NCBI GenBank assembly: GCA_944332225.1
Contig: CALVJO010000011.1
Coordinates: 1 to 45,609, forward strand
From: an uncultured Bacilli bacterium
GTDB taxonomy: Bacteria > Bacillota_I > Bacilli_A > RFN20 > CAG-449
Direction: 5' to 3'
Length of the DNA stretch: 45,609 bases
The stretch's first letter is position 1. Each line of letters begins with the position of its first letter. The position numbers and the translations under genes were made by a program. The notes beneath the pieces were generated by a model. The model searched no databases. It saw only the letters and a list, made by a program, of their open reading frames with translations, and had not been told where the DNA came from. Positions 1 to 45,609 of the stretch are shown piece after piece.

Positions 1-49
1 ATAAATTATTGCCTTGGAATTATTCAGATAATATTTCAAAATTCATAAG

Positions 50-77
50 AAAATAACGGATCAAAGTCCGTTATTTT
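50..77. terminator. Inverted repeat, probable bidirectional terminator
   Basis: An 11-bp perfect inverted repeat (arms 50-60 and 67-77, 6-nt loop) has a GC-rich core and A/T ends, so each strand presents a stem with a short U run. It probably closes a transcription unit lying left of the window. Nothing else is visible in positions 1-123. Confidence 0.55.
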
Positions 78-127
78 AATATGGTTTATCTTTGACGCTT
101 ACATTTTTATCTACTAGCAAAACGCCA

Positions 128-155
128 AAAACAAAAAATGCCCGATTTCTCGGGC
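128..155 (-). terminator. Rho-independent terminator of the tRNA gene
   Basis: On the minus strand a 6-bp GC-rich stem (arms 150-155 and 140-145, 4-nt loop) is followed by a U-rich run (ATTTTTTGTTTTT). It lies 17 nt beyond the 3' end of the tRNA-Ile gene. Confidence 0.8.
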
Positions 156-171
156 TCATAACTTACTTCGA

Positions 172-248
<77 letters not shown>

Positions 249-261
249 ATCGCGCCTAAAT

Positions 262-290
262 ATCGTATAATAAGCGCACCACCAATGCAA
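262..290 (-). promoter_or_regulatory. Sigma-A promoter of tRNA-Ile
   Basis: Minus strand -35 TTGCAT (285-290), 17-nt spacer, -10 TACGAT (262-267). Transcription would start a few bases before the tRNA 5' end at 248. The same -35 hexamer is seen at the S10 operon promoter. Confidence 0.5.
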
Positions 291-370
291 GACTTTTTTT
301 TATTTTTTAAATTTTCCTTTTTAATCGTCAAATCCTAATATTAAGATAAAAAATCATTGATTCAATTAGG

Positions 371-3013
371 TTATTTATTCTTCTTTTTACCAACTAAGGA
401 TCTAATCAATTTAGAGAGTTGAATAATTAAGAATGAACCTAAACTATACCCATAAACAATTAATAATTGAGTAAATGTTAAGGTTTGAACTTGGAAAATA
501 GTATCTAAGAAAGGAACCACCATAATTAAAGTAATTAAGACAAATCCTACTAAGAATGAATATTGCATATACTTATTATTAAACATTGATTTAGTGAAGC
601 AAACTCCTTTTCTCTTAGATGAATATCCATGTAACAATCTACTTAAGCAAAGGGTACCAAAGGCAAACGTTGCACCTAAGATTTCATTCCCCTCAGGAAG
701 GAATTTATATCCGGTCATGAAGGCTAAGAAAGTCATAATCGCAATTATTAAACCTTCCACTCCAACATTAATTAAGAATTCTTTATCCATAATAGATTGA
801 GTGATTGGACGTGGTTTTTGTTTCATCACTTCATCAGTATGTGGCTCTAATCCAAGAGAGATAGCAGGTAAAGAATCAGTTAATAAATTAATAAACAATA
901 GATGAACTGCTTCAAAAGGTACAGGGAGTAAGGATAAAGAACAAGCTAAGACAACTAAGATAGCTCCAAAGTTACCTGAAATTAAGAATTGAATCGCTTT
1001 TTTAATATTAGCGTAGACATTTCTACCATTATTAACAGCTTTAACAATCGTTGCAAAGTTATCATCAGTAAGCACCATAGCTGAGGCAGATTTAGAGACT
1101 TCCGTACCAGTTATGCCCATAGCAACGCCGATATCAGCTTGCTTTAATGCCGGAGCATCATTAACTCCATCACCAGTCATAGCAACTGAACAATTCTTAT
1201 TTTGCCAAGCCCGAACAATTCTTATTTTATGTTCTGGAGAAACTCTCGCGTAAACTCTAATATCAGTTACAAAATCAATTAACTCTTCATCTGTATATTT
1301 ATCAAGTTCAGATCCTAAAACAGCCTTATCACCATCATTTAATATTCCAATTCTTCTAGCGATTGCTGAAGCAGTCACTATATGGTCCCCAGTAATCATA
1401 ATTGGAGTGATTGAAGCTTCCTTACATTGTTTAACCGCGTCATAAGATTCTTTTCTAGGAGGATCCATCATTGCTATTAATCCAGTAAAGATTAAATCAT
1501 TTTCATCATCTAGAGTTAATGCTTTATGATCATCTAATAATTTATAACCAAAGGCTAAAACTCTAAGTCCGTTTTCCGAATAATGCTGATTCATATTGAT
1601 GATATTTTGTCTATCATCTTCAGTGATTAATCTTATTTCATTATTGATTTCAATCTTAGTAACCCTTCTAAGCATGACATCAACCGCGCCTTTAGTTATT
1701 AATCGATATCCATTTTCGCTTTTATTAACTGTAGTCATCAATTTACGGTCTGAATCAAATGGTAAATCTTCCACTCTTGGTTCATTAGCTCTAACTTCGT
1801 TAAAATCTTGATGAGCTAAATAACCTAAAGCTAATAAACATACTTCAGTAGGATCACCTATCTCTTGTTTTTGAACGTTTATTGAAGCATCGTTACATAA
1901 TAAAGCATCTTTAATGAATCTTTCATTTCCTTCAATGTTATCTTTAGCGACATCATAATCCTTATTAGAAGAATAAAAATGCTCAACGACCATCTTATTT
2001 TGAGTCAAAGTTCCAGTCTTATCAGAACAAATAATAGAGACTGAACCTAAACCTTCAACAGCTTGAAGCTTACGAATAACCGCGCCTTCTCTTGCCATTT
2101 TTCGCATTCCTATAGCTAAAACAATGGTCACTATTGAAGATAAAGCTTCAGGAATCGCGGCAACTGCAAGAGCTATAGCAAACATAAACGCATTTAATAT
2201 AGTTTCGCTGGTGAAAGCTTGGATAACAAACACAATCGCGCACAAAATTAATATGGCTATCGATAATTTTTTACCAAAGCCATCTAAGCTCTTTTGTAAC
2301 GGAGTCTTTTTTTCTTTTGCATTTTTAATTAAAGTAGAAATCTTACCCATCTCAGTGTTCATACCGATTGAGGTAACTAAAAAAGTAGCTCTACCATATG
2401 TTACAAAGTTACCAGCATAGACCATGTTTTTCCGATCGCCTAAAGCTAGTTCGCCTTCTAAAACATCACTAGTTTTCTCGCTAGGGACAGATTCCCCGGT
2501 CAATGCTGATTCATCTACTTTCAGCGATGAGCAAGTTAAGATTCTACCATCAGCTGGAACATAGTCTCCAGCTTCTAAAATTACCTCATCCCCTAAAGTA
2601 ACCTCTTTAGAGTCGACTTGAATAATTTGTCCATTTCTTAAGACTTTCGCGGACGGAGAAGATAATTTTTTCAAAGCATCAATAGATTTTTCCGCTTTAA
2701 TTTCTTGAATAGTTCCTAAAATTGCATTCATAGTAATGACTACAAAAATGACAATCGCGGAATATACCTCCTGCATGGATTGTTCAATAACTGCCACGGC
2801 TATAGAAACAATCGCCGCAATGATTAAGATGATTACTAAGAAATCAGTGAATTGGAGAAGAAAAATGATAAATGGAGATTTTTTCTTACTTTGCTCTAGC
2901 TCATTAGGGCCATATTCTTTCTGCCTTGAAGCAATCTCTTCATCAGTAAGAGGGTTTTGATGATGATTAATTTGTTCTCTAACCTGCTGTTCATTTAAAT
3001 TATACAGTTCCAT
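371..3013 (-). CDS. P-type (P2A-like) cation-transporting ATPase, probable Mn2+/Ca2+ exporter
   Basis: This is a membrane pump of about 880 residues, full length for the P2 family. An N-terminal cation-ATPase domain is followed by M1-M2, an actuator domain with TGES (about 172-175), and M4 with PEAL in place of SERCA's PEGL. The phosphorylation motif DKTGT has its aspartate near residue 331; the hinge TGDGVNDAP follows, and M6 carries NLLTD. PEAL/NLLTD resembles the Ca2+-ATPases of Listeria and Lactococcus. I start at the ATG at 3013, which has AAAGGA four bases upstream; the frame extends to a TTG at 3031, but that codon lies ahead of this Shine-Dalgarno. The leader is a yybP-ykoY manganese riboswitch with an intrinsic terminator. 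Known P2 pumps behind that riboswitch export Mn2+, so Mn2+ is the likeliest substrate. Ca2+ cannot be excluded from sequence. Confidence 0.9.
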   Translation of the reverse strand: MELYNLNEQQVREQINHHQNPLTDEEIASRQKEYGPNELEQSKKKSPFIIFLLQFTDFLVIILIIAAIVSIAVAVIEQSMQEVYSAIVIFVVITMNAILGTIQEIKAEKSIDALKKLSSPSAKVLRNGQIIQVDSKEVTLGDEVILEAGDYVPADGRILTCSSLKVDESALTGESVPSEKTSDVLEGELALGDRKNMVYAGNFVTYGRATFLVTSIGMNTEMGKISTLIKNAKEKKTPLQKSLDGFGKKLSIAILILCAIVFVIQAFTSETILNAFMFAIALAVAAIPEALSSIVTIVLAIGMRKMAREGAVIRKLQAVEGLGSVSIICSDKTGTLTQNKMVVEHFYSSNKDYDVAKDNIEGNERFIKDALLCNDASINVQKQEIGDPTEVCLLALGYLAHQDFNEVRANEPRVEDLPFDSDRKLMTTVNKSENGYRLITKGAVDVMLRRVTKIEINNEIRLITEDDRQNIINMNQHYSENGLRVLAFGYKLLDDHKALTLDDENDLIFTGLIAMMDPPRKESYDAVKQCKEASITPIMITGDHIVTASAIARRIGILNDGDKAVLGSELDKYTDEELIDFVTDIRVYARVSPEHKIRIVRAWQNKNCSVAMTGDGVNDAPALKQADIGVAMGITGTEVSKSASAMVLTDDNFATIVKAVNNGRNVYANIKKAIQFLISGNFGAILVVLACSLSLLPVPFEAVHLLFINLLTDSLPAISLGLEPHTDEVMKQKPRPITQSIMDKEFLINVGVEGLIIAIMTFLAFMTGYKFLPEGNEILGATFAFGTLCLSRLLHGYSSKRKGVCFTKSMFNNKYMQYSFLVGFVLITLIMVVPFLDTIFQVQTLTFTQLLIVYGYSLGSFLIIQLSKLIRSLVGKKKNK

Positions 3014-3029
3014 AAAATCCTTTCTTAAC

Positions 3030-3075
3030 AATAAAAGCGAGGCTCTTATTGCTATTTTGCAATAAAAGTCTCGCT
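3030..3075 (-). terminator. Riboswitch-controlled intrinsic terminator
   Basis: Long stem on the minus strand: arms 3059-3075 and 3036-3052 with one A-C mismatch and one G-U pair, 6-nt loop, then a U-rich run (TTTTATT). It sits between the aptamer and the ATPase start codon, about 20 bases before it. Confidence 0.85.
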
Positions 3076-3154
3076 AATTAATATAGGTCGGATAGAAATT
3101 CTATCGGGATTGACGGATCCTATAACACAAGTGTGTTAGCTACTCCCTTTTATC
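3036..3154 (-). promoter_or_regulatory. yybP-ykoY manganese riboswitch with expression platform
   Basis: Read on the minus strand, the leader begins with AAAAGGGAGTAGCT (3138-3151), the hallmark of this class. A hairpin, GGATCCGTCAAT and a second hairpin follow, and it closes with AGCGAGACTTTTA. The P1 strands TAAAAG and CTTTTA can pair. The 3' P1 strand is also the 5' arm of the terminator at 3036-3075, so aptamer folding and terminator formation exclude each other: a transcriptional ON switch. Known members bind Mn2+ and control Mn2+ exporters, matching the ATPase gene just downstream. Confidence 0.87.
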
Positions 3155-3160
3155 AATAAA

Positions 3161-3189
3161 AATTTAACAAAGCTAAAATTTTAAGTCAA
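3161..3189 (-). promoter_or_regulatory. Sigma-A promoter of the riboswitch-ATPase unit
   Basis: Minus strand -35 TTGACT (3184-3189), 17-nt spacer, -10 TAAATT (3161-3166). Initiation about 7 bases on would start the RNA right at the first P1 strand of the riboswitch, which supports both calls. Confidence 0.65.
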
Positions 3190-3197
3190 TTAAAAGT

Positions 3198-3455
3198 TTA
3201 ACCTTTTAATCCTTCAGCTTGACGTTTCATATTTTCAATGACAACATCATATACCTCGCCTAAAGATAATGCATACTCTAAGACTTTGTAAGGTTCATTG
3301 GTATGAAAGTGAATTTTGATTAATTCATCATCGCCAACTGCTAAAAGGCAATCACCTTCAATGTTTTCAGTGATGTAATCGTTGATTTCATCTTCATTAA
3401 GATTTTTTCCTGCAATTAACATTTGAGTGTCATAAATATAGTTAATTTCTTCCAT
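3198..3455 (-). CDS. Stand-alone FakA middle-domain-like protein
   Basis: An 85-residue protein. It matches the central subdomain of the fatty-acid kinase subunit FakA/YloV: the block GDDELIKIHFHTNEPYKVLE, then YALSLGEV and IENMKRQ, corresponds to FakA's 'VGDxDLVKVHxHTxxPGxVLEYA...IENMxxQ' region. Neither the DhaL kinase domain at the N-terminus of FakA nor its C-terminal FakB-binding part is present here. The start at 3455 has GGAGG five to six bases upstream; longer in-frame starts run into the preceding terminator. It lies just after rpsI but beyond a terminator, so it is expressed by read-through or a weak promoter. Function unknown; it may be a remnant or a lipid/fatty-acid kinase accessory protein. 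Confidence 0.7.
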   Translation of the reverse strand: MEEINYIYDTQMLIAGKNLNEDEINDYITENIEGDCLLAVGDDELIKIHFHTNEPYKVLEYALSLGEVYDVVIENMKRQAEGLKG

Positions 3456-3465
3456 AATATCCTCC

Positions 3466-3493
3466 ATAAAAAAACCCATAATAAATATGGGTT
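3466..3493 (-). terminator. Terminator of the rplM-rpsI operon
   Basis: Minus-strand stem AACCCATA/TATGGGTT (arms 3486-3493 and 3473-3480, 5-nt loop) followed by TTTTTTT. It begins a few bases after the rpsI stop codon. Confidence 0.8.
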
Positions 3494-3499
3494 GAAACA

Positions 3500-3901
3500 T
3501 TAACGTTTTGAGAATTGTGGGGCTCTACGAGCTTTCTTTAAGCCGTAATGCTTTCTTTCAGCTACTCTAGAATCACGGGTTAACATTCCCTTTGGTTTTA
3601 ATGCTAATCTGTTTTCTGGGTTAGCTTCTAATAAAGCTCTAGCGATACCAAGTCTTAAAGCTCCTGCTTGACCTGAGAATCCTCCACCTGTGACAGTTGC
3701 GACGATATCGTATCTATCAGCTGATGAAGTGATTTCAAGAGGTTGCTTGAGGTCCATAACTAAAGTGGCATGTGGGAAATACTCATTGACATCTCTATCA
3801 TTGACAGTAATTTTTCCGCTACCAGCAAAAAGATAGACTCTAGCGATAGAACTTTTTCTTCTACCAGTTCCGTAGTATTTTAAATCTTTTTTCTTAGCCA
3901 T
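3500..3901 (-). CDS. rpsI: 30S ribosomal protein S9
   Basis: 133 residues, normal length. It starts [20 protein letters not shown], has the conserved [10 protein letters not shown] region, and ends in the basic tail ...FSKR whose last residues reach the P-site tRNA in the 30S subunit. It follows rplM by 11 nt with its own Shine-Dalgarno (AGGAGG), the universal L13-S9 operon order. A terminator follows at once. Confidence 0.98.
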
Positions 3902-3912
3902 TGGTCATCCTC

Positions 3913-4353
3913 CTAAAACTTTAAGGTTAATGGTTCAGGTTTTTGAGCTTCGTGTTTATGTTCTGAACCGACATAAACGAAGAGTTTAGATTCGATTTTT
4001 CTTCCTAAACGTCCTTTTGGTAACATACCATGGACTGCTCTTCTGACCATTTCTTCAGGATATTCCCTGATCATTGTGCCGCTAGAACGAGCTCTGATTC
4101 CTCTAGCCCATCCAGAAGCGTTATAGTAAGTCTTCTTGTGTTCTGCATCACCAGAAAGAGATACTTTCTCCGCGTTTACGATGATTATATAATCTCCGCA
4201 ATCAACGTTAGGTGTGTAAATAACTTTGTTTTTACCAGTTAAATATCTTGCTACTTCTGATGCTAATCTACCTAAAGGTAAATCTGTGGCATCGATGACG
4301 TACCATTTTCTTTCAACTGTTTTGTTGTTGGCAATAGTTGTTTGTCTTTGCAT
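3913..4353 (-). CDS. rplM: 50S ribosomal protein L13
   Basis: 146 residues. It has WYVIDATDLPLGRLAS near the N-terminus, MIREYPEEMVRRAVHGMLPK in the middle and GSEHKHEAQKPE near the end, all typical of L13, an early-assembling 50S protein. The start has AAGGAG nine bases upstream. First gene of the rplM-rpsI operon, preceded by a structured leader and a good promoter, so expression is probably autoregulated as in other Bacillota. Confidence 0.98.
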   Translation of the reverse strand: MQRQTTIANNKTVERKWYVIDATDLPLGRLASEVARYLTGKNKVIYTPNVDCGDYIIIVNAEKVSLSGDAEHKKTYYNASGWARGIRARSSGTMIREYPEEMVRRAVHGMLPKGRLGRKIESKLFVYVGSEHKHEAQKPEPLTLKF

Positions 4354-4412
4354 AATACTTTTCTCCTTGCAATTGTTTGTCTTACCGGGACTACAATTGG
4401 CAATAAGTGCCG
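4354..4412 (-). promoter_or_regulatory. Structured leader of rplM (L13-leader-like)
   Basis: Between the promoter and the rplM start the RNA can form a short GGCA/TGCC hairpin and then a 7-bp CAATTGT/ACAATTG stem closing a loop that contains CCCGGTAAG, directly before the ribosome-binding site. Bacillota rplM genes carry an L13 leader at this place; the match in position and architecture is suggestive, but I could not score it against the Rfam model. Confidence 0.5.
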
Positions 4413-4418
4413 TTCAAT

Positions 4419-4447
4419 ATAATAGTTAATTTTCAACAAAAACACAA
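4419..4447 (-). promoter_or_regulatory. Sigma-A promoter of rplM-rpsI
   Basis: Minus strand -35 TTGTGT (4442-4447), 17-nt spacer, -10 TATTAT (4419-4424). It gives a leader of about 60 nt. The remaining stretch up to 4579 shows no gene. Confidence 0.65.
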
Positions 4448-4579
4448 TATGAAATTTTAAAAAAACACTTTTTCTTGTTTGATGATTGCCTAAAAAAACA
4501 TCCTTCATTTATTAATATAAATACTTAAATATATTTATATAAAATCATTAGATGAGCTCAATAATTAACTTATCTAATA

Positions 4580-5383
4580 CTACGATATTCTTTGTTTGAA
4601 GTTTTTAAAGATAAAAATCCAATCTCCAATTACATTAACTATTATGCTTACATATACTATAATACAAAGGAAGAAACTAACTTTATCACCATATCCAAAT
4701 CGTAATGTCGCTCCAAAATAATAAGAAGTAAGCATCGGTATTATAAGTAATGATTTTGTGAATGCGCAGAATATTTCCTGGCTATTTCCAAGAAATAAAG
4801 TTTTAAAAATTATTTGTAAAATTATGAATCCAATGAAGACACCTAATAAAAATATATTTGAAGAAAAAACAGTCTTATTTAAGCAGCCATCAATTATTGA
4901 TAAAGTTAAAAATATAGAAATAAAAACGCTAGAATAAACTATATACCCCTTATTACTTTGCTTATAATAAGTCTCAATTCCTGGATCACTATGACGAATG
5001 TTACTTATTTCAACAAATCCTTTATAGATAGAAATCAAAGATATGGATATGAAGGAAAAAGCTATAATTTTATTCAATGTATCGTCAAAGATTTCTATAA
5101 ATGGATTTCCCATGCAAATCATAAATGTGACTAAAGATAAGATATTGATTATTTCTATAACAACATAAGGAATAATGTTGTCACATCTTTTATGCTTTAA
5201 TCCAAGAAATAAGCATAGATTTATCAAAACTAGCAGTATAGTAACCAAACGTAAAACATATATAATATTTCCTGCTATTTCATTAAAAGTAATTGCTATA
5301 GATGAAATTAATAAAATCAATGTGATTGCTATATACGATAATATATCTTTCTTTATTGATTTACCTTGATCGACGATTAACAT
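4580..5383 (-). CDS. Hypothetical polytopic membrane protein
   Basis: 267 residues that I do not recognise. Seven to eight hydrophobic segments can be seen (about residues 15-33, 40-61, 71-91, 105-121, 148-165, 177-195, 210-225, 235-257), joined by short loops, with a basic C-terminus (KNFKQRIS). There are no catalytic motifs, no signal peptide with cleavage site and no lipobox. The start has a strong Shine-Dalgarno (AAGGAG, 6-nt spacing). It is a single gene between yebC and the ribosomal rplM promoter, closed off upstream by the yebC terminator. It is very AT-rich with many isoleucines and contains no CGCG, unlike the surrounding core genes, so it may be recently acquired. Confidence 0.75.
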   Translation of the reverse strand: MLIVDQGKSIKKDILSYIAITLILLISSIAITFNEIAGNIIYVLRLVTILLVLINLCLFLGLKHKRCDNIIPYVVIEIINILSLVTFMICMGNPFIEIFDDTLNKIIAFSFISISLISIYKGFVEISNIRHSDPGIETYYKQSNKGYIVYSSVFISIFLTLSIIDGCLNKTVFSSNIFLLGVFIGFIILQIIFKTLFLGNSQEIFCAFTKSLLIIPMLTSYYFGATLRFGYGDKVSFFLCIIVYVSIIVNVIGDWIFIFKNFKQRIS

Positions 5384-5427
5384 ATTTTCTCCTTCATTTT
5401 AAATCATTTAATTGCTATCTTTTCTTT

Positions 5428-5433
5428 ATTATA
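5428..5433 (-). promoter_or_regulatory. Possible -10 box for the orphan membrane protein
   Basis: TATAAT on the minus strand about 45 bases before the start codon. The -35 partner (TTCCAT at 16 nt) is poor. Confidence 0.4.
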
Positions 5434-5485
5434 AGTTAAATATAAATTTATGGAATGTTAGTAAGGGGTAAAGATTGGTTTAACT

Positions 5486-5525
5486 ACTAAAAAAAGAGCT
5501 TTTTTAATTTTTAAGCTCTTTTTTA
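5486..5525 (-). terminator. Terminator of yebC
   Basis: Inverted repeat AAAAAGAGCTT / AAGCTCTTTTT (5491-5501 and 5513-5523) with A and T tracts on both sides. On the minus strand the hairpin is followed by a T run, 25 bases after the yebC stop codon. Confidence 0.8.
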
Positions 5526-5549
5526 ATCAAAATCTTAACAATAATTTAA

Positions 5550-6269
5550 TTATTCTTTAATGATTACATTATGATAAACGTTTTGAACGTCTTCGCAATC
5601 GTCAAGTAAATCCATTAAATCATTGAACTTACGCGCGTCTTCACCTTCTAGTTCAACATAATCATTAGGTAAGAAAGTGATCTCGCATTCAGCAAATTCT
5701 TCAATTCCTAAAGAATTTAATACTTCTTTAGCTTTCATCAAATCTTGCTTATCGACTTTAACAACTACCATATCGTCTTCTAAAGCAACATCTTCAACAT
5801 TGACATCACCCATGATTAAGGCTTCTGTTGCTTCATCGACATTATTTCCTTGATAAGTAATTAATCCGATTTCATTAAAATTATAAGATACGCTGCCTGG
5901 GGTTCCTAAGTGTCCACCTTTTTTAGTGAAGCACATTCTAACTGAATCGTAAGCTCTTCTTACATTATCAGTTAATGTATCGACGATAATAGCTGAGGAT
6001 CCAGGTCCAAATCCTTCGTAACGGCCAGCTTCATATGCGGTTACTTCTCCGCCTTTAGCCTTATTGATTGCTCTTTCGATAACTTCTTTAGTAACTCCTT
6101 GGCCTTTATATTTTTCTAAAACTGCTCTTAAAGCTAAGTTAGAATTAGGATCAGGTTCACCGCTTTTTGCAGCCATGTAGATTTCTTTTGAAGCTCTCAT
6201 GTACAAGGCTGATTTAGCCGCGGATGTAGCCGCCATCTTTTTAGCTCTAACTTCATGTGCTCTTCCCAT
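5550..6269 (-). CDS. YebC/TACO1-family protein
   Basis: 239 residues, normal family length. It begins MGRAHEVRAKKMAATSAAKS, contains the conserved ALRAVLEKYKGQGVTKEVIERA and GFGPGSSAIIVDTLTDN blocks, and ends with the DCEDVQNVYHNV motif. The 'MGRAHE' form marks the YeeN-like branch. The family was long annotated as transcriptional regulators; recent work assigns YebC proteins a role in translation, relieving ribosome stalling. A good Shine-Dalgarno (AAGGAG) lies 7 nt before the ATG. Single gene with its own terminator; a weak promoter (TTGCCT, 17 nt, TTTAAT) can be drawn about 50 bases upstream. Confidence 0.95.
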   Translation of the reverse strand: MGRAHEVRAKKMAATSAAKSALYMRASKEIYMAAKSGEPDPNSNLALRAVLEKYKGQGVTKEVIERAINKAKGGEVTAYEAGRYEGFGPGSSAIIVDTLTDNVRRAYDSVRMCFTKKGGHLGTPGSVSYNFNEIGLITYQGNNVDEATEALIMGDVNVEDVALEDDMVVVKVDKQDLMKAKEVLNSLGIEEFAECEITFLPNDYVELEGEDARKFNDLMDLLDDCEDVQNVYHNVIIKE

Positions 6270-6349
6270 AATATGTCTCCTTAAAATTGATACGTTTCAA
6301 ACATTAAAATATTATCACCCTAAATAGGCAATTTCCATTATTTTTAACT

Positions 6350-7147
6350 CTATTTAACCTCTTTAAACGGCAAAGTTTGAATTAAATTTAATCTTAATTC
6401 ATTGATTAACTTATATCCTTCATCATTTTTATACGTGGATATATCTTCTGGAGCATGAGCGTCTAAGCCCATTATCACCTTTGCATGATACTTTCTAACT
6501 AACTTCCAAAAAGGAATAAACGGATAACCATAACGAGATTCCTTTCCTTTAATAGTCTTTCCTCTTCTAATTAAAGCAAAATTAAACTCTAAAGGAACAT
6601 CGTATTCAATAGATGCTTTGATAATATCTTTAGAGATTCTTTTCGCGTGTCTATCCCATTTAAAATATGAATCCATAAAATAATCAGGATGTGCGATGCA
6701 GGAAAATAATCCAGTCTTTAATCCTTCAATTAAGGTATCACGATATTTATATAGGTTCTCAACAGAAGTATTTCTTCCAAAAAAGCTATAGATCATTCCG
6801 TTTTCAATCGTGCAATGGTTACCTAAGATTAAATAATCAATCGTTTTAGTTTTTAATAAATTCCGATAATCCATAAAATATTCTTTAAATGGCTCAGCTT
6901 CAAAACCTAGATATATGGTGATTCTATCTCTAAATTTATCTTTAAGATGATTGATAGAGGAAAAGTATCCTTCTCTAGAAAGATAATCTCCTCTTACGTT
7001 TTCTTGATGAATTCCTTCAAGCATCACGTGATCAGAAAATCCTAAGGTATTTAAACCCAAACCAATTGCTTCCATCACATAGTCTTCATCATTACCGATC
7101 GCGTGACCGCATCTGAAGGTATGCGTGTGATAATTGTTTCTAATCAT
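6350..7147 (-). CDS. PHP-domain phosphatase, histidinol-phosphatase (HisJ/HisK) type
   Basis: 265 residues. Metal-binding PHP motifs appear in order: HTHTFRCGHA near the N-terminus, the LGFSDH segment, FEAEP, LILGNHCT, CIAHPDYF, and GLDAHAPED near the C-terminus. This matches polymerase-and-histidinol-phosphatase hydrolases that remove phosphate from histidinol phosphate. No other histidine-biosynthesis gene is in the window and the organism looks reduced, so another phosphoester substrate is possible. It is the last gene of the ecf-truA operon and overlaps truA by 8 nt, with a GGAGG six bases before the start. Confidence 0.85.
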   Translation of the reverse strand: MIRNNYHTHTFRCGHAIGNDEDYVMEAIGLGLNTLGFSDHVMLEGIHQENVRGDYLSREGYFSSINHLKDKFRDRITIYLGFEAEPFKEYFMDYRNLLKTKTIDYLILGNHCTIENGMIYSFFGRNTSVENLYKYRDTLIEGLKTGLFSCIAHPDYFMDSYFKWDRHAKRISKDIIKASIEYDVPLEFNFALIRRGKTIKGKESRYGYPFIPFWKLVRKYHAKVIMGLDAHAPEDISTYKNDEGYKLINELRLNLIQTLPFKEVK

Positions 7148-7874
7148 AAAACACCTCCATTAGATATAGGCCATGTCCTTCAACGCACCAGGAGGTTTTC
7201 TCAAAATGGTCATCGTTAAGGCGAATGGTTAAATAATCTAGCTCTATCTTACCTTCATTATAGGCTAAAACGGTTCCCACTATCATTCTTACCATATATC
7301 TTTTAAAACCGGTTCCTTCGATATCGAAAAAAGCTAGATCATCTTTTATTGAAAAATCAAATTTAAAGATGTTCTCAAAATAATCTTTCTCATCTCTAGG
7401 TGAGCAAAAAGAAAAGAAATCATGCTTGCCTATAAATAGCTTTGCTGCTTTTAAAATCTTCTCTTTATCTAATTTAAACGGGTAATATAACGCGTATCTT
7501 CTAAAAAAAGGATTCCTTTTTAATGATAGAACGTAACGATAATGCTTTCCTATTGCTTTAAATCTCGCGTGGAAATTCTCATCATCCATTATTTTACCTT
7601 CTTTAATAACTATTGAATCACCTAAAATCTTATTCAAAGAATAAATCAATCGATCTAAAGGATAACGTAAATCATCTATTTCAAAAGAAAAAGTTTGATT
7701 AAGTGCGTGAACATAACGATCGGTTCTTCCTGAACCATAGATTTTAATATCTTTAGAATAGATTTGCTTTAACGCGCTTTCTATTTTTCCTTGGATGGTA
7801 TTATTTTCTCCCTTCTGCTTTTGAAAGCCGAGAAAATCATAACCATCGTACATAACCTTCATCAGTATTTTCAT
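7140..7874 (-). CDS. truA: tRNA pseudouridine(38-40) synthase TruA
   Basis: 244 residues, standard size. It has the N-terminal YDGYDFLGFQKQ segment and the catalytic aspartate in GSGRTDRYVHALNQ (consensus AGRTDAGVHAxGQ, here slightly divergent), then the C-terminal FEIEGTGFKRYMVRM-like block that contacts tRNA. It modifies uridines 38-40 in the anticodon arm. The ATG lies next to the ecfT TGA with no Shine-Dalgarno of its own, so translation is probably coupled to ecfT. ecfA1-ecfA2-ecfT-truA is the standard Bacillota order. Confidence 0.96.
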   Translation of the reverse strand: MKILMKVMYDGYDFLGFQKQKGENNTIQGKIESALKQIYSKDIKIYGSGRTDRYVHALNQTFSFEIDDLRYPLDRLIYSLNKILGDSIVIKEGKIMDDENFHARFKAIGKHYRYVLSLKRNPFFRRYALYYPFKLDKEKILKAAKLFIGKHDFFSFCSPRDEKDYFENIFKFDFSIKDDLAFFDIEGTGFKRYMVRMIVGTVLAYNEGKIELDYLTIRLNDDHFEKTSWCVEGHGLYLMEVFYD

Positions 7875-7875
7875 A

Positions 7876-8724
7876 TCATATAATCGTAAAATTAAAAATC
7901 ATCGCAATTAGCAATAAAGTAAATAAAGCAAGGACGACTATAGAACCAATAGAGTCTCTTACATGCCATTTCAAAACTCGATAACGGGTTCTTTTCTTAT
8001 CTGGATCATACCCTCTTGCTATCATCGCGTAAGCTAAATCAACGCTTCTAGATAAAGATGACGCAATCAAAGGAATAATTAAAGCGATGATCGCCCTAAC
8101 TTTTTCTTTGAATTTTCCTTCTTGAAAATCTACGCCTCTAGAAGCTTGGGCTTTCATTATTCGATCAGTCTCATCTAATAAAGTTGGGATGAATCGTAAA
8201 GTTAAAGATATCATCATAGCGATTATATGAACAGGAACTTTAATCCATTTTAAAGGATGCATCAGCCATTCAAGTCCATAAGTTAAATCCATCGGCTTCG
8301 TCGTGGAAGTTAATATCAAAGATAATGCAAGCATCAAGGCTAATCTTACAAAGACATAAAACGTAGTAATTAAAGCCGAATAATAAATTGTTAAATTAAT
8401 CCCAGGAATCGTAAAAGATACATATCCAAAGATTGAAAGATCATCTTTAATAGTGAATATATTGATAATCAAAATGATAATCATCATCATCCAAACCACT
8501 TTAAGCTGCTTAAATAATTGCTTTAAGCTAATATGAGCGATTCTCATCAAGATATAGATTCCAACCATCAAAAAGGCATAGACGATTAAATTAGTCCAAA
8601 GTGAACCATAAGAGAAAAACACCATAACCATACAAATGATCATAGAGACTATCTTTCCTCTAGGATCCATTCTATGAAGCAAGGTATCGTATTGAGAATA
8701 TCTTCCTAAAGAAATATTATTCAT
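7876..8724 (-). CDS. ecfT: ECF transporter transmembrane protein EcfT
   Basis: 282 residues with five to six membrane segments and a cytoplasmic coupling region carrying the two Ala-Arg-Gly-type motifs (QASRGVDF and IARGYDP) that contact the ATPases. N-terminal YDTLLHRMDPRGK is typical. It joins EcfA1/EcfA2 to exchangeable substrate-binding S components for vitamin and metal uptake. No S component is encoded in the window, so this is a group II (shared) module. It overlaps ecfA2 by 8 nt and has AGGAG seven bases before the ATG. It ends in TGA, evidence that UGA is a stop. Confidence 0.95.
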   Translation of the reverse strand: MNNISLGRYSQYDTLLHRMDPRGKIVSMIICMVMVFFSYGSLWTNLIVYAFLMVGIYILMRIAHISLKQLFKQLKVVWMMMIIILIINIFTIKDDLSIFGYVSFTIPGINLTIYYSALITTFYVFVRLALMLALSLILTSTTKPMDLTYGLEWLMHPLKWIKVPVHIIAMMISLTLRFIPTLLDETDRIMKAQASRGVDFQEGKFKEKVRAIIALIIPLIASSLSRSVDLAYAMIARGYDPDKKRTRYRVLKWHVRDSIGSIVVLALFTLLLIAMIFNFTII

Positions 8725-9907
8725 GGTATTTCTCCTTAATTTCGAGAGCTAAAGTATGAACATCCTTAACTTTAGTTAAATCAATCTTAAAACCTCGAGA
8801 AGATATTTTTTTAGCAAATTCGAAGACTAAAGGCTCATCTAAATTATATTTTTCTTTTAAATTATCTTGGGAAAATAATTCTTTAGGAGAGGTATCAGAA
8901 ACTAGTTTTCCGTGATTTAAAACTAAAACTCTAGTCGCATATTTTAAAACTAAGTCCATATCGTGAGTTATCATGATAATTTCAGTTCCGTTATGATATA
9001 AAAGGTTAAATAAAGACATGATTTCTTTAGTTCCAAGAGGATCTAATCCCGCGGTTGGTTCATCTAAGACTAAAATCTTTGGATTTAAAGCGATAATTCC
9101 CGCGATTGCAACTCTTCTCTTTTGACCTCCTGATAGTTCAAAAGGAGATCTTTCATATAAAGACTCATCGATTCCAACCATCTTTAAAGCATCTTTTGCC
9201 TTGCTTGTAGCCTCTTCTTTAGAAAAGCCAAAATTTCTTGGTCCAAAGGCGACATCTTCTAAAACAGTTTCTTCAAATAATTGATATTCAGGAAATTGAA
9301 AAACTAATCCTGCATACTTTTTTAATGACTTCAAACCTTTAATCTTTTTAATATTTGTGACTTCAAAAGCATCCTTTGAAGGAATCTTCTTAGAATATTT
9401 ATCTTTTAAATAGCTTCTAATATTTTTTAAAACAGAGTGATATAGAGAAGGGAATTGATTTCTATCATTCTTCCATTTCTTTTTATCATTATAAGAGCAA
9501 ATATTATCTAAATATTTATAACCGATTAAGTTAAACTTTTTAGGCTCAAGGAAGAAGATGATCTCATCGCTTTTATAGGCTAAAGAGATTAATTTATGTT
9601 CATGATATCCTTCATAGATTTTTCCTGAATCTAAAGAATCTGATAAACAATATACAGCATGCACGATCTCTTCTAATTCTTTTTGTAAGACAAAAGGAAC
9701 GATATCTCCGACGATCACCCTACCTTCAGTTGGTTTTAATAAAGCATTTATCTGCTGAACAAAAGTAGATTTTCCTGAACCGGTATGGCCCACTAAAGCT
9801 AAAAACTCATGAGAAGATATCTCAACATTAATATTCTCTAAAGCATCAGATTTAAAAGGGGTATTCTTTTGATAAACATAGAATACATTATCAAACTTTA
9901 TCGGCAT
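8717..9907 (-). CDS. ecfA2: ECF transporter ATPase EcfA2 with a large insertion
   Basis: 396 residues, versus about 290 for the family. All ABC motifs are present: Walker A GHTGSGKS (40-47), Q-loop in LVFQFPEYQLFEETV (about 201-215), signature LSGGQ (258-262), Walker B ILVLDEP (278-284). Between the VGD after Walker A (about 67) and AGLVFQ (199) there are about 130 residues where roughly 25 are normal: an insertion of about 105 residues (about 70-178) that is lysine-, tyrosine- and aspartate-rich and has no motif I know. Reading frame and motifs are intact, so the protein should be active. It overlaps ecfA1 by 10 nt. It powers vitamin/metal uptake with EcfA1 and EcfT. Confidence 0.93.
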   Translation of the reverse strand: MPIKFDNVFYVYQKNTPFKSDALENINVEISSHEFLALVGHTGSGKSTFVQQINALLKPTEGRVIVGDIVPFVLQKELEEIVHAVYCLSDSLDSGKIYEGYHEHKLISLAYKSDEIIFFLEPKKFNLIGYKYLDNICSYNDKKKWKNDRNQFPSLYHSVLKNIRSYLKDKYSKKIPSKDAFEVTNIKKIKGLKSLKKYAGLVFQFPEYQLFEETVLEDVAFGPRNFGFSKEEATSKAKDALKMVGIDESLYERSPFELSGGQKRRVAIAGIIALNPKILVLDEPTAGLDPLGTKEIMSLFNLLYHNGTEIIMITHDMDLVLKYATRVLVLNHGKLVSDTSPKELFSQDNLKEKYNLDEPLVFEFAKKISSRGFKIDLTKVKDVHTLALEIKEKYHE

Positions 9908-10713
9908 AAATAATCCTCTAAATCCTCGAGTTTAGAAATATTACCTACATCAATTCCTAAAGAGATTAATTCGTTTTTAAGCTTTAAAAAGAAAGGGATA
10001 TCTAATCCTAAGTTTTCTAATTCTTTTTCATTAGAAAATACCTTTTCAGGAATATCATCCATGATAATCTTCCCATCATTTAAAACGATGACTCTAGAAG
10101 AAAGATAGGCTTCTTCAACATCATGAGTAATTGATATAATAGTTAACTTAGGATTTTCTTTTCTAAGGCGATGAATCAAAGATATGATTTCTCTTTTCCC
10201 TTTAGGATCAAGCATCGCGGTTGATTCATCTAAGATGATAATTTCAGGTGCCATAGCAAGAACTCCCGCTAAGGCAACCCGTTGCTTTTGTCCCCCTGAA
10301 AGAGACGATGGTTCCTTATCTAAGAATTCATTCATTCCAACTAAAGTCGCGTATTTTAAAACGATAGGCTCCATCTCAGAAGTTGGAATCTGTTTATTTT
10401 CTAAGCCAAAAGCTATATCATCTCTAACCGTTGCTCCGATAAATTGATTATCTGGATTTTGAAAAACAATTCCAATTTTCTCTCGCTTCATCGATTCAGT
10501 AATTTCTTGATCATCTAAATAGATTATTCCATCATCAGGTTCAGGAATTAATCCTGCTATTATCTTTGCTAAAGTAGATTTACCCGAACCATTTTTACCG
10601 ATCAATGAGACATACTCCCCTTCTTCAACGCTAAAAGAGATGTCATTGATTGTTGGGACATCTTGCTCGTTATCATAATAGAATGTAATATGCTCTAATC
10701 TTAAATTACTCAT
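9898..10713 (-). CDS. ecfA1: ECF transporter ATPase EcfA1
   Basis: 271 residues, normal length and without an insertion. Walker A GKNGSGKST (about 39-47), Q-loop GIVFQNPDNQF, the switch region ATVRDDIAFGLEN typical of EcfA1, signature LSGGQKQR, Walker B IIILDESTAMLDP (Glu followed by Ser, typical of EcfA1) and an H-loop ITHD. Hydrolyses ATP in the heterodimer with EcfA2. The upstream Shine-Dalgarno is weak; the start overlaps the end of a 64-residue membrane protein by 8 nt, so coupled translation is likely. Confidence 0.96.
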   Translation of the reverse strand: MSNLRLEHITFYYDNEQDVPTINDISFSVEEGEYVSLIGKNGSGKSTLAKIIAGLIPEPDDGIIYLDDQEITESMKREKIGIVFQNPDNQFIGATVRDDIAFGLENKQIPTSEMEPIVLKYATLVGMNEFLDKEPSSLSGGQKQRVALAGVLAMAPEIIILDESTAMLDPKGKREIISLIHRLRKENPKLTIISITHDVEEAYLSSRVIVLNDGKIIMDDIPEKVFSNEKELENLGLDIPFFLKLKNELISLGIDVGNISKLEDLEDYLCR

Positions 10714-10900
10714 GGTTCTTTTTCTTAAATATCATTATTGAAGTAACGACGATATATATTATAAATAATCCCCCGGAAATGGCAAAGAAAACTATTTTCC
10801 CAAGATTATTATCTATTAACCCAGATTGATTAAAAATGAGCCAAATTGGCACGAAAGCTATTAAAAAACATAAGATTAGAATTAAATATTTTCTAATCAT
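10706..10900 (-). CDS. Small two-segment membrane protein
   Basis: 64 residues with two hydrophobic helices (about 5-24 and 35-58) joined by a short polar loop (NQSGLIDNN), and a KKKNHE tail. No family recognised. It overlaps comEB upstream and ecfA1 downstream by 8 nt each, so it sits inside a translationally coupled operon and is very probably expressed. It may be an ECF accessory or an unrelated membrane peptide; nothing in the sequence decides this. Confidence 0.7.
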   Translation of the reverse strand: MIRKYLILILCFLIAFVPIWLIFNQSGLIDNNLGKIVFFAISGGLFIIYIVVTSIMIFKKKNHE

Positions 10901-11378
10901 TATCTACCTCGATATTAATCTTTCTTCCCTGATATTTTCTAAAAGGAATATTAGCTAAGTTCAATAATCGTTTTGACGCGAGAGTTTGCACTGAATCAGG
11001 ATATTTATCCTCAAGATAAACAACCTCTTTAATACCAGATTGAATTAAAGCCTTCGCGCATTCATTGCATGGGAACATAGTAACATAAATGATGCAGTCT
11101 CTAACCGATTGTCTAGAATTTAATATCGCATTAAATTCAGCATGACACACATACAAATACTTATTATCTAAAGGATCTTTACCATCTCTATCCCAAGGCA
11201 TTAAATCATCGGATAAGCCAATAGGCATCCCGTTATATCCCATAGTGATAACTTTATGATCCTTGCTAGCTACGCAGGCTCCAACTTGAGTGTTTGGATC
11301 CTTGCTTCTCATAGCAGAGAGCAAGGCAACTCCCATAAAATATTCATCCCAGCTAATGTAATCTTCTCGTTTGCTCAT
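10893..11378 (-). CDS. comEB: dCMP deaminase (ComEB family)
   Basis: 161 residues. Zinc-dependent deaminase signature: CHAEFNAIL (catalytic His and Glu) and MFPCNECAKALIQSG (two Cys ligands). N-terminal SWDEYFMGVALLSAMRSKDP and GYNGMPIG are typical of dCMP deaminases, which make dUMP for thymidylate synthesis. The start at 11378 has GAGG five bases upstream. First gene of the operon running through ecfA1A2T, truA and the PHP gene. Confidence 0.94.
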   Translation of the reverse strand: MSKREDYISWDEYFMGVALLSAMRSKDPNTQVGACVASKDHKVITMGYNGMPIGLSDDLMPWDRDGKDPLDNKYLYVCHAEFNAILNSRQSVRDCIIYVTMFPCNECAKALIQSGIKEVVYLEDKYPDSVQTLASKRLLNLANIPFRKYQGRKINIEVDND

Positions 11379-11443
11379 ATTTACCTCGTTACAAAAATAA
11401 TATACTAATCTAAATAATTATCCATTCTTAAAAATTTATTTCC

Positions 11444-11473
11444 ATAAAAAAGAGGAAGTTTTGCTTCCTCTTA
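11444..11473 (-). terminator. Terminator of the LRR lipoprotein gene
   Basis: Minus-strand stem AGAGGAAG/CTTCCTCT (arms 11464-11471 and 11451-11458) followed by TTTTTTATGG, 15 bases after the stop codon. Confidence 0.85.
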
Positions 11474-11487
11474 TAACCTTATTATCT

Positions 11488-13377
11488 TTATTCAGTATAA
11501 ATGGTATCGGAAATGTATTGTAACATATATTCAGTCCAACCATTTTTAGATGATTCGCAGTAGCCTTTATAATCGTTTATATAAGTTTCGGAAGTGAAGT
11601 AAATTTTAAAAGTAGCTTTAACTCCTATAAATGAAGTTTCATCAACTTTAAATTTTGTTCCTACCTCATTTGGAATAACAATTCCATCTAAAGCGCAATT
11701 TTGTAAGGCATATTCTTTGATTCTATCAGTCTCAGCATTTAAAACAAACACGCCTGTCTTTGATTTATTTACATAAAGAACATCGCCATAATCAATTTCA
11801 GTAACTGTCGTTCCTGTTAGAGAATCATCATGGGTTGAAGAATAATATAATACTCCCTCATCTACAGCAAAGAACTTGTTTCCTTCTTCAACGATAACAT
11901 CTTCAATTCCTTCAGGAGCAAAGATTCCGCTATTGAGGTAAGTAACTGAGCTCTTAATAGTTAAATCACCTTCAAAAGCATTAGGAACATAATACAATCT
12001 TTGTAAAGTGTTATCTTTATAAAGCAACCCGTTTTCATCAGTAGACCAAGTTATATTTGTCGCATTTGGATCAATTGTGAATTTGCTGATTTTAATATTC
12101 TCTAAGGTATAATCATCACAGATTCCAGTAGAATAGGTGCAATGATCATCAATAACAAATTCAACAGGATCTTGAGCAGTTACATCAAACACTGAAAGAA
12201 TCTTACCAGAAGAATATTTTCCGCTATCAGCATTATAAGAGCTGAAGTCATAAAGGACAGAATATCCTTCATAATCGACTACTTCAAGATGAGTATTAGT
12301 TGAATCAATATAAATATCTTTTAAGCTAGTACAACCTCTAAACATGTCTTTACCGCGAGAAGATGAACCTCCGTTATTAGTAAAAATAACATGAGTTAAA
12401 GAAGTACAATTTTCAAAAGCATAATTACCTACTGATTTAGAATCAATTTCAAAGGACTCTAAGGAAGTGCAATCCTTGAAGGCTGAAGTTCCAATATTAT
12501 TGATATATAAAGAAACAGTATCAAGAGCGGTACATCCTTCAAATGCATTAGCATTAATTCTAATCGCAGTTGTAGTTTTACTATCCTCATAGACGATTTC
12601 TTTTAAATTAACGCATCCTTGGAAAGCTCTTTGGTCAATTGTTGTAACCGTCGAAGGAATATAAACTTTGACGATATCCTCTCTATTTGCATAGGCATCT
12701 TTTGCGATAGTTTTTAAAGGATCGCCATCTTCATCCACTGAAGGAACATGTAACTCAATCTCTTCAGGAACATAATTAAAGTCTAATTTAGCTTGAGCTA
12801 CGCTTTCTTGAGCAATTGTTTTAATCGCACTAGATGATGCAGTAGCACCTGATACATTATTAGTTACATTACCATCAGTTCCAATTAATCCTAAAGCATC
12901 ATCCGCAAAGATAGAATCATCTTGTAAGCTATGATAATTTTCACTAGTTTTAACATAATTAGAAATAGTGAAAGTATTAACATCGACGCTGAAATACATT
13001 TCTAATTCTTCAACAAATCCTATAGAAGTAGATACTCCTCGATAGATTACATGAGTAACAGTTCCATCAACTGAAGCATCATAACGATTCAATAATGTAG
13101 TCGCGCTTGTTTCAAAATCGCTAACAGCAGTGAAAGTTGCTCCTGGAACTAAACCTTCTAAAGTTTCTAAAACATTTGAAGGAATGTCTTCGCTAGGAGT
13201 CGAAGGCGTTGATGGGTTAGATGGATTAGATGAGGAGGTTTCCGATGTCTCGCTAGAAGTTGGAGACGATGTTCCTCCATTTGAAGAGCTAGTTGTACCA
13301 TCGCAGGCAGTTAATAATAAACCACCTCCTAGAAGACAAATAGCCGATAAAGTTAGTAGTTTCTTTAACGATTTCAT
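11488..13377 (-). CDS. Secreted lipoprotein: FMN_bind-like domain plus BspA-type leucine-rich repeats
   Basis: 629 residues. A lipoprotein signal (MKSLKKLLTLSAICLLGG..., lipobox LTAC, Cys about 25) is followed by a Ser/Thr/Pro-rich linker to about residue 65. Residues about 70-195 look like an FMN_bind domain: alternating beta-rich segments ending in NNVSGATASSSAI, where the Thr of SGAT (about 179) fits the site at which ApbE attaches FMN; the usual Asp three residues before the Ser is Asn. From about 235 come LRR_5 (BspA-like) repeats (IPSTVTTIDQRAF, GCVNLKEI, NAFEGCTALDTV, SAFKDCTSLESF, YAFENCTSLTHV), then further beta-rich sequence. The start at 13377 has GAGGGG seven bases upstream; the longer frame has no such site. 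Own promoter and terminator. Inferred role: surface-exposed, possibly redox-active or host-binding. Confidence 0.75.
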   Translation of the reverse strand: MKSLKKLLTLSAICLLGGGLLLTACDGTTSSSNGGTSSPTSSETSETSSSNPSNPSTPSTPSEDIPSNVLETLEGLVPGATFTAVSDFETSATTLLNRYDASVDGTVTHVIYRGVSTSIGFVEELEMYFSVDVNTFTISNYVKTSENYHSLQDDSIFADDALGLIGTDGNVTNNVSGATASSSAIKTIAQESVAQAKLDFNYVPEEIELHVPSVDEDGDPLKTIAKDAYANREDIVKVYIPSTVTTIDQRAFQGCVNLKEIVYEDSKTTTAIRINANAFEGCTALDTVSLYINNIGTSAFKDCTSLESFEIDSKSVGNYAFENCTSLTHVIFTNNGGSSSRGKDMFRGCTSLKDIYIDSTNTHLEVVDYEGYSVLYDFSSYNADSGKYSSGKILSVFDVTAQDPVEFVIDDHCTYSTGICDDYTLENIKISKFTIDPNATNITWSTDENGLLYKDNTLQRLYYVPNAFEGDLTIKSSVTYLNSGIFAPEGIEDVIVEEGNKFFAVDEGVLYYSSTHDDSLTGTTVTEIDYGDVLYVNKSKTGVFVLNAETDRIKEYALQNCALDGIVIPNEVGTKFKVDETSFIGVKATFKIYFTSETYINDYKGYCESSKNGWTEYMLQYISDTIYTE

Positions 13378-13394
13378 AAATAAATTCCCCTCAT

Positions 13395-13410
13395 AGAGAT
13401 AAATATCTCT
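13395..13410 (-). other. Small hairpin in the leader of the LRR lipoprotein
   Basis: AGAGATA/TATCTCT inverted repeat directly upstream of the Shine-Dalgarno GAGGGG. It may stabilise the 5' end or affect initiation; too short to assign a class. Confidence 0.35.
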
Positions 13411-13419
13411 TACCTTTTT

Positions 13420-13447
13420 ATTATAGAAAATCATTTTTTTAAGTAAA
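13420..13447 (-). promoter_or_regulatory. Promoter of the LRR lipoprotein
   Basis: Minus strand -35 TTTACT (13442-13447), 16-nt spacer, perfect -10 TATAAT (13420-13425), about 45 bases before the start codon. The rest of the interval to 13611 contains no gene. Confidence 0.6.
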
Positions 13448-13599
13448 GTAAATCGATATTTTTTTATCGATATAGTAAATTTTTTGTAAAAAAAAGAAAA
13501 AGTGAACTAAAAATTTAAATCATTCTTATTTTATCCATCCTTAATTTTTTAATTTATGAGCTGTTATGAATTTATAACTATATGAATTTAATCTATCTT

Positions 13600-13634
13600 T
13601 ATAAATAAAAAAGAGAGACCATAAAAGCCTCTCT
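13600..13634 (-). terminator. Terminator of the ribosomal superoperon
   Basis: Minus-strand stem with arms 13627-13634 and 13612-13619 (AGAGAGGC and GTCTCTCT, one G-U pair) followed by TTTTTTATTTAT, 19 bases after the rplQ stop. It is the only clear terminator after rpsJ, so rpsJ to rplQ may be one long unit. Confidence 0.8.
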
Positions 13635-13652
13635 AACATTCATAATTTATTA

Positions 13653-14054
13653 TTACTTAACCCAAGTAACAATAGCAGTGACAGCGTTATCTCCTCTTCT
13701 TACGCCGGATTTAATGACAGAAGTATATCCGCCATTTCTATCCTTATAAGCAGGAGCGATATCATTAAATAATACTTGTAAAGCTGTCTTACCGTCTTTA
13801 TTGGTGTTGGTTGGTCTCATCTTAGCTGCAGCTAATCTACGAGAATTAAGGTCGCCCTTCTTTCCGTAGGTAACTAATCTATCAGCATAAGCTGAGAGCT
13901 CTTTTGCGAAAGCTAAAGTTGCTTCAACCTTACCATAGATAATTAAATCGGTAACAGTATTTCTTAACATGGATTTTTTCTTAGATGAAGTAAATCCAGT
14001 TTTGAATCTAACTCCACCTTTACCATGTACGTTCTTACGTCCAATTGTTGCCAT
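13653..14054 (-). CDS. rplQ: 50S ribosomal protein L17
   Basis: 133 residues. Conserved blocks: KSMLRNTVTDLIIYGKVEAT near residues 28-47 and a GDNAVTAIV segment at the C-terminus. The N-terminus (MATIGRKNVHGKGGVRFKTG) differs from the usual MxxRKLGR start. Located at the polypeptide exit tunnel rim. Last gene of the alpha operon, 12 nt after rpoA. Confidence 0.95.
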   Translation of the reverse strand: MATIGRKNVHGKGGVRFKTGFTSSKKKSMLRNTVTDLIIYGKVEATLAFAKELSAYADRLVTYGKKGDLNSRRLAAAKMRPTNTNKDGKTALQVLFNDIAPAYKDRNGGYTSVIKSGVRRGDNAVTAIVTWVK

Positions 14055-14066
14055 ATAAGCCTCCTA

Positions 14067-15017
14067 TTATTCGTATTCACGGAAGCCAAGGCCGATGGCC
14101 GCAAGTTTTTCTTTGACTTCCTTAAGAGATTTCTTACCGAGGTTTTTAACTTTCATCATATCTTCTTCAGTCTTTTGAGTTAATTCCATAACAGTTTGAA
14201 TGGAAGCTCTCTTGAGACAGTTATAAGATCTGACAGATAAGTCTAATTCATCGATAGTCATATCTTGATATTTATTCTTTGGTTCTTCTTCTCTCTCAGC
14301 TAAGACTTCTTGTGATTTAGCGATTTCACTTAAATCAACAAATAATTCAAAGTGAGAAACTAAGATTTTTGCAGCGAGAGATATGGCCTCTTGAGGCATC
14401 ATAGCTCCGTTTGTGGTGATTTCCATCTCCAAGCGATCATAGCCGATCTCTTGACCAACTCTAGCAGGTAAAACTTCATATTTTACCTTAGTGATTGGTG
14501 AGTAATTTGAATCGGTTGGAATCATACCGATTGGGAAAGATTTATTTTTATTATCTTCAGCTGTGACGTAACCGCGTCCGTTGCGAGCGTAGATAGTCAT
14601 AACTAAATGACCATCTTCGTTAACATTAGCAATCACGTGGTCAGGATTGATAATTGAAACTCCTCCTGGACATTGGATATCCGCGCCGGTGACGACGCAT
14701 GGTCCCTTACAATCGATATAAAGTTTTTGAGTTGCTTCAGAATCTTCATCGATCTTTAAGACTAATCCCTTCAAATTCAGGATGATTTCAGTGACATCTT
14801 CTTTAATTCCATCTAAAGATGAGAATTCGTGACGTGCGCCTTCAACTTCGCAAGCAAAGATGCTTGCTCCAGGTAAAGAAGATAATAAGACTCTTCTTAA
14901 GGCGTTACCTAGAGTTAAGCCAAAGCCTCTTTCTAAAGGTTCGATTGCGAAAGTACCAACATTAGTTTGGGTATCATATTGAGCAATCTTGAATTCAGGT
15001 TTTTCAAATTTTTTCAT
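14067..15017 (-). CDS. rpoA: DNA-directed RNA polymerase subunit alpha
   Basis: 316 residues, full length. The N-terminal dimerisation domain (about 1-230) includes EPLERGFGLTLGNALRRVLLSS. A flexible linker (EEPKNKYQ) is followed by the C-terminal domain (about 250-316) with LDLSVRSYNCLKRASI and KNLGKKSLKEVKEKL, which binds UP elements and activators. AGGAGG lies before the ATG. Its place between rpsK and rplQ is universal in Bacillota. Confidence 0.98.
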   Translation of the reverse strand: MKKFEKPEFKIAQYDTQTNVGTFAIEPLERGFGLTLGNALRRVLLSSLPGASIFACEVEGARHEFSSLDGIKEDVTEIILNLKGLVLKIDEDSEATQKLYIDCKGPCVVTGADIQCPGGVSIINPDHVIANVNEDGHLVMTIYARNGRGYVTAEDNKNKSFPIGMIPTDSNYSPITKVKYEVLPARVGQEIGYDRLEMEITTNGAMMPQEAISLAAKILVSHFELFVDLSEIAKSQEVLAEREEEPKNKYQDMTIDELDLSVRSYNCLKRASIQTVMELTQKTEEDMMKVKNLGKKSLKEVKEKLAAIGLGFREYE

Positions 15018-15060
15018 CTATTTCCTCCTGATGTTTGAAATCCACACTTTATAATATAAA

Positions 15061-15080
15061 TGATTTTACAAGAAAAATCA
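15061..15080 (-). other. Hairpin between rpsK and rpoA
   Basis: A 7-bp inverted repeat TGATTTT/AAAATCA with a 6-nt loop sits in the 67-nt gap, starting five bases after the rpsK stop; a TTTATATTATAAAG stretch follows. It may be a weak attenuator, processing site or internal promoter region. No GC in the stem makes a strong terminator unlikely. Confidence 0.35.
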
Positions 15081-15084
15081 CTTA

Positions 15085-15480
15085 CTAGCCTCTTGGACGC
15101 TTTGGTGGACGGCATCCATTATGAGGAATAGGGGTAGAATCGGAGATTGCAGTGATCTTTAATCCAGCTGCTTGTAAGCTTCTAATAGCCGATTCTCTTC
15201 CTTGACCAGTACCTTTTAAATCAACGTCGACGCTGGTTAATCCTTGGTCAAGAGCAACCTTCGCGCAAGCTTCAGCAGCTTGTTGAGCAGCATAAGCAGT
15301 TCCCTTTTTAGCTCCCTTATAGCCCATAGCTCCAGCAGAAGACCAGGTGATTACATTACCACTCTTGTCGGAGATAGTAACGATGGTGTTATTGAAGGTA
15401 GTATGAATGTGCGCAACACCTTCAGTATAAGCTCTTTTAATTTTCTTTTTTCTTGGAGCTGCAGTTTTCTTATTTGCCAT
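15085..15480 (-). CDS. rpsK: 30S ribosomal protein S11
   Basis: 131 residues. It has [37 protein letters not shown] and the conserved C-terminus [16 protein letters not shown]. It sits on the 30S platform near the E-site mRNA path. Start 18 nt after rpsM with its own Shine-Dalgarno. Confidence 0.98.
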
Positions 15481-15498
15481 AGTTTAATACTCCTTTCA

Positions 15499-15873
15499 TT
15501 ACGCCGTAGCTTTCTTCTTGTTGGCGATAGTTTTCTTCGGTCCTTTTCTGGTTCTTGCGTTAGTCTTGGTTCTTTGTCCATTAACTGGTAAACCTTTTCT
15601 ATGACGCATTCCACGATAGCAACCGATATCTTGGAGTCTTTTAATATTCATCGAAACTTCTCTTCTAAGATCGCCTTCGACTTTAATTTTGCTAATTTCA
15701 TTTCTGATAGCAGTTAATTGCTCTTCAGTAAGATTTTTGACTCTAATATCTTCTGAGATTCCGCAAGTTTTTAAAACTTTCTTCGCGGTAGTAGTTCCAA
15801 TACCATAAATGTAGGTAAGGGATACGACAACTCTTTTGTCATTTGGTATATCAACACCGACAATACGTGCCAT
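15499..15873 (-). CDS. rpsM: 30S ribosomal protein S13
   Basis: 124 residues. [20 protein letters not shown] start, [14 protein letters not shown], and the basic C-terminal [20 protein letters not shown] block that reaches the P-site tRNA. Standard member between rpmJ and rpsK. Confidence 0.98.
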
Positions 15874-15891
15874 TTCAATTTCCTCCTAAAA

Positions 15892-16005
15892 TTAACCTTG
15901 TCTTTGCTTATGCTTTGGGTTGGAGCAGATGACCATAACTTTTCCGTGTCTTCTGATAACCTTGCACTTGTCGCAAATTGGTTTTACTGAAGGTCTAACT
16001 TTCAT
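15892..16005 (-). CDS. rpmJ: 50S ribosomal protein L36 (zinc-binding form)
   Basis: 37 residues, found by translating the infA-rpsM gap. It begins [20 protein letters not shown] and ends KHKQRQG. Zinc ligands Cys11, Cys14, Cys27 and His32 are all present, so this is the Zn-ribbon (C+) type. ATG at 16005 with AGGAGG upstream; it lies 22 nt after infA and 18 nt before rpsM. Confidence 0.97.
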
Positions 16006-16027
16006 AAATTATTTCCTCCTAATGATA

Positions 16028-16249
16028 CTATTTGTATCGATATGTAATTCGGCCATGTGTTAAATCGTAAGGCGATAGCTCAACTGTGACTTTATCACCT
16101 GGTAAAATGCGAATGTAATTCATGCGGATTTTACCAGAAACAGTGGCCATTATCACAGCTCCATTTTGCTCTAACTTGACCCTAAAGGTCGCGTTTGGCA
16201 ATTTCTCTACCACTATCGCTTCTGTTTCTATGACGTTTCCTTTTGCCAT
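16028..16249 (-). CDS. infA: Translation initiation factor IF-1
   Basis: 73 residues forming a single S1/OB fold: [20 protein letters not shown] start, then [16 protein letters not shown] and [15 protein letters not shown] end. Blocks the A site during initiation. Lies between map and rpmJ as in other Bacillota. Confidence 0.98.
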
Positions 16250-16260
16250 TCTTCCCTCTC

Positions 16261-17007
16261 TTATTTAGTTAAGACGACATAACCATCTTTGGTGATAGCA
16301 ATAGTATTCTCATGATGAGAAGCTAACTTGCCATCAATAGTTTTAATCGTCCAACCATCATTCAAACAATATCCTTCTTTTTTACCTTGTAAAATCATCG
16401 GTTCAATCGCTAAGACCATACCTTCTTGAAGTTTAATTCCTCTACCAGGTTCCCCATAGTTAGGAATCATCGGATCTTCATGCATCTTCTTTCCGATTCC
16501 GTGACCGGTAGCCATTCTGTATACTGAATAGCCGTTTGATTCCGCGCAGACTTGAATCGCATGAGAGATATCAGATAGATGATTACCAGGTTTAGCAAAC
16601 TTAAGACCTTCTTCTAAGCAAAGCTCAGTAATTTTAATCAATCTATCAGCTTCAGGAGATACCTTACCGACACGATAAGTTCTACAAGCATCCGCGTTGT
16701 AGCCTTCATATTCAACGACCACATCGCAAGATATGATATCGCCTTCTTTCAAGACGACTTTATTAGATGGAATTCCATGAATAATTACATCGTTAACCGA
16801 TGTGCAGATTGCACCTGTAAAGCCTTCATAGCCCTTGCTAGCAGCTCTCCCTCCCATGGATCTAATAACTTTTTCAGCTAAGTTAGAAACTTGCAAAGTT
16901 GTGACCCCGGGAGAGATAAACTTCTCTAGCTCATCAAACACTAAACTAACGATTTTTCCAGCTTTAGAGATGGTTTCAATTTCTCTTGGTGATTTGATGA
17001 TAACCAT
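16261..17007 (-). CDS. map: Methionine aminopeptidase, type I
   Basis: 248 residues. The pita-bread fold carries the five metal ligands in their usual contexts: [20 protein letters not shown] (two Asp), [15 protein letters not shown] (His), AIEPM (Glu) and HHENTIAIT (Glu). It removes the initiator Met from new proteins. It follows adk by 2 nt. Confidence 0.97.
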
Positions 17008-17009
17008 TT

Positions 17010-17660
17010 TTATTTACCTTCAAGTGCTTTCTTGATATCTGAGAAAACATCATCGATTGATTGAAGACCATCAATATTTTTAATTAAGTTTTCTTTTTCA
17101 TAGAACTCAATTAAAGGTTTAGTCTTCATCTCGTAGGCATTAAGTCTAGTCTTAAGTGCCTCCATCGTGTCATCCTCTCTTTGAATTAAAGGAGTCTTGC
17201 AGTTATCGCATATTCCTTCAACTTCAGGTTTTTTGGTAACAAGATGGTAGGATGCTCCGCACTTAGGACAAACTCTTCTTTGAGAAATTCTGCCTGCGAG
17301 GGACTCATAGTCACATACTAAATTAATTACTAAGGTGACTTCGCGTCCAATTTCTTTAGTTAAATCTCTGAGGGCTTCCGCTTGAAGAATAGTTCTAGGG
17401 AAGCCATCGAGAAGATAACCATTTTTGCAATCATCCATAGATAGTCTTTCTTTAACTAAACCTATGGTGATTTCATCAGGGACTAATGCTCCTGATTTAA
17501 TGTAAGACTCAGCCTTCGTTCCAAGCTCAGTCTTTTTGCTGATTGCCTCTCTAAACATATCTCCTGTGGAGATGTGAGGAATATTGTAAGCTGCCACAAT
17601 TTTTTCAGATTGAGTACCTTTTCCAGCTCCTGGAGGTCCCATAATGATTAAATTATGCAT
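17010..17660 (-). CDS. adk: Adenylate kinase (zinc LID type)
   Basis: 216 residues. P-loop GPPGAGKGTQ at the N-terminus, the AMP-binding region HISTGDMFREAI, GFPRT, and a LID domain with four cysteines (RRVCPKCGASYH and GICDNCKTPL) that bind zinc as in Gram-positive Adks. Interconverts AMP, ATP and ADP. It overlaps the 3' end of secY by 8 nt. Confidence 0.98.
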   Translation of the reverse strand: MHNLIIMGPPGAGKGTQSEKIVAAYNIPHISTGDMFREAISKKTELGTKAESYIKSGALVPDEITIGLVKERLSMDDCKNGYLLDGFPRTILQAEALRDLTKEIGREVTLVINLVCDYESLAGRISQRRVCPKCGASYHLVTKKPEVEGICDNCKTPLIQREDDTMEALKTRLNAYEMKTKPLIEFYEKENLIKNIDGLQSIDDVFSDIKKALEGK

Positions 17661-19020
17661 TATAAACTTCTCCTTTTACGACGACATCAGCATGTTCAGA
17701 GGAAGCAAGTAAACCATCAATTTGCTTCATAGTTTCAAGAGCGACACCGACAACTATTATCATTCCGGTTCCGCCTAAAGCTAAGGAAGATGGAACTGCT
17801 CCGCATAGAGTTAAAACTACCGGTAATGCGGAGATAAGGGTTAAAGCCGTAGCTCCGATAAAGGTAATTCTATTTAAAACTTTTGAAATATAACGTCTGG
17901 TTTCATTGCCAGGTCTGATTCCTGGAATATATGAACCATTCTTTTGGAAGTCTTCGCTTAAGCGTTCTGGATTAATCGTTAAGTTAGAATAGAAGAAGCT
18001 GAAGGCGAAGATTAAGACGATATAAATAATTAATCCCCAAGGCATATACCAAGTCTCTCCATTGAACCACGGCATCTCAACAAGAGCCGAAGTAGAGAAG
18101 ATATTGAGAATATTATCAATTGTCGCGTTAGTAGAATCCATCGCAAACGAGACAATGACCGCTGGAGCCATCATAAGCGATGAAGCAAAGATGACAGGGA
18201 TAACACCAGCTGAGTTAATTTTGATAGGTAAGAAAGATGTATTGTTCACTTTAGCATTTAACGCTCCACCCTTGTTAGAGTGTTGAACCGGAATCTTTCT
18301 AACTGATTTTTCAATAAAGGCGACAAATAGGATAATAACTAGATAGGCAAGGACATAGATAATCATCTGCACCGCGCCAGCTAAAATCAATCCTTCATCT
18401 CCAGTTGCCAAGGTAGTTCCGAAGAAATACTCAAAGGCGGTATAAATTTGAGTTGGTAAGGAAGCGACGATACCGATGAAGATAATCATCGATATACCAT
18501 TTCCGATACCCTTTGTAGTAATTTGGTCAGCCATCCACATGACGAGCATCGACCCGGCAATTAAGTAGATAGCGATTTGGATATGCCCCCACAGCGATGA
18601 ATCTGTCAGGGTAATCGATTGAGAATTTTCCATGGTGACGGTTATACCATAGGCTTGAACCGCACCAAGCATTAATGTCAAATAACGAGTTGCCATCTCA
18701 ATCTTTTTCCGCCCCGACTGACCCTGTTTAGATAAGTCCGTCAAGACAGGTAAGACATCCATTGACAGCAGCTGGATAATAATTGATGAAGTGATGTAAG
18801 GCGAGACACCTAAAGCGAACAATGAGAAGTTCTGCAAGGCGCCACCACCCATCAAGTTCATCAACGCAAGGACATCAGTAGTGTCCATAGCGTCTGATGA
18901 TATCGAGACGCCAGGAACCGTAATCGCTGAACCGATTCTAAAGATCAACACGAGCATAATCGTGAATAAGATTCGGTCGCGGATATCCTTATTTTTAAAG
19001 ATGGCTATGAGTTTTTTCAT
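17653..19020 (-). CDS. secY: Preprotein translocase subunit SecY
   Basis: 455 residues with ten predicted membrane helices: RDRILFTIMLVLIFRIGSAI in TM1, the plug region LMNLMGGGALQNFSLFALGVSPYI after it, and cytoplasmic loops with GIGNGISMIIFIGIV and PEELSEDFQ-like PERLSEDFQKNGSYIPGIRPG. Core of the Sec channel; SecG is encoded at the far right of the window. I start at MKKLIAIFKN (19020), just past the rplO stop; the in-frame ATG 30 bases upstream lies within rplO. Confidence 0.97.
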   Translation of the reverse strand: MKKLIAIFKNKDIRDRILFTIMLVLIFRIGSAITVPGVSISSDAMDTTDVLALMNLMGGGALQNFSLFALGVSPYITSSIIIQLLSMDVLPVLTDLSKQGQSGRKKIEMATRYLTLMLGAVQAYGITVTMENSQSITLTDSSLWGHIQIAIYLIAGSMLVMWMADQITTKGIGNGISMIIFIGIVASLPTQIYTAFEYFFGTTLATGDEGLILAGAVQMIIYVLAYLVIILFVAFIEKSVRKIPVQHSNKGGALNAKVNNTSFLPIKINSAGVIPVIFASSLMMAPAVIVSFAMDSTNATIDNILNIFSTSALVEMPWFNGETWYMPWGLIIYIVLIFAFSFFYSNLTINPERLSEDFQKNGSYIPGIRPGNETRRYISKVLNRITFIGATALTLISALPVVLTLCGAVPSSLALGGTGMIIVVGVALETMKQIDGLLASSEHADVVVKGEVYNA

Positions 19021-19021
19021 A

Positions 19022-19465
19022 TTAGAGAACCTCGCAAGTTCCACCGGCATCCTCTATCGCCTTTTGAGCAGACTTAGAGAATTTATTTGCTGAGACTGTG
19101 AGCTTATGGTCTAACTTACCGTTTCCTAATACTTTAACTCCTCCATTAAATTCTTTTTTAACTAATCCCTTCTCAATTAAAAGAGTTGGGGTGACAACTG
19201 TTCCTTCTTCGAAAACATTTAAGGAACTAACATTGACAATCGCATACTCAACGCGATTGACATTATTGAAGCCTCTCTTAGGGAGTCTTCTATATAAAGG
19301 GTTTTGTCCACCTTCGAAGCCGAGACGAACTCCGCCGCCACTTCTAGATTTTTGACCCTTTTGGCCGGATCCTCCGTTTTTACCCTTTCCAGAGCCGAGG
19401 CCGCGGCATTTTCTCTTGGCTTGGTAACGTGAGCCTTCTGTGTAAGTTAATTCATGTAACTTCAT
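19022..19465 (-). CDS. rplO: 50S ribosomal protein L15
   Basis: 147 residues. [20 protein letters not shown] start, the glycine/arginine-rich [20 protein letters not shown] segment and LPKRGFNN are diagnostic. It follows rpsE by only 14 nt with no L30 gene between them; see findings. Confidence 0.97.
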
Positions 19466-19479
19466 TTAGCTGATCCTCC

Positions 19480-20103
19480 TTACTTTCTGAGGGCTTGGAC
19501 TTGAGCAAAGGTCTTAGTAGATGTTAAACCATCGACAGTAGCTCTGATGCAGTTAATTGGAGTTCTAGAACCATAAACTTTTGAGTAAATGTTTCTAACA
19601 CCCGCTAATTCAAGAACCGCACGAACTGGACCACCAGCGATGATTCCAGTACCTTCAGCTGCTGGCTTTAAGTAAACTTTAGATGCACCAAATTCACCCA
19701 TGACATCGTGAGGGATTGTAGCTCCCTTGACTAATGAAATGTGATACATATTGTTTTTAGCAGCTGCAAGAGCTTTTTTGATGGCCTCTGGGACTTCGCC
19801 AGCTTTGCCAGTTCCGAATCCAAAGTTGCCCTTTCCATCGCCTATTACCATTAATACAGCAAATCTTAGACGACGTCCACCTTTAACGGTCTTTGAGACA
19901 CGATTGATAGCGACAACTCTCTCTTCGTAGATTTTTTCTTCTCTTCTAGGAGCTCTAGGATTTCTCCTATTTCCTTTAGGAGCAAATTTCTTATCACCCC
20001 TATTTCTAGGAGCTCTTTGATTGGTTTCTTTATTTCCTTGAGCTGATTCTTCAACTTTGGTTTCTTCAGCTTGAGGAGCAACTTTCTTTTGTTCTTCTGC
20101 CAT
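19480..20103 (-). CDS. rpsE: 30S ribosomal protein S5 with N-terminal extension
   Basis: 207 residues, about 40 more than the usual 166. The first ~50 residues are charged and low-complexity: an acidic, Gln-rich start ([16 protein letters not shown]) followed by an Arg/Asn/Pro-rich stretch. The S5 core starts at [20 protein letters not shown] and keeps [16 protein letters not shown] and [11 protein letters not shown]. Start chosen at 20103 (AGGAGG eight bases upstream); the ATG six bases earlier is too close to that site. Similar extensions occur in Mollicutes S5. Confidence 0.96.
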
Positions 20104-20115
20104 TTTCATTTCCTC

Positions 20116-20472
20116 CTAGAACTCTAAGCCGCCTTCTCTCGCGGCATCTGCTAAAGCTTTAATTCTTCCGTGATAGACATATCCTGATCTATCGAAGACG
20201 ATTTTGCTAATGTGTAGAGCGATAGCTTTTTTAGCAATATCAGCTCCGACGCTCTTAGCAGCATCAATATTTCCGCCGTTAGCAAGTTTTAATTGAACTG
20301 ATGAAGCGGAACAAAGTGTTACTCCGTTAACATCATCAATTAATTGAGCGTGGATGTGTTTATTTGAACGGTAAACGCTCAAACGTGGACAATCAGCCGT
20401 ACCAGAGATTTTTGCTCTAACTCTTGCATGACGTCTAATACGACTTACATTTTTAGATTCCTTATTTATCAT
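20116..20472 (-). CDS. rplR: 50S ribosomal protein L18
   Basis: 118 residues. [36 protein letters not shown] and the C-terminal [20 protein letters not shown] block are typical of L18, which binds 5S rRNA with L5. Spc operon position between rplF and rpsE. Confidence 0.97.
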
Positions 20473-20501
20473 AATTCATATCTCCTAATTTGAGCTAGTT
20501 T

Positions 20502-21068
20502 CTACTTCTTACCAGCACGTTTTCCTTCCTTACGGATGATTACTTCATTTTCATATCTAATACCTTTTCCTAAGTATGGTTCAGGTTTACGATATGATCT
20601 GATTCTAGCAGCCATCTCACCAACTAATTGTTTATCGATACCAGTTACTTCGACTCCAGGAGTCTTTGAAGTACCAACTGATTTTTCGAATAACTTGAAG
20701 GTGATTCCTTCAGGAGCAGGAAGGGTAATTTCATGAGAATAACCTAAATTTAATACTAAGGTTGTTCCTCTTAAGGCAGCTCTATAACCGATACCATTGA
20801 TGATGAGCTTCTTAGAATATCCTTTTGAAACTCCTTCAATCATGTTAGCCAAGATTGCTCTTGTGGTTCCGTGAAGAGCCTTCATTTCGATTGAGTCATC
20901 AGGACGAACAACAGTTAAGTGTTCACCTTCAACTTCGTATTTCATCGCTTTTGAGAAAGGATGAGATAATGTTCCTAAAGGTCCCTTAACAGTCACTAAT
21001 CCTGATTCATGAACATCGACAGTGACGTTTGATGGGATATGAATTACTTTTTTACCAATTCTAGACAT
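20502..21068 (-). CDS. rplF: 50S ribosomal protein L6
   Basis: 188 residues. MSRIGKKVIHIPSNVTVDV start and the C-terminal signature PEPYLGKGIRYENEVIIRKEGKRAGKK region. Start at 21068 with AAGGAG six bases upstream; a longer frame starting at 21089 would overlap rpsH and lacks such a site. Confidence 0.97.
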   Translation of the reverse strand: MSRIGKKVIHIPSNVTVDVHESGLVTVKGPLGTLSHPFSKAMKYEVEGEHLTVVRPDDSIEMKALHGTTRAILANMIEGVSKGYSKKLIINGIGYRAALRGTTLVLNLGYSHEITLPAPEGITFKLFEKSVGTSKTPGVEVTGIDKQLVGEMAARIRSYRKPEPYLGKGIRYENEVIIRKEGKRAGKK

Positions 21069-21082
21069 TAGTTTCTCCTTTC

Positions 21083-21475
21083 CTACCAAACATAAGCGAT
21101 AACTTCTCCTCCGAGATTAGCTTTTCTAGCTTGACGATCAGTCATAATCCCGTTGGAAGTTGAGATTAAGGCGATTCCTAAACCATTGTTAACTCTTGGT
21201 AAGTCTTCCGCTTTAGCGTGAACTCTAAGACCTGGTTTAGAGATTCTTCTTAATCCATTAATAACGTGGACTCCGTTTGCACCGTATTTAAGAGTGATAG
21301 TTAAAGTTTTAATCTTATCTCCTTCAACAGCGTAATCAGCGATAAATCCTTCATTTTTTAACACTTCAGCGATATGGGCTTTAACAGTGGAAGAAGGCAT
21401 CGATACAATAGGAGCCTTAACTTGATTTGCGTTACGAATTCTCGTAAGCATATCCGCGATTGGATCTGTCATCAT
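21083..21475 (-). CDS. rpsH: 30S ribosomal protein S8
   Basis: 130 residues. [15 protein letters not shown] start and the C-terminal [20 protein letters not shown] signature. Two adjacent ATGs could start it; the first has AGGAGG nine bases upstream. S8 represses the spc operon in E. coli; no comparable site is evident here. Confidence 0.97.
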
Positions 21476-21496
21476 ATTTAATTTCCTCCTTCTATA

Positions 21497-21682
21497 TTAC
21501 CAGGATGATTTCTTCATTCCTGGAATTTCGCCCTTGTAGGCTAATTCTCTAAGGCAGATACGGCAGACACCGAACTTAGAGATAACCGAGTGAGGACGTC
21601 CACAGCGCGAGCATCTCGTATACTCTCTTACTTTGAATTTTTGAGGACGAGCGCACTTAACTTTCATACTAGTCTTTGCCAT
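21497..21682 (-). CDS. rpsN: 30S ribosomal protein S14, zinc-binding type Z
   Basis: 61 residues, the short zinc form. Cys24, Cys27, Cys40 and Cys43 (TRCSRCGRP and [11 protein letters not shown]) form the zinc ribbon. It ends [11 protein letters not shown]. Confidence 0.98.
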
Positions 21683-21693
21683 GTTATTCCTCC

Positions 21694-22251
21694 TTATTTA
21701 GCAAAAGGCATTCCGAACATCTCAAGAAGAGTATATGCTTCTTCATCAGTGTTCGCGGTGGTTACCATAACGATATCCATGCCTCTTAATTTTCCGATTT
21801 TATCGTAATCGATTTCTGGGAAAATAATTTGTTCCTTAACACCTAAAGTGTAGTTTCCTCTGCCATCGAATGAGTTTTTAGAAACACCTCTAAAGTCTCT
21901 AACTCTAGGAAGAGTGATAGTTACTAACTTATCGAGGAATTCATACATTCTATTTCCTCTTAAGGTAACCTTGCAGCCAATAGCTTGATTAGCTCTTAAC
22001 TTGAAGGAAGCGATTGACTTTTTAGACTTAGTAATTAAAGGTTTTTGACCAGTGATGACAGTTAAATCATTCACGGCATTTTCCAATAATTTAGCGTCTT
22101 GAGTTGCATCACCAACACCGATGTTAACAACGATCTTTTCAAGGTGAGGAACTTGCATAACGCTAGAATATTTATATTTTTCCATCAAAGCAGGAACAAT
22201 TTTGCTTTGATACATCTCTTTTAAACGAGCGACATATTTTTCTTCAGCCAT
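21694..22251 (-). CDS. rplE: 50S ribosomal protein L5
   Basis: 185 residues. [20 protein letters not shown] and [20 protein letters not shown] are diagnostic; the [18 protein letters not shown] segment follows. Binds 5S rRNA with L18. Normal spacing between rplX and rpsN. Confidence 0.98.
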
Positions 22252-22262
22252 AATTCCCCTCC

Positions 22263-22571
22263 TTAATCTATTTGCTTATCGGTTTCCTTGCTGTAACGAA
22301 CTTTCTTTCCGTCAACAATTCTATAGCCGATTCTTGAAGCTTTTTTAGCTTTTGTGTCATAGTAGGCAACGTTTGATACATCGATAGGAGCATAGATTTC
22401 AACAATTTGTCCTTCAGGATTGTTTTGTCTAGGCTTTTGATGTTTCTTTCTGAGGTTAACTCCATTGACAACAACTTTATTTAATTTAGGAAATGCTTTT
22501 TCAACAACTCCGACTTTACCTTTATCGTTACCAGCGATAACGATGACGGTATCACCTTTTTTAATCTTCAT
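22263..22571 (-). CDS. rplX: 50S ribosomal protein L24
   Basis: 102 residues with the KOW motif at the N-terminus ([20 protein letters not shown]) and [13 protein letters not shown]. Assembly initiator of the 50S subunit, located at the tunnel exit. Confidence 0.98.
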
Positions 22572-22582
22572 GCCATTTCCTC

Positions 22583-22957
22583 CTATAATACCTCGTTAGC
22601 TAAGGAGATGATTTTCATGAATTTATCTCCTGAGTCACGAAGCTCTCTAGCGACAGGTCCAAAGACCCGGGTTCCCTTTGGAGTGCCATCTTCATTGATT
22701 AAGACAACTGCATTATCATCGAATTTGATGAATGAACCGTTGCTTCTCTCAACACCTTTTTTAGTTCTAACGATGACACATTTTACGATATCACCTTTTT
22801 TAATCTTTCCGTTAGGGACAGCTGCCTTAACAGAACATAAGACGATATCTCCAATAGATGATGATTTTCTTTTTGATCCACCGTAGAGTCGGAAAATTCG
22901 AACTGCTTTAGCCCCCGAATTATCGGCGACTACCATATTTGTTTCATTTTGTACCAT
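22583..22957 (-). CDS. rplN: 50S ribosomal protein L14
   Basis: 124 residues. [37 protein letters not shown] and [14 protein letters not shown] are typical; ends [10 protein letters not shown]. First gene of the spc group, 18 nt after rpsQ with no promoter evident between them. Confidence 0.98.
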
Positions 22958-22975
22958 AACTCGAGTCCTCCTTTT

Positions 22976-23242
22976 CTACTTATTGACATCTTCAGCTTTA
23001 GTGATGATTCTATTTAAACGGAATCTCTTAGTAGCTGATAAAGGTCTTGTCTCAACGATTTCAACAACATCGCCTTCTTTAGCTAAGTTCTCTTCATCGT
23101 GAGCTTTATATTTTTTAATGTAATTAACGTGTTTTCCGTATTTTGCGTGTCTCTTTTGAATTTCAACTAAGACGGTAATCGTCTTATCCATCTTATCGGA
23201 AGTTACAACACCTTGAACGGATCTTCTGATATTTCTTTCCAT
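22976..23242 (-). CDS. rpsQ: 30S ribosomal protein S17
   Basis: 88 residues, OB fold. [20 protein letters not shown] start and [20 protein letters not shown] signature. Follows rpmC by 10 nt. Confidence 0.98.
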
Positions 23243-23252
23243 ACCTTACCTC

Positions 23253-23450
23253 CTAGTTGATACCGAGCTCGCGTTCTCTTAAGACAGTGTAGCAGCGAGC
23301 GATAGTCTTACGGCATTCGGTAATCTTTTTACCGTTGTCTAATTGACCGGTTGCTTGTTGGAAACGAAGAGTTAAAATTTCTTGCTTTAATTCATAAATC
23401 TTTGTTTCGAGCTCGGAATTTTTTAAAGCTCTAATATCTTGCAATTTCAT
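23253..23450 (-). CDS. rpmC: 50S ribosomal protein L29
   Basis: 65 residues, two-helix protein: [20 protein letters not shown] and [16 protein letters not shown]. Two nucleotides separate it from the rplP stop. Confidence 0.97.
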
Positions 23451-23452
23451 TC

Positions 23453-23863
23453 TTACTCTCCTTTCTTAATAACTTTGGTGTGAATTGGGAGTTTGTAAGC
23501 AGCTAATCTTAATGCTTCTCTAGCAACTTCCTCAGGAACACCGCCGATTTCAAACATAACTCTTCCGGTTTTTACGACAGCAACATATTGATCTGGCGAA
23601 CCTTTACCGGAACCCATACGAACTTGGGCAGGTTTTTTAGTCTTGGATAAGTGAGGGAAGATTTTAATCCAAACTTGTCCTTGACGATTGGTATATCTTG
23701 ATAAAACGATACGAGCTGACTCGATTTGTCTTGCGGTGATGTAATCACCTTCAAGAGCTTGAAGTCCGAATTCACCGAAGTCAACGGTAGTACCGCCTTT
23801 GGATAAACCCTCATAGCTTAAGCCGTGAGGTCTTCTATATTTAACTCTTTTTGGTTGTAACAT
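23453..23863 (-). CDS. rplP: 50S ribosomal protein L16
   Basis: 136 residues. [20 protein letters not shown] start, then [20 protein letters not shown] and [14 protein letters not shown]. Sits near the A-site tRNA. Three nucleotides after rpsC. Confidence 0.98.
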
Positions 23864-23866
23864 AGA

Positions 23867-24526
23867 TTATTCTCCTTTCTTTGCTTCGGATTTTTTCGCA
23901 TCGACTTTGCCTCTAGAAATCCAAACTTTAACACCTAATTTACCATAGGTAGTTTTAGCCTCAGCAACCGCATAGTCGACGTCTTGTCTTAAGGTATGTA
24001 AAGAAACAACTCCCTCTTTATAACCTTCGCTTCTAGCGATATCCGCGCCACCTAATCTACCAGAGACCATGGTTTTGCATCCAACCGCACCAGCTTTTAA
24101 GACTCTTCTAATTGCCATCTTTTGAACAGTTCTGAAGGAAGCACGTTCCTCGAGCTGCTTAGCCATATCTTGAGCGACGATTGAAGCATCAAGATCTGGT
24201 TGCTTAACTTCGACGACATTTAATTTAATCTTTTTGTTTCCTACTTTTTTAGAAACTAATTTCTTTAAGTCATTAATTCTCTTTGCATCTTGTCCGACGA
24301 CCATACCAGGACGCGCGGTGAAGATTGAGACATTAACGAAATCTTTAACTCTATCAATTTCGATGTGAGAAACTAAGCAATCTTTTAATTCCTTAGCTAA
24401 CACTCTTCTGATTTGAACATCTTCAGCTAAGAAAGAAGCAAAATCTTTGTTTGATGCAAACCATCTTGAATTCCAGTCACGGCTGATACCGATTCTTAAT
24501 CCGACTGGATTAACTTTTTGACCCAT
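23867..24526 (-). CDS. rpsC: 30S ribosomal protein S3
   Basis: 219 residues. MGQKVNPVGLRIGISRDWNS start; the KH domain carries a GMVVGQDAKRIN loop in place of the usual GxxGxxI; C-terminal SGRLGGADIARSEGYKEGVV and KVWISRG are typical. The KH loop has Val-Val-Gly-Gln-Asp rather than the consensus, a modest divergence. Part of the mRNA entry helicase with S4/S5. Confidence 0.98.
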   Translation of the reverse strand: MGQKVNPVGLRIGISRDWNSRWFASNKDFASFLAEDVQIRRVLAKELKDCLVSHIEIDRVKDFVNVSIFTARPGMVVGQDAKRINDLKKLVSKKVGNKKIKLNVVEVKQPDLDASIVAQDMAKQLEERASFRTVQKMAIRRVLKAGAVGCKTMVSGRLGGADIARSEGYKEGVVSLHTLRQDVDYAVAEAKTTYGKLGVKVWISRGKVDAKKSEAKKGE

Positions 24527-24540
24527 TGATTGCTCCCTCC

Positions 24541-24873
24541 TTATCTTTCTTTAACCACACAAGTGATGTGGCAGGTTCTTTTTAATATTTGAGAAGCTGA
24601 ACCCTTAGCTCTAGGTAAATATCTCTTTAATCTTGGACCATCGCCAGCATAAATTTCAGCGATGTAGAGATTCTTTTCTTGCATTTTATTGTTGTTAATC
24701 GCGTTCGCAGCTGCTGATTTAACAAGTTTAGTAACTTCGCTAACACCTGAACGGTTCATATTAGCTAAGAGTCCGAGAGCCTCAGCGACATCTTTTCCTC
24801 TAATTACATCAATAACTAAGCGAACTTTTCTAGGAGTGATTCTCACTCCGGTAACTTTTGCTCTTGCTTCCAT
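24541..24873 (-). CDS. rplV: 50S ribosomal protein L22
   Basis: 110 residues. ITPRKVRLVIDVIRGKDVAE, NAINNNKMQEKNLYIAEIYA and GSASQILKRTCHITCVVKE: the beta hairpin of L22 lines the exit tunnel. Confidence 0.98.
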   Translation of the reverse strand: MEARAKVTGVRITPRKVRLVIDVIRGKDVAEALGLLANMNRSGVSEVTKLVKSAAANAINNNKMQEKNLYIAEIYAGDGPRLKRYLPRAKGSASQILKRTCHITCVVKER

Positions 24874-24888
24874 CGTGATTATCTCCTA

Positions 24889-25191
24889 TTACTTTCTAGC
24901 TGCAGCTGCTGCCGCGGCCTTATCTTCTGCGGTGTGACCAGTGTGACCTTTGAAGGTTCTAGTTGGAGCAAACTCTCCAAGCTTGTGGCCAACCATATCC
25001 TCAGTGACGAATACGGTGATGAATTCATGTCCGTTATAGACAGCAAAGGAGTGTTCCACAAAAGATGGTAGAATGGTCGATCTTCTTGACCAAGTTTTTA
25101 TAACTTCGTGTTTATTGGACGCATTTAAGGCATCGACTTTCTTTAAAAGATGAGCATCGACGAATGGTCCTTTTTTAATACTACGTGGCAT
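24889..25191 (-). CDS. rpsS: 30S ribosomal protein S19
   Basis: 100 residues. [20 protein letters not shown] start and [18 protein letters not shown]. An alanine-rich C-terminal tail ([13 protein letters not shown]) extends it by several residues beyond the typical 92. Confidence 0.98.
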
Positions 25192-25208
25192 TAGAAATTC
25201 TCCTTTCC

Positions 25209-26042
25209 TTATTTACCGTTACGTCTTCTGACGATTAATTTGTTGCTAGCTTTCTTGGTGTTTCTAGTCTTAACTCCAAGAGCTCTCTTACCCCATGGAG
25301 TTCTAGGTGCATCTCTTCCGACAGGACACTTTCCTTCTCCACCACCATGTGGGTGATCATTTGGGTTCATCGCCGAACCACGAACAGTTGGGCGAACACC
25401 ATACCATCTATTCTTACCAGCTTTACCAAAGTTGATTAAGTTCCAATCTTCATTTCCGACAACTCCGATAGTCGCGCGGCAGACAGATAAAACTTTTCTA
25501 ACTTCGCCAGAAGCTAATCTTAAGATAGTATATTTTCCTTCTCTACCAAGGATTTGAGCTGAAGTACCAGCAGCTCTACACATTTGACCACCTTTCTTAG
25601 GGGTTAATTCAATGTTGTGAACTAAAGTACCTTCAGGGATAGCTTGAAGTTCCATGCAGTTACCTACTTTGATATCGCAGGCAACTCCTGAAACGATCTT
25701 GTCTCCAACTTTTAATCCTTGAGGTTGAATGATGTAGCGTTTTTCACCATCGCGATAATTGACTAAGCAGATATTTGCATTTCTGTTTGGATCATATTCA
25801 ACAGTAGCGATGGTTCCAACGATATCATCCTTGTTTCTCTTAAAGTCAACAATTCTATATTTTCTCTTGTGACCTCCACCAATATGGCGAGTAGTGATGC
25901 AACCCATATTGTTGCGGCCACCAGTTTTCTTTAATGTGACCAATAAGCTTTTCTCAGGAGTTGAAGTTGTAATTTCACTAAATGTGGAATTGGTCATATG
26001 ACGACGGCTCGGTGTCGTCGGTTTATATGTTCTAATTGGCAT
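25209..26042 (-). CDS. rplB: 50S ribosomal protein L2
   Basis: 277 residues, full length. [19 protein letters not shown] start, [20 protein letters not shown], and the catalytic-centre proximal [20 protein letters not shown] with its conserved His. Required for peptidyl transferase assembly. Confidence 0.99.
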
Positions 26043-26083
26043 ATTTCTTTCTCCTATATTTATCTTATTAATAGCAGCCTCGA

Positions 26084-26443
26084 TTAATCGTTAGAGGCAG
26101 CATCTTGAGCCAAGACATTTAAGTCTTCATCTGGAGATAAGGTGATAATTGCTTTCTTATATCCAGGTACGTGACCGACATAACGGCCCGTTCTCTTTTT
26201 TCTAGGTCTAACGTTCATTACGTGAACATCAACAACCTTGACATTGAAGACGGACTCAAAGGCGTCTTTAATTTCTTCTTTATTTGATTTTGAATTTACT
26301 TTGACAGTGATTTTATTCTCGCTTTGTTGTAAATGCATTGTTTTTTCAGTTACTACAGGAGCGAGGATGACTTCAAAATCTTTAATGGTAGCTTCAGCGA
26401 ATTTTTTATTTTCCTGAACGGTGACTTCTTTTTTCTTTGCCAT
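26084..26443 (-). CDS. rplW: 50S ribosomal protein L23
   Basis: 119 residues, longer than the usual ~95 because of about 20 extra N-terminal residues (Lys/Glu-rich) and a short acidic tail. Core: [40 protein letters not shown]. Forms the docking site for trigger factor and SRP. The ATG shares one base with the rplD stop. Confidence 0.97.
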
Positions 26444-27078
26444 TATTTAAGTCCTCCTTCTAGATTTTTGATTGCTTCTACAGTAGCTAGCATCTTTTCA
26501 GCGTTTAATAAGTCATAGACTGAAACGTTATTTATATCAACGACTTTAACATAAGGAACGTTAGCCATTGATCTAACTTCATTTCCATCAAGGTTATCTA
26601 AGACTACTAATGTCTTAACACCATCGAGAGATAAAGCTTTCATAGTTTGAACGAAATCTTTAGTTTTTTCAGTTGTTAACTTATCAACTAAGACTAAGTT
26701 TTTGTTTGTTACTTTGTCAGATAAAGCTGACTTGAGAGCTAACTTATGAGCTTTCTTGTTTTGAGATAATTTATAGTTTTGTCTTCCATCTGGACCAAAG
26801 ACGGTTCCGCCGCCAACCCAGATAGGAGATCTAGATGAACCAGCTCTAGCTCTTCCAGTTCCTTTTTGTCTCCATGGCTTCTTACCACCACCTGAGACTT
26901 CAGCTCTGGTTTTTGTTTTAGCTGTAGCTTGTCTCATGTTCGCTTGATAGACTTGGACAGCATCGAACATGACTTGATTGTGAGCTTCGATTCCGAAGAC
27001 GTCGCCGTTAAGAGTTACTTTTTTCTCTTGTTCAGCTCCAGTTTGATCGAAGACTATTACTGAAATTCTTTTAGCCAT
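26443..27078 (-). CDS. rplD: 50S ribosomal protein L4
   Basis: 211 residues. GGGKKPWRQKGTGRARAGSS and SPIWVGGGTVFGP are the hallmark of the tunnel-lining loop. L4 represses the S10 operon in E. coli; the leader upstream of rpsJ here is structured but no L4 target is recognisable. Confidence 0.98.
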   Translation of the reverse strand: MAKRISVIVFDQTGAEQEKKVTLNGDVFGIEAHNQVMFDAVQVYQANMRQATAKTKTRAEVSGGGKKPWRQKGTGRARAGSSRSPIWVGGGTVFGPDGRQNYKLSQNKKAHKLALKSALSDKVTNKNLVLVDKLTTEKTKDFVQTMKALSLDGVKTLVVLDNLDGNEVRSMANVPYVKVVDINNVSVYDLLNAEKMLATVEAIKNLEGGLK

Positions 27079-27099
27079 TTTTGTCTCCTTTCCAAGCTA

Positions 27100-27789
27100 T
27101 TACTCGCCTTGTGCTTCCGCTTTAGTTAAGTTAACTAATTCTTTAACGACTGGTTTAACTTCATAAGCTTTAGAAGCAGTTTTTAGAACAACGATTGATT
27201 TCTTTGGTCCTGGAATCGCGCCTTTTACTAAGATTGCGTTCATCTCAGGTCTTACATCAACGATTGTTAAGTTTTGAATGGTGACTCTTTCGTTACCTTC
27301 ATGGCCTGCCATCTTCTTACCTGGGTGAACTCTGTTATTAGTTCTACCGTTAGTAGCAAATGATCCAGGTCCTCTATGATATCCAGAGCCGTGTCCCTTA
27401 GGTCCGATGTGGTATCCATATCTTTGGATAGCTCCTAAGAAACCTCTACCTTTTGATGTTCCAACGACATCGACAACATCGCCTGCTTTGAAGATGTCAA
27501 CTTTAATTTCATCTCCAACCGCGTATGTTTGCTCGTCGTTAGCTAATTCTTTTAAGACGTACTTTGGAGTTGTGTTAGCAGCCTTGAATTGGCCTAATTC
27601 AACTTTTGTGCATCTTTGTTCTTTTTTGTCTTCATATCCTACTTTGTAGGCGTTGTAACCATCAGTCTCTACAGTTTTAACTTGCAAGACGACATTAGGT
27701 AAGACCTCAACGACGGTAACAGGATACATTGTTCCATCTTGAGCGAAGACTTGAGTCATACCCATTTTTCTTCCGACGATTGATTTCAT
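27100..27789 (-). CDS. rplC: 50S ribosomal protein L3
   Basis: 229 residues. GRKMGMTQVFAQDGTMYPVT start, GTSKGRGFLGAIQRYGYH, and the GSFATNGRTNNRVHPGKKMAG loop that reaches the peptidyl transferase centre. Confidence 0.98.
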   Translation of the reverse strand: MKSIVGRKMGMTQVFAQDGTMYPVTVVEVLPNVVLQVKTVETDGYNAYKVGYEDKKEQRCTKVELGQFKAANTTPKYVLKELANDEQTYAVGDEIKVDIFKAGDVVDVVGTSKGRGFLGAIQRYGYHIGPKGHGSGYHRGPGSFATNGRTNNRVHPGKKMAGHEGNERVTIQNLTIVDVRPEMNAILVKGAIPGPKKSIVVLKTASKAYEVKPVVKELVNLTKAEAQGE

Positions 27790-27808
27790 CTGTATCTTGC
27801 TCCTTTCC

Positions 27809-28120
27809 TTAGATCTTGAGATCGATATTTACTCCAGCTGGTAAGTCAAGGTGGGAGAGAATGTCGATCGTTTGTTTAGTTGGATTAATAATTTCAATTA
27901 ATCTCTTATGAGTTCTAATCTCGAATTGTTCACGAGCGTCTTTATACTTATGTACCGCTCTTAAGATTGTGTAGACTTGTTTTTCAGTCGGTAGGGGAAT
28001 TGGTCCTACGACGGATGCTCCAGAATTCTTAGCAGCTAAGACTATTTTCTCGACGGATTGATCAAGAGTTCTATAGTCATAGGCTTTAAGACGAATTCTG
28101 ATTTTATTTTTCTTTGCCAT
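27809..28120 (-). CDS. rpsJ: 30S ribosomal protein S10
   Basis: 103 residues. [20 protein letters not shown], the [19 protein letters not shown] block and [12 protein letters not shown] are typical. First gene of the ribosomal superoperon, 160 nt downstream of a strong promoter. Confidence 0.98.
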
Positions 28121-28282
28121 ATAATCCTCCTTTGTCTAAATCTGGCTAGACGCTTCCACTCGAGGTAAGTGACCTAAACTTCAGTTTAACTAATCGTGGA
28201 TATTAGTCCCGTTTGACAACGGTTCACCGCGTTTAGCAATCTCACCTTTCAACGCGCTTGGCAAAAATCGTCAACCTGTCTA
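28121..28282 (-). promoter_or_regulatory. Structured 5' leader of the S10 operon
   Basis: About 160 nt between the promoter and rpsJ with several inverted repeats on the minus strand: AACGC/GCGTT pairing across the middle, CTAAT...ATTAG, and AAACTGAAGTTT, followed by the AAAGGAGG ribosome-binding site. It is less AT-rich than other intergenic DNA. It is probably regulatory (ribosomal protein feedback or attenuation), but I cannot match it to a named class. Confidence 0.5.
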
Positions 28283-28311
28283 AATATAAACTAGGCAAAA
28301 CTGAGATGCAA
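28283..28311 (-). promoter_or_regulatory. Sigma-A promoter of the S10 operon
   Basis: Minus strand -35 TTGCAT (28306-28311), 17-nt spacer, -10 TATATT (28283-28288). The 28121-28516 interval (396 nt without a gene) holds this promoter, the leader and the terminator at 28452-28485. Confidence 0.7.
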
Positions 28312-28451
28312 CAACTTTTTTAACTTTTTTGAATAAAAAATATTAATTTTTAGCTTATATATTAAATATATATTTAAGGTGAGTGATTTATGACAACTTT
28401 TATCCGCGTTTCTTTCACCCTTATAAATCAAAAATATTGCATTCTTACATC

Positions 28452-28485
28452 AAAAAAAGCAGATAATAAGCAAATTACTATCCGC
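28452..28485 (-). terminator. Terminator of the 83-residue membrane protein gene
   Basis: Minus-strand 11-bp stem (arms 28475-28485 and 28459-28469, two G-U pairs, 5-nt loop) followed by TTTTTTT. Confidence 0.8.
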
Positions 28486-28516
28486 TATAAGAGATTAAGA
28501 GTTATAAATCTTTCAC

Positions 28517-28768
28517 TTATTCGTCTTTATTCCCATTATCATTTTTAATAGCCTTTACAAGACTGACAAGAGATAAGATATAGATTATTAAATTAACTAT
28601 CAAGAAGATAAAGAGGATGAGAGCTAAAGTTACAGTTAATGGATCAGCGCTAAGTCCATATTCAGTTCTAGAGCCAAGTCCTATGTTCACAAGAACAAAA
28701 AGGCAGCCAATTATTCCAATAGTTGATGTTAAAAATCCTACTTTTGCAATTTGAACTTTTGTTTTCAT
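28517..28768 (-). CDS. Small hypothetical membrane protein
   Basis: 83 residues with two hydrophobic helices (about 8-30 and 45-70) separated by a polar loop (GLGSRTEYGLSADP), and a charged tail NDNGNKDE. Family not recognised. GAGG eight bases before the ATG and TATAAT at 28794-28799 support expression; a terminator follows. Single gene, divergent from the NusG_II/Gx pair. Confidence 0.65.
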   Translation of the reverse strand: MKTKVQIAKVGFLTSTIGIIGCLFVLVNIGLGSRTEYGLSADPLTVTLALILFIFLIVNLIIYILSLVSLVKAIKNDNGNKDE

Positions 28769-28923
28769 TTTATTTTCCTCACCTGTTGATTAAATTATAG
28801 CACTAATAATAATAAAAGTATTTTCTTTATGATGAAAATCACAATGGTCACGGTCTTACAAGTAAATTTTAATATTATTAGGTTAAGATGGAAATTTAAG
28901 CTAAAACAATTAAAATTAAGGCA

Positions 28924-29451
28924 ATGAAACAAGAAAAAGAAGTCTCTACCGTTGAAAAGCAAATTAAAGATAAAAAACTAAGATTCGACCATCACTTCTC
29001 TTTAAAATGGAATATTGTCGATATCATTATCATCATTATCTTCTTTGTTATAGGTGGCTTCTTTTCTATCTATATTTACTTAATGCCAACTGATCCAGGA
29101 TCAAATGTTAATATTTACTACATGGGAGAAGAATTAATATCGCTTCCCCTATATGATGAAGAAAAATCTGATCCTAGATATGTGATTCTCTTTAAGGAAA
29201 ATGAGACCAGCGAATATGATTTAATTTATCAAAACAATTATAAGTTCTCTAATCTAAACAATTTAATCGATGATTTGATAATTGAGATTAATGATGGAGG
29301 CATCGAGATCGTCTTAGAAACATCTCCTAACCACATCTGCTCTAATCAAGGTAGAGTGACTAGACCAAACATCACTTTAACCTGCGCGCCTAATCATGTT
29401 TTTGCCTTAATCACTTCTGAAGGCGATGGAACCGGAGATGTAATCGTATGA
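28924..29451 (+). CDS. NusG domain II (NusG_II) membrane-anchored protein
   Basis: 175 residues: a charged cytoplasmic N-terminus, one membrane helix (about 31-53), then an extracytosolic domain. Its C-terminal part HICSNQGRVTRPNITLTCAPN (two Cys, 139 and 154) matches the NusG_II pattern 'CxxQGxIxxxGxxIxCLPN'. Such proteins regularly precede Gx transporters in Bacillota, often beside FMN_bind/ApbE genes. Its TGA stop overlaps the ATG of the next gene, so translation is coupled. The Shine-Dalgarno (AAGG, 2 nt) is poor. No role in transcription is implied by the name. Inference: a partner of an extracytosolic flavin or quinone system. Confidence 0.8.
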   Translation: MKQEKEVSTVEKQIKDKKLRFDHHFSLKWNIVDIIIIIIFFVIGGFFSIYIYLMPTDPGSNVNIYYMGEELISLPLYDEEKSDPRYVILFKENETSEYDLIYQNNYKFSNLNNLIDDLIIEINDGGIEIVLETSPNHICSNQGRVTRPNITLTCAPNHVFALITSEGDGTGDVIV

Positions 29452-29984
29452 AGAATGTAATCATCAAGAAAATTGCTACTTTATCGATGTTTTTAGCCTT
29501 AGCTATCCTTTTAAACTATGTGGAAAACTTTATTCCAACTTTTGTTCCTGGAGTAAAATTAGGTCTAGCCAACACGATGAACTTAATAATTCTCTATTTC
29601 TATGGTAGAAGAGAATATTTCTTAATCGGCTTTTTAAGAGTCTTAATCATCGGTTTACTATTTAATGGAATCTTTTCTTATTCCTTCTTCTATTCTCTAT
29701 CTGGATTTTTATTATCTTGCCTCGTCGTAATTGTCTTAAGCTATATTAAAAAACTATCTATATTCTCTTTAAGCGTTGTATCCGCGATGTGTCACGGAAT
29801 CGGTCAAATAATTTGCTCGATAGTCTTAAACTGGACAGCAGATGGCACATCTATATATATGCTAACATATCTTCCTTTACTTCTTGTAACAGGAGTTATA
29901 ACCGGAATATTAATCGCCTATTTATCTTCCTTAATCATCTCTAGATTAGAAAAAACGCCTTTATTTAAATCGATGAAAATTTAA
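29448..29984 (+). CDS. Gx transporter family / heptaprenyl diphosphate synthase component I-like membrane protein
   Basis: 178 residues, about five to six membrane helices. The motif PGVKLGLANTMNLIILYFYG (about 34-53) is the hallmark of the Hpre_diP_synt_I/Gx family, which resembles ECF S components in layout. It overlaps the NusG_II gene by 4 nt (ATGA). The family was named after a reported prenyl-diphosphate synthase subunit, but a transport or electron-transfer role is more plausible. Substrate unknown. Confidence 0.82.
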   Translation: MKNVIIKKIATLSMFLALAILLNYVENFIPTFVPGVKLGLANTMNLIILYFYGRREYFLIGFLRVLIIGLLFNGIFSYSFFYSLSGFLLSCLVVIVLSYIKKLSIFSLSVVSAMCHGIGQIICSIVLNWTADGTSIYMLTYLPLLLVTGVITGILIAYLSSLIISRLEKTPLFKSMKI

Positions 29985-30005
29985 AAAGATGAGTTTCCTC
30001 ATCTT
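29982..30005 (-). terminator. Terminator of the tRNA-modification operon
   Basis: 8-bp stem AAGATGAG/CTCATCTT (arms 29986-29993 and 29998-30005), 4-nt loop. On the minus strand it is followed by TTTAAATTTT; it overlaps the lipoprotein stop codon and also closes the convergent Gx gene on the plus strand, though there the U run is absent. Confidence 0.75.
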
Positions 30006-30360
30006 AAGATAGATAATCAATTGTTCCTTCTAAAGAATTAGACCTAACGTCTTCATAGATTGATAGATACTCGTTATGATTGATATAAGAAATACTTTCA
30101 GCATCTATATCATAGATAAAATAATCAGCTACTTCAGAAGAAACCTCATCTCTAATTAAATCATAAGTGATCGAATAGTAGACTGAGCTTTCTAAAAGAA
30201 TATACTCTTTCTCTTTAAAAGAAAGATTATAGGTTTCTCCATATAAGTTTTGAAGGTCTTGAAGATATAAATTAAAGCCAGCTTCTTGAACTGAAATATT
30301 GGCACATCCTCCAAGAAACAACAAGGAAACTAAGCCTAAAATTATTTTACTTTTTTTCAT
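30004..30360 (-). CDS. Small lipoprotein of unknown function
   Basis: 118 residues. A clear lipoprotein signal: MKKSKIILGLVSLLFLGGCA with lipobox LGGC. The mature part (about 98 residues) is Tyr-, Glu- and Asp-rich with no family I know. It overlaps queH by 14 nt, so it is co-transcribed with the t6A/queuosine genes although its job must be outside the membrane. Confidence 0.75.
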   Translation of the reverse strand: MKKSKIILGLVSLLFLGGCANISVQEAGFNLYLQDLQNLYGETYNLSFKEKEYILLESSVYYSITYDLIRDEVSSEVADYFIYDIDAESISYINHNEYLSIYEDVRSNSLEGTIDYLS

Positions 30361-31015
30361 TCATTCTCCTTTCCATATCCTTATAAGAATAGATGCATCC
30401 GCAGTAGGATTGAGAATATAGATTATAATGCTTTCTCATCTCGATAGATTGATCCATTCCTTTATGCTTTTTAAAGTCAGAATAAAAATATTTTATAGGA
30501 TATTTGCTCTCTAATTCTTCGCCGATTTTATTTAATTCTAAAGCGTTCTTTTGAGAAGAAATGCTCATCACTGTTGTAAAATAATCATATCCTTTTTCTA
30601 CGCAGTATTTACAGGCTAAATTCATTCTTAGACGGTAGCAAAGGAAGCATCTTTTCCCTCCTTCAACCTCATCTTTAAAAGCTTCAAGAAGTTTATTATA
30701 GGATTCATTATCATAATCAAAAGTGATGACTTCAACATCCGCGTCATAATCTTTATTAAACATCTCAACAAATTTAATCTGCTCTTCTAATCTTCGTTGA
30801 TATTCTTCTTTAGGATAGATGTTTGAATTTATATATAAAATCTTGATTTTGAAATACTTATAAAGAAATTTTAAAGGATAAGTAGAACAAGGCCCGCAGC
30901 AGGAATGAAGGCCTAAAATCGGTCTAGATGGTAAATCTTTAATAGAATCAATAATTTTTAAAGACTTATCGTAATAATAATCTCTAGGTAAATTGTTATA
31001 ACGTATCTTATCCAT
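30347..31015 (-). CDS. queH: Epoxyqueuosine reductase QueH
   Basis: 222 residues. The DUF208 signature is complete: adjacent cysteines in LHSCCGPCSTYPL, then EGGKRCFLCYRLRMNLAC, and C-terminal SYCGCIYS. These bind an Fe-S cluster and metal and reduce epoxyqueuosine to queuosine in tRNA. I start at the ATG at 31015, which overlaps the queA stop; the frame runs 90 bases further up but inside queA. With tgt and queA it supplies the last steps of queuosine formation. Confidence 0.93.
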   Translation of the reverse strand: MDKIRYNNLPRDYYYDKSLKIIDSIKDLPSRPILGLHSCCGPCSTYPLKFLYKYFKIKILYINSNIYPKEEYQRRLEEQIKFVEMFNKDYDADVEVITFDYDNESYNKLLEAFKDEVEGGKRCFLCYRLRMNLACKYCVEKGYDYFTTVMSISSQKNALELNKIGEELESKYPIKYFYSDFKKHKGMDQSIEMRKHYNLYSQSYCGCIYSYKDMERRMNEKK

Positions 31016-32045
31016 AGATGAACATACAATCTCCAAATGAGAAGAAGTGATAACGTTCTTTAACCGCGATATTATAAGCTTCCATGATAAAGTCTTTTCC
31101 AGCAAAGGCGGACACTAGCATAATAAGAGTTGATTTAGGTAGATGAAAATTAGTGATTAAACAGTCAATAGCCTTATATTGATATCCTGGATAAATAAAG
31201 ATATCCGTAGCTTCTTTAGTAGCCTTAAAGCAACCATATTTAGAATAGTTAGCTTCTAATGTTCTAGTTGATGTGGTGCCTATTGCTATAATTCTTCTAT
31301 TCTCTTTTTTAGCTAAATTTAATCTCTCCGCGGCAAGAGAAGATATTTCATATTCTTCAGAATGCATATGATGCTCTAAGATATTTTTAACTTTAACCGG
31401 ACGGAAAGTTCCTAAACCTATATGCAAGGTTATATCGATTATCTCAACTCCTTTTTCTCTAGCTTTAGCAAATATTTCCTCAGTAAAATGGAATCCAGCA
31501 GTAGGCGCGGCCGCGGATCCTAATACTTTTGCATAGACAGTTTGATAACGATCATTATCTTCAAGTTGAGAATGAATATAAGGAGGTAAAGGCATTCTTC
31601 CTAACTTTTCTAATATCTCGTATAAGATTCCTTGATAGGAAAGCTCCATGATTCTAATTCCTTCGTCTCTTACTTCTTTACAAGTCATAGATAGTAAATC
31701 AGATTGAAAATTAATCTTCGTTCCAACTTTTACAACTTTTGCGTTTCCTACTAAACATTCAAAAAGATGATTGCCTAAATCTTTTAATAAAAGAATCTCA
31801 ACATGCGCGTTAGTTTCTTCTTTGATTCCAAATAATCTTGCCGGAATAACCTTTGAATTGTTTCTAACTAAGACATCGCCAGGTTTTAAATAATCTAAAA
31901 TATCATAAAAATGCTTATGCTCGATAGTTTTTAAAGTCTTATTTAAGACCATCATTCGAGAATGATCTCTAATCTTTGATGGCTCTTGAGCAATAAGCGA
32001 TTCATCTAAAGGAAAATCGTATTGTTCTATATCAAATTGATCCAT
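31008..32045 (-). CDS. queA: S-adenosylmethionine:tRNA ribosyltransferase-isomerase QueA
   Basis: 345 residues. FPLDESLIAQEPSKIRDHSR start, GDVLVRNNSKVIPARL, PPYI near residue 152, TAGFHFTEE and HIGLGTFRPV are diagnostic. It transfers the ribosyl part of SAM to preQ1 in tRNA to make epoxyqueuosine. It lies one base after tgt. Confidence 0.97.
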   Translation of the reverse strand: MDQFDIEQYDFPLDESLIAQEPSKIRDHSRMMVLNKTLKTIEHKHFYDILDYLKPGDVLVRNNSKVIPARLFGIKEETNAHVEILLLKDLGNHLFECLVGNAKVVKVGTKINFQSDLLSMTCKEVRDEGIRIMELSYQGILYEILEKLGRMPLPPYIHSQLEDNDRYQTVYAKVLGSAAAPTAGFHFTEEIFAKAREKGVEIIDITLHIGLGTFRPVKVKNILEHHMHSEEYEISSLAAERLNLAKKENRRIIAIGTTSTRTLEANYSKYGCFKATKEATDIFIYPGYQYKAIDCLITNFHLPKSTLIMLVSAFAGKDFIMEAYNIAVKERYHFFSFGDCMFIYG

Positions 32046-32046
32046 A

Positions 32047-33171
<1,125 letters not shown>

Positions 33172-34191
33172 CTAAAACTCCTTATAATCTTCAATTTTCC
33201 AAGTTGGATCAGCTCCTAAGGAAAGAGAAGCAAATACTTTTCTATTATATAGATAATGCCCTACTTTACTAATCATCGCCGCATTATCAGTCGTGCACCA
33301 TAAAGGTGGTAATACCAATTCAATATCCCTATCTTTCAGTCTTCTAGTAATCTCGCTTCTTAGATAGGAATTTGCCGAGACTCCTCCTGCTAAAACCACC
33401 TGTTTAATTCCGTATTCATCGATAGCAGGTAAAGCCTTATCTAAAAGATAGTTAATCGCAGTTTCTTGAAACGATCTTGCTAAAGACGGAACATCGATAG
33501 GACGATTATTATTTCTTTCTTTAGTCACTAAATTAATAACCGCGGTTTTAAGGCCGGAAAAGGAATAACAATACTTCTCATCCACATGAGGAATTGGAAG
33601 ATGATATTTTAATTCACCTTCTTTTGATAATCTATCGATTGACACACCTCCAGGATAAGGAAGATTAACAGTTCTAGCCACTTTATCAAAAGCTTCGCCG
33701 ATCGCATCATCTAAAGTCTCTCCAATGATATCAAAGGAAAGATGATCTTTCATCACTACAAGCTCAGTATTTCCTCCTGAAACAACAATTGCTAAACAAG
33801 GAAATTTTAAAGGGGTAACGAATTCATTTGCATAGATATGCCCTGCGAGATGATGAACTGGAATCAAAGGTACATTTAAATCTAAAGCTAAAGCCTTCGC
33901 AGCCTGCAAACCAACATGCAACGCGCCGATTAAACCAGGTCCTCTAGTTACAGCAATTGCAGTTATATCTTCTTTTTGAATCTTAGCTTTCTCTAAAGCT
34001 TCTTTTAAAACTATAGTGATGTTTTCAATATGTAATCTTGAGGCAATCTCAGGCATGACACCTCCATATTTTTTATGAATCTCAATCTGAGTTGATACCA
34101 CATTAGCTAAAAGTTCATTACCATTTTTTAAAATTGCCACCGCGGTTTCATCGCAGCTAGATTCTATCGCTAAAATTATTTCATCCTTCAT
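33172..34191 (-). CDS. tsaD: tRNA threonylcarbamoyladenosine transferase TsaD
   Basis: 339 residues. LAIESSCDETAVAI start, the HIENI and VPVHHLAGHIYA metal-binding histidines, and the GGVSANSYLR motif. It transfers threonylcarbamoyl to A37 of ANN-decoding tRNAs. Start at the ATG at 34191 with AGGTGA upstream, overlapping rimI by 11 nt; a GTG nine bases earlier is less likely. Confidence 0.97.
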   Translation of the reverse strand: MKDEIILAIESSCDETAVAILKNGNELLANVVSTQIEIHKKYGGVMPEIASRLHIENITIVLKEALEKAKIQKEDITAIAVTRGPGLIGALHVGLQAAKALALDLNVPLIPVHHLAGHIYANEFVTPLKFPCLAIVVSGGNTELVVMKDHLSFDIIGETLDDAIGEAFDKVARTVNLPYPGGVSIDRLSKEGELKYHLPIPHVDEKYCYSFSGLKTAVINLVTKERNNNRPIDVPSLARSFQETAINYLLDKALPAIDEYGIKQVVLAGGVSANSYLRSEITRRLKDRDIELVLPPLWCTTDNAAMISKVGHYLYNRKVFASLSLGADPTWKIEDYKEF

Positions 34192-34630
34192 ACACGTCAC
34201 CTATACTTCTTTCCATGCATATTCCATTTTCGTTGTTATAATAATTGTTTCTAATTCTAACTGGTTTAAATTTATATTTTTCATAGAGTTTTTTGGCTAT
34301 TAAATTAGATTCTCTAACTTCTAATCTAGTAACAATACAGTTTTCTTCATCGATTTTTTTTAAAGCAAACTCTAACAGTTTTTTTCCAATACCTTGATTT
34401 TGATACTCTTTTTTAACTGCGATTTTAGCAATATCAGCTTGATCAAACAAAATCCAGTAATCAATAAAGCCAATTAGAATTTCTCCTTCTTTAGCCACAT
34501 AAAGATTAGCAAATTCGTTTTCTTCAATCTCTCTAAGAATCATTTCCATGTTCCAAGGATCTTCAAACAATTCGTTTTCTAACTCTAATAACTTAGAACA
34601 ATCTTCTTTATTAGCTTTTTTGATAATCAT
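34181..34630 (-). CDS. rimI: Ribosomal-protein-alanine N-acetyltransferase RimI
   Basis: 149 residues, GNAT fold. FEDPWNMEMI near the start and the acetyl-CoA-binding QNQGIGKKLLEFAL plus the LEVRESNLIAKKLYEKY motif are typical of RimI, which usually sits between tsaB and tsaD. Overlaps tsaB by 20 nt. Confidence 0.92.
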   Translation of the reverse strand: MIIKKANKEDCSKLLELENELFEDPWNMEMILREIEENEFANLYVAKEGEILIGFIDYWILFDQADIAKIAVKKEYQNQGIGKKLLEFALKKIDEENCIVTRLEVRESNLIAKKLYEKYKFKPVRIRNNYYNNENGICMERSIGDVYEG

Positions 34631-35228
34631 AATTCTCCTTTAGATAAATCGGAGTTAATGAATCAATATTATCCGTTGGTTCTTTATTCATACCGTTTGT
34701 GAATAATCCATTATATATGCAAGGATCTTCTCCATCTAAATTTAAATATCCAAGATCTCCAATGATCTTAAATCCTTTTTTTGAATATTCATCGATTATA
34801 TTTTTTGCCTCATCATTAGAAACTATTTTATCTTCTAAAATAGCTTTACCTTTAGAATAGATTCCTAGATAAGAACGTAAACTTCTCGCATTTAAAATAG
34901 AGACATAATCATCGTTATAATTCCCCATAGCCTGCAATGATGAAACAGGGATTAATTTAATATTATTAATTGAAGCGATTACCTTAGCAAAAGCTAAAGC
35001 AATTCTAACACCTGTATAAGATCCAGGTCCAATTCCCACGACTATCGCTTCGATATCTTTCAACTCGATGCTGCAAGATTTTAAAGCAATTTCAATCTCT
35101 GAAGTTAAGAATTCTGATTGTCGTTTTGGACATTCCTTTTGATAAGTATAAATAAGCTTATCATCTAAGGAAATTCCAATCGTTAAATATTTATCCGCGG
35201 TATCTAAATACAATCTATAATTCATCAT
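34611..35228 (-). CDS. tsaB: tRNA threonylcarbamoyladenosine biosynthesis protein TsaB
   Basis: 205 residues. LYLDTADKYLTIGI and the VVGIGPGSYTGVRIALAFAK motif. TsaB partners TsaD and TsaE in t6A formation. AGGAGG serves either of two adjacent ATGs (35228 or 35225). It overlaps tsaE by 14 nt. Confidence 0.95.
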   Translation of the reverse strand: MMNYRLYLDTADKYLTIGISLDDKLIYTYQKECPKRQSEFLTSEIEIALKSCSIELKDIEAIVVGIGPGSYTGVRIALAFAKVIASINNIKLIPVSSLQAMGNYNDDYVSILNARSLRSYLGIYSKGKAILEDKIVSNDEAKNIIDEYSKKGFKIIGDLGYLNLDGEDPCIYNGLFTNGMNKEPTDNIDSLTPIYLKENYDYQKS

Positions 35229-35685
35229 TAAATCCTCCTAAATTAGAAAAAATATTATGATAAACAGTTTCATCACCGATAAAAACAAATTCTCTAGTGT
35301 GATCATCGATGATTCTAATATTAATTTCTAAATAATTATATAATTTATCGCTGATAAATTTAGCCCATTCAACAACGCATAAACCATCTCCATCGATGAC
35401 TTCTTCTAAGCCGATATCGGTGTTTATTTGATCTTCTAAGCGATAGGCATCGATATGATAGAGATTCAATCTTCCTTTAAAATAGCATTTTAAAATATTA
35501 AAAGTTGGAGAATTAATTTTCTCATTAATATCTAGTCCTCTTCCAATTCCTTGGACTAAAGTTGTTTTACCTGCGCCTAAATCTCCATTTAAGGCAATAA
35601 CTTGATTAGCTTTAGCGTTCTTACCAATCATTTTTCCTAAACTAAGAGTTTCATCTTTTGACTTTGTATAAATCTTTTTTTCCAT
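35215..35685 (-). CDS. tsaE: tRNA threonylcarbamoyladenosine biosynthesis ATPase TsaE
   Basis: 156 residues. P-loop LNGDLGAGKTTLVQGIGRGL (Walker A GDLGAGKTT), then SPTFNILKCY and LYHIDAYRL. ATPase that resets the TsaBD complex. First gene of the seven-gene tRNA-modification operon. Confidence 0.96.
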   Translation of the reverse strand: MEKKIYTKSKDETLSLGKMIGKNAKANQVIALNGDLGAGKTTLVQGIGRGLDINEKINSPTFNILKCYFKGRLNLYHIDAYRLEDQINTDIGLEEVIDGDGLCVVEWAKFISDKLYNYLEINIRIIDDHTREFVFIGDETVYHNIFSNLGGFNDEL

Positions 35686-35702
35686 TTCTATTCACCTTGC
35701 AA

Positions 35703-35712
35703 AGTATATCAT
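35703..35712 (-). promoter_or_regulatory. Extended -10 promoter of the tsaE-queH operon
   Basis: Minus strand TGATATACT (extended -10 TGn plus TATACT) about 25 bases before the tsaE ATG. No good -35 is seen, as is common for extended -10 promoters. Confidence 0.5.
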
Positions 35713-35799
35713 ATTAATGACAAATAAAGCATAGTATCAAAAATCATAAATAAAAGAAAAATATAATGATAATTTGTCTTATTTAACTTTATTCGTTAT

Positions 35800-35846
35800 T
35801 TAATCTCATATTTTTTAAACCTTAATCAAAGAAAATAAATAAAATA
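35800..35846 (+). repeat. Left imperfect direct repeat flanking the ATPase-TOPRIM module
   Basis: Shares with 37797-37841 the pattern TTAA(T/C)CTCATATTTTT(T)AAACCT, a variable 7-8 nt, then AGAAAATAA(A)TAAA; roughly 37 of 47 positions agree by eye. It lies in the tsaE-side intergenic region, 170 bp before the ATPase start. Confidence 0.65.
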
Positions 35847-35868
35847 GATTAAATAACTACCAATCATA

Positions 35869-35895
35869 ATATAGTGTAAAAAAATTACACTATAT
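35869..35895. promoter_or_regulatory. Perfect 11-bp palindromic operator candidate
   Basis: ATATAGTGTAA and TTACACTATAT (35869-35879, 35885-35895) with a 5-A spacer. The right arm contains the -35 of the module promoter (TTACAC 35885-35890, 17-nt spacer, TACTAT 35908-35913). It lacks a GC core and U run, so it is not a terminator; a homodimeric repressor site is the simplest reading. Confidence 0.5.
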
Positions 35896-35913
35896 AAGTA
35901 AAATAATTACTAT
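35885..35913 (+). promoter_or_regulatory. Promoter of the ATPase-TOPRIM module
   Basis: -35 TTACAC, 17-nt spacer, -10 TACTAT; transcription would start about 50 bases before the ATPase ATG at 35970, which has AAGGTGA upstream. Confidence 0.45.
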
Positions 35914-35969
35914 ATGTTGATTTATATCCTGCATTACGTTATTTTTAAATTAATAGAAGGTGATTTAGC

Positions 35970-37070
35970 ATGATTAAAAAATTTAGCGTTACAAACTTTA
36001 AAAACTTTAAAGACAAACTCACTTTAGATTTTTCTAAAAGCAGAGATTACAATTTTAACTCTCATTTAATTGTTAATGATTTGATTAATAAAGCGATTGT
36101 ATTTGGATATAACAGCTCTGGAAAATCTAATTTAGGATTCGCAATTATGGATATTACATCTCATCTAACAGACAACATTAAACAAGAAAATCATTATTCT
36201 TATTCTTTGAACCTTGAGTCAGGCAAAAATGAAGCCACATTTGAATATGAATTTTTATTTTCAAATCAAACGGTTACTTACGTTTACCAAAAAGATTGGA
36301 ATAGAAGACTATTAACTGAGGAAGTTTTTGTAAATGGAAAGTCTCTTTTCTTCTATGATTATCGAAACAATACTTATAGAAACGAATTAAAAGATATTCA
36401 AAGTATTAATCTAGATAATCGAGTCGAAAATATCTCTGTATTAAAATATATTAGAAATAATATTTTGGAATTTGAACAAGATAATCCTATAAAATTAATC
36501 GTAGATTTTGCAAATGAAATGTTATGGTTTAGATCGTTAAGAGAAAACGAATTCATGGGTCATCTAGCAAATGGAGACAATATTTCAGATTACATTATAA
36601 GAAATAATTTAGTAGATGAATTTCAAAAATTTCTAAACGAATGTGATGTCAATGAAGAAGTGAGCAAAATAATTACTCCAACAGGTGAGATACTAGGCAC
36701 TAAAAAAGGTAAAAATATTGTTCCATTTTTTAGTGTTTGTTCCACTGGGACCGCTTGTTTAACTTTGTTCTACTATTGGAAGCAATCTTGCTTTAATCGG
36801 ATTAAGTTTTTGTTTTTAGATGAATTCGATGCCTTTTATCATGAAAAATTATCATCACATCTTTTAGAAATTATTTTTAAAATCTCCAGTTTTCAATGCG
36901 TTATTACAACCCATAATTCAAGCTTAGCAACCAACCAATTAACTAGACCAGATTCAGTTTTTATTATTAAAAATAATTCCATAAAATCACTTTCTAACTT
37001 AACCAATAAAGTTTTAAGAGAAGGTCATAGTCTTAGAAAATTAATGGAAGCAGGAGAATTTGATGAATAG
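35970..37070 (+). CDS. AAA/ABC-type ATPase of an OLD-like defence pair
   Basis: 366 residues. It opens MIKKFSVTNFKNFKDKLTLD, the classic SMC/RecF-like AAA_15 start. Walker A GYNSSGKS (46-53), an ABC-signature-like CSTGTACL (about 257-264), Walker B FLFLDEFD (280-287) and H-loop TTHNSS (about 313-318) are intact. No coiled coil or nuclease domain is seen. The gene overlaps the next one by 8 nt. ATPases of this size paired with a small TOPRIM-like protein occur in PARIS (AriA/AriB), AbiL and RloA/RloB anti-phage systems. This pair has the same layout, but I cannot place it in a named subtype. Inferred role: sensor ATPase holding or activating the nuclease. Confidence 0.8.
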   Translation: MIKKFSVTNFKNFKDKLTLDFSKSRDYNFNSHLIVNDLINKAIVFGYNSSGKSNLGFAIMDITSHLTDNIKQENHYSYSLNLESGKNEATFEYEFLFSNQTVTYVYQKDWNRRLLTEEVFVNGKSLFFYDYRNNTYRNELKDIQSINLDNRVENISVLKYIRNNILEFEQDNPIKLIVDFANEMLWFRSLRENEFMGHLANGDNISDYIIRNNLVDEFQKFLNECDVNEEVSKIITPTGEILGTKKGKNIVPFFSVCSTGTACLTLFYYWKQSCFNRIKFLFLDEFDAFYHEKLSSHLLEIIFKISSFQCVITTHNSSLATNQLTRPDSVFIIKNNSIKSLSNLTNKVLREGHSLRKLMEAGEFDE

Positions 37071-37794
37071 AAAAATATTATTTGTGGTGGAAGGTCCATC
37101 AGAAAAAAGCGAGTTAACAAATTCATTTTTGCAACATCTAGGAATTTCGAAAGAAGAATATCAAATATATAGATACAATACTTCAATTCATGAATTATAT
37201 GATTTACTTACAAAACCTGAAAATAGCGATATGTATTTAACGTCAATTCTTGTAACAAACAACAAAATTGATGTTAAAGCAAATTATCAAGTAGATTCTA
37301 CATTTACATCTATTTATTTAATATTCGATTTTGATCCTCAATATCATAAATATGATGATGAGAAGATAAAATATTTAGCTAAGAGATTCGATAATGAAAC
37401 AGAGGAAGGTTTACTGATTTTAAATTATCCAATGTTTGAAAGTTTGTTTGATATTGAAAAAGATGAAACAAAACAAACTTTTTTAAATAAGAAAATTATG
37501 CCTTGTAGCAGTGACGAATATAAAAAGCTAGTTGCTAAGCGCACATGCTTTAGAAGCGATACAAACCATCCATATAAGCATTTATATCGTCGCGAGGACA
37601 TTCAATTATGTTGTTCATTCAATTTATTTAAATATCTAAAGCTTTTAAACATAACCTCCTATTCTGGTATTGAAACTGCTAAAATTTTAAATTTGCAAAT
37701 AGAATCCTTAAATGAAGATAATACTATATACGTTCTAAACACAATGGTTTTACTATATTACGATTATAATAACGATTTGACTGATATTAGTTAA
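37063..37794 (+). CDS. TOPRIM-like putative effector nuclease paired with the ATPase
   Basis: 243 residues. The N-terminus MNRKILFVVEGPSEKSE carries the VEG glutamate (Glu10) of TOPRIM folds; IYLIFDFDPQYH (DxD, Asp89 and Asp91) gives the acidic pair, and LNYPMFESLF (about 120-129) resembles the 'NPxFExW' block of RloB/AbiLii-type proteins. These residues suggest metal-dependent nucleic-acid cleavage. The start at 37063 has AGGAGA six bases upstream, inside the ATPase gene's end, so the two are made together. AT-rich, with one CGCG. It could also be an inactive partner; no biochemical class can be read from the sequence alone. Confidence 0.7.
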   Translation: MNRKILFVVEGPSEKSELTNSFLQHLGISKEEYQIYRYNTSIHELYDLLTKPENSDMYLTSILVTNNKIDVKANYQVDSTFTSIYLIFDFDPQYHKYDDEKIKYLAKRFDNETEEGLLILNYPMFESLFDIEKDETKQTFLNKKIMPCSSDEYKKLVAKRTCFRSDTNHPYKHLYRREDIQLCCSFNLFKYLKLLNITSYSGIETAKILNLQIESLNEDNTIYVLNTMVLLYYDYNNDLTDIS

Positions 37795-37796
37795 AT

Positions 37797-37841
37797 TTAA
37801 CCTCATATTTTTAAACCTATACTATAGAAAATAATAAATAA
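37797..37841 (+). repeat. Right imperfect direct repeat flanking the ATPase-TOPRIM module
   Basis: Starts two bases after the TOPRIM stop codon. Same orientation and order as 35800-35846, with one T fewer in the T run and a diverged 7-8 nt centre. Distance between the copies is about 2.0 kb. Confidence 0.65.
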
Positions 37842-37898
37842 TGGTAAGTTTTTAAAAACCTGTTTATAATATTTATAAGCACTAAAGGAGCGAAACAT

Positions 37899-38846
37899 AT
37901 GGAAGAAATAATTATCATCGGAGGTGGCCCTCTCGGTCTCTACGCATCGACATTAGCCTCTCTCCACAATTTAAAAGGAATCCTCTTTGAAGGTTCTCAA
38001 TCCTTCGGAGGACAACTTGATTCTCTTTACCCTGAAAAAGATATAATCGATCTGCCAGGAATCGGAAGAATTAGGGCTAAAGATTACGTTAGAGACCTTG
38101 TAAATCAAACTATGTCTAACCCTAATCATTTAGACTTGCACCTCTCTGAAGAAGTCAAAGAAATTAATCCGATAGAAGGAGGATATAAAGTAACTACTTC
38201 TAAAGGCGATTACGAAACTAAATTTATCTTAATAACCACGGGAATGGGAAAATTCTCTCCAAGAAAAATTAACTTACCAAATGAAGATCAATTCTCTAAT
38301 CTTCTATATTCCGTTAACGGATTAGAAAAATTCCATTCTAAAAGAGTCTGCGTTTTAGGAGGAGGCGACTCCGCGGTTGACATTGCTAATATGCTCTCTC
38401 ACGTTTGCTCAGAGGTTAATATAGTTCATCGAAGAAACGATTTTAGAGCCCAACAAAACTCAGTTGATGAATTAAAAAATAATCGAGTAAGAGTTTTTAA
38501 ACCTTATTTAATAAAATCATTAAACGGTGAAGGAGACACATTAAAATCTATCACCATCTCTCATCTTGAAGTCGAAAGAGATGAAACGCTTAATGTAGAT
38601 TATGTAATCGTACAATATGGAAATATCACCTCTCCAAGCGCCTTCCCATTAAAATCTAATAAGCAAGGAATTGAAGTATCAACCACCTTTGAAACTTCCT
38701 TACCTAACGTATATGCAATCGGTAACTGCGTATATTATGATGGCAAGGTTAAAAACCTAACCTGCGGATTTGGAGAAGCAGTAATCGCTATTACAAAAAT
38801 TGATCAAAAATTAAATCCAACTAAAAATATTCCAATTCACTTCTAA
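37899..38846 (+). CDS. Ferredoxin/flavodoxin-NADP reductase, thioredoxin-reductase-like (YumC type)
   Basis: 315 residues. FAD site IIIGGGPLGLYASTLASLHN, the SFGGQLDSLYPEKDIIDLPG loop typical of this class, and NADPH site VCVLGGGDSAVDIANML. The CxxC of thioredoxin reductases is absent, as in YumC-type FNRs. The C-terminal YAIGNCVYYDGKVKNLTCGFGEA binds FAD. It moves electrons between NADPH and ferredoxin or flavodoxin. Strong Shine-Dalgarno AAAGGAG; a TATAAT box lies about 35 bases upstream. Single gene with its own terminator. Confidence 0.93.
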   Translation: MEEIIIIGGGPLGLYASTLASLHNLKGILFEGSQSFGGQLDSLYPEKDIIDLPGIGRIRAKDYVRDLVNQTMSNPNHLDLHLSEEVKEINPIEGGYKVTTSKGDYETKFILITTGMGKFSPRKINLPNEDQFSNLLYSVNGLEKFHSKRVCVLGGGDSAVDIANMLSHVCSEVNIVHRRNDFRAQQNSVDELKNNRVRVFKPYLIKSLNGEGDTLKSITISHLEVERDETLNVDYVIVQYGNITSPSAFPLKSNKQGIEVSTTFETSLPNVYAIGNCVYYDGKVKNLTCGFGEAVIAITKIDQKLNPTKNIPIHF

Positions 38847-38858
38847 AGATAGATATTA

Positions 38859-38890
38859 AAATGGTATGCAAATCGCATACCATTTTTTAT
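38859..38890. terminator. Bidirectional terminator between the FNR and DUF402 genes
   Basis: 9-bp stem ATGGTATGC/GCATACCAT (arms 38861-38869 and 38875-38883) followed by TTTTTATTT on the plus strand and TTTTAATAT on the minus strand. It serves both convergent genes. Confidence 0.9.
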
Positions 38891-39442
38891 TTAATAAATT
38901 TCTTCTTGATGACGCTTAATCGAATAAAATTGATCTAAATAATCTTTAATCATTTCTTCAGAGAAAGGGAACTCTCCTTTTAACATCAAATCTTTGATTC
39001 TCTTAAACTCATGATTGACGATTATGTCAATCTCCTCAGGATAATGATATTTATCTTTATGGAAGTTATATTCTTTTCGATCTAATTCCATAATATCTCC
39101 ATTAGGAAACAGCTTTAAATCTAGATCATAATCAATATATTTTATTTGATGCTGATCGATTAGAGAAGGAGAAGCGATGTTAACATAATACACGACGCTT
39201 TTACCTTTCATCATCGCAATTACATTGAACCAGTGCTTTAAAGAATAAATGCTAATCGCTGGTTCTTTGGTGTACCAGATTCTTCCATCGCATTCGACCA
39301 CTCGCGAGGATGATGAACCGGTTATTACATAGTCTTCATCCGCAGCGACAACCATCATATTATCCCAAGTGCGATGAAGGGATCCATCGTGCTTGAAAGA
39401 TTGGACTCTAACCCATGTTGAGATAGTTAAATCGCTCTCCAT
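38891..39442 (-). CDS. DUF402 family nucleoside tri/diphosphate phosphatase
   Basis: 183 residues. FKHDGSLHRTWDNMMVV, WFNVIAMMKGKSVVYYVNIA, and IDYDLDLKLFPNGDIMELDR are typical of DUF402 proteins such as staphylococcal Ntdp, which hydrolyse nucleoside tri- and diphosphates with divalent metal. It lies one base after the preceding gene in an operon starting near 40620. Confidence 0.88.
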   Translation of the reverse strand: MESDLTISTWVRVQSFKHDGSLHRTWDNMMVVAADEDYVITGSSSSRVVECDGRIWYTKEPAISIYSLKHWFNVIAMMKGKSVVYYVNIASPSLIDQHQIKYIDYDLDLKLFPNGDIMELDRKEYNFHKDKYHYPEEIDIIVNHEFKRIKDLMLKGEFPFSEEMIKDYLDQFYSIKRHQEEIY

Positions 39443-39443
39443 A

Positions 39444-40589
39444 TTATTTCCGTTCTAAGGCTCTTACCACCTTGACCATCTTTTCGATGTCGTTACGATG
39501 TTGATCAAAATAATCTTTGTTAATCGGTTGATCAACGGAAATATTCATAATCTCATCCCGATAAGAGAATAAGAATGAAGTATGTCTAGTATCAAAAGTG
39601 ATGAATAAATCTAATAAGTTGTCGGATATTTCATATCTTTCTAAAGCAGAAACTACTTCCTTAGATAAGATCTTTTCATTTCCGTTAGAGGCGTAGACTA
39701 TGAATCTATCTGATAGAATATTGTCTTTAACTTCTAAATCATCAACCTTCGTCGGCGCGTCGTTTCCTTTACCTTTTAAATATACGATTAATCTACCTTC
39801 ATCTACATAAGTCTTATTGATGAAAGATGCTTTACCATAGAAGACGATGCAGGATAACTTTTTACCTTTTTCATTTGTTTCTAAGGTTTTAATTGAACCA
39901 TCACCTGAGACAAAATTAATATCATCTAAAGTTCCGACAATTAAATCTCTCCCGGCGACTGTAGAAACATTCTTAAATAAATTTAAGCTTGTAAAATAAG
40001 ATGCATTTAATTTAGAGTTATAATCAAAAGCAACATCTTTAAATGCAGGATTTTGATAATAATATGAATCTGCGATCGTGAAATATTCTTTTAAAGAATT
40101 CGTGCCAATCTCAGTTAATTTTTTCTCGCTGGATCTAGAGAATAAGCTTGAGGCAACAAAGTAACCAATTAAACCGATTGCTAAAATTAAGATGTACCAA
40201 TTGCCGATATATGAAGATAAGACAACAGCAAGGACAAAGATGATAGCCACCGCGATTAAAAGGATGATATTAATTCTTTTAGATTTCTTATAAATGACAT
40301 TAAAATCATCAACTCCTTTACTATAGGAAAGTAATCTTTCATCTAGATTATCAATAACTTGAAGATCGTTAGGTGCGATTAAATCATTTTTTGTTAATGG
40401 AGTAAACTCTTCTCCCGTCTCATCAAGTTCAGTTTTAGGTTCTTCTTTAGTTTCTAAAGGAGCCTCTTCGCTTTTTATTTCTTCTGTTACTGTTGATTCT
40501 TCTTTTACGACATCTTCATTTTTTGAAGCTTCTTGAATTTCAGAATCTGTTATTTTATTTGTATCTTTTTCAATATTGTTATTTTCCAT
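39444..40589 (-). CDS. DUF3137-like membrane protein with acidic N-terminus
   Basis: 381 residues. A Glu/Lys/Thr-rich disordered stretch (about 1-70), a short helical segment, two membrane helices (about 107-130 and 133-150), then a C-terminal soluble domain of about 230 residues. The order INFVSGD..., LSCIVFYGKASF, LSDRFIVYASNGNEKILS and the final beta segment resembles the DUF3137 pattern. Function unknown. Promoter TTTAAA/TATAAT (16 nt) lies upstream at 40614-40641 and AGGGAG precedes the ATG. Operon with the DUF402 gene. Confidence 0.65.
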   Translation of the reverse strand: MENNNIEKDTNKITDSEIQEASKNEDVVKEESTVTEEIKSEEAPLETKEEPKTELDETGEEFTPLTKNDLIAPNDLQVIDNLDERLLSYSKGVDDFNVIYKKSKRINIILLIAVAIIFVLAVVLSSYIGNWYILILAIGLIGYFVASSLFSRSSEKKLTEIGTNSLKEYFTIADSYYYQNPAFKDVAFDYNSKLNASYFTSLNLFKNVSTVAGRDLIVGTLDDINFVSGDGSIKTLETNEKGKKLSCIVFYGKASFINKTYVDEGRLIVYLKGKGNDAPTKVDDLEVKDNILSDRFIVYASNGNEKILSKEVVSALERYEISDNLLDLFITFDTRHTSFLFSYRDEIMNISVDQPINKDYFDQHRNDIEKMVKVVRALERK

Positions 40590-40613
40590 AAATCTCCCTT
40601 TCTAGTCTTTACG

Positions 40614-40641
40614 ATTATAAATGATAGGTCTCTGATTTAAA
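40614..40641 (-). promoter_or_regulatory. Promoter of the DUF3137-DUF402 operon
   Basis: Minus strand -35 TTTAAA (40636-40641), 16-nt spacer, -10 TATAAT (40614-40619), about 25 bases before the start codon. Confidence 0.55.
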
Positions 40642-40665
40642 ATAAGTGTTAACTTTTTTTATTTT

Positions 40666-42519
40666 TTACCTATCTCGAGTAATCTTTAAAGGATCAACTG
40701 GCTTAATGATTTTCTTTTCTTTTTGAGGCTCGATTTTAACTTCTAAAGGTTTTATATCTAAAGATGATATATCGATATTTTCTTCATTTTTCTTATCTTG
40801 AAATAATGGTTCTTCTTTAGGTGATTCTTTAATTTCTTTTGTTTCTTCCTTCGCTGATTCATCTTTGGTGAAAGTCTTTCTTTCTTCTTCGCTTTTTAAA
40901 AGATAAGAAGATATTGAATCATGGATAGAGACGTTTCCAATCGGCTTAATAGCTTTCTTCTTTGCTTTTTTCTTCGAGGTGACAAAAATCTTAGGTTTAT
41001 CTTCTATACTTGGTTCCGTTTTTTCTTCTACCTTTTCAACCACCTTAGGTTCTTCTTTTACTAAATCTTTCGTGGCTTTTTCTATCGATGAAACGATGAG
41101 ATAATCTAACCATTTAGCAAATTCATCTTTAGAATTAATCGTCGCACCAGGAATAGTTTCTTCCTTATCGATAGTTGTTTCTTGCTCATTTAAAGATTGT
41201 TTTTTAGCTGGTTCATCAAGCAAATTATCATCAAAATCATGGACTAAAGTTTGATCTTCTCCATATTTAATCACTTGCTCACCTTCATCTATGACATCGA
41301 TATTATATTTCTTTACTTTGTCTTCGATCTCTAAAGACTCTAAATCATTTTGATAAGGTTCAAAGGCAAGATTATCATCATTTGAGCTAGATTTATAATA
41401 TTCTTCCTCTTCTTCAAGGGTTTCAATCATCGGTTCTTCTTCTAAGTTTATATCAACTTCTTCATCTCCAACGAAATGACTTTCCCGAGAAATCAATGGT
41501 TTTTCTAATTCATCATTATCAGCTTCAACGACACCTAAATCGACGATTCCAGTTGAAATATCATCGATATAAGCTTTATTTTCTTGAGATAAATTATCAT
41601 CGTCCTTCTCTTCTTTTTGTTTATCAATATATGCGATATTTTCAATTTGTCCTTCTTCAAAAGTCTCATTTTCTAAGTCATATAACTCGGATACTTTTTC
41701 AGAGGATTGATTTTCTTTCTCCGCTTTTTTAAGAGCCTTATACTCTTTATTTTCCATCGCGATTATATATTTTTTCTTAGCTTTAGATGCTGATCTCTTC
41801 GCGTGGTAAATTCTAAATGGCTTAGCAAAAATAGAGAAGAAACCCCACCAGAGGAGCAAGATTAAAATTAAGGAAACAGCAAATTCAATATATTCAACAT
41901 ATGTGACATTAATCCTATCAACAATCTTGTTATTGATGTTGATATACCAAGACATCACTTGATTAATAACATGATCTATAGCACCTAAAGAAGATGACAT
42001 TGATCCATAAAAATCAAAGAATCCAACATTATAATTATCGTAAAGAGAACATATCGTCTTATCGTATCTTAAGAAAAAGAATATTAAGACGATTCCAAGA
42101 GGAATAATTAAAGAGATTAATCTACGGATAGGGAATCTTCTTTCATAAAGTTTCCATTCATAACGCGCGTTCTCTTCATCGGTTAAATGAATTTCCTTTC
42201 CTTTAGAAAGCAGCTTTTTTTGCTTTCTTCTTCTAAGAAAGTAAGCGATTGAGCCAAATATAATTAAATAAAGAATGATTCCTATGACCGTGGTCAATAG
42301 AATTAAAATCCATTGTTTTAAAAGAGGATCTAAGCTCGTAAACCAGGAAAAAGGTATCCAAGAGGCTACGTGATTAACCCCTCTTATGAAAAAATCATAG
42401 ACATTTTCAAATTGAGGTAAGACAGAAATAAAAACATTTCTAGCTGGTTCAAAATAAATTAAAATCAAGAAAACCAGCTCTAGAATTAAAATTATTGATA
42501 AAAAAATCTTTCTCTTCAT
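40666..42519 (-). CDS. Large membrane protein with long charged cytoplasmic tail, unknown function
   Basis: 617 residues. Four membrane helices in the first 240 residues (near 2-22, 65-95, 133-155, 210-235), then nearly 380 residues of Glu/Lys/Asp-rich, probably disordered sequence with KKAKKKA and repeated KEEP-like units, ending VDPLKITRDR. The family is not recognised. The architecture (short membrane domain, long acidic tail) recalls cytoskeletal or cell-division scaffolds, but no motif supports that. Start chosen at MKRKIFLSII (42519) with AGGTAG upstream; a longer hydrophobic N-terminus (from 42564) is possible. It follows the smpB terminator and shares a low-complexity acidic style with the next gene. 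Confidence 0.6.
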   Translation of the reverse strand: MKRKIFLSIILILELVFLILIYFEPARNVFISVLPQFENVYDFFIRGVNHVASWIPFSWFTSLDPLLKQWILILLTTVIGIILYLIIFGSIAYFLRRRKQKKLLSKGKEIHLTDEENARYEWKLYERRFPIRRLISLIIPLGIVLIFFFLRYDKTICSLYDNYNVGFFDFYGSMSSSLGAIDHVINQVMSWYININNKIVDRINVTYVEYIEFAVSLILILLLWWGFFSIFAKPFRIYHAKRSASKAKKKYIIAMENKEYKALKKAEKENQSSEKVSELYDLENETFEEGQIENIAYIDKQKEEKDDDNLSQENKAYIDDISTGIVDLGVVEADNDELEKPLISRESHFVGDEEVDINLEEEPMIETLEEEEEYYKSSSNDDNLAFEPYQNDLESLEIEDKVKKYNIDVIDEGEQVIKYGEDQTLVHDFDDNLLDEPAKKQSLNEQETTIDKEETIPGATINSKDEFAKWLDYLIVSSIEKATKDLVKEEPKVVEKVEEKTEPSIEDKPKIFVTSKKKAKKKAIKPIGNVSIHDSISSYLLKSEEERKTFTKDESAKEETKEIKESPKEEPLFQDKKNEENIDISSLDIKPLEVKIEPQKEKKIIKPVDPLKITRDR

Positions 42520-42579
42520 AAATCTACCTGAAAAAATTATAACTAAGAGAAAGAAAAATATCACATAAATTTGAATATT

Positions 42580-42611
42580 AATAAAAAATCTAGGTAAATA
42601 TTCCTAGATTT
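42580..42611 (-). terminator. Terminator of the secG-rnr-smpB unit
   Basis: 9-bp stem AAATCTAGG/CCTAGATTT (arms 42603-42611 and 42586-42594) followed by TTTTTATTAA on the minus strand; it overlaps the smpB stop codon. Confidence 0.8.
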
Positions 42612-43080
42612 AATAATTTCTTTCATTTTTTATTTCCCGAAGATTTTTTTCAATCGATCGTTTTTTCTCATCTTCACGTTTATCATAAAGTTTTTTACCT
42701 TTAGCTAAGGCTATTTCAACTTTACAACGTCCCTTGACTAAGTATACTTTTGTAGCAATTAAGGTATAGCCTTCCTTCATCACTTTATTTTCTAGTTTTA
42801 AGATCTCATTTTTATGGAGCAATAGTTTTCTAGAACGATTCTCATCATGATTATAGATAGTTCCTTGCTCATACTTAGCTATATGCATCCCTAAGATAAA
42901 AGCTTCATGATGTAAGATCTTGACGTATGAATCTTTTAATGAGCAACCATTCTTTCTTAAAGATTTGATTTCAGTCCCAGTTAAAACTATTCCACATTCA
43001 ATAAACGACGAAAGGAAATAATCATGTTTTGCCTGTTTATTGCTTGATATCAATCGGTTTTGTTTTTCATTATTTACCAT
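42610..43080 (-). CDS. smpB: SsrA-binding protein SmpB
   Basis: 156 residues. NKQAKHDYFLSSFIECGIVL, TGTEIKSLRKNGCSLKDSYV and the C-terminal AKGKKLYDKREDEKKRS tail that enters the mRNA channel. It delivers tmRNA to stalled ribosomes. It overlaps the 3' end of rnr by 11 nt. The tmRNA gene itself, often next, is not present downstream. Confidence 0.97.
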   Translation of the reverse strand: MVNNEKQNRLISSNKQAKHDYFLSSFIECGIVLTGTEIKSLRKNGCSLKDSYVKILHHEAFILGMHIAKYEQGTIYNHDENRSRKLLLHKNEILKLENKVMKEGYTLIATKVYLVKGRCKVEIALAKGKKLYDKREDEKKRSIEKNLREIKNERNY

Positions 43081-45190
43081 AATAAATATACCTTGATCTC
43101 TCTTTACGATTATTTTCTTGCTTTAATTTAAAGGTTATCTGAGACTTTTGAATATCTACGTCTTCTAAAATAACATCAACCTTATCTCCTAGATGATAAA
43201 CATTACCCTTTTGCTTTCCTTTTGCAATCATCATATCTTCATTAAAGATAAAATAATCACCTTTGATATTTTCAAAAGGAAGCATACCTTCAATTCCGTT
43301 TTCTAATTGGATAAATAATCCTTTATCAACCATAGAGACTACTTTGCCTTGATATTCTTCACCTATATATGGCTTCATCAGCTTACAAGATAATAAGCTA
43401 TCCGTGCTTCTTTCAATATTTAAAGCTCTTCTTTCTCTAGAGGATGATAACTCCGCGCGGAGAGAAAGCATCGTCTTAAAATCCGCGTTATATTCAACAT
43501 CATTAGAGATAATATAACGATCGATAAGCCTATGGACAATCAAGTCAGGATATCTTCTAATAGGCGAAGTAAAATGCGTATAAGAAGATGAGGCTAAACC
43601 AAAGTGCTTTTTGTTTTGAATTGAATATTTTGCCTTAGCTAAACATCTAAGTAACAAAGAAGATAAAATCTCTTTATCATCAACATTATCAATGGTATTT
43701 AAATAACGCGCGACATCGCGTGGAATGCAGTTAAGACTATCGATGTGACAAGGATAACCTTTAGCTTCAGAAATCTTTTTAAAAGCTTCTAAGCGTTTAG
43801 CATGAGGTTTTTCATGAATTCTAAACACCATCGGGAGTTTCATTTTTTCAATGGTTGAAGCAACTATCTCATTAGCTTTAATCATTAAATCTTCAATCAA
43901 TAATTCTCCGACATCTTGTTTTCTTTTCTCAACATCATAAGGTTCACCTTGAGAATTAATCTTAAATTTTAATTCAACAGATTCTAGCTCTAAAGATCCA
44001 GCTTGACGTCTTTTCTTTCTGATAAGTGCGCTGACATTATATAAATCAATAAGCATCTTTTCTAAAGGTGTAAAGGAATCAGTCTCCTCTTTGATTTTTC
44101 TTTCTACATTTAAAAAATTATTAACATAGTTATAGGTAAGTCTAGCGTAGGATTTAATAACCCCTTTACATATTTTAGTATCATAAACCCTACCATCTAA
44201 ACCGACTTTAAAAAGGCAAGAGGTAACTAATCTTTCCTCATGAGGATTCAAAGAACAGATTCCGTTAGATAATTGAAATGGAAGCATCGGGACAACTCTA
44301 TCTTGAACATAGAGAGAAGTAGCCCGATTTAAGGCTTCAACATCTAAAGGAGAGCCATGGCTAACATAATGAGCGACATCTGCTATATGGACTCCAACTT
44401 CATAATGATCTTGAAAGAAATGAGCTTCTACCGCGTCATCGAAGTCTTTTGCATCATCCCCATCAATAGTGACGATCATCCTATCGGTAAAATCGACTCT
44501 AGAAACTTTTTCTTCTTCTAAAACGTGATTAGGAATGTTAGCTACTTGATCCATGACTTCGCTAGGAAAATATAAAGGCGCGCCGTTAGATAGGATAATT
44601 CTAGTGATATCCATACCAATATCTAACTTATTTCCTAAATCTTTAATTATTTCAACTTCCGCGTAAGAATACTTTACATCGATTATCTTTCCTTGAGCAA
44701 TAGTTCCTTTTTGAAGGTTTTCTCCTCCTTTAGTCACCATGAACAAAAAGTTCTTTGGAGCGATTTTATCAACCATTAAATATGTCTTATTTCCGATTAT
44801 ATCAACTTCTCCAACCACAGTTTGATTGCTTCTTTTGGTTATGTACATGACTTCATATTCTTTTTTTTGTCGAGGAAGCGAGATTAGTTTTAAAAGAACT
44901 CGATCATTTAAAAAAGCTTTCTTTAAGTTCTTTAAAGAAATATAACCATCTTCATCCTCTGAGATAGTTGCAAAAGCAAACCTTGGTTTAATCGAGGTGA
45001 TGGTTGCAGGAATTAAATTTAACTCTTTAGAAAGATAATAATTTGCTTTAATTTTTAAAATAGTTCCTTGCTCGGATAAAGTATTTAAAAAATAATCAAA
45101 AGATTCTTTGCTAGAAGAAGCAAAATGCTCGCGAAGCTGAGAATAAGTTGGATGATTTTCCTTAATAAATTCAACGATTAAGTCTAACAT
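43070..45190 (-). CDS. rnr: Ribonuclease R
   Basis: 706 residues. An N-terminal winged-helix and cold-shock domains are followed by the RNB catalytic domain with TIDGDDAKDFDDAVEAH (metal-binding Asp cluster) and a C-terminal S1 domain (YQGKVVSMVDKGLFIQLENG). A 3'-5' exonuclease acting with SmpB/tmRNA. Start at 45190 with GGGGAA five bases upstream; a longer frame from 45214 has no site. Genes secG-rnr-smpB are a standard Bacillota cluster. Confidence 0.97.
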   Translation of the reverse strand: MLDLIVEFIKENHPTYSQLREHFASSSKESFDYFLNTLSEQGTILKIKANYYLSKELNLIPATITSIKPRFAFATISEDEDGYISLKNLKKAFLNDRVLLKLISLPRQKKEYEVMYITKRSNQTVVGEVDIIGNKTYLMVDKIAPKNFLFMVTKGGENLQKGTIAQGKIIDVKYSYAEVEIIKDLGNKLDIGMDITRIILSNGAPLYFPSEVMDQVANIPNHVLEEEKVSRVDFTDRMIVTIDGDDAKDFDDAVEAHFFQDHYEVGVHIADVAHYVSHGSPLDVEALNRATSLYVQDRVVPMLPFQLSNGICSLNPHEERLVTSCLFKVGLDGRVYDTKICKGVIKSYARLTYNYVNNFLNVERKIKEETDSFTPLEKMLIDLYNVSALIRKKRRQAGSLELESVELKFKINSQGEPYDVEKRKQDVGELLIEDLMIKANEIVASTIEKMKLPMVFRIHEKPHAKRLEAFKKISEAKGYPCHIDSLNCIPRDVARYLNTIDNVDDKEILSSLLLRCLAKAKYSIQNKKHFGLASSSYTHFTSPIRRYPDLIVHRLIDRYIISNDVEYNADFKTMLSLRAELSSSRERRALNIERSTDSLLSCKLMKPYIGEEYQGKVVSMVDKGLFIQLENGIEGMLPFENIKGDYFIFNEDMMIAKGKQKGNVYHLGDKVDVILEDVDIQKSQITFKLKQENNRKERSRYIYYGK

Positions 45191-45213
45191 AATATTTCCC
45201 CTATATAATATCA

Positions 45214-45239
45214 CAAAAAAAGACCTTTGACGGCCTTTT
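45214..45239 (-). terminator. Terminator/attenuator between secG and rnr
   Basis: 8-bp stem AAAAGGCC/GGTCTTTT (arms 45232-45239 and 45218-45225, one G-U pair) followed by TTT on the minus strand. It overlaps the secG stop codon and lies only 24 bases before the rnr start, so it may lower expression of rnr relative to secG. Confidence 0.65.
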
Positions 45240-45456
45240 AGAAATACTTAACTAACAATGCAACAAAGAAGAAGAGGATACCCATAACTAAGGTGAGCCG
45301 AGAAATAATTAACTCGCTGCCTCTTTCTTTTGTTTTTGCAAAGATATTCATTTTGCTAGAACCAGTAATCGCTCCTGAAGCTCCGTCACTTTTACCACCT
45401 TGCAATAGAGTTAAGACAATTAAGATTACAGAGATGACTAGTAAGACATATTCCAT
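45238..45456 (-). CDS. secG: Preprotein translocase subunit SecG
   Basis: 72 residues, two membrane helices (about 3-20 and 51-70) with the LLQGGKSDGASGAITGSSKM loop between them, the usual SecG signature. AGGAGG precedes the ATG. Partner of the SecY encoded at 17653-19020. Confidence 0.96.
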   Translation of the reverse strand: MEYVLLVISVILIVLTLLQGGKSDGASGAITGSSKMNIFAKTKERGSELIISRLTLVMGILFFFVALLVKYF

Positions 45457-45486
45457 AAAAAGACCTCCTTAAGCACAGGTAAAAAT

Positions 45487-45515
45487 ATTTTACACCAAGA
45501 AAGTGATATAAACAA
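45487..45515 (-). promoter_or_regulatory. Sigma-A promoter of secG-rnr-smpB
   Basis: Minus strand -35 TTGTTT (45510-45515), 17-nt spacer, -10 TAAAAT (45487-45492), about 30 bases before the secG start. The rest of the window to 45609 shows no gene. Confidence 0.55.
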
Positions 45516-45609
45516 AAGAAATATTTTTATTTATAAAATTTGATAACATTAGTCAAATATAAAATTAAAATAATTAAGGGATTAATTTTTTCCATTTGGA
45601 AAAAAGGTC

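Follow-up and report, generated by a model that had tools for sequence, protein, structure and literature searches.

PplA of the Listeria extracellular electron transfer (EET) system is a lipoprotein with an FMN_bind-type flavin site, its ApbE-like transferase is likewise a lipoprotein, and PplA is not known to carry leucine-rich repeats (LRRs). The flavin of PplA is attached by the ApbE-like transferase, which receives its FAD by way of EetB and an ECF core (PMC9973259). EetB is defined by PF07456 and colocalizes with Rnf or EET genes; in Listeria it is an ECF-S subunit and, together with EcfA/EcfA' and the EcfT-like FmnA, delivers FAD across the membrane to the ApbE-like FmnB (PMC9973259). 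Other FMN_bind proteins outside the cytosol are the multi-flavinylated proteins, which are also secreted or lipidated, often have tandem domains, and are predicted substrates of ApbE (Meheust 2021, PMC8238504; SaFMN3 and CbFMN4, PMC10339131). Some of their gene clusters encode cell-wall-binding SLH, Rib, FIVAR or LysM modules (PMC8238504).

The stretch of DNA analysed here (the window, 45,609 nucleotides from an uncultured Bacilli bacterium) encodes a lipoprotein that resembles each of these systems in part. EetA and EetB are common to the window and the PplA system, whereas the candidate electron source here is Rnf; the Listeria-type EET components found in the genome are EetA, EetB and an ApbE-like transferase. 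While multi-flavinylated proteins are defined by more than one FMN_bind domain, the window protein has a single one followed by an LRR_5 solenoid, and its orthologues have two or three. RnfG and NqrC share the fold and the acceptor position predicted for the window domain, but they are membrane-helix-anchored subunits of ion-pumping complexes, whereas the window protein, a free lipoprotein, carries an LRR module. Finally, the BspA-type LRR proteins (4fs7, 4gt6, PcpA 4cp6 and TpLRR 6mlx) also display an LRR_5 solenoid at the surface; however, none of the four is named as a carrier of a redox cofactor, whereas the window protein has a predicted flavin domain before its repeats.

Multi-FMN proteins are already known (PMC10339131; PMC11334425), as are flavinylated proteins that carry a surface or cell-wall module. 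LRR and BspA go unmentioned in the 2021 survey's main text (PMC8238504), and the word "leucine" does not occur in the 2024 survey (PMC11334425). None of the papers examined names both FMN_bind and LRR_5, and a literature search returned no earlier description of their fusion, although supplementary tables may list it.

The lipoprotein gene (11488..13377, minus strand) is an open reading frame for 629 residues that starts with the ATG at 13377; its translation scores 1.7e-27 for LRR_5 and below threshold for FMN_bind in Pfam. The signal peptide (13303..13377, minus strand) carries the lipobox LLTAC, which predicts lipidation of Cys25; the orthologues have a lipobox too. A Ser/Thr/Pro-rich linker (residues 26-65; 13183..13302, minus strand) then leads to an FMN_bind-type, RnfG/NqrC-like domain (residues 66-206; 12760..13182, minus strand), assigned by AlphaFold, Foldseek and alignment A1, which ends in NNVSGATASSSAI. 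Its predicted flavin acceptor is Thr179, within the motif NNVSGAT (codon 12841..12843, minus strand), as located from the alignment of homologous domains and the published motif definition (PMC12052999). Residues 220-629 (11491..12720, minus strand) form a BspA-type LRR solenoid with a C-terminal extension. The LRR assignment is unequivocal: LRR_5 (PF13306) scores 96.2 bits (1.7e-27) against a cut-off of 27.7, the PDB sequence matches are 4fs7, 4gt6, 6mlx and 4cp6, and Foldseek retrieves the solenoid fold of the LRR proteins 4gt6, 4cp6 and 6mlx. The series of lipobox, Ser/Thr/Pro linker, NNVSGATASSSAI-ending domain and LRR_5 repeats described in the initial annotation was thus borne out on the minus strand.

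The gene sits between rplQ and a block of dCMP deaminase, ecfA, ecfA' and ecfT. Since a terminator-like hairpin lies on either side of it, one directly 3' of the stop codon (11450..11472, minus strand) and a second one upstream of the gene (13612-13634), it is probably transcribed alone, as a monocistronic message. A promoter-like site at 13420..13447 (minus strand), 5' of the gene, is a consensus match only, of a kind no commoner than in shuffles.

The FMN_bind nature of residues 66-206 is less apparent. A profile search, which had been suggested as a check, gave PF04205 only 12.8 bits on the window protein against a cut-off of 22 (E 0.19), whereas the same-genus orthologues reached 27.7 and 32.2 bits; Pfam, NCBIfam and PDB sequence searches with the window protein alone did not establish FMN_bind. 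The identification instead comes solely from the predicted structure, the orthologues and a profile of the whole family. An AlphaFold model of the domain, built on an alignment of 17 domains of the lipoprotein-domain family (A1), has a pLDDT of 87.7; its top Foldseek match is RnfG of C. tetanomorphum (7zc6_G; E 2.2e-4, TM 0.69), followed by RnfG of A. woodii (9eri_G) and then by A. vinelandii RnfG and NqrC chains. A profile of the lipoprotein domains made without RnfG finds the RnfG of the same genome at 30 bits, while 900 shuffles reach at most 11. PF04205 is matched by 11 of the 17 family members, at best with 6.6e-7. When searched across the class, A1 matches the PF04205 domains of RnfG and of flavin reductases. 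Among these are short RnfG proteins, which carry DTISGATISSS, and proteins resembling fumarate reductase, which carry DGVSGATVTS. In NCBIfam the domain set gave only weak RnfG matches, and the best PDB profile match, the crystallized multi-FMN domain 8p2b, is weak (E 0.087). Taken at the level of sequence and model, residues 66-206 are a divergent FMN_bind domain of the RnfG/NqrC fold.

The published flavinylation motif is Dxx[ST]GA[ST] (PMC12052999). The window protein contains a complete SGAT, with Asn173 in place of the published Asp. In a K. pneumoniae enzyme, changing this Asp to Ala has little effect, and a Gly-to-Ala or Ala-to-Val change leaves about half of the flavinylation (PMC12052999). 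Conservation of the SGAT threonine had been named as a point on which the proposal would stand or fall, and it stood: 15 of the 17 homologous domains have Thr in the acceptor column and the other 2 have Ser, while the preceding S, G and A columns vary. The [S/T]GAT pattern of ApbE targets with Asn for Asp, as initially annotated, is present in the window protein but degenerate in some orthologues. Specifically, none of the three domains in either syntenic same-genus orthologue has a strict [ST]GA[ST]; their motifs are TGLT, TGVT or AGAT, and AHAT. Selection on flavinylation may have been relaxed in these orthologues, and their motif drift is, on sequence grounds, the main argument against uniform flavinylation. 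On the other hand, the RnfG motifs SGTS (own genome) and AGTS (G001, a genome of the same genus) are both non-canonical, from which we infer that the ApbE of this lineage probably accepts motif variants.

An apbE gene, whose presence in the genome had likewise been proposed as a check, is found on contig C17. It encodes a lipoprotein that scores 136 bits and retains the Ser-His-Asp triad spacing (16/28) of V. cholerae ApbE (residues from PMC12052999). The lipobox of the window protein and this apbE together place a predicted extracytosolic lipoprotein and a candidate transferase for it in one genome. A candidate FAD exporter subunit for ApbE, an EetB-like ECF-S component (PF07456, 110.9 bits), is encoded within the window at 29448..29984 (plus strand), directly downstream of an EetA-like gene (NusG_II, PF07009, 50.2 bits; 28924..29451, plus strand). 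This pair (28924-29984, plus strand) is divergent from the ribosomal protein operon and lies away from apbE. The ECF core (7876..10713, minus strand) comprises EcfT (7876-8724; CbiQ, 136 bits), EcfA' (8717-9907) and EcfA (9898-10713), recognized from their open reading frames and, for the ATPases, ABC_tran. The EcfA' ATPase (8717-9907, minus strand) has an insertion of ~110 residues that separates its Walker A region from the remainder of the ABC domain, and its length is nearly equal in the same-genus genomes G001 and G002. RnfC, D, G, E, A and B are encoded on contig C40 (RnfD, 255 bits). This machinery makes flavinylation of the window lipoprotein possible, to judge from the gene content; since ApbE, EetB and Rnf would all be needed for Rnf alone, its presence is no proof that the lipoprotein is a substrate. 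ApbE and RnfD each occur in 7/7 genomes with a strong member of the domain family, compared with 85/147 overall (p about 0.02, kinship not corrected). The lipoprotein gene of the window lies beside ribosomal genes and is unlinked to apbE or Rnf. In G082, a genome of another family in the same order, the FMN_bind-LRR gene lies ~6 kb downstream of an RnfC-D-G-E-A-B-apbE-eetA-eetB cluster on the same strand.

The RnfG of the window's genome (L005:2119-3684, C40) is a 521-residue protein with two FMN_bind domains, both with SGTS; because the two are identical at 165/170 residues and 501/510 nucleotides, the repeat either arose by duplication very recently or is an artefact of assembly, and the RnfG of G001 has a single copy. 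In G082 the gene at the RnfG position (L066:5156-8170) encodes 1004 residues with about six FMN_bind-like repeats whose motifs have drifted; the genes after it are RnfE, A, B, apbE, eetA and eetB. RnfD of the window's genus is ~650 residues long (L005:3686-5659; L067:3963-5906) and has a C-terminal extension, with its end near LKTGATYTANAF or HVGATYTANGF, that may be an FMN_bind-like domain fused to RnfD; comparably long RnfD frames (530-996 residues) occur in many relatives. ApbE of the genus is ~600 residues long (L006:8161-10002; L067:14803-16599), its ApbE domain being split by a ~150-residue insertion; the ApbE of G082 has 354 residues. Neither the ApbE insertion nor the RnfD tail was significant with the domain profile, and they were dropped as further family members. 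Finally, contig C12 of the window's genome (L027:6116-7558) encodes a 480-residue lipoprotein with three tandem domains of the family (SGAS, SGAT and SGAT), which adjoins glycerol-kinase-like and oxidoreductase-like genes; the synteny is kept in G001 and G002.

The domain family is found in 7 of 147 related genomes, the window's own included, often in tandem copies, and a scan of the genome contigs for further relatives gave only those already in the set. The syntenic gene in G001 and G002, located between rplQ/rpoA and dCMP deaminase with syntenic genes on both sides, encodes 926 residues with three domains followed by LRRs and passes both curated cut-offs (FMN_bind 27.7 and 32.2; LRR_5 82.9 and 82.0). 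The protein of G082 has one domain plus LRRs and is 41% identical to the window protein over 564 residues (41-45% for G001, G002 and G082). A 904-residue lipoprotein of G349, from a different family of the same class, is encoded beside a tuf/fusA/rpsG/rpsL operon (L096:7291-10005). It has two near-identical domains with VSGATISS in each (FMN_bind, 49.0 bits), LRR_5 repeats (168.6 bits) and a Listeria-Bacteroides repeat. Elsewhere the same domain stands alone in three copies (G000:C12 and G001:C1) or is joined to other modules without LRRs (G054, with Big_2, and G056). Genes adjoining the homologues in G054 and G056, considered as ECF-S/EetB candidates, proved to be GtrA-type. LRR_5 proteins are numerous in these genomes, and in the plasmid collection the matches listed were LRR matches only. 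As far as sequences and the model can tell, four genomes of the order have kept the FMN_bind-LRR fusion, and it is met again, with canonical SGAT motifs, in another family of Bacilli. The fusion proposed in the initial annotation is almost certainly real: orthologues exceed both Pfam cut-offs, the predicted fold is RnfG/NqrC-like, and the arrangement returns in G349.

We consider it likely that the window lipoprotein is an ApbE-flavinylated, membrane-tethered extracytoplasmic electron carrier displayed with an LRR binding module, perhaps fed by Rnf. The anchor, the RnfG/NqrC fold, the position of Thr179 and the LRR solenoid are established at the level of prediction. In the proposed pathway, EetB and the ECF core would export FAD, from which the lipoprotein ApbE would transfer FMN onto Thr179. 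The tethered flavin would receive electrons either from the three-domain FMN_bind lipoprotein or from the Rnf flavins (RnfG/RnfD), and would hand them to an acceptor outside the membrane. The LRR domain would bind a surface, polymer or partner, so placing the flavin near the acceptor; its target would be the acceptor itself, the acceptor's carrier, or an envelope partner. Covalent flavinylation of the window protein is predicted with good confidence, and an adhesin role is likewise a prediction. An Rnf-linked electron supply is plausible but falls a little short of an even chance, and LRR-mediated targeting of the redox domain is a more tentative suggestion still.

A different view is that the fold was kept and the flavin lost, so that the domain would serve an LRR adhesin as a stalk or for docking, possibly still in contact with Rnf or the multi-FMN lipoprotein. 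Three observations favour this view: the syntenic orthologues have drifted to AHAT, TGLT and TGVT, PF04205 scores below threshold on the window protein, and its gene has no operon link to redox genes in its own genome. However, an acceptor kept in 17/17 domains while the adjoining motif columns vary, and a complete SGAT in the window protein itself, speak against a lost flavin. Variants are probably accepted by the ApbE of a genome whose RnfG bears SGTS, and motif mutants of a K. pneumoniae enzyme are still flavinylated in part or nearly in full (PMC12052999). We therefore regard loss of the flavin as unlikely, if a credible contender. The flavinylated domain might otherwise serve in a role other than electron export, such as extracellular redox sensing, a local reductase partnership or protection of Rnf, with the LRRs bound to another protein in the cell's own envelope. 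LRRs serve generally as scaffolds for protein binding, and relatives join the same domain to Big_2 and other modules rather than to LRRs. FMN_bind domains also occur in varied systems (PMC8238504). But the window protein has no reductase or sensor domain and no linked partner gene, and we regard such a role as unlikely.

Two simpler explanations fare worse. As the window protein is rich in Ser and Thr, an [ST]GA[ST] string arises in 10% of its shuffles and is weak evidence by itself (the longer [ST]GA[ST]xx[ST]xA arises in 0.14%), so that an ordinary BspA-type LRR lipoprotein might carry SGAT by chance. It is homology, as seen in the structure, the orthologues and the profile searches, that lifts the motif above chance: the Foldseek matches to RnfG/NqrC, the orthologues above both Pfam cut-offs and the profile links to RnfG refute this explanation and leave it very improbable. 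A chimaeric reading frame, due to assembly or frameshift, could be imagined for a draft genome of 48 contigs. Nevertheless, the FMN_bind-LRR order is also present in G001, G002, G082 (41-45% over 564 residues) and G349, and the flanking genes are syntenic in G001 and G002; these alignments and the synteny refute an assembly chimaera and reduce its probability to practically nothing.

The preferred reading, a flavinylated carrier displayed with an LRR module, can be extended to a redox adhesin, in which the LRRs would attach the cell to one particular electron acceptor, insoluble or macromolecular, and the covalent flavin, supplied by Rnf, would reduce it. Candidate acceptors would include a mucus glycoprotein, a plant polymer, a humic surface or a partner cell. 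We think this extension rather improbable; if true, it would represent an end module for electron export with built-in target recognition, in Bacilli with reduced genomes, which may have no other respiration. Extracellular proteins that carry covalent flavin are widespread. The genome that encodes the fusion also has a candidate source of electrons and a route for supplying flavin, and the fusion together with the flavin-attaching enzymes suggests an electron-transfer protein able to hold something outside the cell. The FMN_bind-LRR fusion, which recurs across families of Bacilli, is a case open to test in which one molecule unites a binding module and an electron carrier.
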